NCBI GenBank assembly: GCA_028868515.1
Contig: JAGWUI010000005.1
Span: 62,001-126,000 of the forward strand
DNA length: 64,000 nucleotides
Direction: 5' to 3'
Origin: Gammaproteobacteria bacterium
GTDB taxonomy: Bacteria; Pseudomonadota; Gammaproteobacteria; Pseudomonadales; Moraxellaceae
Shown: positions 1-64,000 of the stretch, one piece after another
Layout of the letters: every line of letters starts with the position of its first letter
Numbering within the stretch: position 1 is the stretch's first letter
Notes under the pieces: model-generated
Told to the model about the DNA's origin: nothing
The model's database searches: none
Seen by the model: the letters and a program-made list of their open reading frames with translations, nothing else
Position numbers and translations under genes: made by a program

Positions 1-677
1 CGCGCCTCAAGCCACTGCGCGGATTCACCATGTGACTTTAAGAATTTCTGCATATACGGTGATTCAACACCCGTTAGAAAAATCGGTAATCCCGTTGCAC
101 GATGTTGACTAATCGCTTGCAACAAACGGAGTTGAGTAAAGGAATTAGGAATAATCACGCCATGTTGATCACGTGTCAAACCACCACCTAACACAACGAT
201 GGCTTGGGCTTCTGCATGGTTTGAGCTATCTAAGGCAAAATGAGGGCTAGTTGCAACCAGATCTAATGCTTTGTCAGGTGAGCTATCTAATACATGAGCG
301 ATTGAAGACTCATCGACGAGAGGTGACATGAGTTCTAAGTCAGAAGACTGGGTAACGTCCGTTTTCTTTGATGCTTTATGTTTAGACGTCACTGCTTGTG
401 CAGAGTCTATTACATCAATTTTTTGCTTGGCATCTGCAATGGCTTCAGATTTTAAATTTTGATGCGTTGCTGCTGCGATAGGATTAACCACAACAGGAAT
501 CTCTAGCATTCTATCCAGAATAAAATCTGATAAAAATGAAGTTGATGCTAAAAAAGCAGCCACAGAACCAAGCAGTAATCCCCCGACAACAACCTTGCTA
601 AATCCATGCAATGCCCAACCACCCTGTGATTTCAAAAAAACGGGGCGATACGACTTGCATGGACTATGGTTAGGCAT
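1..677 (-). CDS. YdcF/DUF218-family envelope protein (C-terminus cut by window edge)
   Basis: The reading frame runs from the ATG at 677 leftward off the window. An N-terminal membrane anchor (about residues 25-50, rich in V, G, L and A) is followed by a polar linker of about 100 residues. Then comes the DUF218 core: AIVVLGGGLTRDQHGVIIPN and LPIFLTGVESPYMQ are the usual strand-loop motifs of YdcF/ElyC/SanA-like proteins, which act in envelope or cell-wall homeostasis. Its ATG overlaps the murB stop by 8 nt (ATGCCTAA), so the two are probably translationally coupled. The linker between anchor and domain is longer than I expect for YdcF. The exact function is unknown. Confidence 0.8.
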   Translation of the reverse strand, partial: MPNHSPCKSYRPVFLKSQGGWALHGFSKVVVGGLLLGSVAAFLASTSFLSDFILDRMLEIPVVVNPIAAATHQNLKSEAIADAKQKIDVIDSAQAVTSKHKASKKTDVTQSSDLELMSPLVDESSIAHVLDSSPDKALDLVATSPHFALDSSNHAEAQAIVVLGGGLTRDQHGVIIPNSFTQLRLLQAISQHRATGLPIFLTGVESPYMQKFLKSHGESAQWLEA

Positions 678-1722
678 ATTGTGCTCCATGTGGGTACACA
701 GGTTCACGTTCTAACTGAACAGCAAACTTAGACCACACATCCGCCTGTACAGCAGCAGACAATGCTAAAACATCTTGTGCGACCGCATTGCCATAATTAA
801 CCAAGACTAACGCCTGCTTCTCGTACATCCCAACGCGCGAAGACGCACTTTCCAATCGCCGACCACGCCATCCAGATTGCTCAATTAACCATCCCGCAGC
901 CAACTTAATTTCACCATTTGCTTGTGGGTATCCTGAAATCTGTGGATATTGCGTTTTTAATCGCTGAAAGTCTGATGTAGTCACACAGGGATTCTTAAAA
1001 AAACTACCCGCATTTGCAATCAATGCTGGATCTGGCAACTTCTGACTCCGAATTTGACAAATCGCTCGTGCAACAGACAAAGGTGTTGGATGAGTTCCTG
1101 CGGCTTGTACGACATCACCATAGCCTAAAACCAAACGAGGAGTTCGAGTCAAGGCAAACCGTACAGAGAGAATCACCCACTCACCATCTTGTTGTTTAAA
1201 CAAACTATCTCGATAAGAAAAGCTGCATTGATGCGGCTGAAAATCAAAGATCTCTCCCGCTTTATTCATGACCTGCACCGAATGCAATCGATCCACCAAC
1301 TCAACGCCATAAGCCCCGATATTCTGTACAGGTGCAGCACCAACAGTACCTGGAATGAGCGCAAGGTTTTCTAATCCATACCAACCTTGAGCCAAAGTAA
1401 TCATCACAAACTCATGCCAAGGCTCCCCCGCCATCGCCTCAATCACGACATGGTCGCCATTGCTTTCAATTAAGCGTACACCTCGCAGTAAGGGACGAAT
1501 CACCAAAGCGTCTAAAACTTCAGGTAATAACAAATTACTACCACCACCAAGTATTAATCGAGGAAATCGTTTTGCAGTGACCGAATTGAGTGCACTTCTC
1601 AACTCCGCAATAGAACTCACTTCTACTAGAAATCGTGCGACACAGGGCAAGCGCAATGTATTTAATTGATCCAACCGCGCTCTTTCAACTACTCGCATAT
1701 CACCTGCCATTTGCCCTATCAC
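670..1722 (-). CDS. murB: UDP-N-acetylenolpyruvoylglucosamine reductase MurB
   Basis: Reduces UDP-GlcNAc-enolpyruvate to UDP-MurNAc with NADPH and FAD, the second committed step of cytoplasmic peptidoglycan precursor synthesis. FAD-domain motifs are visible: LILGGGSNLLL near residue 56 and IPGTVGAAPVQNIGAYG near 124. SYRDSLFK and the catalytic serine motif NAGSFFKNP follow, then a C-terminal EREPVYPHG carrying the conserved glutamate. The length of 350 aa fits the E. coli-like (type I) enzyme. The start could also be the internal Met at residue 5 or 9, because the homologous part begins around residue 15. The downstream YdcF-like gene overlaps its stop codon. Confidence 0.96.
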   Translation of the reverse strand: MIGQMAGDMRVVERARLDQLNTLRLPCVARFLVEVSSIAELRSALNSVTAKRFPRLILGGGSNLLLPEVLDALVIRPLLRGVRLIESNGDHVVIEAMAGEPWHEFVMITLAQGWYGLENLALIPGTVGAAPVQNIGAYGVELVDRLHSVQVMNKAGEIFDFQPHQCSFSYRDSLFKQQDGEWVILSVRFALTRTPRLVLGYGDVVQAAGTHPTPLSVARAICQIRSQKLPDPALIANAGSFFKNPCVTTSDFQRLKTQYPQISGYPQANGEIKLAAGWLIEQSGWRGRRLESASSRVGMYEKQALVLVNYGNAVAQDVLALSAAVQADVWSKFAVQLEREPVYPHGAQYA

Positions 1723-2005
1723 ACCAAATATGATTTATATCAATTCACAACATCTATCATCATAGATGAATTGATTCAACATTACTGCGTACAAACACCT
1801 TAGATCGAGCATTTGCACAACAAAATAAAGATCCACATACAATATCTAAATCATACGGTAAAAAGCAGGGACAAAGCAGCCGTATGATGTAGATTATTGT
1901 GCAGTTAGCGTTTGAATATGATAGAAATGCTCATCGCCAAGCGCGTTATGACTCGCTATACTCGGTTCATCAAGACAACAAAGCTATAGGAATAGGAAAA
2001 GTGAT

Positions 2006-3448
2006 ATGAATAACGCCACGACATCTCCATTCACATCCAGCCAACCTGAAGCGACTCATATTCAGCAAACTTTTGCAGCACAAAGAGATACCGCAATTCG
2101 TCTGCGCCAATCTACGACAGCAGAACGCTTAACAAAAATAAAAAAACTCAAAGAGACACTGCTGGCACATGCTGATGATGTGATTGCAGCAGGTTTTGCT
2201 GATTTCGGTAAGCCTGCCGCTGAAGTGGAATTAACTGAAATCCTGCCTGTGGTTGCAGAAGCAAACGATGCGATTCGTAAACTTGGCGGATGGATGAAAC
2301 CAAAGAAAGTTTGGCCATCACGCATGATGCTTGGAACCGTTGGCTACACACAATATGAGCCTAAAGGTCGAGTGCTTATTATTTCTCCATGGAACTATCC
2401 TGTGAATCTCACATTAGGGCCACTGGTTTCAGCAATTGCGGCGGGCAACACGGTCATTATTAAAACATCTGAAATGACACCACACGCATCCGCCATCATT
2501 CGTAAAATTGTTCAAGAAGCGTTTGATGAAACAGAAGTTGCTTTGTTTGAAGGTGATGCAACCGTCGCACAAGCTCTACTTGAATTGCCGTTTGATCATA
2601 TCTTCTTTACAGGTTCTCCTGCCGTCGGCAAAGTCGTCATGGCCGCAGCTGCAAAAAACCTAACCAGTGTCACTCTCGAACTTGGTGGAAAATCTCCAAC
2701 GATTATCGATGAGTCGGCCGATCTAGAACTTGCTGCAAAAAATACCTTATGGGCAAAATTCACGAATAACGGACAAACCTGTATTGCACCAGATCACGTT
2801 TATGTTCACTCAGCAGTCAAAGAAGCTTTTATTAAACAGTGTGTGGATACGTTAAATAGCGTCTACGGTCAGGATTCCAACAAGATTGAAAGCCCTGATC
2901 TTGCTCGTATTGTCAATCCACGCCATGTTGCACGCGTCAAAGCACTTCTGGATGATGCAACATCTCGCGGCGCGCGAGTTATCACAGGTGGACAATATGA
3001 TGAAAATAAACGTTATATTGCCCCAACACTCCTTGAGGGGATTCCCGATGATGCCGAGATTATGAGTGAAGAGATTTTTGGACCGTTATTACCGATTATT
3101 AGCTTCACTCAACTAGACAGCGTCATTGCTCGTATCAATGCAGACCCAAAACCATTGGCACTGTATGTATGGAGTCGTAACAAAGAAAACATTAAAAAAG
3201 TCATGCAGCAAACCACCTCTGGCGGCGCATGTATCAACCATAGCGTGGTTCAGTTCTTACATGGCAACTTACCCTTTGGTGGTGTCAATAATTCAGGAAT
3301 CGGTAGCGGACATGGCTATCATGGCTTCTTAGCATTCTCACATGAGCGCGCCGTCGTTCGCAGTTGGATCATCTTGGCAAAAATGTTTTACCCTCCGTAT
3401 TCAAACCTCACTCGCAAGCTCATTGCACTCTTTATTAAGACTGTTTAA
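2006..3448 (+). CDS. NAD(P)-dependent aldehyde dehydrogenase (class 3 / coniferyl- or fatty-aldehyde type)
   Basis: ALDH-superfamily enzyme of 480 aa oxidising an aldehyde to its acid. Visible residues: SPWNYP (Asn130), LELGGKSP (general base Glu225) and NNGQTCIAPD (nucleophile Cys259). EEIFGPLLPI and LPFGGVNNSGIG also match the family. The C-terminal hydrophobic stretch after PPYS is typical of class 3 and fatty-aldehyde dehydrogenases and suggests membrane association. The family also includes coniferyl aldehyde dehydrogenases, and the substrate cannot be told from sequence. It is monocistronic, and the 283 bp upstream (1723-2005) hold no gene, only a presumed promoter. AGGAATAGGAAAAG before the ATG gives a reasonable ribosome binding site. 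Confidence 0.9.
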   Translation: MNNATTSPFTSSQPEATHIQQTFAAQRDTAIRLRQSTTAERLTKIKKLKETLLAHADDVIAAGFADFGKPAAEVELTEILPVVAEANDAIRKLGGWMKPKKVWPSRMMLGTVGYTQYEPKGRVLIISPWNYPVNLTLGPLVSAIAAGNTVIIKTSEMTPHASAIIRKIVQEAFDETEVALFEGDATVAQALLELPFDHIFFTGSPAVGKVVMAAAAKNLTSVTLELGGKSPTIIDESADLELAAKNTLWAKFTNNGQTCIAPDHVYVHSAVKEAFIKQCVDTLNSVYGQDSNKIESPDLARIVNPRHVARVKALLDDATSRGARVITGGQYDENKRYIAPTLLEGIPDDAEIMSEEIFGPLLPIISFTQLDSVIARINADPKPLALYVWSRNKENIKKVMQQTTSGGACINHSVVQFLHGNLPFGGVNNSGIGSGHGYHGFLAFSHERAVVRSWIILAKMFYPPYSNLTRKLIALFIKTV

Positions 3449-3624
3449 TTCTCTCGCAAAAGCTTCTCTCAACAGAGAGAAGCTGCTCACGCTGTGTTAC
3501 GCAACTCACCTAAAATTTATCTGGAATCAAAGCACACGTCAGTTCATGATGAAAAAGTAGGACTTGAAAAAATAATGATGAGGTTATTTAAACACTCATC
3601 GCCATCAATACAAGGAATCACATT

Positions 3625-3879
3625 ATGGGCTTTCTCTGGTTCTTAATCGTCGGTGTCATTGCAGGGTGGTTAGCAAGCGAACTTGTCAAAGGCAGCGACT
3701 ATGGCGTTGTTGGTGACATGATTGTTGGCGTTGTTGGCGCACTGATTGGTGGTTTTATTTTTGAAAAAATCCTTGGGGTTTCCTCAGGTGGCGGTATCGT
3801 CGGCAGTATTATTGTTGCCACAATCGGAGCGATACTCTTTATTTATGCCTTGCGATTAATTAAGCGCGCAACTCGATAG
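3625..3879 (+). CDS. GlsB/YeaQ/YmgE-family small membrane protein
   Basis: 84-aa, Gly-rich protein with three hydrophobic segments (about residues 2-18, 27-48 and 56-76). GxxAGWLAxxL near the start and VGxxGALIGG in the middle are the signature of the transglycosylase-associated (PF04226) family, which is linked to stress response but not biochemically defined. A good Shine-Dalgarno (AAGGA) lies 8-9 nt upstream of the ATG. It is a single gene ended by a strong terminator shared with the convergent argG. Confidence 0.88.
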   Translation: MGFLWFLIVGVIAGWLASELVKGSDYGVVGDMIVGVVGALIGGFIFEKILGVSSGGGIVGSIIVATIGAILFIYALRLIKRATR

Positions 3880-3905
3880 CAAACTATAAGCCACTGCTAT
3901 TCACA

Positions 3906-3939
3906 TAAAAAAAAGCGAACCTTATGGCTCGCTTTTTTA
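3906..3939. terminator. Bidirectional intrinsic terminator (GlsB gene / argG)
   Basis: AAAAAGCGA with a CC..GG inner part pairs with TCGCTTTTTT around a short loop. A-tract and T-tract flank the stem, so it can stop transcription from both converging genes. Confidence 0.9.
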
Positions 3940-3957
3940 TCATCTCTTGAACAACAA

Positions 3958-5178
3958 TTAGTCCATCTTACGACCTTTGCTTGCAGCAATACGCAAACGT
4001 AGACCATTCAAACGAATGAAACCTTCTGCATCTTTTTGGTTGTATGCGCCGCGATCATCTTCGAATGTTGCAATATTTGCATCAAACAGAGTGTCATCTG
4101 ACTTACGACCAGCAACAATCACGTTACCTTTGTACAGTTTAACGCGTACTACACCATTTACTGGTTTCTGAGATTCATCAATCATCACTTGAATCATCTT
4201 ACGCTCTGGCGACCACCAGTAACCGTTATAAATCAGGCTTGCATAACGTGGCATTAGTTCATCTTTCAGATGCGCAACTTCGCGATCTAGCGTAATGGAC
4301 TCAATCGCGCGATGCGCACGCAGCATGATCGTACCAGCTGGTGTTTCATAACAACCACGAGACTTCATACCAACATAGCGATTTTCAACTAAGTCTAGAC
4401 GACCAATACCATGCTTGCCGCCGTATTCATTCAACGTCGCCATAACTTGAGCTGGAGTCATTTCTACGCCATCGATTGCAACGATGTCACCCGCTTGATA
4501 CGTGAGTTCAACGTATTGCGGAACATCTGGTGCTTTTTCTGGGCTAACAGTCCAACGCCAAATATCTTCTTCTGGCTCCCAGTATGGATCTTCCAAGCCG
4601 CCGCCTTCATACGAAATATGCAGCAAGTTTGCATCCATTGAATATGGAGATTTTTTGCCTGCTTTTGCAAAATCGATTGGGATATTACGCTCTTTTGCGT
4701 ACGCCATCAGTGTTTCACGTGATGTCAAATCCCATTCACGCCAAGGCGCGATCGTTTTTAAATGCGGCGCAAGTGCAAACGCACCGAGTTCAAAGCGAAC
4801 TTGGTCATTGCCTTTACCTGTTGCGCCATGACTGATGTATTCCGCGCCATGCTCTTTAGCAATTTCAACTAAGCGTTTCGCAATCAATGGGCGCGCAATT
4901 GAAGTTCCTAGCAGGTATTCACCTTCATAAATTGCATTCGCACGAAACATTGGAAAGACGTAATCGCGCGCAAACTCTTCGCGTAAATCTTCAATATGAA
5001 TGGACTTCACGCCCATTTGTTGTGCTTTTGCACGTGCTGGTTCGACTTCTTCACCCTGACCGATATCGGCAGTAAAAGTAATCACTTCAGCATCATATTT
5101 CTCTTGTAGCCACGTCAAAATGACTGAGGTATCTAGACCGCCTGAATAGGCAAGTACAACTTTACGCTTTTCCGCCAT
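3958..5178 (-). CDS. argG: Argininosuccinate synthase ArgG
   Basis: Joins citrulline and aspartate with ATP to form argininosuccinate in arginine biosynthesis (cytoplasm). The N-terminal pyrophosphatase-type ATP loop AYSGGLDTS is at residues 10-18. [15 protein letters not shown] (citrulline/aspartate/ATP contacts) and the [20 protein letters not shown] segment are also present. The length of 406 aa fits the standard type. It is a stand-alone gene read toward the shared terminator at 3906-3939. No convincing ArgR operator was seen in the 166-bp upstream gap, although that gap is AT-rich. Confidence 0.98.
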
Positions 5179-5323
5179 GAATGTTGTCCGCTAAATTTAA
5201 AAAACGAAAATTAAAAACGAGTGGAATGAATCAAAAAAGGCATTCTTAAGTCGCGACATTCTACATGAAAGCAATCCATGACGCAGCAAATTCAATCATG
5301 CAACGTGAATGACATATAAGGAT

Positions 5324-5352
5324 AAAAACTATGCTTAACTTCAGTTAAGCAT
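5324..5352 (-). terminator. Intrinsic terminator built into the 3' end of the diguanylate cyclase gene
   Basis: ATGCTTAACT (5331-5340) and AGTTAAGCAT (5343-5352) are perfect 10-bp inverted arms around 2 nt. On the minus strand the hairpin is followed by AGTTTTT. The 5' arm encodes the last residues and stop (His-Ala-TAA) of the gene. Confidence 0.8.
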
Positions 5353-6637
5353 GCTCAGGTTTAATCAAATGAAACTCGCGAACACGATGACGTCCAGCAG
5401 TTTTAGCTTTATAAACCGCCTCATCAGCTTGATGGATAAATTCCGCAATCGTGATTTCTGCATCATGAATGGAATACGTCGATACACCAATACTGACCGT
5501 AACATGCTTCTCTGCTTTTGATTTTTTATGCTCGATATTCAGCTCATCTACGGTCTGTAAAATGCGATCAGCAACCGCACGTGCGCCAGCAATCGGTGTA
5601 TTCGGTAATAGGACAATAAACTCCTCACCACCATATCGAGCTGCAACATCCGTACTTCGCGTCAGCACTTGTCGTAATGTATGCGCCACCGTGATGAGCG
5701 CCTCATCACCTTTTAAATGTCCGTAATAGTCGTTGTAAGCCTTAAAGTGATCAATATCCACAAAAATGACCGATATTGGCTCACCAGAGCGATGTGCTCG
5801 CTCCCACTCATTATCCATACGTTCATTAAAGAAACGACGATTTGCCAAACCTGTCATTGGATCTTCACGGGACAAACGCTCAAGCTCTTTACTCATCCGC
5901 TCCGCTTCTGCTTTATCTAAAGCCAATAAACGTGCTTGCAGAAAATTTTCTCGCTCTTTGGCAATATTGGCATGTCCAACGACATAACCAATAAAATTAA
6001 TCAGTCCAATATAGTAAAAATATCGAGTAATTTCCTCGTTGGAATACCAAACAAAGTCATAACTCGCAGTTTGCGCATAAGCGATCAACATCGCCAAAAA
6101 ACCAGCAGAAAGACCAATCAACAAGACAAACTTTGGCTTCATGCCAAGAATAAAGTAAATCAAAACATAAACCAGAATCACATCATACGTTGCAGCTTGT
6201 GCAACCATCGGAGTCTTAAACTGCAAAGAAAAATATGCCGTAGACAATACGCCGATAAAAGACACAACGCCGACAATGAGATAAAAATTATTTCTGGAAA
6301 ATGATTTTCTTAATAAAATAGGAAACGCACTTAAACAAAGAATGCCGATTCCATAAATATAAGCAAGGTTATACAACTCATGAGTACGAAACGATTCCCA
6401 GCTTAAAAAATACACTAAGGGTAGACTGATCAAGCCGAGCAATAAATAAACAACGATCGTCGGTAATACAATCCCACTCAGCAAATTCGCAGTACGCTCC
6501 GCCAAGCCGCGCCAAAACATCGCCTCCATTTCAGGTTGAAATCGACGTAAAAGGATACGACGCTCTGACAACAAGTTACGGATTAGCGTATTTTCTTGCA
6601 GAGGAGAAATTTCCGTTTGTTTTTTTTTCAAATCCAT
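5345..6637 (-). CDS. Membrane-anchored diguanylate cyclase (GGEEF, with I-site)
   Basis: The 430-aa protein has a cytosolic N-terminus (about 45 aa) and roughly six hydrophobic segments over residues 45-225. A short helical linker and a C-terminal GGDEF domain (about 255-425) follow. The active-site motif is YGGEEF, with the product-inhibition site RSTD exactly five residues upstream, so it is predicted to make c-di-GMP from two GTP and to be feedback-inhibited. No recognised sensory domain (MASE) could be named with confidence. It has the same overall design as the protein encoded at 27250-28590. Residues around LSREDPMTGLANRRFFN begin the catalytic domain. Confidence 0.92.
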   Translation of the reverse strand: MDLKKKQTEISPLQENTLIRNLLSERRILLRRFQPEMEAMFWRGLAERTANLLSGIVLPTIVVYLLLGLISLPLVYFLSWESFRTHELYNLAYIYGIGILCLSAFPILLRKSFSRNNFYLIVGVVSFIGVLSTAYFSLQFKTPMVAQAATYDVILVYVLIYFILGMKPKFVLLIGLSAGFLAMLIAYAQTASYDFVWYSNEEITRYFYYIGLINFIGYVVGHANIAKERENFLQARLLALDKAEAERMSKELERLSREDPMTGLANRRFFNERMDNEWERAHRSGEPISVIFVDIDHFKAYNDYYGHLKGDEALITVAHTLRQVLTRSTDVAARYGGEEFIVLLPNTPIAGARAVADRILQTVDELNIEHKKSKAEKHVTVSIGVSTYSIHDAEITIAEFIHQADEAVYKAKTAGRHRVREFHLIKPEHA

Positions 6638-6880
6638 CTCTATCTATTTAAAGTCTTCACATAAAAAAGACTATTGTCCCCACCTATTATATTCCTACCA
6701 TAACAAAAAAAACGTATATCTGATAGCAGTTCTATCGGCACACTCCACATATCTTTTTTGACTCTGAAACAAACATAATTTTGCTGAATAACACCTGATC
6801 TTCAAGATTGCCATACGATTTTGCCGTGTTTTGTACGGCTATTTCGACTATCATTTACCAATTATTTTTAAGTTTGAATT

Positions 6881-7957
6881 TTGAGTATCTATACCGTGAC
6901 AACTAACGCAATCCAGACGCTTACTATTACCCAACCTGATGATTGGCATATTCATTTGCGCGATGGAGTCGCTTTAGCACGAACCGTTCCAGATATCGCA
7001 CGCATTTTTAATCGTGTCATCTGTATGCCAAACCTCGTTCCACCTGTGACCACAGTTGATCAAGCGAATGACTATCGCGCGCGCATCATGGCGCACGTCC
7101 TGCAAGGCGCTCAATTCGATCCACGTATGGCATTGTATTTAACCGACAATACCAATCCTGCTGAAATTGCAAAGATCAAACAATCTGAATTTGTTCAAGC
7201 TGTTAAATATTACCCTGCTGGCGCAACAACCAACTCTCAGTCAGGCGTAACCGACTTAGCCAAAGTCTACCCAGTCATCGCTCAGATGGAAGAACATGGC
7301 GTGCCCTTCTTACTGCATGGTGAAGTCACGCATAGCGATATTGACATCTTTGATCGTGAAAAACGCTTTGTTGATGACATGCTTCAACCACTATTACAAC
7401 GCTTTCCAAAATTAAAACTCGTTCTTGAGCACATCACGACCGCAGAAGCCGCAGCATTCGTCCAAGCGCAAGGTGCAAATGTTGCCGCGACAATTACGCC
7501 GCAGCATTTATTATTTAATCGTAATCACATGTTAGTCGGCGGTATTCGTCCACACTTTTTCTGCTTACCAATTCTGAAACGCCAAACCCATCAAGCAGCG
7601 TTGATTCAAGCTGCGACCAGTGGCAGTCCTAAATTTTTCTTAGGCACAGATAGCGCGCCACATGCCCAAGATAAAAAAGAAAACGCCTGCGGCTGTGCAG
7701 GTTGCTATAGCGCACCGATTGCGATTGAGCTCTATGCTGAAGCATTTGAACAAGCAAATGCTTTGGATAAATTAGAAGGATTTGCGAGCTTCTATGGCGC
7801 GGATTTTTATGGTTTACCGCGCAATACGCAAAAAATTACTTTAGTCAAAACATCTCAGCAAGTTCCAGATTCATATCCATATCTCGACAACCAAAAACTT
7901 GTCCCGCTTCGTGCTGGTGAAACATTGGGATGGTCTGTTCAAAGTGAGCTTGGGTAA
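6881..7957 (+). CDS. pyrC: Dihydroorotase PyrC
   Basis: Zinc amidohydrolase that closes carbamoyl-aspartate to dihydroorotate in pyrimidine synthesis. Visible metal and substrate motifs: [10 protein letters not shown] (HxH), [11 protein letters not shown] (carbamylated lysine), [14 protein letters not shown] and LGTDSAPH (catalytic Asp). The start shown is TTG at 6881. GTG at 6896 gives an N-terminus closer to the E. coli enzyme, and neither has a decisive ribosome binding site. The stop overlaps the rnt start by one base (TAATG), so the two are likely co-translated. Confidence 0.95.
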
Positions 7958-8643
7958 TGAATGACAGTCTGCTGCACAATTCAAATGAAACCAAACCAGC
8001 GCGTCCAATCATTGGGCAGCGCTTCCGTGGTTTCTTGCCTGTCGTTGTCGATGTTGAAACCGCAGGCATGGATGCAAGAACCAATGCACTACTTGAAATT
8101 GCCTGTATTCCAATTCTATTTGATGAAAACTATCAATTAGTTCCTGGTGAAGCAGTTCATGCTCACATCAAACCTTTTGAAGGTTCTAAGCTTGATCAAC
8201 GTTCACTCGATTTTATTGGGATTGATCCGTACAACCCATTTCGTATGGCTGAAGATGAAAAACCAGCATTGCTACGGATTTTTAAATCCCTTGAAAAAAC
8301 ACGTCGCGAGCAAGGTTGCAATCACTGTGTGTTAGTTGGACATAATGCACACTTTGATTTAGGTTTTTTGCAAGCGGCAGTCATGCGCACACATACCAAA
8401 AATCAAACACCATTTCATAGTTTTTCGGTGTTTGATACGGTGACATTGGCGGCAGCGGCGTATGGTCAAACCGTACTGGCGCGAGCATGTCAGGCGGCAG
8501 GTATTCCGTTTAGTAATGGCGAAGCTCATGCTGCGCTCTATGACACACAAAAAACCGCAGAACTGTTTTGCAAAATCGTGAACGCTTGGCCTGCCATGCA
8601 AGTTGCAAATGCTGATGAAACGGCTGAGACTTCAGATGAGTAA
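7957..8643 (+). CDS. rnt: Ribonuclease T
   Basis: DEDDh 3'-5' exonuclease that trims tRNA and other stable RNA 3' ends and acts as a dimer. ExoI VVDVETAGMD, ExoII VGHNAHFDLGF and ExoIII HAALYDTQKTAELF supply the four acidic residues and the histidine. PIIGQRFRGFLPVVVD near the N-terminus is typical of the family. At 228 aa it is near the usual length. It overlaps pyrC by one base (TAATG) and is followed 33 bp later by a helicase gene, giving a probable three-gene operon. Confidence 0.96.
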   Translation: MNDSLLHNSNETKPARPIIGQRFRGFLPVVVDVETAGMDARTNALLEIACIPILFDENYQLVPGEAVHAHIKPFEGSKLDQRSLDFIGIDPYNPFRMAEDEKPALLRIFKSLEKTRREQGCNHCVLVGHNAHFDLGFLQAAVMRTHTKNQTPFHSFSVFDTVTLAAAAYGQTVLARACQAAGIPFSNGEAHAALYDTQKTAELFCKIVNAWPAMQVANADETAETSDE

Positions 8644-8676
8644 TCATTTCGACGCAACTCAAAACGATCATCAAAG

Positions 8677-10152
8677 ATGAAGCCACAGGATTTAATGGCA
8701 CTGACTGCCGAAGCAGGCTTTATCTTTAATGGCATTTTAAATAGTGACCGCGACCCAACAGACGGACTTGAGCTGACTTACAGCAAAGATCGAGCAATGC
8801 CGATTCGGGAACACCTGCAATCGGCTGAACTGAATAACATTGATGTACTTCCTGAATACTTACTGATTAAAAAACTCGTCGAACAAAAATTCCCCTTAAT
8901 CTTTGTGACTGGCGGTGCTGGGACAGGCAAAAGTACCTTCATTAAATGGCTGATGAAACAGTTCAAAGGCACAGCCTTACTTAGCGCGCCAACAGCCATG
9001 GCAGCGATCAATATCGAAGGAAAAACCCTTCACTCCCTGTGCCAATTGCCACCTGCTTGGATTGTCAAAAAAGACATCAAACACGCGCCTCATCGCAATG
9101 ACATTAAAGAAGCTAAACTACTCATCATCGATGAAGTATCAATGGTAACCGCAAATTTGTTAGATGGTGTCAGTGCATTTTTACGGCAAAATCGCGACGG
9201 CAATAGCGCATTTGGCGGGATGACGGTCATCATGGTCGGGGATCTTTTTCAACTCCCCCCAGTCGTGAGTGAGGCATCTAAACCATTATTTGATCAAATT
9301 TATGGTTCATCCAAATTCTTTAAAGCGCGCTGTTTACGTAATACAGCCTATTACGCTATTGAACTCAAAAAGACATTTCGCCAATCGGATCAGTTATTTG
9401 TTGATATTCTGACAAAAATTCGAGAACGTGTGGATATTGAGGAATCGCTCCGCTATCTGAATGAAGGCTGCACGATTACCGATACACCACCAATAGACGC
9501 AGTCTGGCTTTCACCACGCAATAGTGAAGTTGAGAGCCGAAATACACGCGAACTCGACAAGCTCGATTCAACAGTAAAAACTTATCAAGGCAAACTCACA
9601 GGACAATTCAAAGCTGACCGACTCCCCTCGCCAATGGAACTGGTATTAAAAGTTGGCGCACAAGTGATGTTTACCAAAAACGATATGAATCGTCGTTGGA
9701 TTAACGGTTCAGTCGGTACTGTGGTCAAAATGGGTGAAGAAAAGATCACCATCAAAATGGCTGGTTCACACAAAAATGTCGAAGTAGAACGCGATGAATG
9801 GCTGGAATATCAATATCGCTGGGGCATGATTGACGAAGAACTAGAGCGATACGAAACAGGCAGTTTTATTCAGTTTCCGCTAGTTTTGGCTTGGGCAATG
9901 ACCATTCATAAAAGCCAAGGTCGCACACTCGAAAAAGTCCACATCAACCTAGGTCAAGGCGCATTTGAAACGGGGCAAACTTATGTCGCGCTCAGCCGTT
10001 GTCGCACCCTTGAAGGACTATCTCTAGCAAGACCATTAATCGCTGCCGACATCCTTGTCGATCAAGAGTCTAAAGAGTTTTACCAACATCTCCGTGCGAT
10101 TATTCACAAACTACCTGCAGATGTGATGATGGATAAAATTGAGAATCCTTAG
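8677..10152 (+). CDS. PIF1/RecD2-like superfamily 1 ATPase (putative DNA helicase)
   Basis: 491-aa SF1 helicase. Walker A GGAGTGKST is at residues 79-87 and Walker B LLIIDEVSMV at about 148-157. MVGDLFQLPPV (motif III) and the C-terminal AMTIHKSQGRTLEKV and YVALSRCRTLEGL motifs are typical of PIF1/RecD-like enzymes. The first 55 or so residues have no recognised domain. The start may be Met7 (8695), which has AGGA just upstream, instead of the ATG at 8677. It lies 33 bp after rnt in the same direction, so it is probably co-transcribed. Specific substrate and role are unknown. Confidence 0.85.
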   Translation: MKPQDLMALTAEAGFIFNGILNSDRDPTDGLELTYSKDRAMPIREHLQSAELNNIDVLPEYLLIKKLVEQKFPLIFVTGGAGTGKSTFIKWLMKQFKGTALLSAPTAMAAINIEGKTLHSLCQLPPAWIVKKDIKHAPHRNDIKEAKLLIIDEVSMVTANLLDGVSAFLRQNRDGNSAFGGMTVIMVGDLFQLPPVVSEASKPLFDQIYGSSKFFKARCLRNTAYYAIELKKTFRQSDQLFVDILTKIRERVDIEESLRYLNEGCTITDTPPIDAVWLSPRNSEVESRNTRELDKLDSTVKTYQGKLTGQFKADRLPSPMELVLKVGAQVMFTKNDMNRRWINGSVGTVVKMGEEKITIKMAGSHKNVEVERDEWLEYQYRWGMIDEELERYETGSFIQFPLVLAWAMTIHKSQGRTLEKVHINLGQGAFETGQTYVALSRCRTLEGLSLARPLIAADILVDQESKEFYQHLRAIIHKLPADVMMDKIENP

Positions 10153-10202
10153 GTCGTTTTATATTTTATTGATAAAACAAATTTTGCTTGCTTTCCTCCA
10201 CA

Positions 10203-10253
10203 TTTCGACAGGCTCAATATTCTTGTAGCTATGACGCGTTGAGCTTATCGAAA
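10203..10253. repeat. REP-like inverted repeat (TTCGACAAGCTCA family), copy 1
   Basis: TTTCGACAGGCTCAA (10203-10217) faces TTGAGCTTATCGAAA (10239-10253), between convergent genes. Related arms occur at 27154-27222, 33641-33770 and 44121-44182. Confidence 0.7.
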
Positions 10254-10282
10254 AATGCGGAATGTCTAAGAATCAATCTGGC

Positions 10283-11155
10283 TCAATGCAGAACCCGCTT
10301 ACTCAACGCCTGCTTTGATTTATCCACCAACAATTGATTCAGCATTTGACTCACTAAAGTCACCGCAACACTCGCCGTCAAACCAATCGAACCCTGCATT
10401 TTCTTGGTGTATAAATTTCCAGCTAATCCATGCAGATGCGCACCCCACGATGCCGCATCAAACGCACTAAAACGTTGTGCAAGCAGTGCCGAAATGATAC
10501 CCGTAAGTACATCACCCTGACCTGCGACAGCCAGCTCTGGACCACCTGTTCGATTAATTAAATAGCCACCATTTGGATGCATCACCACCGTATGATAGCC
10601 CTTGAGCACAGTGATACTGTTATACCGCTCAGCAATTCTATACGCAGCATTTAATCGATCACGCTGCACCTCCTCAGTACCACATCCAAGTAATCGACCT
10701 GCTTCTGCTGGATGTGGCGTCAAAATTGCCATCAACTCACGAGCAGCTATCTTTTGACGGTAATCCTCACTCACAGCGATCATGTTGAGTGCATCAGCAT
10801 CATAAACACTAGGTTTATTTGCATACGTCAGAGCATGCTCAAGGGCTGTATGCGCTAATTGATCTTGCCCCATACCAGTGCCAATCGCCAAAGCAGTTGC
10901 ATCTGTCAAATCACCCCCTGCTGATCTAATCATGAGTTCAGGCGCAAACGGATCTACCGACAAACGTTGATCTAATGCATGAATCCAAACCTTGCCAGTC
11001 CCTATCGCCAATGCTGCTCGACCACTTAACAATGCCGCACCCAACATCCCCACATTACCGCCAACGACCGCCACACTGCCGTAACTACCTTTATGGCTAT
11101 CTACTTTGCGAATCAGCGTCATCAATGCCTGATCATTCAGTTCTCTTTGATGCAT
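10283..11155 (-). CDS. nnrD: ADP-dependent (S)-NAD(P)H-hydrate dehydratase
   Basis: Repairs hydrated NAD(P)H using ADP (YjeF C-terminal/CARKD, ribokinase-like fold). Visible motifs: GSYGSVAVVGGNVGMLGAA near the start, DADALNMIA, LTPHPAEAGRLLGC and the nucleotide-site AGQGDVLTGIISALLAQ. At 290 aa it is the stand-alone dehydratase without the N-terminal epimerase domain found in fused E. coli NnrDE. It is monocistronic and convergent with the helicase gene. Confidence 0.93.
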   Translation of the reverse strand: MHQRELNDQALMTLIRKVDSHKGSYGSVAVVGGNVGMLGAALLSGRAALAIGTGKVWIHALDQRLSVDPFAPELMIRSAGGDLTDATALAIGTGMGQDQLAHTALEHALTYANKPSVYDADALNMIAVSEDYRQKIAARELMAILTPHPAEAGRLLGCGTEEVQRDRLNAAYRIAERYNSITVLKGYHTVVMHPNGGYLINRTGGPELAVAGQGDVLTGIISALLAQRFSAFDAASWGAHLHGLAGNLYTKKMQGSIGLTASVAVTLVSQMLNQLLVDKSKQALSKRVLH

Positions 11156-11300
11156 CTCACACTCTCTTATCGTTCTAAACCAAACTCAACTTGCTGACTC
11201 CAAACTAATGCATTTCTACTCAAATTACGCTAAGTTTCAGATGAATTATCACTATTTTTTAACTTTTTCATTAAATGGTCACATCCTGATCACTATTAAC

Positions 11301-11328
11301 TTGACTTCTCGCCGTATATCTCTAAAAT
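11301..11328 (+). promoter_or_regulatory. Sigma-70 promoter of tRNA-Glu
   Basis: TTGACT (11301-11306), a 16-bp spacer, then TAAAAT (11323-11328), followed by a GC-rich discriminator (ACGCGCC). This layout is typical of stable-RNA promoters under growth-rate control. Confidence 0.7.
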
Positions 11329-11355
11329 ACGCGCCTGTTACATGAGTTGCCTTTA

Positions 11356-11431
11356 GTCCCCATCGTCTAGAGGCCTAGGACATCACCCTTTCACGGTGAG
11401 TACCGGGGTTCGAATCCCCGTGGGGACGCCA
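11356..11431 (+). tRNA. tRNA-Glu (anticodon TTC)
   Basis: A 76-nt cloverleaf. The acceptor stem GTCCCCA pairs with TGGGGAC, followed by encoded G-CCA. The anticodon stem is TCACC/GGTGA with loop CTTTCAC (anticodon TTC, 11390-11392). The T-arm CGGGG-TTCGAAT-CCCCG is canonical. It is a single gene with its own promoter and terminator, and no integrase or att duplication is seen beside it. Confidence 0.98.
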
Positions 11432-11463
11432 AATTCTAGTAAGTTAGCTTAAGCAGAACTTAC

Positions 11464-11498
11464 AAAAAAGCCTAGAGATCTTAATCCTAGGCTTTTTT
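11464..11498. terminator. Intrinsic terminator after tRNA-Glu
   Basis: AAAAAGCCTAG and CTAGGCTTTTTT pair around about 12 nt. Symmetric A and T tracts let it also serve the convergent gene at 11544-11960. Confidence 0.9.
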
Positions 11499-11543
11499 AT
11501 TGCTTGCTGTTTCTAATAGCATAGAAACAATCTCATAATCCTC

Positions 11544-11960
11544 CTAAATCGAAGGTCGATACTCTGCTGGAATTTTGAAAAAACCATAGAATTGAACAAT
11601 AAACCATAAAATTTCAAATACAGCAAAAATCCATGTGATCGGATTAATGTGATACAAAACCAAATAATAGAGAAACCATGTTGAAAATAGCGCTCGACCA
11701 ATAGAATCATAGAAACCATAAATAGGCTGCGGATTTCGTATTCTTAAAATTGACCAGACAATCACAATCGAACCAAACAAATTTACAAACAATAGATGTG
11801 TAGGCTCAAATGCTGGAGTCGGTGAAATCTTACTCAAAATGCCATGTACGATTGCAAATGACCAAGGCGTGACAAACGGCGCAGTCACGACAAAATCATA
11901 GATTGCTGAGGCACGAACAATTTTGCGATATTGAATGTTCATAATTCTTACTACCTTCAT
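11544..11960 (-). CDS. Small four-helix membrane protein of unknown function, divergent from merR-type gene
   Basis: 138 aa with about four hydrophobic segments (roughly residues 15-35, 50-68, 83-103 and 108-128). I do not recognise a named family. Met7 (11942) is an alternative start with AAGG upstream. The gene lies head-to-head with the MerR regulator at 12069, and the MerR-type promoter at 12004-12035 points at it, so it is the likely regulated target. A membrane function tied to the inducer is an inference from context only. Confidence 0.75.
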   Translation of the reverse strand: MKVVRIMNIQYRKIVRASAIYDFVVTAPFVTPWSFAIVHGILSKISPTPAFEPTHLLFVNLFGSIVIVWSILRIRNPQPIYGFYDSIGRALFSTWFLYYLVLYHINPITWIFAVFEILWFIVQFYGFFKIPAEYRPSI

Positions 11961-12003
11961 GAATAAATAAAATTGCGTTTTTACGATTTACACTGAAGAA
12001 TTC

Positions 12004-12035
12004 ACCTTAAACTCTGGTGTATAGACCAAGGTCAA
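12004..12035 (-). promoter_or_regulatory. MerR-type promoter/operator driving the divergent membrane-protein gene
   Basis: Read on the minus strand: TTGACC (12035-12030) and a TTAAGG/TAAGGT -10 region (around 12009-12004) separated by 19-20 bp instead of 17. The spacer is filled by the near-palindrome GGTGTATAGACC (12016-12027). An over-long spacer with a central dyad is the hallmark of promoters untwisted by MerR-family activators. Confidence 0.72.
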
Positions 12036-12068
12036 GTCGCTTTTTCACTTTTTTCTAAAGGCATAAAT

Positions 12069-12452
12069 ATGAATATCAGCGAATTAGCAAAAGCCGCTCA
12101 AACCACAACAGACGCGATTCGTTATTATGAAAAACAAGGGCTGCTTGGAATACCTCTCCGCAAAGACAACGGATATCGTTTTTATCAACAAGAAGATATT
12201 AGACGTGTCGAATTTATTAGACGCGCACAAACTCTCGGCTTCTCCTTACGCGAAATCAAAGAAGTGATTCCAGAACTATTACACGGACAATTGAATCGCA
12301 CAGATTTAGAAGCATTATTGAAAAACAAAATTGAGCAAATTGATGAAAAAATAAAAGCTCTCAATCTTTTAAGAAAAGGACTCATTGATACATTCGGCTT
12401 ATTAAAATGTTCTGTGGATGAACCACTATCCATCACTCAAGCAACGCCTTAA
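12069..12452 (+). CDS. MerR-family transcriptional regulator
   Basis: 127 aa. The N-terminal winged helix-turn-helix MNISELAKAAQTTTDAIRYY, followed by a GYRFYQQEDIRRVEFIRRA segment, is the MerR signature. A dimerisation helix (about 80-115) is followed by a short C-terminal tail. The tail has one Cys (KCSVDEP) and no paired metal-binding Cys motif of CueR or MerR, so the effector is not obviously a metal. It probably controls the divergent gene at 11544-11960, and perhaps itself, through the operator at 12004-12035. Confidence 0.9.
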   Translation: MNISELAKAAQTTTDAIRYYEKQGLLGIPLRKDNGYRFYQQEDIRRVEFIRRAQTLGFSLREIKEVIPELLHGQLNRTDLEALLKNKIEQIDEKIKALNLLRKGLIDTFGLLKCSVDEPLSITQATP

Positions 12453-12563
12453 ATGTCTATGGATTTGATGGATAAATATAAGACAATCCACTACGATGTA
12501 GTCTACTCATAGATACATGGCATGAGAGACCAAGACTATTTTTAGCCTAACTAAGGCATTCAT

Positions 12564-13841
12564 ATGTTTAACGATTATAATATTTCACCACACATACTTA
12601 TTGGTCTATCAGTTGCCTTCGGTATTGGTTTATTGATCGGGACTGAACGTGAACGACACCAACAACCCTCATCAGATCATGCGCTCGGCGTCAGAACATT
12701 TACGATAGCGGCTTTAATTGGTGCTCTTAGTATTTTAATGGCGGATCAACAAACCGCACCGAGCAATTTATTTTTACTCAGTGTTGTCCTTTTGGTCATG
12801 GGCGGTTTAACCGCTTTGTCTTATATTCGCACGTCAAAAACAGACTCAGGCTTAACTACCGAAGCAACGTTAATTTTAACAGTACTCTTAGGTGGATTTG
12901 CGATTCATGCGCCATTACTCACAGCGTGTATTGCAATCATTACTACAGGGCTACTCTCATTCAAAACCCAGCTTCATACATTTATTAAAGGCGTTTTATC
13001 AGAACAAGAACTCCATGACGCGATTATTTTTTTAGGGGTAGTTTGTATTGCCGTTCCTCTGGCACCGAATCAGGCAATAGGACCATTCAACGCCATTAAT
13101 CCCCATTCGATTGTGATGATTATGGTTGTCATGATGACGATTAATGCAATCGGTTATGTGGCTCAGCGTGTGATTGGTGTGCGTTATGGATTGGCATTCG
13201 CTGGTTTTATCAGTGGGTTTATTTCAAGTACTGCAACGACATACACGATGGGACTTAAATCAAAACAAGAACCTGAACTGTTTAATAGCACGGTTGCAGG
13301 AGGAGTTTTATCAAACCTATCCACCTTGATTTTGCTGGCGATAGTGTTGTTTGTCATCGAGCCGAATATCTTATATCCGTTTATTATTCCTTTAATACTT
13401 GGCTCAATCGCCATTTGTATTTACGGTGCATACTATATTCGTAAAATTTCTCCAACATCCGCACTACCCCATTCAAATAAAGACAGAGCATTTAATTTAT
13501 ACCAAGCCTCATCTTTTGCTCTTTTAATGACTGTTGTGCTTTTTGTTTCTGCTGCGGTCAATGCCAAATTAGGCGAAAAAGGTGTGATATTAAGCGCACT
13601 ATTTACGGGGATATTTGATGCGCATGCAACAGCAGCCTCACTTGCATCATTAGTCTCTTCGCACAAACTGACAGTTACACAAGCACTACTCCCGATTATA
13701 TTAGGGGTTAGTAGCAACACCGTTACAAAAGTGGTCGTATCATTTAAATCAGGTGGTTTTGCTTATGCTATCCGCATATCCTTAGGCTTGTTGCTTATGA
13801 TTGCGTGTTGTTTTCTGGCACTCATACCAATGAACTTATAA
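12564..13841 (+). CDS. MgtC/SapB and DUF4010 domain membrane protein
   Basis: 425 aa. The N-terminal MgtC-like part carries GIGLLIGTERER and LGVRTFTIAALIGAL (residues about 18-70). A DUF4010 region of about eight further transmembrane segments follows, including FAGFISGFISSTATTYTMG and LFTGIFDAHATAASLASLV. The family is a putative inner-membrane transporter or modulator with no assigned substrate. It starts 111 bp after the merR-type gene on the same strand and may be independently expressed. Confidence 0.88.
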   Translation: MFNDYNISPHILIGLSVAFGIGLLIGTERERHQQPSSDHALGVRTFTIAALIGALSILMADQQTAPSNLFLLSVVLLVMGGLTALSYIRTSKTDSGLTTEATLILTVLLGGFAIHAPLLTACIAIITTGLLSFKTQLHTFIKGVLSEQELHDAIIFLGVVCIAVPLAPNQAIGPFNAINPHSIVMIMVVMMTINAIGYVAQRVIGVRYGLAFAGFISGFISSTATTYTMGLKSKQEPELFNSTVAGGVLSNLSTLILLAIVLFVIEPNILYPFIIPLILGSIAICIYGAYYIRKISPTSALPHSNKDRAFNLYQASSFALLMTVVLFVSAAVNAKLGEKGVILSALFTGIFDAHATAASLASLVSSHKLTVTQALLPIILGVSSNTVTKVVVSFKSGGFAYAIRISLGLLLMIACCFLALIPMNL

Positions 13842-14355
13842 ATAAAATATTGGAAAATACTCATATAGATTAGAATTTAGAGCTTTAGACACTTATCTTT
13901 TAAGGCTCTACTCCAAGATCACATCCTTCATTTTTAGTAAAATGTGAATGCTATAGACTAAATCTATATCTCATCAACACCTATCTCGAGAATCCCAATC
14001 AGCTCTTGTATAACTTCGTATCAGCAACAATGACACATATCATTTGATGAATAACGCCCCAGATTGAACAAAAAACAACCTGCGCTCTAAGTGACTGACA
14101 ATGTTTACAACATAAATTTAGATTAAATATTGATCAAAAACTTCATTGACAGCGTTTATTATCAGTATCAAAATATTTATACAACCTGCGCTTGTGGTGA
14201 TACATCCCCACCAGATCAACAGTGTTCTACTAGCTTGTGAACATAGCTATTAATGTTAAAAGTTCTTCGATGCCTAACATAAACATCTGAATTTAAATAA
14301 GAACACACCCACCTGAGCAGTTTGGAACTCCAGTCAACGCGCTCAGGAGATCATA
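13842..14355 (+). other. Intergenic region with promoter and leader of the DUF4382 gene
   Basis: No gene was seen. A plausible sigma-70 promoter is TTGACA (14146-14151), a 17-bp spacer and CAAAAT (14169-14174), which would give a leader of about 175 nt. The 3' end of the leader contains the hairpin described at 14312-14347. Confidence 0.5.
14312..14347 (+). promoter_or_regulatory. Hairpin that can mask the ribosome binding site of the DUF4382 gene
   Basis: CCTGAGC (14312-14318) is perfectly complementary to GCTCAGG (14341-14347). The second arm runs into the Shine-Dalgarno AGGAG located 7 nt before the ATG at 14356. The loop is 22 nt. Confidence 0.5.
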
Positions 14356-14913
14356 ATGAAAACACGATTAATTAAGCGTACCTTAATAACCGCCAGCATC
14401 TTAGCCTTGACGACTTATACATACGCTGATAACAGTCATGAAAACGAATCAAACTGTGGATTTGATAATGTCTACGTTACAGTTCAGGAATTAGCAGTTA
14501 ATGCGAATTCTACGGCTAGTGATAGTGACGCAGGTTGGCAAATTCTTTCATTAAATGCTGCAACAAAAATAGATATTTTGTCACAAACTGTAGGCGTACT
14601 TGCTCAATTAGGACAACCTTATATCCCTCAAGGCAATTATCGACAAATCCGACTTATCATAAAACCTAGTGACGGTAGTACGCTTGTAGACTCAGTAGTC
14701 CCAACAAGTTCATTTGAACAGCCTTTAGCTACACCAAGTTCAGCAACGAGTGGCTACAAAATTTTCTTCAATACTAATTTCACAGTACAACCAAATACTG
14801 ACTTCGTTTTAGATCTGGATCCTTGCCACTCAATTGTACATCAAGGTAACGGACTATACTTATTGAAACCAGTGACGACTGCAGTACAAATTGTAGGAAA
14901 TCCTGGTCAATAA
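14356..14913 (+). CDS. DUF4382-domain exported protein
   Basis: 185 aa with a signal peptide (charged KTRLIKR, hydrophobic core, cleavage after TYA near residue 24). The core motifs PYIPQGNYRQIRLII and NGLYLLKPVTTAVQIVG match DUF4382 domains, which are found in secreted proteins or lipoproteins of unknown function. No lipobox cysteine was seen, so it is likely periplasmic. Two cysteines (about residues 34 and 158) could form a disulfide. It is monocistronic with a terminator just downstream. Confidence 0.82.
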   Translation: MKTRLIKRTLITASILALTTYTYADNSHENESNCGFDNVYVTVQELAVNANSTASDSDAGWQILSLNAATKIDILSQTVGVLAQLGQPYIPQGNYRQIRLIIKPSDGSTLVDSVVPTSSFEQPLATPSSATSGYKIFFNTNFTVQPNTDFVLDLDPCHSIVHQGNGLYLLKPVTTAVQIVGNPGQ

Positions 14914-14935
14914 TTTAAATTAAAGAAGCATTAGG

Positions 14936-14974
14936 ACAAAAAAAGCCTGTCAAATTATTGATGGGCTTTTTTTA
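14936..14974 (+). terminator. Intrinsic terminator after DUF4382 gene
   Basis: AAAAAAGCCTGTC pairs with GATGGGCTTTTTTT (one internal mismatch) around about 8 nt. Confidence 0.85.
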
Positions 14975-15090
14975 TCCTAAAATAATTATAATTAAACAAT
15001 ACGATACGCTTTATATTTTTTCTTAAATTAAGAATGTAATACACTGCTATCCGCCTACCAATATTCGCACTCATCCACCCAGAGCCATTT

Positions 15091-16476
15091 ATGAGCAAAG
15101 TTAAAACCATTTATATCTGCCAACACTGCGGAACGAACCATCCGAAATGGTCTGGTCAATGTAGTGATTGCGGAGAATGGAATTGCTTGGTTGAGGCCAA
15201 ACCAGAACCAACGACTAGCCATCGCGCGCGAAGTATGGGGAATAACAGCGGTTACGCTGGACAAGCCGCAACCGTCACAAGACTAGATCAAATCACGGTG
15301 AGTCGTGAATCACGTTTACCAACAGGAATTAGCGAATTTGATCGCGTACTTGGCGGTGGTGTCGTTAATGGCTCTGTTGTACTGATTGGTGGTGATCCTG
15401 GAATTGGGAAATCCACAATCTTGCTGCAAACTGCAACACATATGGCTCAAGGCGAAAAAGCCCTTTATGTCACAGGCGAAGAATCCTTATCACAAGTCGC
15501 GATGCGTGCAAAACGTCTGGAGCTACCCACGGATCAATTAAAAGTCATGGCAGAAACTTCGGTTGAAACCATTTGCGCAACACTCAGTGCAGAAAAACCT
15601 GTGGTTGCTGTACTTGACTCGATTCAAACTCTATTCACAGAAACACTGCAATCTGCACCGGGCGGCGTATCGCAAATTCGGGAATCCGCCGCGATCCTCA
15701 CACGCTACGCCAAACAGACAGGCACGGCCCTATTTATCGTCGGTCATGTCACCAAAGAAGGAGCACTAGCAGGTCCGCGTGTACTCGAACACATGGTCGA
15801 TTGTGTGTTGTATTTTGAAGGCGAATCAGACTCACGCTTTCGCATGATTCGGGCAGTGAAAAATCGTTTTGGTGCGGTTAATGAACTCGGCGTGTTTGCC
15901 ATGACAGATCGTGGTCTGCGGGAAGTTGCCAATCCATCGGCGATTTTCCTCAGTCGTTACGACGAAGCGATTGCGGGCAGTATTGTCATGATTAGTCGTG
16001 AAGGCACTCGCCCATTACTCGTCGAAGTGCAGGCTTTGGTCGATGATACGCAAGGTTCACCGCGTCGTGTGGCATTAGGGCTTGATCAAAATCGTCTAGC
16101 AATGCTCCTTGCAGTCATGCATCGACACGGCGGTATTCATACCAATGGACAAGATGTATTCGTCAATGTCGTCGGCGGAATCAAAGTCTTGGAAACAGGT
16201 TCAGACCTCGCGGTTTTACTGGCAGTTGCGTCCAGTATCAAAGGTAAAGCATTGCCACAAGAACTTGTAGTATTTGGTGAAGTTGGTTTGTCTGGTGAAA
16301 TTAGACCTGTTCCCAACGGACAAGAACGCCTGCGCGAAGCAGTGAAACATGGTTTCAAAAAAGCCATCGTGCCACGTGGCAATGCACCAAGACAGGCGAT
16401 TGAAGGCATGGAAATTATCAGCGTCGGACGTCTACATGAAGCATTCAGCGCAGCGTTTGATTTAAGTGAAAAATAA
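15091..16476 (+). CDS. radA: DNA repair protein RadA/Sms
   Basis: 461 aa. An N-terminal zinc finger (CQHCG...CSDCG) is followed by a RecA-like ATPase with Walker A GGDPGIGKS (about residues 97-105). The RadA-specific KNRFGAVNELGVF motif and a C-terminal Lon-protease-like domain follow (about 290-455, no catalytic Ser-Lys dyad expected). RadA promotes branch migration of recombination intermediates. It is monocistronic. Confidence 0.97.
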   Translation: MSKVKTIYICQHCGTNHPKWSGQCSDCGEWNCLVEAKPEPTTSHRARSMGNNSGYAGQAATVTRLDQITVSRESRLPTGISEFDRVLGGGVVNGSVVLIGGDPGIGKSTILLQTATHMAQGEKALYVTGEESLSQVAMRAKRLELPTDQLKVMAETSVETICATLSAEKPVVAVLDSIQTLFTETLQSAPGGVSQIRESAAILTRYAKQTGTALFIVGHVTKEGALAGPRVLEHMVDCVLYFEGESDSRFRMIRAVKNRFGAVNELGVFAMTDRGLREVANPSAIFLSRYDEAIAGSIVMISREGTRPLLVEVQALVDDTQGSPRRVALGLDQNRLAMLLAVMHRHGGIHTNGQDVFVNVVGGIKVLETGSDLAVLLAVASSIKGKALPQELVVFGEVGLSGEIRPVPNGQERLREAVKHGFKKAIVPRGNAPRQAIEGMEIISVGRLHEAFSAAFDLSEK

Positions 16477-17015
16477 TTATTCTGTTTTGCCTCTAGCTCG
16501 TCCTGAGCAACTGTTTGAGTCAGGAGGCACATATTCAAATGCGAGTATATTAGATAAACCTTTTTATTAAGAACTCCTCCCAGCAGGCGAGTTTTGCGAA
16601 GGACACGGTCTGGCTTACTTTTGCCAAGACATGAGACTGGAAAAAGCGAAGCACTGCTTCGCCCAGTCGCAAGGAGACCCGCGGCAGGCGGTTCCTCCCA
16701 TTACAAAGTTAGATCTTAAGACTCCCACGAGAGTTTTTGATTCTGCAAAAAGATTCACCCCTCTCTTCGTTCAATAAATAATTGCCAAACTCGCACCAAT
16801 CATAACCACATCACAACGATACTTTTATCGTTCTATGATAATTTGTGCTGCGTGTGATTTTGTTATTTGAGTCACACTTTACACTTTGAAATGATTCGAC
16901 TCTTGATAACAGGTATGACGTACCCATTATTTGAGAGCAACACGAGTATTTTTATTTTAAATTAACTGTTTTTAGAATCACTGTTTTATCCCAAATTGCA
17001 TCACTTTTTAGGAAA
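16477..17015. other. Intergenic region with a structured element
   Basis: No credible ORF was seen. The left part holds the hairpin-rich block annotated at 16573-16699. The right part (about 16740-17015) is AT-rich and presumably contains the promoter of the Tim44-like gene. The Shine-Dalgarno AGGA lies just upstream of its ATGs. Confidence 0.5.
16573..16699. repeat. Hairpin-rich intergenic element, possible dispersed repeat
   Basis: The block is bounded by ACTCCTCCC and TTCCTCCC. It contains GTCTGGC/GCCAAGAC and a strong stem: ACTGG (16636-16640) and CCAGT (16663-16667) around the perfect palindrome GCGAAGCACTGCTTCGC (16646-16662). It is visibly more GC-rich than its flanks. Only one copy lies in this window. 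Confidence 0.45.
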
Positions 17016-18041
17016 ATGATGAACATGAAATCAAGTACGCGCACCGCCATTTCTTCACTGATTATGGCAACGCTTGTTTTGTCACCTTTGGCAGAAGCTA
17101 AACGTATCGGCGGTGGTAGCAGTCACGGAATGAGCCGTTCGAGCTCAAGCTCTTATGGTCATTCAAACTATGGTAGTTCAAACAACTACAATAATTACAA
17201 CAGTGCCCCTGTGCGCCCATACACGCCAGCGCCACAACAAGCTCCACAAAAAAGTGGACCAGGATGGGGTGGCGTTGCAGCAGGCGTTGCAGCAGGTGCA
17301 GTTGGCGCAACATTGTTAAGCCACGCAGGTTCGGCAAATGCCAACACACAACAACCAACAGCCGCTCAACAAGAAAATGGCTCTGGCACATGGAACCAAC
17401 AAGCTGCCCAGCCTCAACCACAAAAAAGTGGTTTCTCTTGGTTCTGGCTCATTGTATTAGCGGGCGTAGGCTATTTTGTTTATCGTCGTTTTGCGGCCAA
17501 GAAAAATACCCTAGCAACCAGCAATGCAGCACCAAGTCCATTTAACTTTGGTAATAACAACGCTCAACCATCAGGCAGCAATACCAATATTTTTGGTCAA
17601 CCTGTGGGTGGTGGTTCGAGTGCGCCTAATGCAGGTTTTGGCGCAGCTTCTCCATTTACAAGTAATGGTCAAACTCTCCCAGACGGCACTGAGAATGCAG
17701 CATTCCTTCGTCAAGCACGCGCAACTTTCTTGCACATGCAAACCATGAATAGTGCAAGTAATCTGGACGAATTACGTCGCTACTTTACACCTGAGATGTT
17801 CAACGCGATTCAGTCAGACATTGCCAACAACCACGACACAGCAGAGTTTCCAACGCTGAATGCGCAAATTGTCGATAGTGCGCAAGAAAATGGTCAATAC
17901 GTCACGAGCGTTCTGTATAGCGGGACAGTCAGTGAAGATCTGAACTCTGCACCAGTACCGTTCAGCGAAACATGGCATTTTGTACAACCGATTGGTAGTA
18001 CAGACCGTAAATGGCTAGTTGCAGGTATTCAACAAGGGTAA
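17016..18041 (+). CDS. Tim44-like domain protein with signal peptide
   Basis: 341 aa. A signal peptide ends near PLAEA (residue about 28). A Ser/Asn/Gly/Pro-rich low-complexity stretch (about 30-130) with a small Ala/Gly helix (GWGGVAAGVAAGAVGATLLS) follows. One transmembrane segment (FSWFWLIVLAGVGYFVYRRF, about 140-160) and another Asn-rich linker lead to a C-terminal Tim44-like domain (about 225-340). That domain carries FLRQARATFLHMQ and LDELRRYFTPEMFNAI. Bacterial Tim44-like proteins are membrane-linked with undefined roles. Met3 is an alternative start. The gene is single and terminated at 18089-18127. Confidence 0.88.
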   Translation: MMNMKSSTRTAISSLIMATLVLSPLAEAKRIGGGSSHGMSRSSSSSYGHSNYGSSNNYNNYNSAPVRPYTPAPQQAPQKSGPGWGGVAAGVAAGAVGATLLSHAGSANANTQQPTAAQQENGSGTWNQQAAQPQPQKSGFSWFWLIVLAGVGYFVYRRFAAKKNTLATSNAAPSPFNFGNNNAQPSGSNTNIFGQPVGGGSSAPNAGFGAASPFTSNGQTLPDGTENAAFLRQARATFLHMQTMNSASNLDELRRYFTPEMFNAIQSDIANNHDTAEFPTLNAQIVDSAQENGQYVTSVLYSGTVSEDLNSAPVPFSETWHFVQPIGSTDRKWLVAGIQQG

Positions 18042-18088
18042 TTCGGGACTGAACGATTCTATCGTTTAAATCAGACCGTTTTTCCAAG

Positions 18089-18127
18089 AGCCTTCGTCGG
18101 GATTTTTCTAGACGAAGGCTTTTTTTA
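18089..18127 (+). terminator. Intrinsic terminator after Tim44-like gene
   Basis: AGCCTTCGTC (18089-18098) pairs perfectly with GACGAAGGCT (18111-18120), followed by TTTTTTT. Confidence 0.95.
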
Positions 18128-18160
18128 TTTGATTTTGAATATGTTTTCAAACACAGTCTT

Positions 18161-18240
18161 CGTAGAGGCAGGTTCTAAACCTGCCCTATTGAATACTAAA
18201 AACTCTCAATCCATAGGACGAGTTTAGAACTCGCCCCTAC
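18161..18240. repeat. Pair of inverted palindromic units (GTAGRGGC...GTTCTAAAC... type)
   Basis: The left unit (18162-18188) contains the palindrome GGCAGGTTCTAAACCTGCC. The right unit (18212-18240) is its diverged copy in opposite orientation, with GAGTTTAGAACTC and CCCCTAC. The pair could fold into a long hairpin or a cruciform upstream of the htpG promoter. Confidence 0.6.
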
Positions 18241-18265
18241 AAAGATTTGATTATCAAATTTCTCG

Positions 18266-18293
18266 CTTGAAAACATCATATCCAACCCCATTT
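18266..18293 (+). promoter_or_regulatory. Sigma-32 heat-shock promoter of htpG
   Basis: CTTGAAA (18266-18272), a 13-bp spacer, then CCCCATTT (18286-18293), matching the RpoH consensus CTTGAAA-N11-16-CCCCATNT at every fixed position. The start point is expected near 18300, about 110 nt before the ATG. Confidence 0.9.
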
Positions 18294-18409
18294 TATAACC
18301 ATCTAAAATTTTGTCTTGTCTATGAATACTTCAAAAATTGCATGAAGCAATTTCAGTGAAATCAATGAGCAAGACACTTACGTCAACTGAAAAATTAAGA
18401 GGTTAATCA

Positions 18410-20326
18410 ATGACAGCTACTACTGAAAAACCGAATAGCAAAAGCTATAGCTTCCAAGCCGAAGTCGCACAACTACTTCACTTAGTGACACACTCTCTCT
18501 ACTCAAATCCAGAAATTTTCCTGCGCGAACTCGTATCCAACGCATCTGACGCTTGTGACAAATTGCGTTTTGAAGGCATTAACAATGCTGCACTCTTTGA
18601 AGATGCGCCAAATCTTTCTGTTCGTGTTGGATTTGATAAAGACGCGAAAACGATTACGATCACTGATAATGGTATTGGTCTAAGCCAACAAGAAGCGATT
18701 GATAATCTCGGAACCATTGCAAAATCAGGTACACGTGATTTCGTCAGTAAACTCAGCGGTGACCAAAAGTCTGACGCACAACTGATTGGTCAGTTTGGTG
18801 TAGGTTTTTATTCTGGCTTTATCGTTGCCGATAAAATTACTGTTGAATCACGTCGTGCAGGCTTACCAACCAATGAAGGTGTACGCTGGGTAAGCGGCGG
18901 TACTGGCGACTTTGAAGTTGAAACTATCGAACGCGCAGCACGCGGAACCAGCATTATCCTGCATCTCCGTGAGGATTCATTAGACTATCTGAATGGCTGG
19001 AAACTCAAGAATATTATTAATAAATATTCTGATCACATCAGCCTACCAATTCTGATGCAAAAAGAAATCTGGCAAGAAGGCAAAGAAGAAGGTGAAGCTG
19101 GTCAAATGGTGATGACCGACGAATGGGAAACCATTAACTCTGCCAGCGCACTGTGGACTCGCAGCAAAAAAGACATCACCGAAGAACAATACATTGAGTT
19201 CTACAAACAACTCAGCCGTGATCAGGAAGCACCACTAAGCTGGAGCCATAACCGCGTCGAAGGCAGCACTGAATACACCCAACTGCTCTACGTACCCGCA
19301 AAAGCATCACACGACTTATTTACCCGTGAAGCAAAAGCAGGCATCAAACTATACGTCAAACGTGTGTTCATCATGGATGAAGCTGAAAGCTTGATGCCAA
19401 TGTATTTGCGCTTCATCAAAGGCGTGATCGACAGTGCTGATTTACCACTCAACGTCAGTCGTGAGCTTTTACAAGAAAGCCGCGATGTGAAAGCCATTCG
19501 TGAAGGTAATACACGCCGCGTGCTCACCATGCTCGAAAATCTATCTTCAAGCACTGAAGCTGCTGATCAAGAAAAATATACCAAGTTCTACACTGAATTT
19601 GGCGCAGTCATCAAAGAAGGTTTGGGCGAAGATTTTGCCAACAAAGACAAGATCGCCAAATTGCTCCGCTTCGCTTCAACAACGAGCGATACTGTCAGCA
19701 TCTCATTTGCTGATTACAAAGCACGCATGAAGCCTGAGCAAGATGCAATTTACTACATCACTGCTGAAACCTTAGCCGCTGCTAAAAACAGCCCGCAACT
19801 TGAGTTGTTCAAAAAGAAAGGCATTGAAGTATTGCTCATGACTGACCGTGTCGATGAATGGGCGCTGAACTTCCTGCAAGAGTTTGATGGCACTTCACTG
19901 CAAAGCGTTGCTAAAGGTGCGGTTGACCTCGGTAAACTGCAAGATGAAGATGAAAAGAAAGCCGCTGAACAAGCGGCTGAAACATTCAAACCTTTGCTCG
20001 AAAAACTGACTGAAACTTTGAAAGACAAAGCAAAAGAAGTCCGCGTCACGACTCGCTTGGTGGATAGTCCTGCATGCCTAGTCGGTGCAGATGGTGATAT
20101 GTCTAGTCAACTAGCGCGTATGCTCAAGCAAATGGGACAACAAGCACCAGAAATCAAACCAATTTTGGAAATCAATCCAGAACACGCTTTAGTTAAGAAA
20201 CTCGAAGGCACAACCCACTTCGACGATCTCGCACATATCATCTTTGATCAAGCATTACTTGCCGAAGGTGGGCTACCAGAAGATCCAGCTGCGTATGTAA
20301 AACGTGTGAGTGCGCTGCTCGTTTAA
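18410..20326 (+). CDS. htpG: Molecular chaperone HtpG (Hsp90)
   Basis: 638-aa ATP-dependent dimeric chaperone. GHKL ATPase motifs are visible in the N-terminal domain: [30 protein letters not shown] and [14 protein letters not shown]. The middle-domain [19 protein letters not shown] carries the catalytic arginine, and the C-terminal dimerisation domain follows. AGAGG gives a good ribosome binding site 7 nt upstream. It is a single gene under the sigma-32 promoter at 18266-18293 and ended by the terminator at 20361-20398. Confidence 0.98.
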
Positions 20327-20360
20327 TCGTACTAGTGTAATAATCACTTGATTAAACTAG

Positions 20361-20398
20361 GCCTTTCCTGAGTTTGAATACTTTGGAAAGGCTTTTTT
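20361..20398 (+). terminator. Intrinsic terminator after htpG
   Basis: GCCTTTCC (20361-20368) pairs with GGAAAGGC (20385-20392), followed by TTTTTT. Confidence 0.92.
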
Positions 20399-20465
20399 AT
20401 TAAGGACATTTATTGATTTTTAATTACCTGTAGATACTGTTAATCAAAGACCAAGTTAGATCATT

Positions 20466-21011
20466 ATGCAAAAAATAGTCGTGATTGATTATGATCCTGA
20501 TTGGCCGAGAGTCTTCGAGCTATTACGCACTGAGATATGGTCTGTTTTAAGAGATATTGCACTAGCTATTGAACATGTTGGGAGTACATCTGTCGTAGGT
20601 TTAGCGGCAAAGCCTATTATTGATATAAGTGTGATTGTTCCCACAAATGAAGATATTCCAATATCCATTAATCGTCTGGCAACTCTTGGTTATATACATC
20701 GCGGCAATCTAGGTATTGAAGGTAGAGAAGCTTTCATTAGCCCAAGTCAGCTACCTACTCATCATTTATATTTATGCCCACAACATAGCCTTGGTCTGGC
20801 AAATCAATTAGCTGTCCGAGACTATTTACGGGAACATCCAGAAATCGCAAGAGAATACGGCAATCTAAAAAAACAACTCGCAAATGATTTTCCTAATGAC
20901 ATAACCAGCTATATTGATGGAAAAACAGACCTCATTCTAAGTATTCTTCGATCTACTCAATTTTCTTTAGATCAGCTCAATGCAATTGAGCGCGCAAATC
21001 GAAAAAGCTAA
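20466..21011 (+). CDS. GrpB/UPF0157 family protein
   Basis: 181 aa. YDPDWPRVFELLRTEI and the nucleotidyltransferase-like core AIEHVGSTSVVGLAAKPIIDISVIV, followed by HHLYLCP, identify the UPF0157 (GrpB) family, which has a minimal nucleotidyltransferase fold. The substrate is unknown. Codon use is more AT-rich than in neighbouring htpG. It is monocistronic with no clear terminator. Confidence 0.88.
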   Translation: MQKIVVIDYDPDWPRVFELLRTEIWSVLRDIALAIEHVGSTSVVGLAAKPIIDISVIVPTNEDIPISINRLATLGYIHRGNLGIEGREAFISPSQLPTHHLYLCPQHSLGLANQLAVRDYLREHPEIAREYGNLKKQLANDFPNDITSYIDGKTDLILSILRSTQFSLDQLNAIERANRKS

Positions 21012-21124
21012 CAACCCTCACATTAAACTCTTTAGCCCTTAACGAAACTCCATAACAACCATATAGACATCCCATATAACGCGGCACATAATCGAGCCAC
21101 CCTCACTACGCTTTCAAGGAAAGA

Positions 21125-21409
21125 ATGATGAAAAAAAGTCTCTTGAGTTTAGTTGTTGCAAGTAGCGTACTCTTTGCTGGACAGAGTGCAAATGCAATTG
21201 GTTGTCTGAGTGGCGGTGCAGCGGGTGCTGTCGCTGGGCACTATGCACATCACCATGCTGTCGTTGGTGCAATCGGTGGTTGTATCGCAGGTCATGAACT
21301 GGCTAAGCACAACAAAGCCAAAGCTGCTGCAGCCGCTAAAGCGCAACATGATGCAGCGATGGCTCCTCCTGCAGCAGCCCCTGCTCCAGCCGCACCGCCT
21401 GCCCAATAA
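21125..21409 (+). CDS. Exported glycine-zipper-like small protein
   Basis: 94 aa. A signal peptide (MMKKSLLSLVVASSVLFAG, cleavage after ANA near residue 24) is followed by a Gly/Ala/His segment. That segment carries GGAAGAVAGHYAHHHAVVGA and GCIAGHELAKH, resembling glycine-zipper membrane motifs. An Ala/Pro-rich tail ends the protein. Two Cys flank the zipper. A good Shine-Dalgarno (AAGGAAAG) is present. Function is unknown. It ends 12 bp before a terminator shared with gloA. Confidence 0.78.
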   Translation: MMKKSLLSLVVASSVLFAGQSANAIGCLSGGAAGAVAGHYAHHHAVVGAIGGCIAGHELAKHNKAKAAAAAKAQHDAAMAPPAAAPAPAAPPAQ

Positions 21410-21420
21410 TTCGCATTAAT

Positions 21421-21457
21421 AAAAAAGGGTTTTATGAATATCATAAAACCCTTTTTT
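21421..21457. terminator. Bidirectional intrinsic terminator
   Basis: AAAAAAGGGTTTTATGA pairs with TCATAAAACCCTTTTTT around ATA. It is shared by the small exported protein gene and the convergent gloA. Confidence 0.95.
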
Positions 21458-21485
21458 ATTCTCAGTTATTGATTATCAACGGCAA

Positions 21486-21869
21486 TTAATCTCGCTCAAT
21501 TAACTCAATCTTATATCCGTCTGGATCTTCGACAAAGGCGATCACAGTATTACCGTGTTTCATTGGTCCAGCTTCACGAACCACGCGTCCGCCCCTTGCA
21601 CGAATTTCGTCACATGCCGCATAGGCATTCGGCACAGCCAGCGCGATATGACCATAGCCAGCACCAATGTCATAACTTGTTGTATCCCAGTTATGTGTCA
21701 GCTCCAAAACAGTATTCTGATCTTCTGTACCATAACCTAAAAAGGCTAAAGTAAATCGACCTTCTGGATAATCATTCTGACGTAATAAAGTCATTCCCAA
21801 CACTTCAGTATAGAACTCAATTGATCGCTTCAAATCCCCAACTCGAAGCATTACATGTAACAATCTCAT
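21486..21869 (-). CDS. gloA: Lactoylglutathione lyase (glyoxalase I)
   Basis: 127-aa metalloenzyme converting the methylglyoxal-glutathione hemithioacetal to S-lactoylglutathione. Metal-ligand motifs: [20 protein letters not shown] (His), [10 protein letters not shown] (Glu), GYGHIALAV (His) and [14 protein letters not shown] (Glu). The length fits the short bacterial Ni-dependent type. Its ATG overlaps the ampG-like stop by 4 nt (ATGA), so it is expressed as the second gene of that operon. Confidence 0.96.
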
Positions 21870-23152
21870 TTCGCATCTCCTTTTTCATTCCACGGCGCAA
21901 CCCATGGCAACATCAACATTCCCGGTAATGCGAGCAACGTACACAACCAAAAGAACCCAGTATAACCACCCATAAAATCAACCATATAACCCGCATAACT
22001 ATTGACGACCGTCCGTGGTAATGAAGCCAATGATGTAAGCAATGCCAACTGAAACGCTGTATATGCAGGGTTGGTACTCATCGCAATAAATGCCACAAAT
22101 GCCGCAGTTCCAAGTCCAACTGCAAATGCTTCTGCACTCACGACTCCACCTAGCGCAAATAAGCTTTGACCTGTTTGCATAGATAGCCATGCAAACAAAG
22201 GAATAACAAGCATTTGTGCTACGCCAAAGAGCCATAAAGCCCGATGAATAGAGAGCTTTAACATCGCAAAACCACCGACAAAACCACCAAGCAATCCACC
22301 CCATAAGACAGCAACTTTTGCCACCGCACCGATTTCAGTCTTGGTATATCCCATATCGAGATAAAACTTAGTTGCCAATGAAGTCGCCAGTGAATCACCA
22401 AGCTTGTAGAAGAAAATAAAAGCAATCAGCGCAATACCCGCTTTGATTCCTTTACGATTAAAAAATTCTGTAAGGGGTTCAACAAAAGCCGCAGTCAATG
22501 TACGCGGTGGAATCTGACGTAATTGTGGTTCACGCACCACCATTGCTAAAATCACACAAGGCAACATAAATAACGCGACGATCCAGAACACGACATTCCA
22601 CGGCAAATGATCCGCCAAAATAAATGCAAGACTACCAGGCACAAGCCCCGCTAATTTATAAGCATTGACATGAATGGTATTGCCTAAACCTAGCTCATGA
22701 TCAGGCAAAATTTCACGACGATAAGCATCTATCACAATATCCAGCGATGCACTCAAAAAACTGATCACAATGCCAATCAAGCTAATTAATGGCAACTCGT
22801 TATCTGGTCGTAATGTGCCTAACATACCTAATGCGATCAGCAGTAATACTGGTAAAATAACCAGCCAAGTCCGACGACGCCCATATTGTCTAAACTGAAA
22901 AAAATCGAGAAAAGGTGCCCAAACTGGCTTAAATACATACGGGATTTGCAACAACGTCAGCAACCCAATAGTCTTGATATCTAAATGATAGGCATCCACC
23001 CACGCTGGAATCAGATTCAAAAAGACAAATAAAGGCAACCCAGACGAAAAACCAATAACAGTACAAATCAGAACTCTTTTCCAGAAACCTGCTTGTGAAG
23101 TATTGTTTGAAGAATGCTCTGCTGAAACTTGCTGACTCGCCATCATGTACAA
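21866..23152 (-). CDS. ampG: AmpG-family muropeptide permease (MFS)
   Basis: 428 aa with about 12 transmembrane segments. [17 protein letters not shown], the [19 protein letters not shown] segment, [23 protein letters not shown] and [15 protein letters not shown] are diagnostic of AmpG-like transporters. These import GlcNAc-anhydroMurNAc peptides for cell-wall recycling, which also feeds beta-lactamase induction where AmpR exists. Met3 is an alternative start. It is joined to gloA by an ATGA overlap and divergent from the HugZ-like gene. Substrate assignment rests on family similarity. Confidence 0.88.
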
Positions 23153-23254
23153 CCGCTGTTTTCATAGAATGCGACAAGAGTAGCGGTATCAAGTTGTTTT
23201 TGCCAGAATAGTTGTGCAATGTTTTATTGTGAAGAATTTTTGGAGCATGACAGA

Positions 23255-23923
23255 ATGTCAATTAATGCGCTGGCTACACGTGCACTCATGTCCTGTCGCC
23301 AAGCCGTGATGGCAAGCCAATCCACCAGTGTTCCAGGGTTTCCATTTACCGCTGTGATTCCTGTCAGCATCACTGCTCAAGGAGAGATCATTACTCTTCT
23401 TGCTGAGACCGCTCCTCATAGCAGGAATATCCTCATTGATCCTCGCGTATCATTGCAACTGCACGACGATTTAGAGGATAACTGGCAAGCGGCAACTCGG
23501 TTATCTGTACTTGGGCGAATGCGTCCGTTGGATCTCCTATCATTTGATTCAAACCAATTAAAAGAATCTTTTTACCTACTTCATCCTGAATTGGATCGCT
23601 TTGATGAATCTGCGGATTATCATTTTTGGATATTAGACTCCGTACAATTCCGTCTTATCTCAGGCATCGATAAACCTCTATGGGTGGATCGAATTTCGCC
23701 AGATTTGTTTGAATTAACTCCAACTGATCGGCAGCAACTCAACGATGATCTGATCCAGCAAGGCATACAAGGTCACGTGATTCAGGCTTGCCGCTACGGT
23801 CTACAAGTCATTGCATATGGGCGCATTCGTTTCCTATCCATCGCTGAACCAGTCAACCAAATGACAGAACTTTTTGAGCTCATTAAATCTCGGCAATTTG
23901 ATGATCCTGCACTGATTGATTAG
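23255..23923 (+). CDS. HugZ/pyridoxamine-phosphate-oxidase-like protein
   Basis: 222 aa with a split-barrel flavin-binding fold: SINALATRALMSCRQAVMAS, GFPFTAVIPVSITAQGEI and an HSRNILIDPRVSLQLHDD segment match HugZ/HutZ-like proteins (heme utilisation or flavoprotein). A DUF2470-like C-terminal half follows. I chose ATG 23255 because GGAG (23242-23245) sits 9 nt upstream. The ATG at 23219 has no ribosome binding site and precedes the homologous region. Heme degradation is only one possible role, and no heme-uptake genes lie nearby. Confidence 0.78.
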   Translation: MSINALATRALMSCRQAVMASQSTSVPGFPFTAVIPVSITAQGEIITLLAETAPHSRNILIDPRVSLQLHDDLEDNWQAATRLSVLGRMRPLDLLSFDSNQLKESFYLLHPELDRFDESADYHFWILDSVQFRLISGIDKPLWVDRISPDLFELTPTDRQQLNDDLIQQGIQGHVIQACRYGLQVIAYGRIRFLSIAEPVNQMTELFELIKSRQFDDPALID

Positions 23924-24072
23924 GCACACTAAAAAACAAATTCAAACCATAAATTCAATTCACAGCATACCGTGATACATGGCACAATATCGTCTATAAG
24001 AGTGTATACAGATGCAACTCAAACTCTTGAATTCGCCTTCATGAAAATAGATACATTGACCTTACAACGCAC

Positions 24073-27000
24073 ATGACGACGGACGGCACTATGGACAGTA
24101 AACACTCAGTCACTGACAATCTAGATATTGCCGACAACGCACACGACAGTAACACTAACCATCGATTGATGGATAACATCAATAGTAAGCCTACTGACAA
24201 TCAACTCAGTGAATCCAGCACGATCATGCAGGAACACGCTCCTGCACCTCAGCCAAAAAAAACTAAATCGATTACGTCAACACAGATCCAATCGACACAA
24301 CCACAATCAACACCAACTCGATCGACAACACATCAAACGAGTCCAATTCAAAAAAACAGTATGAACAAAGTACTTGAAACACACACACCTGTAATTCAAA
24401 AAGCAGTGCCAATTAAAACAACACTACCTGAAAGTGGCTTCCTCAAAGTTGAACAACTGAGACGCACCGCTAATCTGACCGAACTTCCACCAAGTACACG
24501 TCGGATTAAACCACTCAATGATTTCTTAGGTCAGCATCGTGCACGAGCTGCAGTAGAAACTGCGTTATCGTTACCCTTCGATGGTTATAATATTTTTGCC
24601 GTAGGCACTAGCGGGCTCGGTAAACGCACCATGCTCAAGCGTATGCTTGCTGTGCAAGCCGCAGAAATGCCAACACCAAGCGACTGGGTTTACGTCAATA
24701 ATTTCGCTAACCCACGCCAACCAATTGCGCTGGAACTGCCACCCAGTGAAGCACCTAAACTCAAAAAAATCATCCATCAACTGTGGAATACTATTTTTGA
24801 TCAATTAGAAAAAACATTTGCGGCCGACAGTTATCACACCCGTATTGAAAATATCCGTCACAGCGCAGGTACAGCTCAACAACAAGCCCTGCAAGCACTG
24901 ACACAAGAAGGCGAAGCACTCGCCCTCAAACTCGTTTCGCGCAACGAAGAACATCGTTTTGTACCGGTCAAGCAACACCCTGTTGAAGATCCAAATGCAG
25001 CGACTCAGACCATTACCAGCAAAGAACTGGATGAAAATGAACTCGCCGCACTCGCGCCTGCCGAACGTGCCAAGATCAATCAAAATGTTCGTTCAATGGA
25101 CAAAAAACTACATCGTCTCGGCGCACGACTTGGACGCATCGAAGAACAAACACGCAACCAAGTTGCACGCTTAAATGCACAAATTGCCAGTGATATTGTT
25201 CTGCCTAGAGTCACTCAAGTTGGGCAACGCTTTGAACACGTCAATGGCATTGCTGAATATCTCAAAGATTACGCAACAGATATCGTTGAGCATGTCGAAC
25301 TCATCTTAGAACAAGAAGAAGATGACTTCCTACCAGGAATTTTTGATCGCGTGCCTCAACGCTATCAAGTCAATGTCGTGGTCACACATAAACCAAATTC
25401 TGGTGCACCTGTGATTTTTGAAGACCTACCGACGCATTACAATCTGCTCGGACACGTCGAGCAACTCACACAGATGGGGACAATCACCACCGACTTCACC
25501 CTGATTCGCTCAGGTGCTTTACATCGTGCAAACGGCGGATTCTTACTCTTAGAAGCGGACCAACTTCTTGAACAACCTTACGCTTGGCAAGGACTTAAAC
25601 GCGCATTGCGCTCTGGGCAACTCAAGCTGTCTTCACTTGAGCACATGCTGACACTCACAGGCAGTATTTCCCTAGAGCCCGACTCCTTACCGTTATCGGT
25701 TAAAGTCGTTTTACTGGGTGAGCCGAATATTTATTATGAGCTTCTTGAGTTTGAGCCTGAACTTAACTCCCTGTTTAAAATCCGTGCTGACTTCACCAAT
25801 ACCCTCAGCCGTACTGTAGAAAATGAAGAAGCCTACGTCCGCCTTATCGCCGATTATGTCAATAAAGACAAACTGCTGCCTTTTGATCGTTCGGCACTTG
25901 CTGCGCTACTCACTGATTCTAGCCGTCAAGCAGAAGATCAGTCATCGCTCTCGCTACATGCGGCAACCTTAGGTGACTTACTTCGCGAAGCCAGCACAGT
26001 CGCCTTGCAGCAAAATGATCGCCAAGTTACTGCAAAACATATTGAAGCAACATTAGCAGCGCGCCTTTATCGACTCGGGCATTTGCGTGAATTGTACTGG
26101 GAAGATTTGTCACGCGGTACACAGCTCATCGAAACAGAAGGATTCCGCATTGGACAAATCAATGCACTCACCGTCGTTCACTACGCCGACAGTGAATTTG
26201 GTCTACCCGCCAGATTGACCGCTACAGTCTATCAAGGTAATGGCGAAATTCTTGATATTGAGCGCAGTGTTGAACTTGGTGGTTCGCTACATGCCAAAGG
26301 CATATTGATCATGTCGAGCTTCTTACGTGCTCATTTTGGACGAACTCAGCCCATTCACTTCTCCGCTGCCCTTGCCTTCGAGCAAAGCTATGGAGAAATC
26401 GATGGCGATAGTGCAACGCTCGCCGAACTTTGCGCACTGATTTCATCAATTAGCCAAATTCCAATTGACCAATCGTGGGCAATCACTGGTTCGATGAACC
26501 AACTTGGTGTCGTACAACCAATTGGCGGTATTAATCCAAAAATCGAAGGTTTCTTTGACGCTTGTCAACTACAAGGTCTAAACGGCAAGCAAGGGGTCAT
26601 TTTACCGATTCAAAATGTCCAACACCTGATGCTACGCCAAGACGTGATTGATGCAGTTCGTGAAGGAAAATTCCACCTTTATGCAGTGCGGACTGTTGAA
26701 GAAGCACTCTCGTTACTCATGAAACGTCCTGCGGGCATTATGAACCCGAAAGGTCGTTATGAAAAAAATACGATTTTTGGCGAAGTCATGAATCAACTGA
26801 AACATTGGCAACAACTTGAAGAAGGTGATCGCAAAAACGAGACCCCGAAAAAGAAGAAATCAGACAAAGCCAAAAGCAAAACTAATGCTAAAACTGGCAA
26901 AGCTGATGACTCATCTACGGATAAGGACAAGCCTACTCCGAAGAAAAAGCCAACTTCTGAAAAATCTGAAAAAGTAGCCACTAATCCTTCTAAAGAGGAA

Positions 27001-27123
27001 AAAGCTACCGATGAAAAAGTAAAGGACGAAAAAACCAAGCCTCCGAAAATCAAAAGAGTACCTAGACGTGATCCCGAAGATAATAACGATGAAGAATCGC
27101 AAATTGCATGGGCTGGGGAATAA
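24073..27123 (+). CDS. LonB/YcbZ-type ATP-dependent protease with low-complexity extensions
   Basis: 1016 aa. Residues 1-120 are Thr/Gln/Ser/Asn-rich and look disordered. An AAA+ domain interrupted by a coiled-coil insertion (about 220-370) follows, with Walker A GTSGLGKRT at 178-186 and Walker B GGFLLLEADQLL near 488. The Lon-type proteolytic domain has catalytic Ser780 (DGDSATLAEL) and Lys823 (GGINPKIEGFF). The 43-residue spacing equals that of the Lon dyad. Residues 910-1016 form a Lys/Asp/Glu/Ser/Thr-rich tail. E. coli YcbZ (LonH) is much shorter, so both ends are unusual. It is a single gene, and substrates are unknown. Confidence 0.87.
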   Translation: MTTDGTMDSKHSVTDNLDIADNAHDSNTNHRLMDNINSKPTDNQLSESSTIMQEHAPAPQPKKTKSITSTQIQSTQPQSTPTRSTTHQTSPIQKNSMNKVLETHTPVIQKAVPIKTTLPESGFLKVEQLRRTANLTELPPSTRRIKPLNDFLGQHRARAAVETALSLPFDGYNIFAVGTSGLGKRTMLKRMLAVQAAEMPTPSDWVYVNNFANPRQPIALELPPSEAPKLKKIIHQLWNTIFDQLEKTFAADSYHTRIENIRHSAGTAQQQALQALTQEGEALALKLVSRNEEHRFVPVKQHPVEDPNAATQTITSKELDENELAALAPAERAKINQNVRSMDKKLHRLGARLGRIEEQTRNQVARLNAQIASDIVLPRVTQVGQRFEHVNGIAEYLKDYATDIVEHVELILEQEEDDFLPGIFDRVPQRYQVNVVVTHKPNSGAPVIFEDLPTHYNLLGHVEQLTQMGTITTDFTLIRSGALHRANGGFLLLEADQLLEQPYAWQGLKRALRSGQLKLSSLEHMLTLTGSISLEPDSLPLSVKVVLLGEPNIYYELLEFEPELNSLFKIRADFTNTLSRTVENEEAYVRLIADYVNKDKLLPFDRSALAALLTDSSRQAEDQSSLSLHAATLGDLLREASTVALQQNDRQVTAKHIEATLAARLYRLGHLRELYWEDLSRGTQLIETEGFRIGQINALTVVHYADSEFGLPARLTATVYQGNGEILDIERSVELGGSLHAKGILIMSSFLRAHFGRTQPIHFSAALAFEQSYGEIDGDSATLAELCALISSISQIPIDQSWAITGSMNQLGVVQPIGGINPKIEGFFDACQLQGLNGKQGVILPIQNVQHLMLRQDVIDAVREGKFHLYAVRTVEEALSLLMKRPAGIMNPKGRYEKNTIFGEVMNQLKHWQQLEEGDRKNETPKKKKSDKAKSKTNAKTGKADDSSTDKDKPTPKKKPTSEKSEKVATNPSKEEKATDEKVKDEKTKPPKIKRVPRRDPEDNNDEESQIAWAGE

Positions 27124-27153
27124 TACGATTATCACTCACAAAACATATAGCTC

Positions 27154-27222
27154 GTAGCGGAGTCGAAACATGCGAATAACTACGAATAACAGTGTCACAT
27201 CCTTCGACTCTGCTCAGTGGGC
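27154..27222. repeat. REP-like inverted repeat, copy 2
   Basis: GTAGCGGAGTCGAAACATG (27154-27172) faces CATCCTTCGACTCTGCTCAG (from 27198). It shares the TTCGAC...CTCAGTG core with the copies at 10203, 33641 and 44121, and lies between convergent genes. Confidence 0.65.
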
Positions 27223-27249
27223 AGCATTTTGTATAACTAGAAGTAATGG

Positions 27250-28590
27250 TTAGGAATCCATATACTGCACATTATGCTCACGCATAGCATCATCAAAAAA
27301 CTCATATCGATTACGTCCATTCGCCTTCGCTTTATACAACGCAGCATCAGCTTGTCGTAATAGCTGCTCAACACAAGTCACCTCAGTCGGTTCAGCCACA
27401 GCAACACCCACACTAATGGTCACAACAGGACGATGCTCATCTGGATTAGGAAGCGCTAGTTTTTCAATCGCATTCATCAAACGTTTAGCTTGCTGCTCAG
27501 CGCCGTGCTCATCCATACTTGGAAACAATAAAACAAACTCCTCACCGCCATAACGCGCTGCAAGCTCACCACTACGTTTAGCCAAACCTGCAATTAATCC
27601 TGCGATCTGTTTTAAGCATTCGTCGCCAGCGATATGACCCAATTTGTCGTTATAGAATTTAAAAAAATCGACATCAATAATCATCAAGGTTAATGGATGC
27701 TGCTGGCGTAATGCACGATTCCACTCATGATTCATGACCTCATCGAGGTGACGACGATTTGCAAGCCCAGTAAGCCCATCTTGTCGAGATAATTTATTCA
27801 ATTGCTGCGCTAAGCGCTGACCTTTATCCACAGAATGTCTAAGCAAACATGCTTGTAAAAAATTCGTTCGCTCTTGTCGATCTAAAGCATACGCAAGACA
27901 CATCCCCAAAAGGCTCGTCATGGTATACGTCAGATTCCACAGTTCCCAATTAATATGCTGACCCAAAATATATGCCAAAATAATACCGCAAATACCGCCA
28001 GCCCACCCCACAATCATCGCCGCATAAAACCGCAAACAAACAAAGCTATACAGCACAATAACGATATACATAATCCCTGCATACGTCAAAATAACAGAAT
28101 CTCCACCTCCCATATTTGCCGTAGCAGAACACATCGCAATCGCAACAATACCACCGATGCCGATATACCACTCATACCATCGATTCATTGCAGGGAAATA
28201 AGAAAGTACCGATGAGAGTAAAATAACAACCCCAGTCCACGCATTCATACTATAGAAATACGTCGTTATATTTTTTGGCAAAAGTTGATAAATTTCAAAA
28301 TTTTCAACTAAAAATAATAAAAATAGCAGTGGCGACCGAAAATGAAAAAGCTGAATCGCGCGTGGAATATACTGAGCTGAAAAAGATGACTCTAAATGTG
28401 CTGGAAAACGTAACAACCAATACCTAGAGCGCAATACCGCACGAATTTCTTGTTCTATCGGATCTTCTTCTACATAAAGTCCTCTCTCCAGATGATCATC
28501 ATGACCATAATCCAAAGATTCGGTATTCATTCTATTGAGCTCAATAGATTCTTTGCGCATGTCATTATTAATCCTTAGCCCAGCGCCCAC
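27250..28590 (-). CDS. Membrane-anchored diguanylate cyclase (GGEEF, altered I-site)
   Basis: 446 aa. A charged N-terminus (about 85 aa) and about six transmembrane segments (90-240) precede a GGDEF domain (about 270-435). The active motif is YGGEEF. The position of the RxxD inhibitory site reads RSGE, so product inhibition may be weakened compared with the cyclase at 5345-6637, which has RSTD. It starts LSRQDGLTGLANRRHLD like its paralogue. Internal Met11 and Met21 are alternative starts. It is a single gene. Confidence 0.9.
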   Translation of the reverse strand: MGAGLRINNDMRKESIELNRMNTESLDYGHDDHLERGLYVEEDPIEQEIRAVLRSRYWLLRFPAHLESSFSAQYIPRAIQLFHFRSPLLFLLFLVENFEIYQLLPKNITTYFYSMNAWTGVVILLSSVLSYFPAMNRWYEWYIGIGGIVAIAMCSATANMGGGDSVILTYAGIMYIVIVLYSFVCLRFYAAMIVGWAGGICGIILAYILGQHINWELWNLTYTMTSLLGMCLAYALDRQERTNFLQACLLRHSVDKGQRLAQQLNKLSRQDGLTGLANRRHLDEVMNHEWNRALRQQHPLTLMIIDVDFFKFYNDKLGHIAGDECLKQIAGLIAGLAKRSGELAARYGGEEFVLLFPSMDEHGAEQQAKRLMNAIEKLALPNPDEHRPVVTISVGVAVAEPTEVTCVEQLLRQADAALYKAKANGRNRYEFFDDAMREHNVQYMDS

Positions 28591-28748
28591 TTATTTTTTT
28601 CGTTGCATAAACTATTTTTTATTTCTTACAGACCAATCACTAGATTAAAAAACTGATAAGTTATCTTAATCATAATACTACTGAAGATTATAACACTTCA
28701 TATTGAATTAAATTCACCTCACTTCGAGAACTAATGATCTAAAAATGA

Positions 28749-28774
28749 AAAAGAGCCGACTAACGGCTCTTTTT
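28749..28774. terminator. Intrinsic terminator downstream of grxD
   Basis: AAAGAGCCG and CGGCTCTTTTT pair around 5 nt. On the minus strand the stem is followed by T-rich sequence. Confidence 0.85.
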
Positions 28775-28806
28775 AAAGACAGAACAACTTAATTAAACAA
28801 CATTAA

Positions 28807-29151
28807 TTATGCCGATGGTGCTGGGCTGAACTCTTCGATCAACGGTTTCAGTTCACCATTACGGAACATATCGGTGACAATATCACAGCCGCCAATCAAC
28901 TCACCGTTGACCCAAAGTTGTGGAAATGTTGGCCAATTAGCAATACGTGGCAACGTTGCACGAATATCTGGATTTTCCAAAATATTAACGAATGCAAAAG
29001 GACGACCAATTTGGCTCAACGCCTCGACCGTACGCGCAGAAAAACCACATTGTGGAAATTGTGGTGTGCCTTTCATATACAAAAGCACAGGGTGCTTTGC
29101 AATTTGCTCGCGGATCAAGGTTTCTGTTGCATTGGCTTGAACATCTGACAT
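28807..29151 (-). CDS. grxD: Monothiol glutaredoxin GrxD (Grx4 family)
   Basis: 114 aa. The CGFS active site (Cys35 in QFPQCGFSAR), NWPTFPQLWVNGELIGGCDI and the preceding LLYMKGTP identify a Grx4-type protein that carries [2Fe-2S] clusters. I chose ATG 29151 over the upstream in-frame ATG at 29226. It matches the usual N-terminus, has AGGT upstream, and the 25 extra residues look non-homologous. Single gene with its own terminator. Confidence 0.95.
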   Translation of the reverse strand: MSDVQANATETLIREQIAKHPVLLYMKGTPQFPQCGFSARTVEALSQIGRPFAFVNILENPDIRATLPRIANWPTFPQLWVNGELIGGCDIVTDMFRNGELKPLIEEFSPAPSA

Positions 29152-29389
29152 GATGATGACCTGATTCAAAAATAAGAATATGTGCTGATTATACCGCTGA
29201 TAGACAAAAAAGCGTAATGATTGCATGTGTCTTTTTTGACGGATCGTTCACAAGATCTCATCTCAATACCTACACGATAAAATCCACATGGATTTAACAT
29301 TATTAACTGCATAATTTGTTAACATAACAACTCATTTTTACAAATCCATTTTTAGTAACACCATACTTTGGTCTAGTCGGGAATCTGCC

Positions 29390-30613
29390 ATGAACTCAAC
29401 TCTCACTCCCACACCAGTCATTCCATCGAATGACCAAGCCAGTTTCTTGATGCCGACCTATGCGCGTCAACCGATTGCGTTTGTACGAGGCCAAGGTACT
29501 TATTTATATACACAAGATGGTACTGCTTACCTTGATGCGTTGACTGGTATTGCTGTGTGTGGTTTAGGACATTGTCATCCTGCGGTCACTGCCGCCATGA
29601 TTGAACAAACATCGACACTGGTTCACACCAGTAATTTATTCCAAATTCCGTGGCAAGAAGAAGCTGGTCGGTTGCTCTGCCAAGTTGGTGGCATGGAGCG
29701 CTGTTTCTTTGCTAACAGCGGTGCTGAAGCAAATGAAGCTGCGATCAAACTTGCGCGCATGAGCGCTTACAAAAAAGGCATTACCACCCCCAAAATTATC
29801 GTCATGGAAAAATCTTTTCATGGTCGTACGCTGGCAACACTCTCTGCGACAGGTAATGAAAAAGTCCAAAAAGGCTTCTACCCTCTCGTTGAAGGTTTCT
29901 TGCGCGTTCCATTTGGTGATGTGGCTGCAATTGAAACATTGGCAAAAGCTCACGATGACATCGTGGCGATCTTGGTTGAGCCAATTCAAGGTGAAGGCGG
30001 TGTAAACACCGCACCACAAGGCTTTGTTTACCTCGAACAACTTCGTGCGCTATGTGATCAACATGATTGGTTGCTCATGCTCGATGAAATCCAAACAGGC
30101 AACGGACGTACAGGTAAATACTTTGCGTATCAACACACTGCAATCAAACCAGATGTCCTAACCACTGCAAAAGGTCTAGGTAACGGCTTCCCTGTTGGTG
30201 CATGTTTGGTGCGTGATAAAGCATCTGACTTGTTCGGCGCAGGTAATCATGGTTCGACGTTTGGCGGTACACCGCTTGCCTGCCGTACAGTTTATGCAGT
30301 AATCGATAGTATTCAAAAAGAACAGGCTATCGAAAACGCTGCAAAAGTGGGTGGCTATTTGAAAGACCTTCTTAATCAAGAATTTGCTGGGCTCGGCATT
30401 ACTGTACGTGGTTTTGGCATGATGTTAGGCATTGAATTGCCACGTGCTTGTAGCGAGTTGGTTGCGCGTGCGCGTGATGAACAGCATTTGATTATTAACG
30501 TCACTGCGGACAATGTGATTCGTCTATTGCCACCACTTAACTTGAGCCAAGCTGATGCGGATGAGATTGTGGAGCGTCTGGTGGTGTTGGTTAAGGATTT
30601 CTTGGCGAAGTAA
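29390..30613 (+). CDS. argD: Acetylornithine / succinyldiaminopimelate aminotransferase
   Basis: 407-aa class III PLP aminotransferase. Motifs: NSGAEANEAAIKLAR, FHGRTLATLSATGN, LMLDEIQTGNGRTGKYFAYQ and the PLP lysine in TTAKGLGNGFPVGA. ArgD converts N-acetylglutamate semialdehyde to acetylornithine, and many ArgD also serve lysine synthesis as DapC. A catabolic AstC/AruC role cannot be excluded, but no ast genes are nearby. Its 3' flank is where AT-rich sequence with the kinase-phosphatase pair begins. Confidence 0.9.
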   Translation: MNSTLTPTPVIPSNDQASFLMPTYARQPIAFVRGQGTYLYTQDGTAYLDALTGIAVCGLGHCHPAVTAAMIEQTSTLVHTSNLFQIPWQEEAGRLLCQVGGMERCFFANSGAEANEAAIKLARMSAYKKGITTPKIIVMEKSFHGRTLATLSATGNEKVQKGFYPLVEGFLRVPFGDVAAIETLAKAHDDIVAILVEPIQGEGGVNTAPQGFVYLEQLRALCDQHDWLLMLDEIQTGNGRTGKYFAYQHTAIKPDVLTTAKGLGNGFPVGACLVRDKASDLFGAGNHGSTFGGTPLACRTVYAVIDSIQKEQAIENAAKVGGYLKDLLNQEFAGLGITVRGFGMMLGIELPRACSELVARARDEQHLIINVTADNVIRLLPPLNLSQADADEIVERLVVLVKDFLAK

Positions 30614-30897
30614 TTAGAATATAGGTGCAATGGGCTTAGGCTTGTTGCACTATACCTGCTTTATACATTAAAATATTTTTTGATAAATATCAAAACTTTA
30701 AAAATATTTAAAAGCCAGCTTGCTATTCCTAACAAAAGTAATTACATGCTATATGTTATAAGTCGCAAAAAATATTATTACAGAAGGCTCAAGGAAGGAA
30801 CTTCTAGCATTGCTTGATGATACTGATCTCTTTGAAATAAATTAACTTTGATAGTTATTGAATATTCATAATGTATTTAAATGGAGGAGTACAAATT
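30614..30897 (+). other. AT-rich junction between argD and the kinase gene
   Basis: No gene was seen. GTGCAA and TTGCAC (about 30632-30652) form a small inverted repeat after argD. The rest is strongly AT-rich and may contain the promoter of the kinase-phosphatase pair or the left edge of acquired DNA. No direct repeat marking an insertion was found by eye. Confidence 0.4.
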
Positions 30898-31641
30898 TTG
30901 GAAGTTTATAGACATGCAAGTTATGAATTCAATGTTATAAAAAGAATTGGTGGTGGAGGGTTTGGTGAAGTATTCGAGGTTACTTTACCAACATGTGATT
31001 TTAAATATGCGTTAAAGCGATTCGCTCCACAGAAAGATGTGGCAGAGGCCTCTTTTTTATCAGAAGGAGAATTATTAGCAAGATTTAGTCAGGAAATGAG
31101 ATATCAAACTGATTGTATGCATAAAAATATAGTATCAATATGCATAGTTCACTCAGGAGATGCTCCATTTTTTGTAATGGATCTTGCAGATTCAGATTTA
31201 GGAAAATTAATCACAGAAAATAGTCTATCTAGAAATGAAAAAATTAGAGTGATCCTTGATGTTATGGATGGTTTAGAGTACCTTCATAAGAAAGGTTTAC
31301 TCCATAGAGATATAAAGCCTGCAAATATATTAAGATTTGATGGAATTTTTAAAATTTCAGATTTTGGTTTGATTAAAAATTTAAATCAAAAAAAGCATCC
31401 ACATGATGTCATGAGTGCAATTGGAATTTGCTTAGGCACAAAACGTTATATGGCTCCTGAAGTAGAAGAAGCTGCTCACTATACCGTTCAGTCGGACATA
31501 TATGCACTTGGAGCAGTTATATCTGAACTCCAAATAAATGAATTAGACACTATTGCAAATAAGTGTACAGCGCAAAGAGTAAGTTCAAGATATCAATCAA
31601 TAGCAGATATTAGAAACGACATTTTAAGAGTAATAAAATGA
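30898..31641 (+). CDS. Compact Ser/Thr (Hanks-type) protein kinase
   Basis: 247 aa, a bare kinase domain without membrane or PASTA segments. The glycine loop RIGGGGFGEVFEV is near residue 16. ATP lysine Lys40 (YALKRF), catalytic HRDIKPAN (136-143), DFG (155-157) and APE (186-188) are all present, so it should be active. I prefer the TTG at 30898 because GGAGGAG (30883-30889) sits exactly 8 nt upstream. The ATG at 30871 would place that strong Shine-Dalgarno inside the gene. The stop overlaps the phosphatase start (ATGA). AT-rich codons (AGA, ATA) unlike the neighbours suggest horizontal transfer. Targets are unknown. Confidence 0.9.
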   Translation: MEVYRHASYEFNVIKRIGGGGFGEVFEVTLPTCDFKYALKRFAPQKDVAEASFLSEGELLARFSQEMRYQTDCMHKNIVSICIVHSGDAPFFVMDLADSDLGKLITENSLSRNEKIRVILDVMDGLEYLHKKGLLHRDIKPANILRFDGIFKISDFGLIKNLNQKKHPHDVMSAIGICLGTKRYMAPEVEEAAHYTVQSDIYALGAVISELQINELDTIANKCTAQRVSSRYQSIADIRNDILRVIK

Positions 31642-32408
31642 ACTTTAATTTAAATTGCGTTTCAGCTTTTTCAGAACCAAGGGATAAATTCTTAACTGAA
31701 AAGGTTAAGCAGAATGAAGATTCACTATTGACTCCAGTGAAGAAAGCAAATGGTTTTCTATTTGGGGTTGCCGATGGCCTTGGATCTTACAAAGGTGCGC
31801 GAGAAGCCTCCAATTTTGTTTGTGATTATCTGCAAAATCATCAAACAATCAGTCATAATTACTTAGAAAACTCTTTTAACTTAGAGCTTAAAACAGCTTT
31901 TAATAACTTTATTGACAAAATTAATGGCGATTATGTTAAAGCGTCTACAACTCTATCACTTTGCTTTTTGGATGATTTTGGTTTAAGCATATGGCATGTT
32001 GGTGATTGTAGAGTCTATATAAAACAAGGTACTAAACTAATTCAAATTACAAATGATCATACTCAATATCAAAAATTACTAGATAAAAAAATATACAGTA
32101 AGAAGGAGCTAATAGACAAAAAAATCAGCCAGAGCACTCTAACAAATGCAATTTCTTCATTTATCAGTCTAGATAACGATTATATTTTTATTTCATACGA
32201 CTCACTAAAAGCAGAATATGGTTCAGATCTTTCAATCTTTATTATGTCTGATGGAGCGCATCACTTTTGGGAACAAAGGAAAATGTTTAGTAAATTTACG
32301 ATGAGTGATGTTATTAAATTTAGTAATGCTTTAAAAAGAAGAATTGAAAATAAAGGAGCTATTGATGACTACACATCAATAGGAGTTACTTTTAATCTGA
32401 TTTTTTAA
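31638..32408 (+). CDS. PP2C-family Ser/Thr phosphatase paired with the kinase
   Basis: 256 aa. PP2C metal-site motifs: NEDSLL, GVADGLGSYKGAREAS, IWHVGDCRVYI, FIMSDGAHHFW and the C-terminal DDYTSIGVTF aspartate. The last beta-strand position usually written GxDN is DDY here. No membrane or sensor domain was seen. It overlaps the kinase stop by 4 nt (ATGA), so the two are translated as a unit and probably act on the same substrates in opposite directions. The base composition is as AT-rich as in the kinase gene. A third partner, such as a vWA protein of TerY-P triads or a T6SS cluster, is absent. Confidence 0.88.
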   Translation: MNFNLNCVSAFSEPRDKFLTEKVKQNEDSLLTPVKKANGFLFGVADGLGSYKGAREASNFVCDYLQNHQTISHNYLENSFNLELKTAFNNFIDKINGDYVKASTTLSLCFLDDFGLSIWHVGDCRVYIKQGTKLIQITNDHTQYQKLLDKKIYSKKELIDKKISQSTLTNAISSFISLDNDYIFISYDSLKAEYGSDLSIFIMSDGAHHFWEQRKMFSKFTMSDVIKFSNALKRRIENKGAIDDYTSIGVTFNLIF

Positions 32409-32434
32409 TTATTATCCATAAAACTCCAGACAAT

Positions 32435-32651
32435 AAAAAACCGCAACAGCCTCTATGTTCACTTTAACTTAAATCGCTAAAGAGGCTTGTCGCGGTATTT
32501 GGTATTTTGACCTCTCTCCGCTCTTACTTCATAGAGCAAGATGGTAGTAGACGGCGCTGATAATAAAATACCAATTGTACGGAGAATGTAGGCTCTTACC
32601 TAAACCATCCAACAGCTCGCAAAACAGAGTCCATGCAGAACGCTCCGTATT
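32435..32651 (-). ncRNA. Structured small RNA candidate (about 215 nt), family not recognised
   Basis: Transcribed leftward from a strong extended -10 promoter to a clear terminator, with no ORF. Helix P1 is 32643-32649 with 32578-32584 (TACGGAG/CTCCGTA). P2 is 32565-32574 with 32499-32508 (perfect 10 bp, TTGGTATTTT/AAAATACCAA) and encloses a TGCTCT/AGAGCG hairpin. The terminator stem is 32481-32495 with 32441-32454 (CCGC.ACA.GCCTCT type, one bulge), then T6 (32440-32435). Four GGA triplets occur. It is not 6S, tmRNA, SRP or RNase P RNA as I know them. A CsrA/RsmA-binding or Hfq-dependent role is possible but unproven. Confidence 0.7.
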
Positions 32652-32657
32652 GGGCGC

Positions 32658-32686
32658 ATTATAGCATATTTTTTAATCAGACCAGT
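32658..32686 (-). promoter_or_regulatory. Extended -10 promoter of the small RNA
   Basis: On the minus strand TGCTATAAT gives a perfect TATAAT (32663-32658) with an upstream TGn element, followed by a GC-rich discriminator (GCGCCC). The -35 is weak, as usual for extended -10 promoters. The start is expected near 32651. Confidence 0.75.
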
Positions 32687-32702
32687 GCCACTTATCGGGC
32701 TA

Positions 32703-33023
32703 TTATCTATTCTGACTCGCAATATTAAAGATCTGATTGAGCTGTGCAACAACTGCGGGTGGAAGTGCAGGCATCACTGGTGCACTAGATGTTTCTACAC
32801 GAATGCCTTGCATTCCGTTCGTAGAAATAGGATTGATCTCAGTTGCGACAGTGCCAATCTGCCCATTCGAATCATACTGTGGCAAAACAGGCTGTAACTG
32901 TGCCTGCGATTGAGTTGGAAGCGCAACCTCATCCAATTCATTATTAGTCATCGTGGTCACATGGGCAAATGCCTGACTACTACCCGCAATCAATACTACA
33001 CTTACCATCAAATACTTAATCAT
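32703..33023 (-). CDS. Small exported protein of unknown function
   Basis: 106 aa. A signal peptide (MIKYLMVSVVLIAGSSQAFA, cleavage after AFA) is followed by a polar, Gln/Pro-rich mature part with no recognised domain. I chose ATG 33023 because AGGAG lies 7 nt upstream. An in-frame TTG 15 bp earlier contains that Shine-Dalgarno. The gene ends just before the small-RNA promoter. Confidence 0.72.
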   Translation of the reverse strand: MIKYLMVSVVLIAGSSQAFAHVTTMTNNELDEVALPTQSQAQLQPVLPQYDSNGQIGTVATEINPISTNGMQGIRVETSSAPVMPALPPAVVAQLNQIFNIASQNR

Positions 33024-33139
33024 GTTTGATCTCCTCAAACAACTGAGCCAGCACTCATCAGGCTTTATTGTTATTAGTATAAATAATCATCAAAACTTGT
33101 TTACACAATATTTTCTCAAATTATATCTGATGTCAGATA

Positions 33140-33604
33140 CTATCGAAAACCCTGCTGTCGCCAAGCCTCATACACCATAACTGCTGCTGAGTTAGACAAA
33201 TTCAGACTTCGAGAATCTGGTTGCATCGGTAATCGTAACCATTGATCAGCAGGAAACATCTCACGGACTTCTAGCGGCAACCCTCGAGTCTCTGCACCAA
33301 ACAAAAATGCCACTGGACGATTCAAATCCGATTCAAAAGGTGATGCCGTACCTTTCGTCGTTAATGGGAAAATATCCGTAATTCCCTGCGCTCGCACATG
33401 CTCCAAACACGCGTCTAAATTCGGCCAGACTTTCAAGCGCGCCCACTCATGGTAATCCAGACCTGCTCGTCTTAATTGCTTATCTTCCAGCTCAAAGCCA
33501 AGAGGCTCAATGAGATGCAAATGCGCACCTGTATTCGCACATAAACGAATGATATTACCTGTATTACCTGGAATTTCAGGTTCATGAAGAATGATATGAA
33601 TCAT
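33140..33604 (-). CDS. trmL: tRNA (cytidine/uridine-34 2'-O)-methyltransferase TrmL
   Basis: 154-aa SPOUT (trefoil-knot) methyltransferase that modifies the wobble base of tRNA-Leu. Motifs: LHEPEIPGNTGNIIRLCANTG, the FLFGAETRGLP SAM-loop and LRLPMQPDSRSLNLSNSAAV at the knot. The length is typical. Single gene. Confidence 0.95.
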   Translation of the reverse strand: MIHIILHEPEIPGNTGNIIRLCANTGAHLHLIEPLGFELEDKQLRRAGLDYHEWARLKVWPNLDACLEHVRAQGITDIFPLTTKGTASPFESDLNRPVAFLFGAETRGLPLEVREMFPADQWLRLPMQPDSRSLNLSNSAAVMVYEAWRQQGFR

Positions 33605-33640
33605 AAGTGGTACTTCTAATTTTCAAGAAAACATAATAGC

Positions 33641-33770
33641 TCATTGAGCCTGTCGAAATGTGCGAGGCATATAAACCGTCATCAAATAAAGGAAGTTTAC
33701 TGAGCGGAGTCGAAGTGGAGATACACCGAAACCCATTCAAATAACGCACACTTCGACAAGCTCAGTGAAC
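33641..33770. repeat. REP-like repeat cluster (three arms), copy 3
   Basis: TCATTGAGCCTGTCGAAATG (33641-33660), TTACTGAGCGGAGTCGAAGT (33697-33716) and ACTTCGACAAGCTCAGTGAA (33750-33769) are alternating inverted copies of one motif. They lie between trmL and the sat terminator. Confidence 0.75.
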
Positions 33771-33784
33771 AGCAAAATCAAACG

Positions 33785-33819
33785 AAAAAGGTGACCACCC
33801 ACTGAGCAATCACCTTTTT
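33785..33819 (-). terminator. Intrinsic terminator downstream of sat
   Basis: AAAAAGGTGA and TCACCTTTTT pair around a 15-nt loop, 24 bp after the sat stop on the minus strand. Confidence 0.88.
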
Positions 33820-33842
33820 CGAATCTCAATACATTTGCAAAA

Positions 33843-35057
33843 TTATTTTGCAGAATGTCCTTTCAATTCAACTTTTACGCGGTCTTCTTTTGCAATACCT
33901 GCATAGTATTGACGCAAAATTGCCAATACTTCTGGACGGCTAAAGTTCGCTGGAACTTCTTCGTCTTCTGACAGTGCTTTACGCAATTTGGTACCAGAAA
34001 CTTTGACATGGTTTGATGCATCATGTGGGCAAGTTTTGGTTGAAGCCATTGCTTCACATGCGTTACACCAGAATGTCCAGTCAATCTTCAATGGCTGAGT
34101 AATCAGTGCATCACGACCAATTTCATCAAAAATATGCTGCGCATCAAACGGACCGTAGTAATCACCCACACCCGCATGGTCACGACCAACGATGAGATGT
34201 GAACAGCCATAGTTTTGACGGAACAATGCATGGAGCAGTGCTTCTCGTGGACCTGCATAACGCATGTCGAGTGGATAGCCTGATTGAATCACAGTGTCTT
34301 TTTTGAAGTATTTGTCGATCAATACGCCAATCGCTTCTTGACGCACTTCAGCAGGAATATCACCTTCTTTCAACTCACCGAGCAATGAATGGATCATCAC
34401 GCCATCACAGATTTCAACGGCGATTTTTGCCAAGTATTCGTGTGAGCGGTGCATTGGATTACGGGTTTGGAACGCCGCAATCGTTTTCCAGCCTTTCTCT
34501 TCAAACAGCTTGCGTGTTTCAGCTGGAGTCATGTAGATACCAGCATATTTGGTTGGGAACTCACCTTGTGACAATACTTTTACAGAACCAGCAAGGTTAA
34601 CTTCGCCTTGGTTCATGACCATTTTCACACCAGGATGTTCAAGGTCAGTCGTGCCGAATACTTCACGGCATTCTAATTCTTTATCAATGCCATATTTTTC
34701 TGACAGGGTCAGGATGCCCATGATTTCGCCACTGTCTTTATCAACTAACGCAACTTCTTGGCCGATCGCCAATGTATCAGCAGTTGCTTTATCCGTTGAC
34801 AAAGTAATTGGAATTGGCCAGAACAAGCCGTTTTCCAATTGCATGTTCGTTACAACGCCTTTCCAATCTTTCTCACCCATAAAGCCAGTGAGCGGTGTAA
34901 AACCACCGATACCTAACATGATCAAGTCGCCTACTTCGCGTGAGCTCAAGTTGATTTTAGTCAATGTTTGAGCATGTTGTTGCGCTGCAGTTAAAGCATC
35001 ACCTTCAAGTAATAAAGTAATGAGGGTTGGGCTGCCGTGTGGGGGAACTAAGGCCAT
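33843..35057 (-). CDS. sat: Sulfate adenylyltransferase (ATP sulfurylase, homomeric type)
   Basis: 404 aa. Makes adenosine phosphosulfate from sulfate and ATP. Motifs: [27 protein letters not shown] (QTRNPxHxxHE active site), [30 protein letters not shown] and [13 protein letters not shown]. It is the monomeric Sat/Met3 form without an APS-kinase domain, not the CysDN heterodimer. It is a single gene divergent from rlmM. Confidence 0.95.
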
Positions 35058-35249
35058 GAAAACTCCGGTGAAAAATTAAAAAGTGTAACGATGTAAGAAT
35101 CTAAATGTCTCAACATGGCAAAGTCACTTGATTGAGTAACAATATTGAACAACGTTGAGCAACAAAAAACGATATCAATGCATTAAAAAGCGCGGTTGCG
35201 ATTATAATACCTCCCAACTCTTTAATCCAAACTTTAAGCGCCTCATTCA

Positions 35250-36356
35250 ATGACTTCTGAAAACACAAAAACTTCTCACAAACCAAGTGGAAAATCGGCC
35301 AAGCCAAAAATCGTTGGTTTACTATCACTCTGTCGTCCGGGTTTTGAGCGCGAATGTGCTGAAGAATTAGAACGTTGGCTCGGTCAAGAAGGTGGCGATG
35401 GCTACGCAAATTATGAAAAAGTTGGTGGTCAAGTCGTTTGGATTGGAACAAGTCCAAAGTGGCCTGTCACTCGTGATTTGATTTTTTCCCGTCAAGTGAT
35501 TCGTTTACTTGATAAAAAACCACTTTATTTTGATGCCAAAGATCGCATCACCCCGATTCTCGCTGCCATGTCTGGCATGAAGTTCAGTGCAATTTACCTT
35601 GATCATCCTGACACCAATGATGGCAAGAGCCTCTCTGATTTATTTGAACGATTTCAACGTCCACTACTCTCTGCTGCTGGCAAGCAAGAAATCCTTGATC
35701 GCGAAGCAAAAATGCGCGCGCATTTGGTCTTTATTGATGGGACATCCGCATGGTTCGGCATGAGCGAAATGGGACAAACATTACGTTGGCCAATGGGCAT
35801 TCCTCGCCTGAAAATGCCTTCGGATGCACCAAGTCGCTCAACACTCAAACTCACTGAAGCGTTTGCATATTTCTTAAATGCAGATGAACAAAAAGAATGG
35901 TTACGTGAAGGTCTCACCGCAGTTGATTTAGGTGCTTGCCCAGGGGGTTGGACATGGCAACTCGTGCAACATGGCATCCAAGTCATCGCAATCGATAATG
36001 GTGCCATGAATGAAAAGCTCATGGACACAGGACTCGTTGAACATTTCAAAACTGATGGCTTTATCTATCGTCCGAAACGCCCTGTACATTGGTTAGTGTG
36101 TGATATGGTCGAACAGCCTGCGCGCGTGGCAGAACTGATTGGCGACTGGCTAGCCGATGGCGATGCTGGACGTGCAATTTTTAATTTGAAATTACCCATG
36201 AAAACACGCTTAGATGAAGTCTTGTTCTGCAAAGATTTGATCGAAGGCATTGTAAAAAAAGCAGGCAAAAAGCTAGAGCGACTTGAATTCCGCCAGCTCT
36301 ATCATGACCGAGAAGAAGTCACAGGTTATGCAGCAGTTGTTGGAAAACCTGAATAA
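35250..36356 (+). CDS. rlmM: 23S rRNA (cytidine-2498 2'-O)-methyltransferase RlmM
   Basis: 368 aa. An N-terminal THUMP-like part (LLSLCRPGFERECAEEL) is followed by a Rossmann-like methyltransferase. That domain carries VDLGACPGGWTWQL (SAM motif I, near residue 230) and AIFNLKLPMKTRLDEV (catalytic Lys region). The C-terminal QLYHDREEVTGYAA is typical. It is followed 37 bp later by the DUF3465 gene, which may be co-transcribed. Confidence 0.95.
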   Translation: MTSENTKTSHKPSGKSAKPKIVGLLSLCRPGFERECAEELERWLGQEGGDGYANYEKVGGQVVWIGTSPKWPVTRDLIFSRQVIRLLDKKPLYFDAKDRITPILAAMSGMKFSAIYLDHPDTNDGKSLSDLFERFQRPLLSAAGKQEILDREAKMRAHLVFIDGTSAWFGMSEMGQTLRWPMGIPRLKMPSDAPSRSTLKLTEAFAYFLNADEQKEWLREGLTAVDLGACPGGWTWQLVQHGIQVIAIDNGAMNEKLMDTGLVEHFKTDGFIYRPKRPVHWLVCDMVEQPARVAELIGDWLADGDAGRAIFNLKLPMKTRLDEVLFCKDLIEGIVKKAGKKLERLEFRQLYHDREEVTGYAAVVGKPE

Positions 36357-36392
36357 ACCCTATCACGTAATAACACATATAAAGGTGCAGCT

Positions 36393-36914
36393 TTGAATAG
36401 ACGAATATGGATCAAAATACTCGCGTTTATCGCTGCGCTATATGTGAGTTATACAGGCACCAAGCATCTCGGTAATCTCAACCACGCGCCCAACAATGCA
36501 TCTAGCAACAATCAACAAGCCGCGCAGTTTGATCGGCAGGTCACACTTGCCGCAAACAATGCCGCAGACGACTCAGCAGCCTCTCAACATTCTGAAGGTT
36601 ATGTCGATCACAGCGAAGTTACAGGTAACGGAACTGTGATCAAAATACTTCCTGATGACAATAAAGCAGGTGGCGATAATGGCAGTCGTCATCAACGTTT
36701 TATCTTGCGCTTGCCTTCTGGGCAAACCGTTCTCATCGTACACAATATTGATGTTGCGCCACGCGTTGAACTTTTAAGCGAAGGAGATACGGTTGTTTTT
36801 AAAGGTGTTTATATTAGTAATAACCAAGGTGGTTTAATTCACTGGACACATCGCGATCCAAATGGTCGTCATGAAGATGGTTGGCTGAAAAGGAATGGAA
36901 AAATTTATCAATAA
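36393..36914 (+). CDS. DUF3465-domain membrane-anchored protein
   Basis: 173 aa starting at TTG. AAAGGTG lies 7 nt upstream and supports this rare start. One N-terminal transmembrane or signal segment (IWIKILAFIAALYVSY) is followed by an Asn/Ala-rich linker. The DUF3465 domain (about 72-173) shows RFILRLPSGQTVLIVHN, GDTVVFKGVY and IHWTHRDPNGRHEDGWLK. DUF3465 is an OB-like domain of unknown function exposed to the periplasm. Downstream of rlmM on the same strand. Confidence 0.85.
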   Translation: MNRRIWIKILAFIAALYVSYTGTKHLGNLNHAPNNASSNNQQAAQFDRQVTLAANNAADDSAASQHSEGYVDHSEVTGNGTVIKILPDDNKAGGDNGSRHQRFILRLPSGQTVLIVHNIDVAPRVELLSEGDTVVFKGVYISNNQGGLIHWTHRDPNGRHEDGWLKRNGKIYQ

Positions 36915-36962
36915 AATAAGCTAGACACAAATTAGTAATATTTTACTGTTCTTTTTTCAATT

Positions 36963-36981
36963 ACAATTAATAATCATTCTC
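36963..36981. promoter_or_regulatory. Fur-box-like operator upstream of the DUF4198 gene
   Basis: The 19 bases match the consensus GATAATGATAATCATTATC at 13 of 19 positions, with an unbroken ATAATCATT core. The site lies 28 bp before the ATG at 37009, where repressor would block transcription. Confidence 0.6.
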
Positions 36982-37008
36982 ATATAGTGCTCTATATAGG
37001 CCAACGAC

Positions 37009-37854
37009 ATGACCTCTTCTCGCGGATTTAAACTCACACTCACATCAATGCTATTAGCAACATCATCCATCTCTATGGCGCATACACCTTATATTTTGCC
37101 ATACCACTTTGACACAACTAAAGACATTGCTACCATCCAAGCATCTGCAACTGAAGATTTCTTCATCCCTGATCATGGTATTTCAGGTGACTTTTCAGTG
37201 ACATCACCAACAGGTGCTACCACGCCTATTTCGGACGTCACTTCGTTAAAAGAAGTGACTCTAGCGCAAATGCCTCTCACTGATAATGGAACGTACCGTG
37301 TGACGCTGAAGGCAAAACCGCGTGTTAGTAAATTTGCAAATATCGATGGTCGCTGGTTAAGCGTCCGCCCAGCTCGCGGCGGTGCAGATAACAAGCCTAA
37401 AGAAGCGCTCAGCGAGCGTAGCTATGTCACACCAGAAGAACTCGCTAAAGATGCAAAAATCATTGAATCAACATCAACACGTACACTTGAAACTTACATC
37501 ACCAAAGGACGTAGTTCAGATGAAGTCTTGGAAGTCACAGGAAAAGGATTAGAAGTGAAACTCAGTCAAAATCCAAGTGAGATTTTCTTAGATCAAGGCT
37601 TAGAGTTTGATGTACTTTTTGATGGTCAACCTGTTAAAAACCAAACTGTAGAAATCGATCAAGTCGGCAAAGCTCCGCTTGAATTTAAAACCGATGATAA
37701 AGGTCATGTGAAAGCAACATTCACTCAAGCAGGAACATACCTGCTCGAAGTCACTTATCCAAATGATCCCGAATCACACAATGAAAAAGGTCGTCAAACA
37801 CCACCACAAACAACTAGCTATAATTACGGTTTAACCTTTGGTGTTTCACAATAA
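37009..37854 (+). CDS. DUF4198-family periplasmic protein (metal-linked)
   Basis: 281 aa. A signal peptide (about residues 1-24, cleavage SMA-HTPYILP) is followed by the His near the mature start and the ASATEDFFIPDH segment typical of DUF4198. Two beta-sandwich-like halves follow. LEVKLSQNPSEIFLDQGLEF and FTQAGTYLLEVTYP are the conserved C-terminal part. Family members often sit with metal uptake systems, and the Fur-like box upstream suggests iron regulation. No TonB receptor is adjacent. Confidence 0.83.
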   Translation: MTSSRGFKLTLTSMLLATSSISMAHTPYILPYHFDTTKDIATIQASATEDFFIPDHGISGDFSVTSPTGATTPISDVTSLKEVTLAQMPLTDNGTYRVTLKAKPRVSKFANIDGRWLSVRPARGGADNKPKEALSERSYVTPEELAKDAKIIESTSTRTLETYITKGRSSDEVLEVTGKGLEVKLSQNPSEIFLDQGLEFDVLFDGQPVKNQTVEIDQVGKAPLEFKTDDKGHVKATFTQAGTYLLEVTYPNDPESHNEKGRQTPPQTTSYNYGLTFGVSQ

Positions 37855-37878
37855 CGTTTAAAAATGGGTTTAATCTCT

Positions 37879-37922
37879 AAAAAAAAGCAGGCTGAATCGA
37901 TAAGATTAGCCTGCTTTTTTTT
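37879..37922. terminator. Bidirectional intrinsic terminator
   Basis: AAAAAAAGCAGGCT and AGCCTGCTTTTTTT pair around about 14 nt. It is shared by the DUF4198 gene and the convergent beta-lactamase operon. Confidence 0.93.
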
Positions 37923-37959
37923 ACGAAAATTGAATATTGAAAGTTATACATGGATTTAA

Positions 37960-38826
37960 CTAATAACTATAAAAAGTCTTTCCAACAATGGTCCCAACTT
38001 GAGCAATCACCCTACTCTGTTGTTCAACTGAAATCGTTGAATCCGTGTAATAGACTGTCACTAAAAATGGTTGATGGCTTTCAGGCCAGACAATCGCCAC
38101 ATCATTACTGGCACCATTTGCACCCGAGCCTGTTTTATCACCAACTTTCCACATTGGATTCAAACCCGCACGCAATTTTGCATCACCCGTCGTATTACCC
38201 ATCAGCCAATTGGCTAATTGCGCTTTTGAGTTTGGTGACAAAACTTTTCCAACTAGTACAACTTGCATAAGTTTCAACATTGACGCAGGTGTCGTTGTAT
38301 CGCGTACATCATGTGCAATATTGGTATTTAACGTAGGCTCATTACGATCCAAACGAGTCGTATGATCACCTAAAGTATGAATATAACGCGTTAAACCTGC
38401 AGGCCCACCAATCGTTTTCAGCAAGAGATTCGCAGCTGTATTATCGCTATATTGCAGTGCAGCGGCGCACAGTGCTGCGATAGACATTTGACCATCTTTA
38501 ACATGCTGACTCGTAATTGGGGCATACGATTGAATGTCTGCCGAGGTGAATATTACTGGACGCGTCAAAGTTTCTTTGCCTAGATCAACTTGGTGCAGCA
38601 CTGCTGCCACTAACAACAACTTAAACGTACTTGCCAGCGCAAATCGCTCGTCTGCTCGATATTCTAATCGCTGACCATTCTCAAGATTTAGCGCAGAAAC
38701 ACCTAATCGACCACCATTTTCTTTTTCTAATGCGGCAATAGACTGATTAAAATTTTGAGAGTTTTCTGCAAAAGTATCCAATGATACAAACATCAACAAC
38801 GACGCAAAGACATGTCTAAATCGCAT
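37960..38826 (-). CDS. Class A serine beta-lactamase
   Basis: 288 aa with a signal peptide (about 1-20). All class A elements are present: ASTFK (nucleophile Ser66, Lys69, i.e. S70/K73), YSDN (127-129, SDN loop), RNEPTLN (general base Glu163, i.e. E166), RDTTTP and GDKTGSG (KTG 231-233). An active penicillinase or broader enzyme is predicted, but the spectrum cannot be read from sequence. GAGGT lies 7 nt before the ATG and the start is only 12 bp after the tmk stop, making it the last gene of pabC-mltG-tmk. No AmpR-like regulator or mobile element is adjacent, so it looks chromosomally settled. Confidence 0.95.
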   Translation of the reverse strand: MRFRHVFASLLMFVSLDTFAENSQNFNQSIAALEKENGGRLGVSALNLENGQRLEYRADERFALASTFKLLLVAAVLHQVDLGKETLTRPVIFTSADIQSYAPITSQHVKDGQMSIAALCAAALQYSDNTAANLLLKTIGGPAGLTRYIHTLGDHTTRLDRNEPTLNTNIAHDVRDTTTPASMLKLMQVVLVGKVLSPNSKAQLANWLMGNTTGDAKLRAGLNPMWKVGDKTGSGANGASNDVAIVWPESHQPFLVTVYYTDSTISVEQQSRVIAQVGTIVGKTFYSY

Positions 38827-38838
38827 CGAATACCTCGT

Positions 38839-39438
38839 TTATGATGACAATCTTTTGATTGCTGAAGCAAGAACCTTCCACGAATCTAATGTCGCATCCA
38901 GCTTTACAACTCTTTGAGGCTCGGCTGCCGCACGGTCAGCATATACCGCACGCACACGATCAAAAAAATCGTGTCGTTCCTGTTCAAAACGATCCAAAGC
39001 ACCGCGCTTCCCTGCTCGCGCCATGCCAACTTCAACAGGTGCATCTAACCAAAATGTTTTGGTCGGTAGCACTGACACAAACTGCTCAACGAGTGCTTGA
39101 ACCTGTGTATTCGGTAAACCACGCCCGCCGCATTGATATGCAAAAGTCGCATCCACAAAACGGTCACACAACACCCACTGTCCACGCGCAAGCGCTGGCT
39201 CAATGACTTGATTAAGATGCTGGGCACGAGCGGCGAAAATCAGCAATAACTCACAAGCAGGTGCGATCTTTTCACCATCAGGAGTTAACAACAAATTCCG
39301 AATCTGCTCTGCAAGCGGGGTTCCACCAGGCTCTCGCGTCACGATAAAATCAATGCCTTGGGCGGTTAAGTGTTTAGCCACACCTTTAATCAGCGTCGTT
39401 TTACCAACGCCTTCAGTTCCTTCAAAACTAATAAACAT
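38839..39438 (-). CDS. tmk: Thymidylate kinase
   Basis: 199 aa. Phosphorylates dTMP to dTDP. P-loop FEGTEGVGKTTLI (residues about 5-17), the REPGGTPLAEQIR DR-type motif, DRFVDATFAYQ and LID region are intact. Third gene of the pabC-mltG-tmk-bla transcription unit, 51 bp after mltG. Confidence 0.97.
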   Translation of the reverse strand: MFISFEGTEGVGKTTLIKGVAKHLTAQGIDFIVTREPGGTPLAEQIRNLLLTPDGEKIAPACELLLIFAARAQHLNQVIEPALARGQWVLCDRFVDATFAYQCGGRGLPNTQVQALVEQFVSVLPTKTFWLDAPVEVGMARAGKRGALDRFEQERHDFFDRVRAVYADRAAAEPQRVVKLDATLDSWKVLASAIKRLSS

Positions 39439-39489
39439 GCCCTGTGACTTCCTTCATCTTTAGTGCTTTACGCGATGTTTGTATAATGT

Positions 39490-40599
39490 TTAGTTGACGT
39501 CTTTCTTGGTTCTCATGACCTGCAAATACTGTTGTACCGCTGCATTATGCTCCGCAAGCGTATTGCTAAATTTATGCCCGCCCGTACCTGTCGCCACAAA
39601 ATACAATGCATCAATATCAGCAGGATGTAATGCTGCATGAATCGAAGCCAATCCAGGCATTGCAATCGGTGTTGGCGGCAAACCATTAATCAAATAAGTA
39701 TTGTAAGGCGTTGGTGTTTCAAGATCTTTTTTACTAATTCGACCAGCATACTGATCACCCATACCATAAATAACGGTTGGATCAGTTTGCAATCGCATCC
39801 CTTGCTTCAAACGATTCACAAAAACAGCTGCAACTTTTGCACGTTCGCCACCTACGCCTGTTTCTTTTTCAACGATTGAAGCCATAGTCAACGCATCAGC
39901 CATTGAATGATACGGCAAATCAGGCGCACGACTCTTCCATTCCTGCTCCATGCGTGCATCTTGTTTTTCGTATAACTTTTTCAATACATTGACATCAGTT
40001 TCACCGACTTCAAAGAAATAGGTATCCGGCGCAAACCAACCTTCTGGATTCTTTTGTGGGATTCCCGCCGCTGCTAAGATCTGGTCATTGGGTAATTGAA
40101 GTACAGTCTTTTTAATTTCATCATTGGCTTCTAACCGTTCTTTAAGCTGACTAAACGTCATCCCCTCAACCAATAACACACGGTTGAGCTGAACCAACTG
40201 ACCACTATTCAGTAGCTTTAACAACTCTGATGCACTGATACCCGCAGGAATCTCATACGATCCTGCTTTCAAGGTATTATGAATAAACAAACGCTGATAA
40301 ATTTTTAAAATAAAAGAAAAACGAACCATGTCTCGTTGTGCAAGATTGCTAATCAAACCTGAATAAGTTTGACCTGTTTTGATCTGTAGTATCTTGCCCG
40401 TCGAAGCCACGGATAATGGGCGATATAAAGATTGCCAAATCATCCCAGACAGCGCAAACACACACAAAATGATAAACGTTTTAAACCAAGTCAACTTATA
40501 TGCTGGTGTACTTTGCGGCTGTTTACGAGTTGAATTCTTGGCGCGTGCAGCAGCATTTTTTGCTGTTGTTTTGGCTGTTGGCTTCTTACGCTGAGTCAT
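39490..40599 (-). CDS. mltG: Endolytic murein transglycosylase MltG
   Basis: 369 aa. A Lys/Ala/Thr-rich cytosolic tail (1-36) and one transmembrane segment (about 38-56) precede a LysM-like part and the YceG domain. The catalytic Glu is Glu244 in ASIVEKETG, matching Glu218 of E. coli. EGWFAPDTYFF, LQTDPTVIYG and TPYNTY are also conserved. It cuts nascent glycan strands and so sets their length. It lies 27 bp after pabC and upstream of tmk. Confidence 0.96.
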   Translation of the reverse strand: MTQRKKPTAKTTAKNAAARAKNSTRKQPQSTPAYKLTWFKTFIILCVFALSGMIWQSLYRPLSVASTGKILQIKTGQTYSGLISNLAQRDMVRFSFILKIYQRLFIHNTLKAGSYEIPAGISASELLKLLNSGQLVQLNRVLLVEGMTFSQLKERLEANDEIKKTVLQLPNDQILAAAGIPQKNPEGWFAPDTYFFEVGETDVNVLKKLYEKQDARMEQEWKSRAPDLPYHSMADALTMASIVEKETGVGGERAKVAAVFVNRLKQGMRLQTDPTVIYGMGDQYAGRISKKDLETPTPYNTYLINGLPPTPIAMPGLASIHAALHPADIDALYFVATGTGGHKFSNTLAEHNAAVQQYLQVMRTKKDVN

Positions 40600-40626
40600 A
40601 ACAAAAACCGAAACTTAAAGATTTGA

Positions 40627-41445
40627 TTAGAATAACAGATTGGCTAATGAAGTGACTGCTGAAAGATTAAGCGTTCGACCATTCAAAGTACTTACAGGCA
40701 CAATTTGAGTGAGTGCATTACAAAAGAACAAAGCTTCAATCTGTGTAGCATCATCACGATGTAAAGTTCTTAAATGCACTGAGATATTGCGAGCTTGCAT
40801 ACGCTCAATCAGCTCAGCTCGCATCACACCCAGAATCCCTGAACAATCAATAGGTGGTGTCCACCACTCACCATCAATCTGAAAGACGCAATTACTATAA
40901 ACACCCTCAACAATCAACCCATTTACATCACAGACCAAACCTTCATTCCACCCTAAGCCTGCCAACTCTTGACGCAATAAAACCTGTTCCAAACGGTTAA
41001 GCGTTTTCAAACCAGCGAGCTGAGGCATCACTTGCCCCAATTGACTAGTCAATATTCCGCTGGTTATTGGCGGTTTACAAAGATCATCAGAGTGTTCAGT
41101 AGATGGAAATAATTGTAAATAAACAATAGCTGACTGCTGTGGCGGTAAATAACCTCGGGAGCCTACGCCACGACTAATAATAACTTTTAATACGCCATAT
41201 TGAATAAGTTCTGCTTTTTGGAAAACATCGGACTCAAGTTCAGCAAAATGAATATCCAAACCTAGACGATGAGCACCAAGTTGTAATCGCTGTACATGAT
41301 GTGACCATAGCTGAGGTGTTCCCGCACTGATTCGCACACTCGTAAACAAGCCATCCCCATACAAAAACGCTCGATCCAGCGGATCAATCCCAGCGCAAGA
41401 AAAACCATTTCGGAAAGTGTCAACCATAGGTATCTCTAAAGTCAT
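40627..41445 (-). CDS. pabC: 4-amino-4-deoxychorismate lyase PabC
   Basis: 272-aa fold-type IV PLP enzyme that releases pyruvate from aminodeoxychorismate to give p-aminobenzoate for folate. DRAFLYGDGLFTSVRI at the start, GVLKVIISRGVGSRGY with the PLP lysine, TLNRLEQVLLRQE and NEGLVCDVNGLIVEGVYSN are family motifs. First gene of the pabC-mltG-tmk-bla unit. An upstream start instead of Met1 is unlikely, and Met7 is an alternative. Confidence 0.92.
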   Translation of the reverse strand: MTLEIPMVDTFRNGFSCAGIDPLDRAFLYGDGLFTSVRISAGTPQLWSHHVQRLQLGAHRLGLDIHFAELESDVFQKAELIQYGVLKVIISRGVGSRGYLPPQQSAIVYLQLFPSTEHSDDLCKPPITSGILTSQLGQVMPQLAGLKTLNRLEQVLLRQELAGLGWNEGLVCDVNGLIVEGVYSNCVFQIDGEWWTPPIDCSGILGVMRAELIERMQARNISVHLRTLHRDDATQIEALFFCNALTQIVPVSTLNGRTLNLSAVTSLANLLF

Positions 41446-41501
41446 TTCTACTTAATTCATGACGATTATAAAAAACATACTTAAAGCATAAACCAAGACA
41501 T

Positions 41502-41530
41502 AAAAAAAAACGAACCGAAGTTCGTTTTTT
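41502..41530 (-). terminator. Intrinsic terminator downstream of the outer-membrane barrel gene
   Basis: AAAAAACGAAC and GTTCGTTTTTT pair around CGAA. The A and T tracts make it bidirectional in form, and the pabC operon starts just to its left. Confidence 0.9.
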
Positions 41531-41566
41531 ATAACTCAACAGACTTATTAAATAAGCCTCATGAGA

Positions 41567-42187
41567 TTAGAAGTGGTAAGAAAGACCCGCTTTTGCAACT
41601 GGGTACCAGCGATAACGGTCGCCCAATAGAACTTCATTACCAGAACCATCTTCAGCTTTTAGCTTACCGTTGTAGATTGCACCAAGATCAAGATTTACAC
41701 CCCAATGAGCATTGATCTTCGGAGCGATACCAAAGCCTAAATATGGATCCACTGCTGGACCTGTTGACACTTTGCCAACCTGCGCACCATTTTTTGTACT
41801 TAAGCGATACGCGCTATCTTGAATGTATGTACCAAACTGCAGGTTTACAGCATTAAGATATTGCTGAGTAAATGGTGCATATTTGATTACTACAGAAGTA
41901 TTTTGTAGTTGGCTGTAGTTTGTTTTAAATTTGCCAACACCAGCAATACTGATTGAATCGCCATGCACGTTAGGAACGTTACCACCAGCCCAACCAATAT
42001 TCAAACTTGTATTAGGAGTGACGTCATAACCAAAATTTACACCGTAACCCGTCGTACCAGCTTCAACACCAACTGACACGTTAGACAATGACAGTGCTGG
42101 GTCACCAAGAAGTGAAGGACCTTGTGCAAAAGTAGAACCTGCTGCGAAAACAGCTGCAGTAACAGCAAGAATACGAAGAGTCTTCAT
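41567..42187 (-). CDS. Outer-membrane beta-barrel protein (OmpW/opacity-like size)
   Basis: 206 aa with a signal peptide (MKTLRILAVTAAVFAAGSTF, cleavage after AFAQ-type site near residue 21). Alternating amphipathic strands and a C-terminal YHF (terminal Phe for BAM recognition) follow. Gly-rich turns and about eight predicted strands fit a small barrel. It resembles OmpW or YfaZ-like porins, but I cannot assign it firmly. The AGGAA ribosome binding site is good. The 340 bp further upstream hold only AT-rich sequence before the ahcY promoter. Confidence 0.75.
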   Translation of the reverse strand: MKTLRILAVTAAVFAAGSTFAQGPSLLGDPALSLSNVSVGVEAGTTGYGVNFGYDVTPNTSLNIGWAGGNVPNVHGDSISIAGVGKFKTNYSQLQNTSVVIKYAPFTQQYLNAVNLQFGTYIQDSAYRLSTKNGAQVGKVSTGPAVDPYLGFGIAPKINAHWGVNLDLGAIYNGKLKAEDGSGNEVLLGDRYRWYPVAKAGLSYHF

Positions 42188-42476
42188 AGTTATTCCTCAA
42201 ATTTATATATGGAACACAATGTTCCCGTGATTATCATTAAAACATAATTTGAAACATTTTTGCATCATCTGAAATTAGTGGCATTGCTGAATTTATGTAA
42301 GATTCCTATACCACGAAGACAAAAAATTAAAAATATTCATTTAAATTCAACATGTAATACATTTACACACTCACCTTCGTGTTACAAAATGGTTACATTT
42401 CAATAATTCATTACCCATAAATTGACCTAAATTTCATAAGTTTTTCTCGAGTTTTTAAATATTTTTCAGCAGGCGC

Positions 42477-42693
42477 TTGCAAAAACCACTATGCGAAATA
42501 GACTCTCATCCGTACAATACAGCCACCGAGGGATGCTGCAACAGATATTTAATGATGTGAAATGTATGATGATCCAAAATCATATCAATAACTCACTCTT
42601 CGATTTCTGCTAGGCTCGGTACGTCGCTCCTACTTATATTGCCACTATTAATAAGCGTCTTATAAGTCTTCATTTTTCAAAGCAACGGCATCC
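42477..42693 (+). promoter_or_regulatory. S-adenosylhomocysteine (SAH) riboswitch and promoter of ahcY
   Basis: Promoter: TTGCAA (42477-42482), a 16-bp spacer, TAGACT (42499-42504). The aptamer follows: P1 CCGAG (42526-42530) pairs with CTCGG (42615-42619). The pseudoknot GGATGC (42531-42536) pairs with GCATCC (42688-42693). The conserved GCTGCAAC, TAGGCTCGG and CAACGGC blocks are all in order. This is the ahcY/SAH motif known from beta- and gammaproteobacteria, where SAH turns expression on. The segment between the P1 and pseudoknot 3' arms is long (about 68 nt). The Shine-Dalgarno AAGGAG (42711) lies 17 nt downstream. Confidence 0.88.
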
Positions 42694-42722
42694 GCGAACT
42701 TAAGTGATCTAAGGAGATCCTC

Positions 42723-44105
42723 ATGAACGCGGTGGTCAATACTCACGACTATAAAGTCGCAGACATTAACCTTGCTGACTTCGGTCGCAAAGAAATTCTT
42801 CTCGCTGAATCTGAAATGCCAGCCCTAATGGGTTTACGTCGTCGTTATGCCGCAGCAAAACCACTGGCTGGTGCAAAAATTCTTGGCTGTATTCACATGA
42901 CCATCCAAACCGCAGTGCTCATTGAGACACTGGTTGATTTGGGTGCTGAAGTACGCTGGACATCATGCAATATTTTCTCAACTCAAGACCATGCTGCTGC
43001 TGCAATTGCTGCCAGTGGAACACCTGTTTTTGCTTGGAAAGGCGAAACTGAAGAAGAATACTGGTGGTGTATCGAACAACAACTTCATGTCAACGGTGAA
43101 CTCTGGCAAGCCAACATGATTCTGGACGATGGTGGTGATCTCACAGGCGTTGTTCATGACAAATACCCACAACTTCTTGCAAACATTCATGGTGTAACCG
43201 AAGAAACCACAACGGGTGTTGCTCGCCTATTTGAAATGTGGAAAGACGGTTCACTTAAGATTCCTGCAGTGAACGTAAATGACGCTGTCACTAAATCTAA
43301 AAATGACAACAAATATGGCTGCCGTCACTCACTCAACGATGCAATTAAACGTGGTACAGACATGCTGCTTGCAGGTCGTCGTGCACTTGTCATCGGTTAC
43401 GGCGACGTGGGTAAAGGTTCTGCACAATCATTGCGCCAAGAAGGCATGATTGTACGCGTAACTGAAATTGATCCAATCTGTGCAATGCAGGCTTGTATGG
43501 ATGGTTATGAAGTCGTTTCTGCTTATAAGAATGGCATCGTGACTGGTAATAAAGCTGACATCGATCAAGTTTTACTTGGTTCAACCGACCTCATTGTGAC
43601 CACAACAGGTAACGATAAAGTATGTGATGCAGCAATGCTCGATACGCTGAAAAAAGGCGCTGTGGTTTGTAATATCGGACACTTCGATACTGAGATTGAT
43701 ACGGCTTACCTGCGTAAAAATTATCGTTGGGAAGAAGTTAAACCTCAAGTACATCAAGTATTCCGTAGTGATGCAAATGACGACTATTTAATCCTGTTGT
43801 CTGAAGGTCGTTTGGTAAACTTGGGAAATGCAACAGGTCACCCATCACGCATTATGGACGGTTCATTTGCAAACCAAGTATTGGCACAAATGTACCTCTT
43901 TGGTGAAAAATTTGCAGACCTCCCCGCCGACCAAAAACAAGCAAAAGTTCGCGTTGAACTTTTACCGAAGAAACTCGACGAAGAAGTTGCAGCAGCAATG
44001 GTTGCAGGTTTTGGTGGCGTATTGACTCAACTGACTCCAGAGCAAGCAAAGTATTTAGGCGTGCCAGTTGAAGGTCCATATAAACCTGAAACTTATAAGT
44101 ATTAA
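42723..44105 (+). CDS. ahcY: Adenosylhomocysteinase (SAH hydrolase)
   Basis: 460 aa. Reversibly splits SAH to adenosine and homocysteine with tightly bound NAD, relieving product inhibition of methyltransferases. Motifs: [32 protein letters not shown], the NAD loop [23 protein letters not shown] and the C-terminal KPETYKY. A strong AAGGAG site precedes the ATG. Expression should follow SAH through the riboswitch at 42526-42693. Together with metF 131 bp downstream it forms a methyl-cycle block. Confidence 0.98.
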
Positions 44106-44120
44106 TATCCAACTCAAGAT

Positions 44121-44182
44121 CACTGAACTTGTCGAAGTGAGGCGGTAGACACATACCGCCCATTTTGACAGGCTTAATGAGC
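44121..44182. repeat. REP-like inverted repeat, copy 4, with inner hairpin
   Basis: CACTGAACTTGTCGAAGTG (44121-44139) and CATTTTGACAGGCTTAATGA (44161-44180) are inverted relatives of the REP-like motif. They flank a perfect hairpin GGCGGTA-gacaca-TACCGCC (44141-44160). The element lies between ahcY and metF and might attenuate read-through. Confidence 0.7.
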
Positions 44183-44235
44183 TATTTTACTTTTCATCAA
44201 ATACCGATACCTCTATTTTTGATCGAATTCAGACT

Positions 44236-45066
44236 ATGACAACACCTATTTCATTTGAATTTTTCCCACCAAAAACTGATCTCGGTGCAGAAAAAATCCT
44301 TGTCGTACACCAAGAATTACAAGCATTAAATCCTGCTTATTTTTCTGTGACTTATGGCGCTGGTGGTTCTACACGTGATCGAACACTTGCGACGATTGAC
44401 GCATTACACGGCAAAGGCGCGCCTGTTGCACCACATCTTTCTTGCATTGGCGATGACAAATCTCGTATTGCCGAACTATTGGAACGTTATAAAAACCAAG
44501 GAATTCGCCATTTAGTCGCATTACGTGGTGATTTGCCATCGGGTCAAGTTGGTTTGGGTGAACTCCCCTACGCACGTGACCTTGTGCAATTCATTCGTGA
44601 AACAACAGGTGATCATTTTCATATTGAAGTTGCGGCTTATCCTGAAATACATCCTCAAGCTGAAAGCTTTAATCAAGATATTGAGCGTTTTATTGACAAA
44701 GTAAACGCAGGCGCAAATTCGGCGATTACCCAGTTCTTCTTCAATGCAGATAGCTATTTTTACTTTGTTGATGAGCTCGCAAAACGCGGCGTGCATACAC
44801 CCATTATTCCAGGCATTATGCCAATTACCAATGCCAGCAATTTGATTCGCTTTGCTGATTCTTCTGGCGCAGAAATTCCACGCTGGATTCGCAAACAATT
44901 GGCGGCATATGGTGATGATAGTCAGCGTATTCGTGCGTTTGGACACGAAGTTGTTGTACGTCTATGTGAGCGATTAATTGCTGGTGGTGCACCTGCATTG
45001 CATTTCTACACCATGAATCAGACTGAACCAACGCATCAATTGGTCAAGGACTTAAACTTAGGCTAG
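44236..45066 (+). CDS. metF: 5,10-Methylenetetrahydrofolate reductase MetF
   Basis: 276-aa FAD TIM-barrel enzyme producing 5-methyl-THF for methionine synthase. Motifs: ISFEFFPPKTDLGAEKI (catalytic Glu), FSVTYGAGGSTRDRT, HLVALRGDLPSG, FHIEVAAYPEIHPQ and FIDKVNAGANSAITQFFF. It is 4 bp from bioA and same-strand, so it likely heads metF-bioA-rsmE or continues the ahcY transcript through the REP-like element. Confidence 0.96.
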   Translation: MTTPISFEFFPPKTDLGAEKILVVHQELQALNPAYFSVTYGAGGSTRDRTLATIDALHGKGAPVAPHLSCIGDDKSRIAELLERYKNQGIRHLVALRGDLPSGQVGLGELPYARDLVQFIRETTGDHFHIEVAAYPEIHPQAESFNQDIERFIDKVNAGANSAITQFFFNADSYFYFVDELAKRGVHTPIIPGIMPITNASNLIRFADSSGAEIPRWIRKQLAAYGDDSQRIRAFGHEVVVRLCERLIAGGAPALHFYTMNQTEPTHQLVKDLNLG

Positions 45067-45070
45067 TAAA

Positions 45071-46432
45071 ATGAACTCAGCACTTTGGCATCCTTGCACA
45101 CAGATGCAAAACCATGAGAACTCGCCGCCACTTGAAGTGGTGCGAGGACAAGGTGCTTATCTTTACAAAGCAGACGGTACGCCCATCCTAGATGCGATTA
45201 GTTCATGGTGGGTAAATTTGCATGGACATAGTCACCCAAAAATCAACGCAGCAATCATTGACCAAGTAGGTCAACTTGAACAAGTCATGCTTGCTGGGTT
45301 TACTCACCCGCCGATAGAACAACTTGCACAGCGTTTGGTTGAGATTACTCCAGAAAAACTAACTCGTTGTTTCTTTGCAGATAGCGGCTCTGCTGCGATC
45401 GAAGTCGCGCTTAAAATGAGCCTGCAGTATTGGCATCAATCTCATCAGCCGCAACGCAAAACATTTATTTCACTACAAAACGGCTATCATGGTGAAACGC
45501 TTGGTAGCCTTGCTGTCACAGACATTCCGCTGTTCTCTAGCCAATATCAGCCTCTTCTGATCCAGCATTTACGCGCACCCACACCTGATCTCACACTCAA
45601 AGAAGCAGGTGAAACAGATCTTGATTTCCTAGCTAGACAATTTGCCACATTAGAAAAAATCCTAGAAGAAAATTACACCACTGTTTGCGCAATTATTGTT
45701 GAACCGCTCGTACAAGGTGCAGCGGGGATGAAAATGTATCCACCCATTTATTTAAAGTGGTTACGCACGCTCTGCGATCGATTCAATGTCCATTTGATCT
45801 TTGACGAAATTGCCGTGGGTTTTGGTCGTACAGGGACAATGTTTGCGTTGGAACAAGCAGAAATCACACCTGACTTTCTCTGTCTATCCAAAGGACTGAC
45901 AGCGGGTTATCTCCCGATGTCCTGTGTGATGACAACAGACAACGTCTATCAGGCTTTTTATAGTACAGATGTGACTCGTGGTTTTTTGCATTCTCATAGT
46001 TTTACGGGTAATCCACTCGCCGCACGCGCTGCGCTTGCTTCGCTTGATATTTTCCGGCACGAAAATACGCTGCAAAAAAACCAGCAACTCATCATGACTA
46101 TGCAAAATGAGTTGGCTAAATTAAATGATCACCCAAACATTCGTCATGTTCGTCAGACGGGAATGATCGGCGCATTTGAATTTGTACAAGCCAATGGTCA
46201 ACCCTATCCTGCTCACGATGCTCGAGGTCGTTTGATCGCTCAATTTGCGATGAGTAAGGGTATTTTATTACGTCCAATTGGACATCAGGTTTATATGATT
46301 CCGCCGTACTGCATTACATCTGATGAAATCAAACATATCATTGATGTGGCACGGCAAGCCGTTGAATGGGCAGCTCAGCAATCCACTCCTTCTATCTCGA
46401 ATCATCATACGGAAAATTTATCATTACCATGA
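45071..46432 (+). CDS. bioA: Adenosylmethionine-8-amino-7-oxononanoate aminotransferase BioA
   Basis: 453-aa PLP aminotransferase making DAPA in biotin synthesis with SAM as amino donor. LWHPCTQMQ, DAISSWWVNLHGHSHP, FADSGSAAIEVALKMS, LIFDEIAVGFGRTGTMFA and the lysine in LSKGLTAGYLPMS are BioA hallmarks. No other bio genes are in the window. Starts 4 bp after metF and overlaps rsmE (ATGA). Confidence 0.95.
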   Translation: MNSALWHPCTQMQNHENSPPLEVVRGQGAYLYKADGTPILDAISSWWVNLHGHSHPKINAAIIDQVGQLEQVMLAGFTHPPIEQLAQRLVEITPEKLTRCFFADSGSAAIEVALKMSLQYWHQSHQPQRKTFISLQNGYHGETLGSLAVTDIPLFSSQYQPLLIQHLRAPTPDLTLKEAGETDLDFLARQFATLEKILEENYTTVCAIIVEPLVQGAAGMKMYPPIYLKWLRTLCDRFNVHLIFDEIAVGFGRTGTMFALEQAEITPDFLCLSKGLTAGYLPMSCVMTTDNVYQAFYSTDVTRGFLHSHSFTGNPLAARAALASLDIFRHENTLQKNQQLIMTMQNELAKLNDHPNIRHVRQTGMIGAFEFVQANGQPYPAHDARGRLIAQFAMSKGILLRPIGHQVYMIPPYCITSDEIKHIIDVARQAVEWAAQQSTPSISNHHTENLSLP

Positions 46433-47136
46433 GTCGATTTTTTGCAGACATTCCACTCGACATTGATCAGGTGATTGAGTTACCGGAAGTCGTTTTTCAT
46501 CATTGGATTCGTGTACTTCGCGCAAATATCGGAGATCAGGCAACTCTGTTTAATGGCTTAGGCGGCGAATATGACGTAGAACTCGTCGAAATCCAGAAAA
46601 AAAACGCAATGGTTCGTGTCCTCAGCTTCAACCCAATTGATCGTGCTGAACCTTATTTTGTGACTTTAGGGCAAGTCATGAGTAAAGGAGATCGTATGGA
46701 TTATGCGATTCAAAAAGCGACGGAGCTTGGTGTCGGTGCAATTCAACTATTAACCAGCGAACGCTGTGAAATGCGCCTAAAATACGACCGTGATCAAAAG
46801 AAAATAGATCATTGGCAACAAATCGCAATTGCTGCATGTGAGCAATGCGGTTTAAATCGCATCCCACAAATTCTCGCACCAATGTCATTAGAGAACTGGC
46901 TACCACAAATACAAAGCGAACTAAAACTTGTACTTGCACCTATACAAGCACCAAAACCACTACCCACCTCTCTGCCAAAAACGATTAGTTTGCTCATTGG
47001 CGCCGAAGGTGGATTGAGTACAGCAGAAATAGAAATGGCCGAAAAATCGGGGTTTCTTAAATGGCAAATCGGTGAACGTATACTCAGAACAGAAACCGCT
47101 CCAGTCGTCGCTTTGGCTCAACTGATGACCAATTAA
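46429..47136 (+). CDS. rsmE: 16S rRNA (uridine-1498 N3)-methyltransferase RsmE
   Basis: 235-aa SPOUT methyltransferase. Motifs: HHWIRVLRANIGDQATLFNGLGGEY, the KATELGVGAIQLLTSERCEM segment, AIAACEQCGLNRIPQI and the knot LLIGAEGGLSTAEIE...LRTETAPVVAL. I chose ATG 46429, which forms an ATGA overlap with the bioA stop and starts the homologous MSRFF. The frame is open 63 bp further upstream. Confidence 0.95.
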   Translation: MSRFFADIPLDIDQVIELPEVVFHHWIRVLRANIGDQATLFNGLGGEYDVELVEIQKKNAMVRVLSFNPIDRAEPYFVTLGQVMSKGDRMDYAIQKATELGVGAIQLLTSERCEMRLKYDRDQKKIDHWQQIAIAACEQCGLNRIPQILAPMSLENWLPQIQSELKLVLAPIQAPKPLPTSLPKTISLLIGAEGGLSTAEIEMAEKSGFLKWQIGERILRTETAPVVALAQLMTN

Positions 47137-47326
47137 AATATTTGCACTGTCAAATACATCAGGTTATATATTCTTTATCCATATAAAGGTGTATATATAG
47201 ACAAAGCCTTATTTCTTCGCAAATATCTATTTCGCTTTTGTGAAACATAAGGCACAATCTGTAGGACAATAATGTAGATTCGTTGAGAAACGGGCAATAT
47301 ATTTCCAACAATCACAGGAGCACTTA

Positions 47327-50230
47327 ATGTCTGGATATGAAGAACAGAGTATTCTGAAGCAGCGCATTTGGCGCATGCAAATCCTGAATACTCGCTCACA
47401 TCAGGCATTGCTACTGTTCTCATTGCTCAGTTTAGTTTTACTTACCTTTATTCTGTACCAACGTTTCTCACTAGTTGATGACAACAAACTGGCTGGTTGG
47501 ACTGTCATCTCGATTAGTATTATTGCTATTTCGTCTGCACTGAATAATCATTTTAATAATCGAGAACACCGCGTTTCACCTAAGTTCTTTGATCTTTATC
47601 TCTTAGCATCCGCATTTGTTTTAGGCATCGTTCTAGCGACAGGCCAGCTGGTTTTTCATCCGATAAATCCAATTAACACTGGCTCAAATATGGTTGAGAG
47701 TTCAATCAACCTATTCGGTTTGATTCTGTTGTTCTCCCACATGCTGGCACTGATTAGTTATACCGATCGCTATCGCTTGTTTTTTGTCTTTGTGCTGACT
47801 AGCGTATCACCACTGCTCTACCAAGAAATCACTTCAGATCGGAGCTTACTTCTCAAACCACATAGCATCATGGTCAATGTTTATGTGTCTTTTATGCTGT
47901 TCTGTGGTTATAAAATGCATCGGATGCGTACCAAATCAGCATGGCTTGTTATTCGTAATGAAAACCTGATTGACTATATGGAATCTTCCAAAGAGCAGAC
48001 TGAACATATTAATAGTCAGCTTGAAGAAGAAATGAGACAGCGGATTTATACGGAAGAGAAGCTTCAAGAATCTAATATGTATCTTGAAGAAAAGATTTTA
48101 GAAAGAACCAGAGATCTCACAGAAAGCAACCTACAACTACAAAGCTCTCAGCAACGCCTAGAAATGGCACATAGTGCAGGTGGAATTGGCACATGGGATT
48201 GGGATATTACTGCTCGAAAAATGCATTCAACCAATATTGAGCAAATATTAGGCTACAAAAATGACGAAATGGATGCGTTTTTAGGCGATATGTCTAAAGT
48301 GGTTCATCCAGAAGACTACCCTGCTGTTCGTAAAGGCATTGCCGCACACCTCTTAAATCATACAGATCGTTATGAAGCAGAGTTTCGGATGCGTCATAAA
48401 TATGGCTATTGGGTTTGGGTGCAAGACATGGGGCGCGTTGTACAACGTAATCCTAAAACTCGATTTGCTGAACGTATGGTTGGTGTTCGTCGCAATATCA
48501 CCGCCGAAAAAGCCTCTGATGAACGTCAAAAACTCGCATCGACAGTATTCCAACAAGCCGCAGAAGGCATTGTGATACTTGATAAAAATATGACGTACAT
48601 CAATGTAAATCCTTACTTTGAACGGATGACAGGCTTCAAAAAAGAACTCCTCATCGGTAAAGAAATTTTTACTTCTGACCGCACTCCAACTTCTGTAGAG
48701 CAACAATCAAAAAGCAAAATCGTGAAAAACCTTCACACGACAGGTCAATATGAAGGTGAAATTCAAATTCAACATAAAAATGGCGATGACATTCCAGTTT
48801 GGTTACACATCAATCCGATTTTTGATCATAACCAACAAAAAACACATTACATTGCGATTTTAAATGACCTCACCGAACGCAAGAAAAATGAACAACGACT
48901 CTCTTATCTCTCAAACTATGATCTTCTGACCGATTTACCAAATCGTCATTTTTTCAAAGATCATATGCATCAAATTATTTTAAAAAGCTTAGAAACCAAT
49001 ACAACTTTTGCATTACTACGTTTAAATATCGATCGTTTCCGTTTATTGAATGATCTGCTTGGCACTGATGGTGCTGATATTCTACTCAGACATGTTGCGC
49101 AACGACTGTCTGCATACGATGCAAGAGCCAGTATGATTGCGCGATTAGGAAGCGATGACTTTGCAATTATCCTATCTTATCCGCGTGATAATGAAAAAGA
49201 TGTTGAGCAATATTGTGAGCGGTTATTAGAAGTATTTAACAGTCCATTTGACGTGCGTTCCCAAGAAATTACAGTCACCATTTCAATTGGTGTGGCGCTA
49301 TGTCCTAAACATGGCAAGCAAGTCGATATCCTATCGAATACCGCAGAAAATGCCTTACAAGAAGCAAAACGGTTAGGAGGCAATGCGATTCGTTTTGCCA
49401 GCAACCAAGGCGGTATACAGTCATTAGAACGCGTTAACCTTGAAAATGCATTGCGTAAAGCGATTTCCAACACAGAGTTCGTGGTCTTTTATCAGCCTAA
49501 ACTCAATGCTATAACGCGTCGTATTGAAGGTTTTGAGGCTTTAGTTCGCTGGAGTCATCCAAGTAAAGGAATCGTAGCACCAGTTCAATTCATTGGACTT
49601 GCAGAGGAAATGGGGATTATCTCTGCACTCGGTGAGTTTGTATTAGACCAATCATGTGCACAAATCAGGAAATGGCGCGATGCTGGTTTTGACGATATTT
49701 CTATTGCTGTGAACGTTTCTGCACAGCAACTACAACGTGGTAATTTTATTGATACATTGGATCGTATTCTTGAAGATCATCAGATTGATCCACATTTGCT
49801 TGAATTAGAAATTACCGAAACATTGCTCATGGACGATACGGATCAAGTTCAGGCCATTCTGCAAGAAATTAAACGCCGTGGTGTCACAATTGCACTAGAT
49901 GATTTTGGTACAGGTTACTCTTCATTATCTTACCTTGGGCTTTACCCCATTGACGTCATTAAAATTGACCGCTCATTCGTCATCCAAATGATTGGTAATG
50001 AAGAGCAAAAAGCCATTGTTCGCGCAATTCTAGCGATGAGTAAATCCTTAAAAATGAAAGTCGTTGCCGAAGGTGTAGAAACGCTTGAACAAGCCCAATT
50101 CTTATGTGATGAAGGCTGCGAATTGCTGCAAGGATACTTATTTAGTAAACCTGTTCCAGCTTTTGAAGCCAATAAACTTTTGATGAATTCAATCGGTGAA
50201 ACTGCGACTCTAAAACAGATGTCAATATAG
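47327..50230 (+). CDS. Membrane PAS-PAS-GGDEF-EAL protein, predicted c-di-GMP phosphodiesterase
   Basis: 967 aa. About five to six transmembrane segments (25-200) lead into a coiled coil (about 215-275). PAS 1 (about 280-390), PAS 2 (about 400-520), a GGDEF domain (about 525-690) and EAL (about 705-955) follow. The GGDEF active motif is LGSDDF, so the cyclase is degenerate. EAL residues are intact: EALVRW, NVSAQQL, LEITETLL, LDDFGTGYSSLSYL, KIDRSF, AEGVET and QGYLFSKP. Hydrolysis of c-di-GMP is therefore predicted. AGGAG before the ATG is good. Single gene. Confidence 0.93.
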   Translation: MSGYEEQSILKQRIWRMQILNTRSHQALLLFSLLSLVLLTFILYQRFSLVDDNKLAGWTVISISIIAISSALNNHFNNREHRVSPKFFDLYLLASAFVLGIVLATGQLVFHPINPINTGSNMVESSINLFGLILLFSHMLALISYTDRYRLFFVFVLTSVSPLLYQEITSDRSLLLKPHSIMVNVYVSFMLFCGYKMHRMRTKSAWLVIRNENLIDYMESSKEQTEHINSQLEEEMRQRIYTEEKLQESNMYLEEKILERTRDLTESNLQLQSSQQRLEMAHSAGGIGTWDWDITARKMHSTNIEQILGYKNDEMDAFLGDMSKVVHPEDYPAVRKGIAAHLLNHTDRYEAEFRMRHKYGYWVWVQDMGRVVQRNPKTRFAERMVGVRRNITAEKASDERQKLASTVFQQAAEGIVILDKNMTYINVNPYFERMTGFKKELLIGKEIFTSDRTPTSVEQQSKSKIVKNLHTTGQYEGEIQIQHKNGDDIPVWLHINPIFDHNQQKTHYIAILNDLTERKKNEQRLSYLSNYDLLTDLPNRHFFKDHMHQIILKSLETNTTFALLRLNIDRFRLLNDLLGTDGADILLRHVAQRLSAYDARASMIARLGSDDFAIILSYPRDNEKDVEQYCERLLEVFNSPFDVRSQEITVTISIGVALCPKHGKQVDILSNTAENALQEAKRLGGNAIRFASNQGGIQSLERVNLENALRKAISNTEFVVFYQPKLNAITRRIEGFEALVRWSHPSKGIVAPVQFIGLAEEMGIISALGEFVLDQSCAQIRKWRDAGFDDISIAVNVSAQQLQRGNFIDTLDRILEDHQIDPHLLELEITETLLMDDTDQVQAILQEIKRRGVTIALDDFGTGYSSLSYLGLYPIDVIKIDRSFVIQMIGNEEQKAIVRAILAMSKSLKMKVVAEGVETLEQAQFLCDEGCELLQGYLFSKPVPAFEANKLLMNSIGETATLKQMSI

Positions 50231-50430
50231 TGTACTTTCTACAAATTTGTATTCCTAAAAACTCATTATAATCGTATCAATTTCGCATAAATGTCTAGCA
50301 ATCCGTACAAAAACAAATCGATGCTATGCTACAATACATCACTTAGCATTATGTCCTACTCATCTTGTAATGCGCGAAACGCTTAGTAAATTTTCACAAA
50401 GAATTTGCAAACAAGTCTAGTCTTCGCAAA

Positions 50431-50521
50431 GGGCTGATCACCAATGAGCCCGACCCCCAGTTTTGAAAGTCATGTATTGAAATCGTATGACGCCAAGCCG
50501 TCACGATCCTTCTATAGGATC
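50431..50521 (+). promoter_or_regulatory. Structured 5' leader of maeB (three hairpins)
   Basis: GGGCT (50431-50435) pairs with AGCCC (50447-50451), TGACG with CGTCA (50488-50503), and GATCCT with AGGATC (50505-50521, loop TCTAT). TGTAAT near 50365 followed by GCGCG is a possible -10, giving a leader of about 180 nt. The 50231-50554 gap contains no gene. It does not match a riboswitch I know. Confidence 0.45.
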
Positions 50522-50554
50522 ATTCCACCCGTTTAAGTAGACAACGAGAGCAAG

Positions 50555-52843
50555 ATGGACAAGCAAGAACTCAAACAAGCCGCACTGGATTATCACGAAT
50601 TTCCAAAACCCGGTAAAATTAACGTTGTTCCTAGCAAACAACTCGCAAACCAACATGATTTAGCACTCGCCTATTCACCAGGCGTCGCTGCACCTTGCCT
50701 TGAAATTGAACGTGACCCAGCACTCGTGTCACGTTATACCGCACGCGGTAACTTAGTCGCGGTAATCACCAACGGCACAGCGGTGCTTGGTCTAGGTAAT
50801 ATCGGCCCATTGGCTTCTAAGCCTGTTATGGAAGGTAAAGGCGTACTCTTTAAGAAGTTCGCAGGCATTGATGTTTTTGACATCGAAATTGCTGAAAATG
50901 ATCCTGACAAATTGGTCGATATCATTGCGTCATTAGAACCAACATTCGGCGGTATTAACTTAGAAGATATCAAAGCACCTGAGTGTTTTTATATCGAAAA
51001 GAAACTGCGCGAACGCATGAAGATTCCAGTGTTCCATGACGATCAACATGGTACTTCAATCATTGTTGGTGCAGCACTGCTCAATGCATTGCAATTGGTC
51101 AATAAAGACATTGGTCAAATCAAGATTGTCTGCTCTGGTGCTGGTGCAGCAGCATTATCATGCTTAGACTTGCTCGTTGCTCTCGGCGCGAATCGTAGCA
51201 ACATTATCGTTGCCGACTCAAAAGGCTGTATTACCACCGCACGCCTAGAAACTTTAGACGAAAGCAAACGTCGCTATGCACAAGACATTCCTCACACTCG
51301 CCTCGAAGAAGTGATGGCTGGTGTAGACATGTTCTTAGGTCTGTCAACAGCAGGAATCTTGTCGCAAGACATGGTTAAAGAAATGGCTGCAGATCCGATT
51401 ATTTTTGCGTTGGCGAACCCTAACCCAGAAATTTTGCCAGAACATGCTAAAGCCGTTCGTCCAGATGTCATCATCGCAACAGGCCGTTCGGACTATCCAA
51501 ACCAAGTCAATAACGCATTGTGCTTCCCTTATATTTTCCGTGGTGCACTGGATTCTGGTGCAACGACGGTTAACGAAGCCATGAAAGTTGCCTGTGTTCA
51601 TGCAATTGCAAAAATGGCGCACGTTGAATCAAGTAGCAATACTTATGGTGAAGCAGGTCAAAGCTTTGGTCGTGAATACCTAATCCCTGGCCCACTTGAT
51701 CCACGTTTGATCCTTGAAATTGCGCCTGAAATTGCGCGTGCCGCAATGGACTCAGGTGTTGCGACTCGTCCAATTCAAGACTTTGCTGCATATCGCCAAA
51801 GCTTGTCTGAGTTTGTTTACAACTCTGCATTCTTGATGAAACCTGTTTTTGCTCAAGCAAAAGCAGATCCAAAACGTATTGTTTATTGTGAAGGCGAAGA
51901 TGAGCGTGTACTGCGTGCAGTTCAACTCGTTGTTGATGAAGGCTTGGCAAAACCAATCCTGATTGGTCGTCCGACAGTTATTCAGCATCAGATCACCAAG
52001 CTCGGACTTCGTCTTCAAGTTGGTATCAATGTTGAAATTATCGACCAAGACAATGATCCGCGTTACAAAGAATACTGGCAGTACTATTACAGCTTGGTAC
52101 AACGTCAAGGTGTCGGTGTCGAACTCGCTAAACGCGAAGCACGTCGCCGTACTACACTGATCGGTGCGTTGTTAGTTCACTTTGGCGTTGCAGATGGTCT
52201 GATTTGCGGCACGTTCGGTAACTACGGTTTACACTTAGACTTCTTAAAAGACGTGATTGGCAAGAAAGAAGGCGTGAAGAGTTACTACGCCATGAATGCC
52301 TTGATGTTAGAGGGTCGTAATCTGTTTATCGCTGACACCTATGTCAATGAAAACCCAACTGCGCTACAACTCGCAGAGATGACTTTGCTTGCAGCAGAAG
52401 AAGTTCGTCGTTTTGGTTTGACACCAAAAGTTGCACTGCTCTCTCACTCTAGCTTCGGCAGTGGTGATGGTGAGACTGCACAAAAAATGCGTGAAACTTT
52501 CCGCATCTTGTCGACCATTGCGCCTGACTTGGAAGTGGAAGGTGAAATGCATGGTGACGCAGCACTGAGTGAAGAAATCCGTCTCGCTGAATTCCCGAAC
52601 GCACGTTATAAAGGTTCAGCAAACTTGTTGATCATGCCAACGATGGATGCTGCCAATATTGCATTTAACCTGCTGAAAACTGCATCAGGAAACAATGTCA
52701 CAATCGGCCCTATCCTACTCGGTGCAGCAAAACCTGTGCACGTCCTCACACCGACTGCAACACCACGTCGTATCGTCAATATGACTGCACTCACTGTTGC
52801 TGAAATTCAGCAAGCAGAGAAAGCTCAAAATGGAAACGCATAA
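50555..52843 (+). CDS. maeB: NADP-dependent malic enzyme MaeB (malic enzyme plus phosphotransacetylase-like domain)
   Basis: 762 aa. The malic-enzyme part (about 1-425) shows [55 protein letters not shown] and the nucleotide loop [10 protein letters not shown]. The C-terminal phosphate-acetyltransferase-like domain (about 430-762) shows [16 protein letters not shown] and [15 protein letters not shown] and usually regulates with acetyl-CoA. It converts malate to pyruvate with NADPH production. Single gene with a leader (50431-50521) and a strong terminator. Confidence 0.97.
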
Positions 52844-52864
52844 CTTTTCATAAAGTAATGTCAT

Positions 52865-52895
52865 AAAAAAAAGCCTTCACTTGAAGGCTTTTTTT
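52865..52895 (+). terminator. Bidirectional intrinsic terminator after maeB
   Basis: AAAAAAAAGCCTTC and GAAGGCTTTTTTT pair around ACTT, between maeB and the convergent phosphoesterase gene. Confidence 0.95.
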
Positions 52896-52928
52896 ATACT
52901 GAGATTTTAGCTACAAATGTGACAGGTA

Positions 52929-54431
52929 TTAATTGCCTGTAAACGCATCATTCATTGGCGCAGCATATTTGTCATTGGCTGTGATTGAGCCAACACCTAA
53001 AGCTGATTCGATGGTTCGAAGAAAGCTGTAGTGATTATAGCTTAGGCCACTTTGATATCCAGCTTTTACCAGACCTTGAGAAGCAATCGCCACAGTCACC
53101 ACAGAATTATAGTTACTACTGCTGCTCACCCATGATCCTTTAGAAGACTCATCATACGTAATGAGCAACAAGGAACGCTGATTCGTCCAAGCAGGAGAGC
53201 TGAATAAAGTCGGCAAATACTGACTCAAGAACTGATCTTGGGCGGTCAGACTGGTATTAATGCTGTAGTTGCTATAATAAGCATCTTCACCGTTATACCA
53301 ATTATCTGCGGCAATCCAAGCCAATGCTGGCGTAGTACTTGTCGATTGTAAATCCGTTGAGAGTTGAGTCAGATCAACCAAATGCGCCTGACAGCGAGTG
53401 AGATTGCCTGAAATGTTAGTGTAATTGGCAAATGGCGCATCGTCCGCATGGAAGTGCGAATCAGCACTATTTGTCATATTACATGGAGTACCCATACCTT
53501 GTTCGTAGGATTTCCATGTTTTACCTGCTGACTCCATGATATCGCCAATATGAATATTGGGGTTATTGATATTAGGATAGTAAGTTGCACCTTGCGTAAA
53601 CGTGTCTCCGCCAGCAAGCGCGAGATAGTTTTCATCGCTAGGATGATAGACGCCATTATAATTGGTAAATAAAGTCCCTTTACTGAATAGGCTATTCATA
53701 TAAGGTGCGTAGCTACTGCCAATGACCTCGCTATAATCAGTATTTTCCAGCACAATCACAAACACATGATCAAAAGCTGGTACTTTGGAGACTGGAGGAG
53801 TTGCTGCTGGTGCATTTAATGGCGTAGATAAGGTCAATGATAAATTATCGGCATAACCGACATTGACGTAACCGTTGGTATTATTGAAAACCACTTTGGT
53901 GTTGATGCTACGCGTACCGACAGGAACATTACCCGTTGCAGAACGTGCAAGTAATTTAGTCACATAGCCCCGATCCCATGCACTGACAGGACCAATTGTC
54001 GCTGTACCCAAATTAGCACCACTAGCGCTTAAAAAAGTACTGGTTACAGTCGCTTGACCACCATACGTGGTATAACCGCCCAACCATCCAGACAAATTCC
54101 AAGTAATCCCGCCGCCATCAATTGCACTAGCAGCGGCTGCGACGTTAATGGTTTGATTGATGGATGAGTCGCCGTATGGGCCATTTGCAAGGAATGAGCT
54201 ACCTTGCTGTGATGAGTTCGGTGTACCAATACTCGCAACGGAATAGCATTGCACATTTGGATTACCTTGAGTGGTTGTCCAGGCTGGCACTGTTGTTGCC
54301 TGCGTCCATTCTTGGGCGCATTTTCCCGTTTCTCCATCACCATTAATAATCAAATTACCACTATTTGTGGCATATGCTGTAGTCGCACAACACGCCGCAA
54401 GCAACGTCACTGGAAACAAACGATTAAACAT
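52929..54431 (-). CDS. Secreted phosphoesterase-family protein with N-terminal beta-sandwich
   Basis: About 500 aa. A signal peptide (MFNRLFPVTLLAACCATTAYA) is followed by a Ser/Thr/Gly/Asn-rich beta-sandwich domain (about 25-215: NLIINGDGETG, NQTINVAAAASAI). A phosphoesterase (PF04185-type) domain (about 228-500) follows, with FDHVFVIVLENTDYSEVIGS, YHPSDENYLALAGGD, SDSHFHADDAPF and LLLITYDES. Members include acid phosphatases and phospholipase C-like enzymes, but the substrate is unknown. I chose ATG 54431 with GGGA 7 nt upstream. An in-frame GTG 21 bp earlier spans that site. Confidence 0.83.
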   Translation of the reverse strand: MFNRLFPVTLLAACCATTAYATNSGNLIINGDGETGKCAQEWTQATTVPAWTTTQGNPNVQCYSVASIGTPNSSQQGSSFLANGPYGDSSINQTINVAAAASAIDGGGITWNLSGWLGGYTTYGGQATVTSTFLSASGANLGTATIGPVSAWDRGYVTKLLARSATGNVPVGTRSINTKVVFNNTNGYVNVGYADNLSLTLSTPLNAPAATPPVSKVPAFDHVFVIVLENTDYSEVIGSSYAPYMNSLFSKGTLFTNYNGVYHPSDENYLALAGGDTFTQGATYYPNINNPNIHIGDIMESAGKTWKSYEQGMGTPCNMTNSADSHFHADDAPFANYTNISGNLTRCQAHLVDLTQLSTDLQSTSTTPALAWIAADNWYNGEDAYYSNYSINTSLTAQDQFLSQYLPTLFSSPAWTNQRSLLLITYDESSKGSWVSSSSNYNSVVTVAIASQGLVKAGYQSGLSYNHYSFLRTIESALGVGSITANDKYAAPMNDAFTGN

Positions 54432-54675
54432 AAAAGAGTCCCTTCTGATCACATGAGTAATACATTAACCACGATTTATAACAATTTCATTACAAATATT
54501 ATCAGAAAAATAAAAACAATGTATAATTTTGTAAAATAGAAAAGTTGATCAAAATGCAATCAAAAGTAAGTTTAACCAATCCTCGTTTGTACCAATGAAA
54601 TAATCTTGATTTGCAACATGAATCGCTTTCATTCAAAGTAAACGACTTATTAAATTCTGATCGTTATTTTCAGTC

Positions 54676-55611
54676 ATGGTTTCCAAATCCAATACCATCA
54701 AACTCCCCACGCGTCACGGCATTAGTCCAAGTTGTGTCTGGTTACCACAAGAACCTCACGCGCTATTGCTTGATTTTCTAAGCACAAAATTCCATGAAAT
54801 CCCGCGCGCAACATGGATTGCTCGCCTTGAGCAAGGTTTAGTGTTAAATAAACAAGGAGTTGCATTCCACGTTGATAGTTTATACGTTGCTGATCAGCAT
54901 ATTTATTATTATCGTAATATTGAAAATGAACCTCACATCCCGTTTTACGAAACAGTTTTATACCAAGATGAGCATCTTTTAGTTGCCGATAAACCACATT
55001 TTCTGCCTGTCATTCCATCTGGAAAATATGTGCAGGAAACTTTATTAACACGCTTAAAAAACAAACTGGGATTAGATGATCTTGCGCCAATTCATCGAAT
55101 TGATAGAGAGACAGCGGGCTTGGTTTTATTTTCAGTCAATCCTGCAACGCGCGATGCGTATCAGACTTTATTTCGCGAGCGCACCATTCATAAGACTTAC
55201 GAAGCCATTGCATCATTTCAAGAAAATCTCACCATGCCCATGACCTACAAAAGTCGCATGGTCAAAGGCGAACCGTTTTTTAGAATGAAGGAAGTGAATG
55301 GTGAGGCAAACTCAGAGACACAATTAGACATATTAGAAAAGCATAATCACTTTGCGAAATATCAACTGTCACCGATCACAGGCAAACAACATCAACTGCG
55401 TGTACATTTGGCAGCACTCGGCATTCCGATTCTCTATGATCCGTTTTACCCAGAATTACATGATTGGAAAGAAGACTACAGCAAACCGCTACAGCTCCTT
55501 GCCAAACAAATTAGTTTCATTGACCCCATTACGGGTAAAAATCATGTGTTCACGAGTGAACTGACGTTATTGGATTGGGAATCGTTCGTTGCGGATTTTG
55601 AGCCGCGATAA
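54676..55611 (+). CDS. RluA-family pseudouridine synthase
   Basis: 311 aa. An S4-like N-terminus (TWIARLEQGLVLNKQGVAF) precedes the catalytic IHRIDRETAGLVLFS, whose Asp is the nucleophile, then the RTIHKTYEAIA and GKQHQLRVHLAALGIPI motifs. Target uridine (rRNA or tRNA) cannot be fixed. The overall look is that of RluA/TruC-like enzymes. Its last 62 bp overlap the convergent gene at 55550-56125. Confidence 0.9.
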   Translation: MVSKSNTIKLPTRHGISPSCVWLPQEPHALLLDFLSTKFHEIPRATWIARLEQGLVLNKQGVAFHVDSLYVADQHIYYYRNIENEPHIPFYETVLYQDEHLLVADKPHFLPVIPSGKYVQETLLTRLKNKLGLDDLAPIHRIDRETAGLVLFSVNPATRDAYQTLFRERTIHKTYEAIASFQENLTMPMTYKSRMVKGEPFFRMKEVNGEANSETQLDILEKHNHFAKYQLSPITGKQHQLRVHLAALGIPILYDPFYPELHDWKEDYSKPLQLLAKQISFIDPITGKNHVFTSELTLLDWESFVADFEPR

Positions 55612-56125
55612 GCAACTCCTGAAACCATTCTTCAGTCAGATAATTATTAAACTCAGGGTAGACCGCAATTAACGGCGAATCCACTTCAGGATTAAATACT
55701 TTTAACCAACGTGTCAGCCAATGTTTAGTTAACGAAGCCTTTTCTTGTGCCGCATCCATCCGAGCTAAACCGAGGAAAATTGGTGCGTATTCTGAGTTAG
55801 AGTGCGCACGTAAAATCTGCCCCACCACTGTTAAGTAGCGTTGCTGCGGGGTGATTTGATTAAACTGTAAATACACTGTCGCGAGTTGAGCAGCGAGCAA
55901 TACATGCGTCGCCTGATCTTCAACTTCTGCATCTGCCAACTCCAAAATGACCGCAGCCTCGCCCAAAAAATACAGCTGCTCAGATTGATTATTACTGAGC
56001 GCAACAAGCATTTGTCGAAGCTGAGCACGCTCAAGCGCCAACATTGGTGTTGGTTCGGTAAGGAACATTTGATCAGTTTCACCAACTCGGGAAATCAGTT
56101 CACTAACGGTCATTGTGGTCTTCAT
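55550..56125 (-). CDS. Helical protein of unknown function, partner of 2OG oxygenase gene
   Basis: 191 aa, soluble, almost all alpha-helical by composition (Leu/Ala/Gln-rich, TPR-like spacing), with no signal peptide. I recognise no family. The start is 14 bp after the stop of the 2OG oxygenase gene on the same strand, so the two form an operon. Its 3' end overlaps the convergent pseudouridine synthase by 62 bp, leaving no room for a terminator between them. Confidence 0.72.
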   Translation of the reverse strand: MKTTMTVSELISRVGETDQMFLTEPTPMLALERAQLRQMLVALSNNQSEQLYFLGEAAVILELADAEVEDQATHVLLAAQLATVYLQFNQITPQQRYLTVVGQILRAHSNSEYAPIFLGLARMDAAQEKASLTKHWLTRWLKVFNPEVDSPLIAVYPEFNNYLTEEWFQELLIAAQNPQRTIPNPITSVHS

Positions 56126-56139
56126 ATCATCCTCAATCT

Positions 56140-56778
56140 TTACACACGCTCATCTCGACGCAGCCAACCTGCAATCGAACGTCGCACTTGAGTGGCTGGT
56201 AATACTTCATGGGGCAAGTCACTTTGAAAAACAACCAGTCGATTGGCAAGTGGCAAAATATCATGCTTTGATTGATGTAAATCCTCTAACCTAAGCTGAC
56301 CACCCCACTCGGCTTGCCAAATATTGTTTACAGGCAAATCATCCATTGGGCTATTGAGATAGAGCACTGTGGAAATCGCACGAATATTAGAACCTTTCGC
56401 ATTATCACTGTGCTGGGCGTAAAACTGACCGATTTGATATTGTGCGTAATGCGCCTCAACAGAGCGAATGCCTAAATACAAAGATTGATTCAGCACCTCA
56501 CCCACCCCTTGTAATACGGCAAGATATTGCCGACCCACCTCATCTTGATGATCAATCCATCGTGTTGAATCACTGCGTACTGTTTCTAAACGTCCACCTG
56601 TGGTGATCTTTGCAGCTTGATAATGCGCGGGATCTTGGCTGGCCTGAACCAATTGATGATATAAATCTTGCGGGAGTGCATGATCAATTATTGCAAAACC
56701 ATCATCGACTAATCGATCTAACGCATCGGCATGACCATCAAAATACTTGTGCCAGTAAACCGCCCAATCCATACCCAA
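56140..56778 (-). CDS. 2OG-Fe(II) dioxygenase, PPHD/PHD2-like prolyl hydroxylase
   Basis: 212 aa. The iron triad HxD...H is His123-Ser-Asp125 (FYAQHSDN) and His190 (SDLPHEVLPA), with Arg200 (RRSIAGWLRR) for 2-oxoglutarate. VRSDSTRWID, the AHYAQYQIG segment, ISTVLYLN and WGGQLRLEDL match the bacterial prolyl hydroxylases related to human PHD2. The Pseudomonas member hydroxylates a proline in EF-Tu. The same target here is an inference. It heads an operon with the gene at 55550-56125. Confidence 0.87.
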   Translation of the reverse strand: MGMDWAVYWHKYFDGHADALDRLVDDGFAIIDHALPQDLYHQLVQASQDPAHYQAAKITTGGRLETVRSDSTRWIDHQDEVGRQYLAVLQGVGEVLNQSLYLGIRSVEAHYAQYQIGQFYAQHSDNAKGSNIRAISTVLYLNSPMDDLPVNNIWQAEWGGQLRLEDLHQSKHDILPLANRLVVFQSDLPHEVLPATQVRRSIAGWLRRDERV

Positions 56779-56923
56779 CCTCTCAACCTGAACCCAAAAA
56801 TGCGAATATCAAAAATGCCGCATTTCAATTTGCATGTCTTAAATAGACATGGTTCATGCTACCATGCAACTATCTAATTTCGCTTTAAAGCTGTACGTTT
56901 AAAAAAGGTTTTGAATTAACTGT

Positions 56924-57781
56924 ATGAATTATCGTCACCATTTCCACGCAGGCAACTTTGCTGATGTGATGAAACATGTTCTTTTATTAGAACTACTTGA
57001 ATTATTGAACAAAAAAGACAAGCCTTATCGCTATATCGATACCCATGCGGGTGCAGGGATGTACGACCTATCGCTTGCACCAGCTCAAAAATCAGGTGAA
57101 TATCTGGATGGGATTCATCGTTTAAATCAGCTTGATCCCAGTGTCATTCGTCTTGCCCCACCGATGATTCAACGCTATCTCACACTCGTTGAAGAACTTC
57201 GTTCCGAAAAAAGTCGCGGTTGGTATCCTGGTTCGCCGTGGCTAGCACTCAAGCAAATGCGTGACATCGATAAGGCTACGGCGTTTGAAATGCATCCAGA
57301 TGTCTTTACCCAGCTTCATCATTACCTCTATGACAAACGCTTAGGTTTACATGAGCGTGATGCATACGAAGGTTTGTTTGGTGTGATTCCACCGAAAGAA
57401 AAACGTGGACTGGTCATGATTGACCCACCTTATGAAATCGAGCGTAAAGATTTCCCGCAATTGGTCGAGCTTTTAGCAGAGGCCCATCAAAAATGGTCTA
57501 CAGGCGTTTATGCTGTCTGGTATCCGATTAAAGATCGTCCCATGATTGAGCGTTTCGAGAAAAAAATGATCAAGACAGGCATTCGCAGACAATTGATTTG
57601 TGAACTCTGTGTATGGCCCGATGATACGCCTGCGGGATTAAATGGCTGTGGTTTACTGGTGATTAACCCACCTTATCAATTTGCCGATCATGCTGATACA
57701 CTCTTGCAGTGGCTATTCCCACAACTCAAAATGAGTGAAAATGGCGGACATGCTGCGGTCAGATGGCTCGTAGGTGAATAA
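56924..57781 (+). CDS. rlmJ: 23S rRNA (adenine-2030 N6)-methyltransferase RlmJ
   Basis: 285 aa. NYRHHFHAGNFADVMKHVLL, YIDTHAGAGMYDL (SAM motif), YPGSPWLA and the catalytic DPPYE (in GLVMIDPPYEIE) are diagnostic. Length is typical. It is divergent from the 2OG oxygenase operon. pssA follows after 81 bp. Confidence 0.96.
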   Translation: MNYRHHFHAGNFADVMKHVLLLELLELLNKKDKPYRYIDTHAGAGMYDLSLAPAQKSGEYLDGIHRLNQLDPSVIRLAPPMIQRYLTLVEELRSEKSRGWYPGSPWLALKQMRDIDKATAFEMHPDVFTQLHHYLYDKRLGLHERDAYEGLFGVIPPKEKRGLVMIDPPYEIERKDFPQLVELLAEAHQKWSTGVYAVWYPIKDRPMIERFEKKMIKTGIRRQLICELCVWPDDTPAGLNGCGLLVINPPYQFADHADTLLQWLFPQLKMSENGGHAAVRWLVGE

Positions 57782-57862
57782 ATCGCTATTGTCCTGTAGG
57801 ACTTAAACTATATCTGTATATATACTTGAATTTATAAATTTAATATCTTAATGGAGTTAATC

Positions 57863-58753
57863 GTGGCGACACCAGACAAATATCCTGAACGCCGTCCCGC
57901 AGAACAACCCGACTTATTGAATCCACTCGATAATCCTGCCTATGATGACGACGATCATGATGGGCTGACATTCGAGATTATCGAAGAAGAACACCACGAA
58001 GGTAGCCGAGTGCGCAGCAAAGGCATTTACTTATTTCCGAATCTCATTACGACGATTGCGTTGCTCAGTGGTTTCTACTCGGTGATTGCGAGTACAAGTG
58101 GTCAGTTTGAACGAGCCGTTTTTGCAATCTTTCTAGCGGCATTATTTGATGGGTTAGATGGTCGTGTCGCGCGTGCATTGAATGCACAAAGTGCCTTTGG
58201 TGAACAATACGACTCATTATCTGACATGTTGTCGTTTGGCGTCGCTCCCGCAATTCTCGTTTATAGCTGGGCATTACAACCATTGGGTCGCGTTGGTTTA
58301 GCCTGTGCATTTATTTATACAGCTTGCGCCGCATTCCGCTTGGCGCGGTTTAATGTGCAAATTGCTGTCGTCGATAAGCGTTATTTTATTGGGCTTGCTA
58401 GCCCGCTCGCAGCGATCATTGTTGCAAGTGGAATCTGGGTTGGTATTGAACAACCCACATGGATTGATCATAGCTTGACAGCGTGGCAAATCATTTATGC
58501 CTTCCTTTCCGTCGCAGTTGGTTTCCTTATGATCAGTAACGTACGTTACTTCAGTTTTAAAGAGTTAGATCGGAAACGCGTACCTTTTATCGTGATGCTG
58601 CCTGTGGTCTTAGTGCTCATTGCGATTGTCTACGATATTCCACTCGGTTTATTTGTAGTTGGATTAATTTATGCATCGTCAGGCATTGTTTCAACGATCA
58701 TGGCACGCAAAAAGAAACCAAGTCACAGTATCAAAGAGATCACTGGCGCATAG
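57863..58753 (+). CDS. pssA: CDP-diacylglycerol-serine O-phosphatidyltransferase
   Basis: Inner-membrane enzyme (about 296 aa) making phosphatidylserine, precursor of phosphatidylethanolamine. The CDP-alcohol phosphotransferase motif DGLDGRVARALNAQSAFGEQYDSLSD carries the catalytic aspartates. It belongs to the Bacillus-type, multi-pass family, not the E. coli peripheral type. About eight hydrophobic segments follow an acidic N-terminus. I chose GTG 57863 because GGAG (57853-57856) is 6 nt upstream. The in-frame ATG at 57851 would contain that site. Confidence 0.93.
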   Translation: MATPDKYPERRPAEQPDLLNPLDNPAYDDDDHDGLTFEIIEEEHHEGSRVRSKGIYLFPNLITTIALLSGFYSVIASTSGQFERAVFAIFLAALFDGLDGRVARALNAQSAFGEQYDSLSDMLSFGVAPAILVYSWALQPLGRVGLACAFIYTACAAFRLARFNVQIAVVDKRYFIGLASPLAAIIVASGIWVGIEQPTWIDHSLTAWQIIYAFLSVAVGFLMISNVRYFSFKELDRKRVPFIVMLPVVLVLIAIVYDIPLGLFVVGLIYASSGIVSTIMARKKKPSHSIKEITGA

Positions 58754-58780
58754 TCATTTCTAATCACTGTTCACTTATCA

Positions 58781-58816
58781 AATGCCGCACAATGATTAAA
58801 TTGGGCGGCATTTTTT
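58781..58816 (+). terminator. Intrinsic terminator after pssA
   Basis: AATGCCGC (58781-58788) pairs with GCGGCATT, followed by TTTT. Confidence 0.85.
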
Positions 58817-58873
58817 ATGCGGGTCGTTTTGTCGTAGACTATACAAAATGATCAACACAAAACGGCTTCTACT

Positions 58874-59380
58874 TTGACACAGCTTAAATACCTCAGTCAC
58901 TACCCTGCATCACTACAAGCTCAAATCCAGCAAATGCTGCTTGAGGATAAACTGGGTCATTATCTGCAAAAGAAATATCCAGAATCCCATACGGTTCAAA
59001 ATAATAAAGCACTATATGACTATGCTGTTGAACTTAAACAAAACTACCTGAAAAATGCTGCACCGATTGATAAAGTGATCTATGACAATCACTTGACTGT
59101 CGACCATCATGCGTTGGGTTTAAATACTGCAATTAGCCGAGTACAAGGTGGCAAATTAAAAGCGAAGAAAGAAATTCGGATTGCAGCGTTATTCAAGAAT
59201 ACCCCTGCTGCATTTCTAAGAATGATCGTCGTGCATGAATTAGCGCATCTAAAAGAACGTGATCATAACAAAGCGTTTTATCAGCTCTGTGAATATATGG
59301 AACCGAATTATCATCAGCTTGAATTTGATTTAAGGGTTTATCTAACTTATCAGCAGGCGCAAAAAGCAAAAAACCTTTAA
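58874..59380 (+). CDS. YgjP-like metallopeptidase-domain protein
   Basis: 168 aa from a TTG start with only a weak ribosome binding site. The zinc signature HELAHLKERDHNKAFY (HExxH with a third His) near residue 122 places it in the YgjP/DUF45 family (WLM-like). An N-terminal helical region precedes it. Protease activity is presumed, not shown. Single gene, convergent with the small membrane protein gene at 59400-59582. Confidence 0.82.
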   Translation: MTQLKYLSHYPASLQAQIQQMLLEDKLGHYLQKKYPESHTVQNNKALYDYAVELKQNYLKNAAPIDKVIYDNHLTVDHHALGLNTAISRVQGGKLKAKKEIRIAALFKNTPAAFLRMIVVHELAHLKERDHNKAFYQLCEYMEPNYHQLEFDLRVYLTYQQAQKAKNL

Positions 59381-59399
59381 CTAGTCGTGCCAATATCAT

Positions 59400-59582
59400 C
59401 TAATTATCTTGATCTTCAATACCCGCAATCCAGCCATTGATCAACATTGCTACTATCATTATAAGAAAAATAATCCAGAAATTTGCTGAAGTGAGTCGAG
59501 AAATGATTCCAGCAATAATCATAGAAATTGTCATGGAGATAACGAATATTTTTGGATGGAAACTGCTGAATATTTTATTCAT
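59400..59582 (-). CDS. Small two-helix membrane protein
   Basis: 60 aa with two hydrophobic segments (about 11-28 and 34-53) and a charged end GWIAGIEDQDN. AGG lies 8 nt before the ATG, which supports a real gene. The overlapping plus-strand ORF has no ribosome binding site. No named family or function. Confidence 0.6.
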   Translation of the reverse strand: MNKIFSSFHPKIFVISMTISMIIAGIISRLTSANFWIIFLIMIVAMLINGWIAGIEDQDN

Positions 59583-59746
59583 TCTTTACACCTGCATTTG
59601 GAATAAATCCATACATTACAACAACTCCTACTCGTCTGAACGAACTAGCTACATCTTTCAACAAGCCCCAAATACATCGAACTGAAACGAGCTCATAGTA
59701 TGATATTTTTCGTATAAATTTCATCCATAATTTCAAGGATATTCAA

Positions 59747-60358
59747 ATGCTTGATATTCCTAGTCCAATAGACCTACGCCTAATGGTTGATGCTAAAGAA
59801 TGAGCAAATACGGCTCTAAGTAAAAGACCCTGTCGCACAGAGTTCTTTTCCCGATTTGCATCAATCATCGGTATGTCAACGGATAGCAAAAGCAGAATCC
59901 TTGAACTGGGTTCTGGTCCTGGCTTTTTAGCAGAACACTTACTTAAAACATGTCCATCAATTGAATATGTGGCACTTGATTTTTCGCCAGCTATGCATGA
60001 ATTGGCGATAGAACGGCTCGGATTATTGGCAAACCGAGTACAGTTTGTTGAGCGAAGTTTCCGTGATGAAAATTGGTTTGCAGGTCTAGGGAAATTTCAG
60101 TTTGTAGTGACCAATCAAGCTATTCATGAACTTCGACATAAAAGCTATGCAGCTACTTTACATCGACAAGTGAAGAGTTTGCTCGCACCCAGTGGCATTT
60201 ATCTAATCTGCGATCATTTTTATGGTAAAAATGGAATGACGAACGACCAGCTCTTTATGACAATTGCAGAGCAACGGGATGCATTACGAGAAGGAGGCTT
60301 TAGCAATATTATTGAAGAGTTAATTAAAGATAGCTTAGTGATGCATCAAGCAATTTAA
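59747..60358 (+). pseudogene. Class I SAM-dependent methyltransferase broken by an in-frame TGA
   Basis: The frame opens at ATG 59747, with AGGAT 7 nt upstream. It encodes MLDIPSPIDLRLMVDAKE, then TGA (59801-59803), then continues in the same frame with ANTALSKRPCRTEFFSRF into a complete methyltransferase core. ILELGSGPGFLAEHLL is the SAM motif and VALDFSPAMHELA follows. Related proteins have a Trp at the stop position, so TGG to TGA is the simplest cause. The downstream part could start at ATG 59873 (161 aa) but has no good ribosome binding site and lacks the N-terminal helices. Substrate unknown. Confidence 0.8.
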
Positions 60359-60423
60359 AATCACGATAAATCTACATGGAAAAAATCCACGTAGATAAGT
60401 TTTAAGCTAACAAAATTTTTCAA

Positions 60424-60452
60424 ATAAAAAGCTTGAGGGCAGCCCCAAGCTT
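60424..60452 (-). terminator. Intrinsic terminator of the Anbu operon
   Basis: AAGCTTG (60429-60435) and CAAGCTT (60446-60452) with inner GGGC/GCCC make a strong stem. On the minus strand it ends in TTTTTATTTG, 54 bp after the Anbu stop. Confidence 0.88.
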
Positions 60453-60505
60453 AAGATGTAACTTGCTTCATCATGATTGCAAACCGCACAAATTGATTAT
60501 CTAAA

Positions 60506-61246
60506 TCAACGCCAATAATCATCTGGCGGTGGCGGTAACGCGGTTAACGCAGAACGCATACTATCCGACCACTGCTGTCTGATCATCGAAAAATACGGAT
60601 CGGTATCATACAAACGACGACCTTCAGGGAAATCGAAACTATCAACCTTATACACCAACAAATCTAATGGCGTGCCGACAGACAAATTCGAACGAATGGT
60701 CGAATCAAAAGAAATAAGCGCACAACGCAACGCTTTATCCAAAGGCGAGTCATAACTCAAAGCACGATCTAAAATCGGCTTGCCGTATTTACTCTCTCCA
60801 ATCTGGAAATATGGTGTATCCACGGTTGCAGCAATAAAATTACCTTGCGGGTAAATATTATAAAGTTCTGGTGGCTGACCTTTAATTTGACCACCGACGA
60901 GGAAGGAACTGGAAAACTCCATCTCATCAGAACCCGCAAGCACTGATGCAGAGCTTTTCATCACGTCTGTCAACGTCTGCCCAATCAACGTCGCTGCATC
61001 AAATATGGTCGGAACATTATTCAAATGCTTGCCTGTATCCGCCTGAATACTATGAAACAAGCGCGTGATCACCGCTTGCGATGTTGCCAGATTGCCTGAA
61101 CTCTGAATCACTAACAGCCGCTCACCCGGCACACCGATACGATGCAATTTACGAAAAGTTGCAATATGATCTATCCCAGCATTGGTGCGAGAATCACTGA
61201 CAAAAATTAAGCCTTCCTTCAGTCGCATAGCAACGCAATAGGTCAT
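60506..61246 (-). CDS. Anbu: proteasome-related Ntn-hydrolase
   Basis: 246 aa. It begins MTYCVAMRLKEGLIFVSDSR, so removal of Met exposes the catalytic Thr1. The SDSRTNAG aspartate and the FRKLHRI lysine complete the Ntn-hydrolase site. QSSGNLATSQAV, SFLVGGQIKG and ISFDSTIRSNLSVG are typical of Anbu, the ancestral beta-subunit, which assembles into open helical or ring forms with undefined peptidase activity. I chose ATG 61246 because only this start gives the N-terminal Thr. A TTG 27 bp upstream is in frame. It is the last gene of the four-gene operon. Confidence 0.93.
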   Translation of the reverse strand: MTYCVAMRLKEGLIFVSDSRTNAGIDHIATFRKLHRIGVPGERLLVIQSSGNLATSQAVITRLFHSIQADTGKHLNNVPTIFDAATLIGQTLTDVMKSSASVLAGSDEMEFSSSFLVGGQIKGQPPELYNIYPQGNFIAATVDTPYFQIGESKYGKPILDRALSYDSPLDKALRCALISFDSTIRSNLSVGTPLDLLVYKVDSFDFPEGRRLYDTDPYFSMIRQQWSDSMRSALTALPPPPDDYWR

Positions 61247-61397
61247 TTCATTTCTCACAGAAGCCTTGATCAATCAAAGCACAAAATAATTAAAACGCAT
61301 TTACTGCAAATATAAAACTCATGCCCTCAATCTTAATTAAAAAAACTGAGATGGATATATTTTAGTACATTATTTAAAGTTCAAGGAAAATTAAAAC

Positions 61398-62186
61398 TCA
61401 GCACTCACTCATGACAGAGACTTGAACCAGCGCAGATAAAGACTCCTCTCCACCACCCTGCCTGACACCACGTACAGGCGCAGCATCCAAATAATCTCGG
61501 CCAATTGCCGTTTGAATATGTCGACTTGGCGTAAACAACTGATTACTTACATCAAAACAATACCAATATCCATCGAGCAAGACTTCAGCCCACGCATGGC
61601 TCGCCATATGACTCAGCACTGGACTATATAAGTATCCAGAAACATAACGCGCAACAATATCATGCTCACGGACACAGGCGAGAAAAACATGCGTATGATC
61701 CTGACAAACCCCTGAACCGAGTTGAAAAGCCTCACTTGCCGTTGTCGCAACATGAGTCGAACCCGGTGTATAAGGCATTTTTTCAGCGAGCGCCTGAGCG
61801 AACTCAATCAAATCAGAATGACTTTTTGCCTTTAAGTGCTGCCCAGAAAAATCACGCATCGCGTCATCACAATGAGTCATTCGAGTGGAATGAAGAAATA
61901 ATTCTGGTGGATGACGGTCATCCCGAATCTTATCGACTTGATCATCAATTTCAATCTCACCTTGCGCAAGCAAAAATAATTCACGATGAGGCTGATCAAG
62001 ATACAGAGTCGTCCAGACATTACCAAAGCCATCAGACTGAGTGATGGTTTTACCCGGAACCGATAGCTGCCAACTGAGCACTTTTTGATTGGCTAATGTC
62101 TGTGGACTCATCTTTAAATACTGAACACTACGCTTCACCATTTGCTCATAGCGATAAATAGTTTGGTGGTTCACGCGTAACTTCAT
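61398..62186 (-). CDS. Transglutaminase-like cysteine protease of the Anbu operon
   Basis: 262 aa. An N-terminal beta-sandwich (bacterial transglutaminase-like N domain, KLRVNHQTIYRYEQ...) is followed by the papain-like core. The triad is Cys161 (GSGVCQDHTHV), His197 (ASHAWAEV) and Asp212 (CFDVSNQ). No signal peptide, so it is cytosolic. ATGA overlap with the alpha-E gene upstream. Anbu follows after 151 bp. In this conserved gene set it is predicted to cleave or transfer a peptide made by the ATP-grasp enzyme. Confidence 0.92.
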   Translation of the reverse strand: MKLRVNHQTIYRYEQMVKRSVQYLKMSPQTLANQKVLSWQLSVPGKTITQSDGFGNVWTTLYLDQPHRELFLLAQGEIEIDDQVDKIRDDRHPPELFLHSTRMTHCDDAMRDFSGQHLKAKSHSDLIEFAQALAEKMPYTPGSTHVATTASEAFQLGSGVCQDHTHVFLACVREHDIVARYVSGYLYSPVLSHMASHAWAEVLLDGYWYCFDVSNQLFTPSRHIQTAIGRDYLDAAPVRGVRQGGGEESLSALVQVSVMSEC

Positions 62187-62782
62187 ACACCCTTCCTGAA
62201 CAACTCTTGGATACGGTCGCTGAGATCATAAAACGCAATCCGATCGTAGCGCTGATTGAGTAACACGATCGGCTCTTTCAGACGTTGCCAACCAATTGGA
62301 AGTAAATCTAAAACCTCACTAAACGCCCGAATATCTCGTGCAGGGTCTTTGATCATACGCAAACAAATATCAATGCGCTCCAAAGACTCGCCCATATTTA
62401 AGAATAATTGCACCATCGGACTTTCATGTTTAAGTGAAGATCGACAAGACGTCAGCATATCAGTCATATCTGTAAATGCAGGTTGCTTGTGTGCACATAA
62501 CGCATGAAAGGCCTCAAAGGACGCCGCTGATAAGACACCGCGCACCGATTGGATATTCTGCTTTACTGCATCCAAGTTGGCAGGCAACGACCCCGCTTGA
62601 TTAGGATCATGAATCAGCGCATTGAGCGTTTCTGCATTCCAAGCAGGAAGGCTAAATGCATGTGCAAATGCCTGTGCTTCAATGTCATCAGTAAAAGGTA
62701 ACAGATGACATAATCCATCAACACGAACCAAATAGCGACCTAACCAATATAAATTAGCCGCTGTGGATAGAGGTAAAATCAT
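62183..62782 (-). CDS. Alpha-E (DUF403) domain protein, short form
   Basis: 199 aa, all-helical. LSTAANLYWLGRYLVRVDGL at the N-terminus and the MGESLERIDICLRMI repeat of the same motif are alpha-E signatures. Family members are usually about 300 aa, so this is a shortened version, although both signature halves are kept. ATGA overlaps on both sides (ATP-grasp upstream, transglutaminase downstream) indicate tight co-translation. Confidence 0.88.
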   Translation of the reverse strand: MILPLSTAANLYWLGRYLVRVDGLCHLLPFTDDIEAQAFAHAFSLPAWNAETLNALIHDPNQAGSLPANLDAVKQNIQSVRGVLSAASFEAFHALCAHKQPAFTDMTDMLTSCRSSLKHESPMVQLFLNMGESLERIDICLRMIKDPARDIRAFSEVLDLLPIGWQRLKEPIVLLNQRYDRIAFYDLSDRIQELFRKGV

Positions 62783-64000
62783 GCATTTTCTCCTCTCGAT
62801 GTTGTAATTGTTGTCGCGTTGCTTTCAGTGGATAGGCTATTTTCAACAGCCTCACTTGAGCTTAAGTCAACGACCCAAGTATCTTTAATACCCCCACCTT
62901 GTGACGAATTAACAACCAGCGAGCCTTCATTCAGCGCAACACGCGTGAGACCTCCCGATGCGGTCCGAACTTGCGTTGGACTGCTTAAAACAAACGGACG
63001 TAGATCAATATGGCGTGGAGCGATTTCATGATTGACGAACGTCGGACATACCGAAAGCGCCAGCGTCGGCTGAGCAATATAGGCCTCTGGCTCTGCGATT
63101 AATTTGCGGCGGAATTGATCAAGCTCAGCTTGACTCGCTTGCGGACCAATCAGCATTCCATAACCACCCGAACCTTGCGCTTCTTTGACGACCAATTCAG
63201 GCAAATGCGCCAAAACATATTTTAAATCGTCCGATTTGCGGCATTGCCATGTCGGAACATTATGCAAAATCGGTTTTTCACCTAAATAAAAATCAATCAT
63301 ATCAGGCACAAAAGGATAGATTGACTTATCATCCGCTACACCAGTTCCCGGTGCATTTGCCAAAATGACATTGCCCGCACGATACGCTGACATCAGACCT
63401 GCCACACCGAGCACGCTATCAGGTCGGAACTCCAATGAATCCAAGAATGGATCATCCAAACGACGATAAATCACATCGACACGTTGCCGACCTGCGACCG
63501 TATTTAAAAATACCTCTGCGCCATCAACAAACATATCGTGTCCGCTCACCAGCGGTACACCCATTTCACGCGCTAAAAATGCATGTTCATAATACGCACT
63601 ATTAAAGCGCCCTGGCGTTAAAACCACGATCAACGGATTTTCAACTTCCGTTGACTCAATCAAAGTTTGCTTCAGCAATGCAGGATATTCTTCCACACCC
63701 AAAATATTGTTTTTAGCAAATAAAGAAGGCATAAGCTGTTGACTGATCGCACGCCCTTCCAGCATGTACGATACCCCTGACGGCGTCCGCAAATTATCCT
63801 CAAGGACGTAATACATGCCATCATCATGGCGAATCAAATCAATGCCGCTGATATGAGCATAGATTTGACCCGGCAAATCAACATTTAGCATCGACGGCTG
63901 AAAGCATGGATTGGCAAAGATTTGTGCCGCAGGAATAATCCCAGCTCGGACAATATCTTGTTTGTGATAAATATCATGTAGAAAGGCATTCAGTGCACGA
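62779..64000 (-). CDS. Circularly permuted ATP-grasp protein (DUF404/DUF407), N-terminus beyond window
   Basis: The open frame continues past the ATG at 63891 to the window edge, reading RALNAFLHDIYHKQDIV and IIPAAQIFANPCFQPS. These are conserved family residues, so the true start lies outside. HISGIDLIRHDDGMYYVLEDNLRTPSG, VYRRLDDPFLD-type YRRLDDPF, LANAPGTGVADDKSIYPF and KEAQGSGGYGMLIGP are ATP-grasp and alpha-E-linked motifs. It is predicted to form peptide or amide bonds with ATP. The C-terminus overlaps the alpha-E start (ATGA). Confidence 0.93.
   Translation of the reverse strand, partial: RALNAFLHDIYHKQDIVRAGIIPAAQIFANPCFQPSMLNVDLPGQIYAHISGIDLIRHDDGMYYVLEDNLRTPSGVSYMLEGRAISQQLMPSLFAKNNILGVEEYPALLKQTLIESTEVENPLIVVLTPGRFNSAYYEHAFLAREMGVPLVSGHDMFVDGAEVFLNTVAGRQRVDVIYRRLDDPFLDSLEFRPDSVLGVAGLMSAYRAGNVILANAPGTGVADDKSIYPFVPDMIDFYLGEKPILHNVPTWQCRKSDDLKYVLAHLPELVVKEAQGSGGYGMLIGPQASQAELDQFRRKLIAEPEAYIAQPTLALSVCPTFVNHEIAPRHIDLRPFVLSSPTQVRTASGGLTRVALNEGSLVVNSSQGGGIKDTWVVDLSSSEAVENSLSTESNATTITTSRGENA

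Follow-up and report, generated by a model that had tools for sequence, protein, structure and literature searches.

We found that the minus strand of the window, the whole 64,000-nucleotide stretch of DNA analysed here, carries a predicted intergenic RNA gene of about 217 nt (~32651..32435), which is best read as a member of a new, uncatalogued small RNA (sRNA) family of a well-known kind, restricted to part of one Moraxellaceae genus. The gene is flanked by a small exported-protein gene, whose stop is at 32703, and by a convergent PP2C gene ending at 32408; it has its own promoter and an intrinsic terminator and holds no conserved ORF, all of which are marks of an sRNA gene. The initial annotation had proposed, from the letters of this one sequence, that a structured sRNA of no recognised family is encoded here, complete with promoter and terminator. 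Every part that it named is present on the minus strand, coordinates included, and its central claim is supported by the lack of an Rfam match, the conserved orthologues, the promoter and the terminator, as well as by substitutions that are gathered in unpaired columns. Conservation, which is invisible to the reader of a single sequence, is stronger evidence for an RNA gene than the sequence anatomy. The uncatalogued family that is added here comes with an anatomy (start, end and conserved rod) that is enough for a direct test. The features of the locus, compared with two relatives of the same genus (G001 and G002), are as follows:

32435..32651, minus strand: predicted small RNA, ~217 nt, with a predicted start 7 nt past the -10, orthologues in G001 and G002, 229-276 bits with a covariance model of the three orthologues, and 84% identity to G002
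32658..32666, minus strand: extended -10 element TGC-TATAAT, read from the sequence and present as TGCTATAAT / TGCTATGAT in both relatives
32667..32700, minus strand: conserved upstream promoter region (GAT.A.TGG .. TGATTAAAAAA) with a weak -35, from comparison of the window, G001 and G002
32578..32649, minus strand: domain 1, with P1 closing a variable loop that holds conserved GAGCU, GGAU and AGGUAAGAGCC segments
32499..32574, minus strand: domain 2, the P2 rod (basal 10-bp helix, internal loop, bulged upper stem and inner hairpin)
32435..32495, minus strand: intrinsic terminator, its long loop containing a conserved UUAAAGUGAACA, with stem and T6 kept in the relatives
32703..33020, minus strand: small exported-protein gene directly upstream of the RNA, without a Pfam match

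Orthologues, gene order and substitution pattern

A BLAST search of the other three genus genomes gave orthologues of the RNA in two, G001 and G002, at 81-82% identity. Both likewise follow the exported-protein gene on its 3' side, and their promoter and T6 terminator are conserved. The 5' gene order sat - trmL - exported protein - RNA is shared by the window and G002, in the latter directly visible across two overlapping contigs; in G001, a separate contig has the exported-protein gene at its end and also carries trmL. An apparent second copy of the RNA in G002 was rejected, since it reflects an assembly break: within the RNA, the ends of the two contigs share ~141 nt. The 3' neighbour is always convergent, being an iron-type alcohol dehydrogenase gene in G001 and G002 and a PP2C/kinase pair in the window. 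Because the genes on the 3' side run convergently in each of the three genomes, so that no same-strand gene follows the RNA, we rejected a cis-regulatory leader or riboswitch. An association with the kinase/PP2C pair was also rejected, as the pair does not adjoin the RNA in the relatives; it may be an insertion beside the sRNA terminator. Within the pair (30871-32408, plus strand), the Ser/Thr protein kinase gene overlaps the PP2C-type phosphatase gene, and the kinase matches PD-T4-6-type defence kinases of PADLOC, although such matches are common for any kinase of this sort.

The fourth species, represented by a complete, single-contig genome (G003), has neither the RNA nor the exported-protein gene, and its trmL is followed by other genes. 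Presence and absence of the two genes are therefore joint across the four genus genomes (at least two of which are metagenome assemblies), which suggests that they were gained or lost together. The sRNA is best read as young, and a congeneric single-contig genome without it illustrates that sRNAs can be young and lineage-bound. The exported protein, which has a conserved N-terminal half (MTNxELDEV..QLQPVLPxYDSNGQIGG), was found in only three genus genomes among the 299 family genomes.

When the window was compared with G002, the RNA as a whole was 84% identical, with the P2 domain at 95% (94.9%), the terminator at 82% and domain 1 at 76%. The corresponding values were 85% for sat (66% at third codon positions), 60% at the nucleotide level for the exported-protein ORF and 55% for the gap between trmL and that ORF. 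The promoter gap (50 nt) was 75% identical, compared to 55% for the other intergenic gap. Using the consensus fold, we found variable columns at 14 of 126 paired positions versus 38 of 93 unpaired ones (p = 3e-7), and within P2 at 1 of 56 versus 6 of 20 (p = 0.001). Since the consensus fold is derived from the same three sequences, we repeated the test with the window-only fold and obtained p = 0.005 (whole RNA) and p = 0.002 (P2). Compensatory changes had been suggested as a check, and one double-sided change, in the terminator, did appear; this number is not above that in shuffles, covariation being scarce because just three close sequences are compared. A C-G to U-G change among the orthologues keeps its pair in P1.

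Promoter, fold and coding capacity

The extended -10 sequence TGCTATAAT occurs at this site only on the minus strand of the window and at one other site on the plus strand, and an AT-rich segment lies upstream of it. Because there is no good -35 and a simple promoter scan gave no -35/-10 pair, the promoter call rests on the extended -10, which both relatives conserve. Judging from the comparison with the relatives, the conserved region 32667..32700 is possibly a regulator site or a UP-like site.

This promoter bears on whether the RNA is instead the structured 3'-UTR tail of the upstream exported-protein mRNA, the two forming one unit. The gene and the RNA share a strand, are adjacent and lie ~50 nt apart in the window, both are missing from the fourth species, and no terminator-like site was reported between them by a scan limited to loops of 3-8, a limit that caused it to miss the RNA's own long-looped terminator. 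However, a conserved extended -10 stands between gene and RNA, and the protein diverges fast (44-55% at the amino acid level, 60% at the nucleotide level) while the RNA does not, and we consider a 3'-UTR rather improbable.

In the fold of the RNA, P1 is UACGGAG/CUCCGUA (7 bp, 32649-32643 with 32584-32578) and P2 is UUGGUAUUUU/AAAAUACCAA (10 bp, 32574-32565 with 32508-32499), with an inner hairpin at ~32541-32522 inside the P2 domain; the terminator stem pairs 32495-32481 with 32454-32441 and is followed by T6 at 32440-32435. The outer pairs of the terminator have a probability of 1.0 in the window fold. P1 forms in the window with P ~0.87 for an RNA start at 32651 or 32650 and is outcompeted (P ~0.01) when four extra 5' nucleotides are included, and its probability in the relatives is 0.85-0.99. 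The window RNA contains GUAAGAGC twice, and in the relatives both domains have GCUCU-type partners; a strand exchange between the inner hairpins is thus conceivable in principle, as a possible conformational switch.

That such a layout was very unlikely to arise by chance, as the initial annotation had it, holds for the long helices: 3 of 300 dinucleotide shuffles contained a perfect helix of at least 10 bp with a loop above 20, and the RNA has five helices of at least 7 bp versus a mean of 0.87 in such shuffles. Thermodynamic stability did not bear it out to the same extent. The fold z-score of the whole RNA (-3.9) comes mostly from the terminator, without which it is -1.7 in the window and -1.2 and -0.75 in the relatives, with no convincing excess of stability over shuffled sequence in any of the three. 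This weak signal outside the terminator, together with the narrow distribution, is what would be expected of a conserved promoter-terminator stretch that has no RNA function, or of a chance fold. Nevertheless, the substitutions follow the structure, and P2 is 95% identical versus ~66% at nearby third codon positions, which makes both of these readings highly unlikely.

With regard to coding capacity, no minus-strand ORF that covers the RNA reaches 60 aa. The window has a 12-codon ATG frame near 32629 with an SD-like GGAG, which we rejected as a leader ORF, since neither its start nor its frame is kept in the relatives. The sizes of the indels among the orthologues (1, 1, 1, 2, 2 and 3 nt) and the lack of conservation of the ATG both speak against a conserved small ORF.

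Family identity and range

The initial annotation had been unable to place the RNA in a known family, and our Rfam 15 search agrees, as no family matched any of the three orthologues at gathering or permissive thresholds. Searching 299 family genomes and 391 order genomes with the covariance model gave no credible member outside the genus, under stricter filters that could miss very diverged relatives; the best weak hit beyond the genus was rejected because it lies inside a rhodanese-like coding gene. Plasmid and phage collections gave no match to the RNA, and neither did viral contigs searched with core patterns and the upstream protein. A core-pattern search of genome contigs matched only in two MAGs that were already among the orthologues.

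Lineage-specific regulatory RNAs are common in bacteria. The sRNAs of A. baumannii are described as largely lineage-bound, with only seven of those in ATCC 17978 conserved in selected other Pseudomonadales, so that a narrow range is ordinary (PMC11472050). One such RNA is Aar, an sRNA of ~100 nt found in Acinetobacter only (PMC11472050, PMC12802169), whose conservation is highest in two 3' hairpins (PMC11472050). Aar and the candidate are alike in being free-standing intergenic genes with their own promoter and terminator, bound to one genus and most conserved in hairpins. They differ in length (~100 nt versus ~217 nt) and in lineage, the candidate being confined to its own genus among the family genomes searched.

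We also compared the RNA with two widespread families. Long rods are typical of 6S-type RNAs, and the candidate resembles 6S RNA as a free-standing structured RNA of ~180-220 nt with a long rod, but it consists of two domains and a terminator, whereas 6S is one rod with a central bubble. That it might be a missing 6S RNA was rejected, since 6S (RF00013) is found elsewhere in all genus genomes; the sole RF00013 match in the window's genome is at G000:C53:88272-88454 (99.7 bits), and RF00013 did not match the candidate even at E = 10.

CsrB and RsmZ RNAs carry many GGAs in hairpin loops. Four GGA triplets, which the initial annotation had offered as fitting a CsrA-type protein, are indeed present in the window RNA, and each of the four genus genomes carries csrA, which shares a contig with the RNA in the window's genome. 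The candidate thus shares several GGA triplets and a csrA-bearing genome with CsrB/RsmZ, but its GGAs are few and mostly paired, and the binding idea fares poorly on them: only three sites are common to all three species, two of which are in helices in all three, while the third is unpaired in G001, partly unpaired in G002 and paired in the window fold. In addition, a GacA-type TGTAAG..CTTACA box was not seen upstream, and there is no Rfam match to CsrB/Rsm. A CsrA sponge of the CsrB/RsmZ type is therefore extremely unlikely.

Proposed function

We infer that the RNA is probably a trans-acting structured regulatory sRNA of ~217 nt in part of one Moraxellaceae genus, an inference that extends to its transcription, Hfq binding and targets. 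This reading is drawn from a structured, non-coding RNA that has a conserved promoter and no same-strand gene after it, in a genus where Hfq is encoded in all four genomes. Transcription would start at ~32651 from the RNA's own extended -10 promoter, with read-through from transcripts of the upstream exported-protein gene also possible, and would end at the Rho-independent terminator at 32435. The transcript is predicted to fold into three parts, namely a P1-closed 5' domain, the P2 rod, which would be rigid, and the terminator. Pairing with mRNAs would then involve exposed stretches of domain 1, the terminator loop or both, and Hfq would protect the RNA and match it to its targets, with the P2 rod as a conserved scaffold or a protein-binding platform. 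In a narrow test for a conserved target, exact complements of two conserved segments had no shared second site in the three genomes, and the only extra site occurred in G002 alone (L033:787-810).

P2, the most conserved part, is double-stranded and would be suited to binding a protein no less than to base pairing. The RNA might accordingly work by having its P2 rod bound by a protein, as a 6S-like polymerase decoy or otherwise, and so sequester or guide that protein, and the near invariance of the paired positions in P2 is in keeping with this. However, the real 6S RNA lies elsewhere in the genome and RF00013 does not recognise the candidate, and there is no candidate partner protein; we regard this mode of action as unlikely. 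Combining such binding with the shared distribution of the neighbouring gene, the RNA and the fast-evolving exported protein might make up a unit of two genes that one branch of the genus gained, with P2 binding a dedicated protein in a new RNA-protein system, which we consider a long shot.

Further sequence matches to the RNA came up elsewhere in the genomes. Transposase-like genes in G002 and the window's genome (L029:1136-1789, minus strand, and L030:1234-1887, plus strand) carry a 22-nt stretch complementary to the P2/terminator junction of the RNA, with one or two mismatches. This match was judged to be due to chance, since it lies inside a coding gene and is weaker in the RNAs of the relatives. 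A sequence match in hemA, also inside a coding gene, was judged likewise. Another match, at L033:787-810, is 24 nt long and corresponds to the complement of the terminator loop; an exact search placed it in G002 and in none of the other genomes, where it is on the sense strand, ~200 nt ahead of the gene for a small His-rich exported protein.
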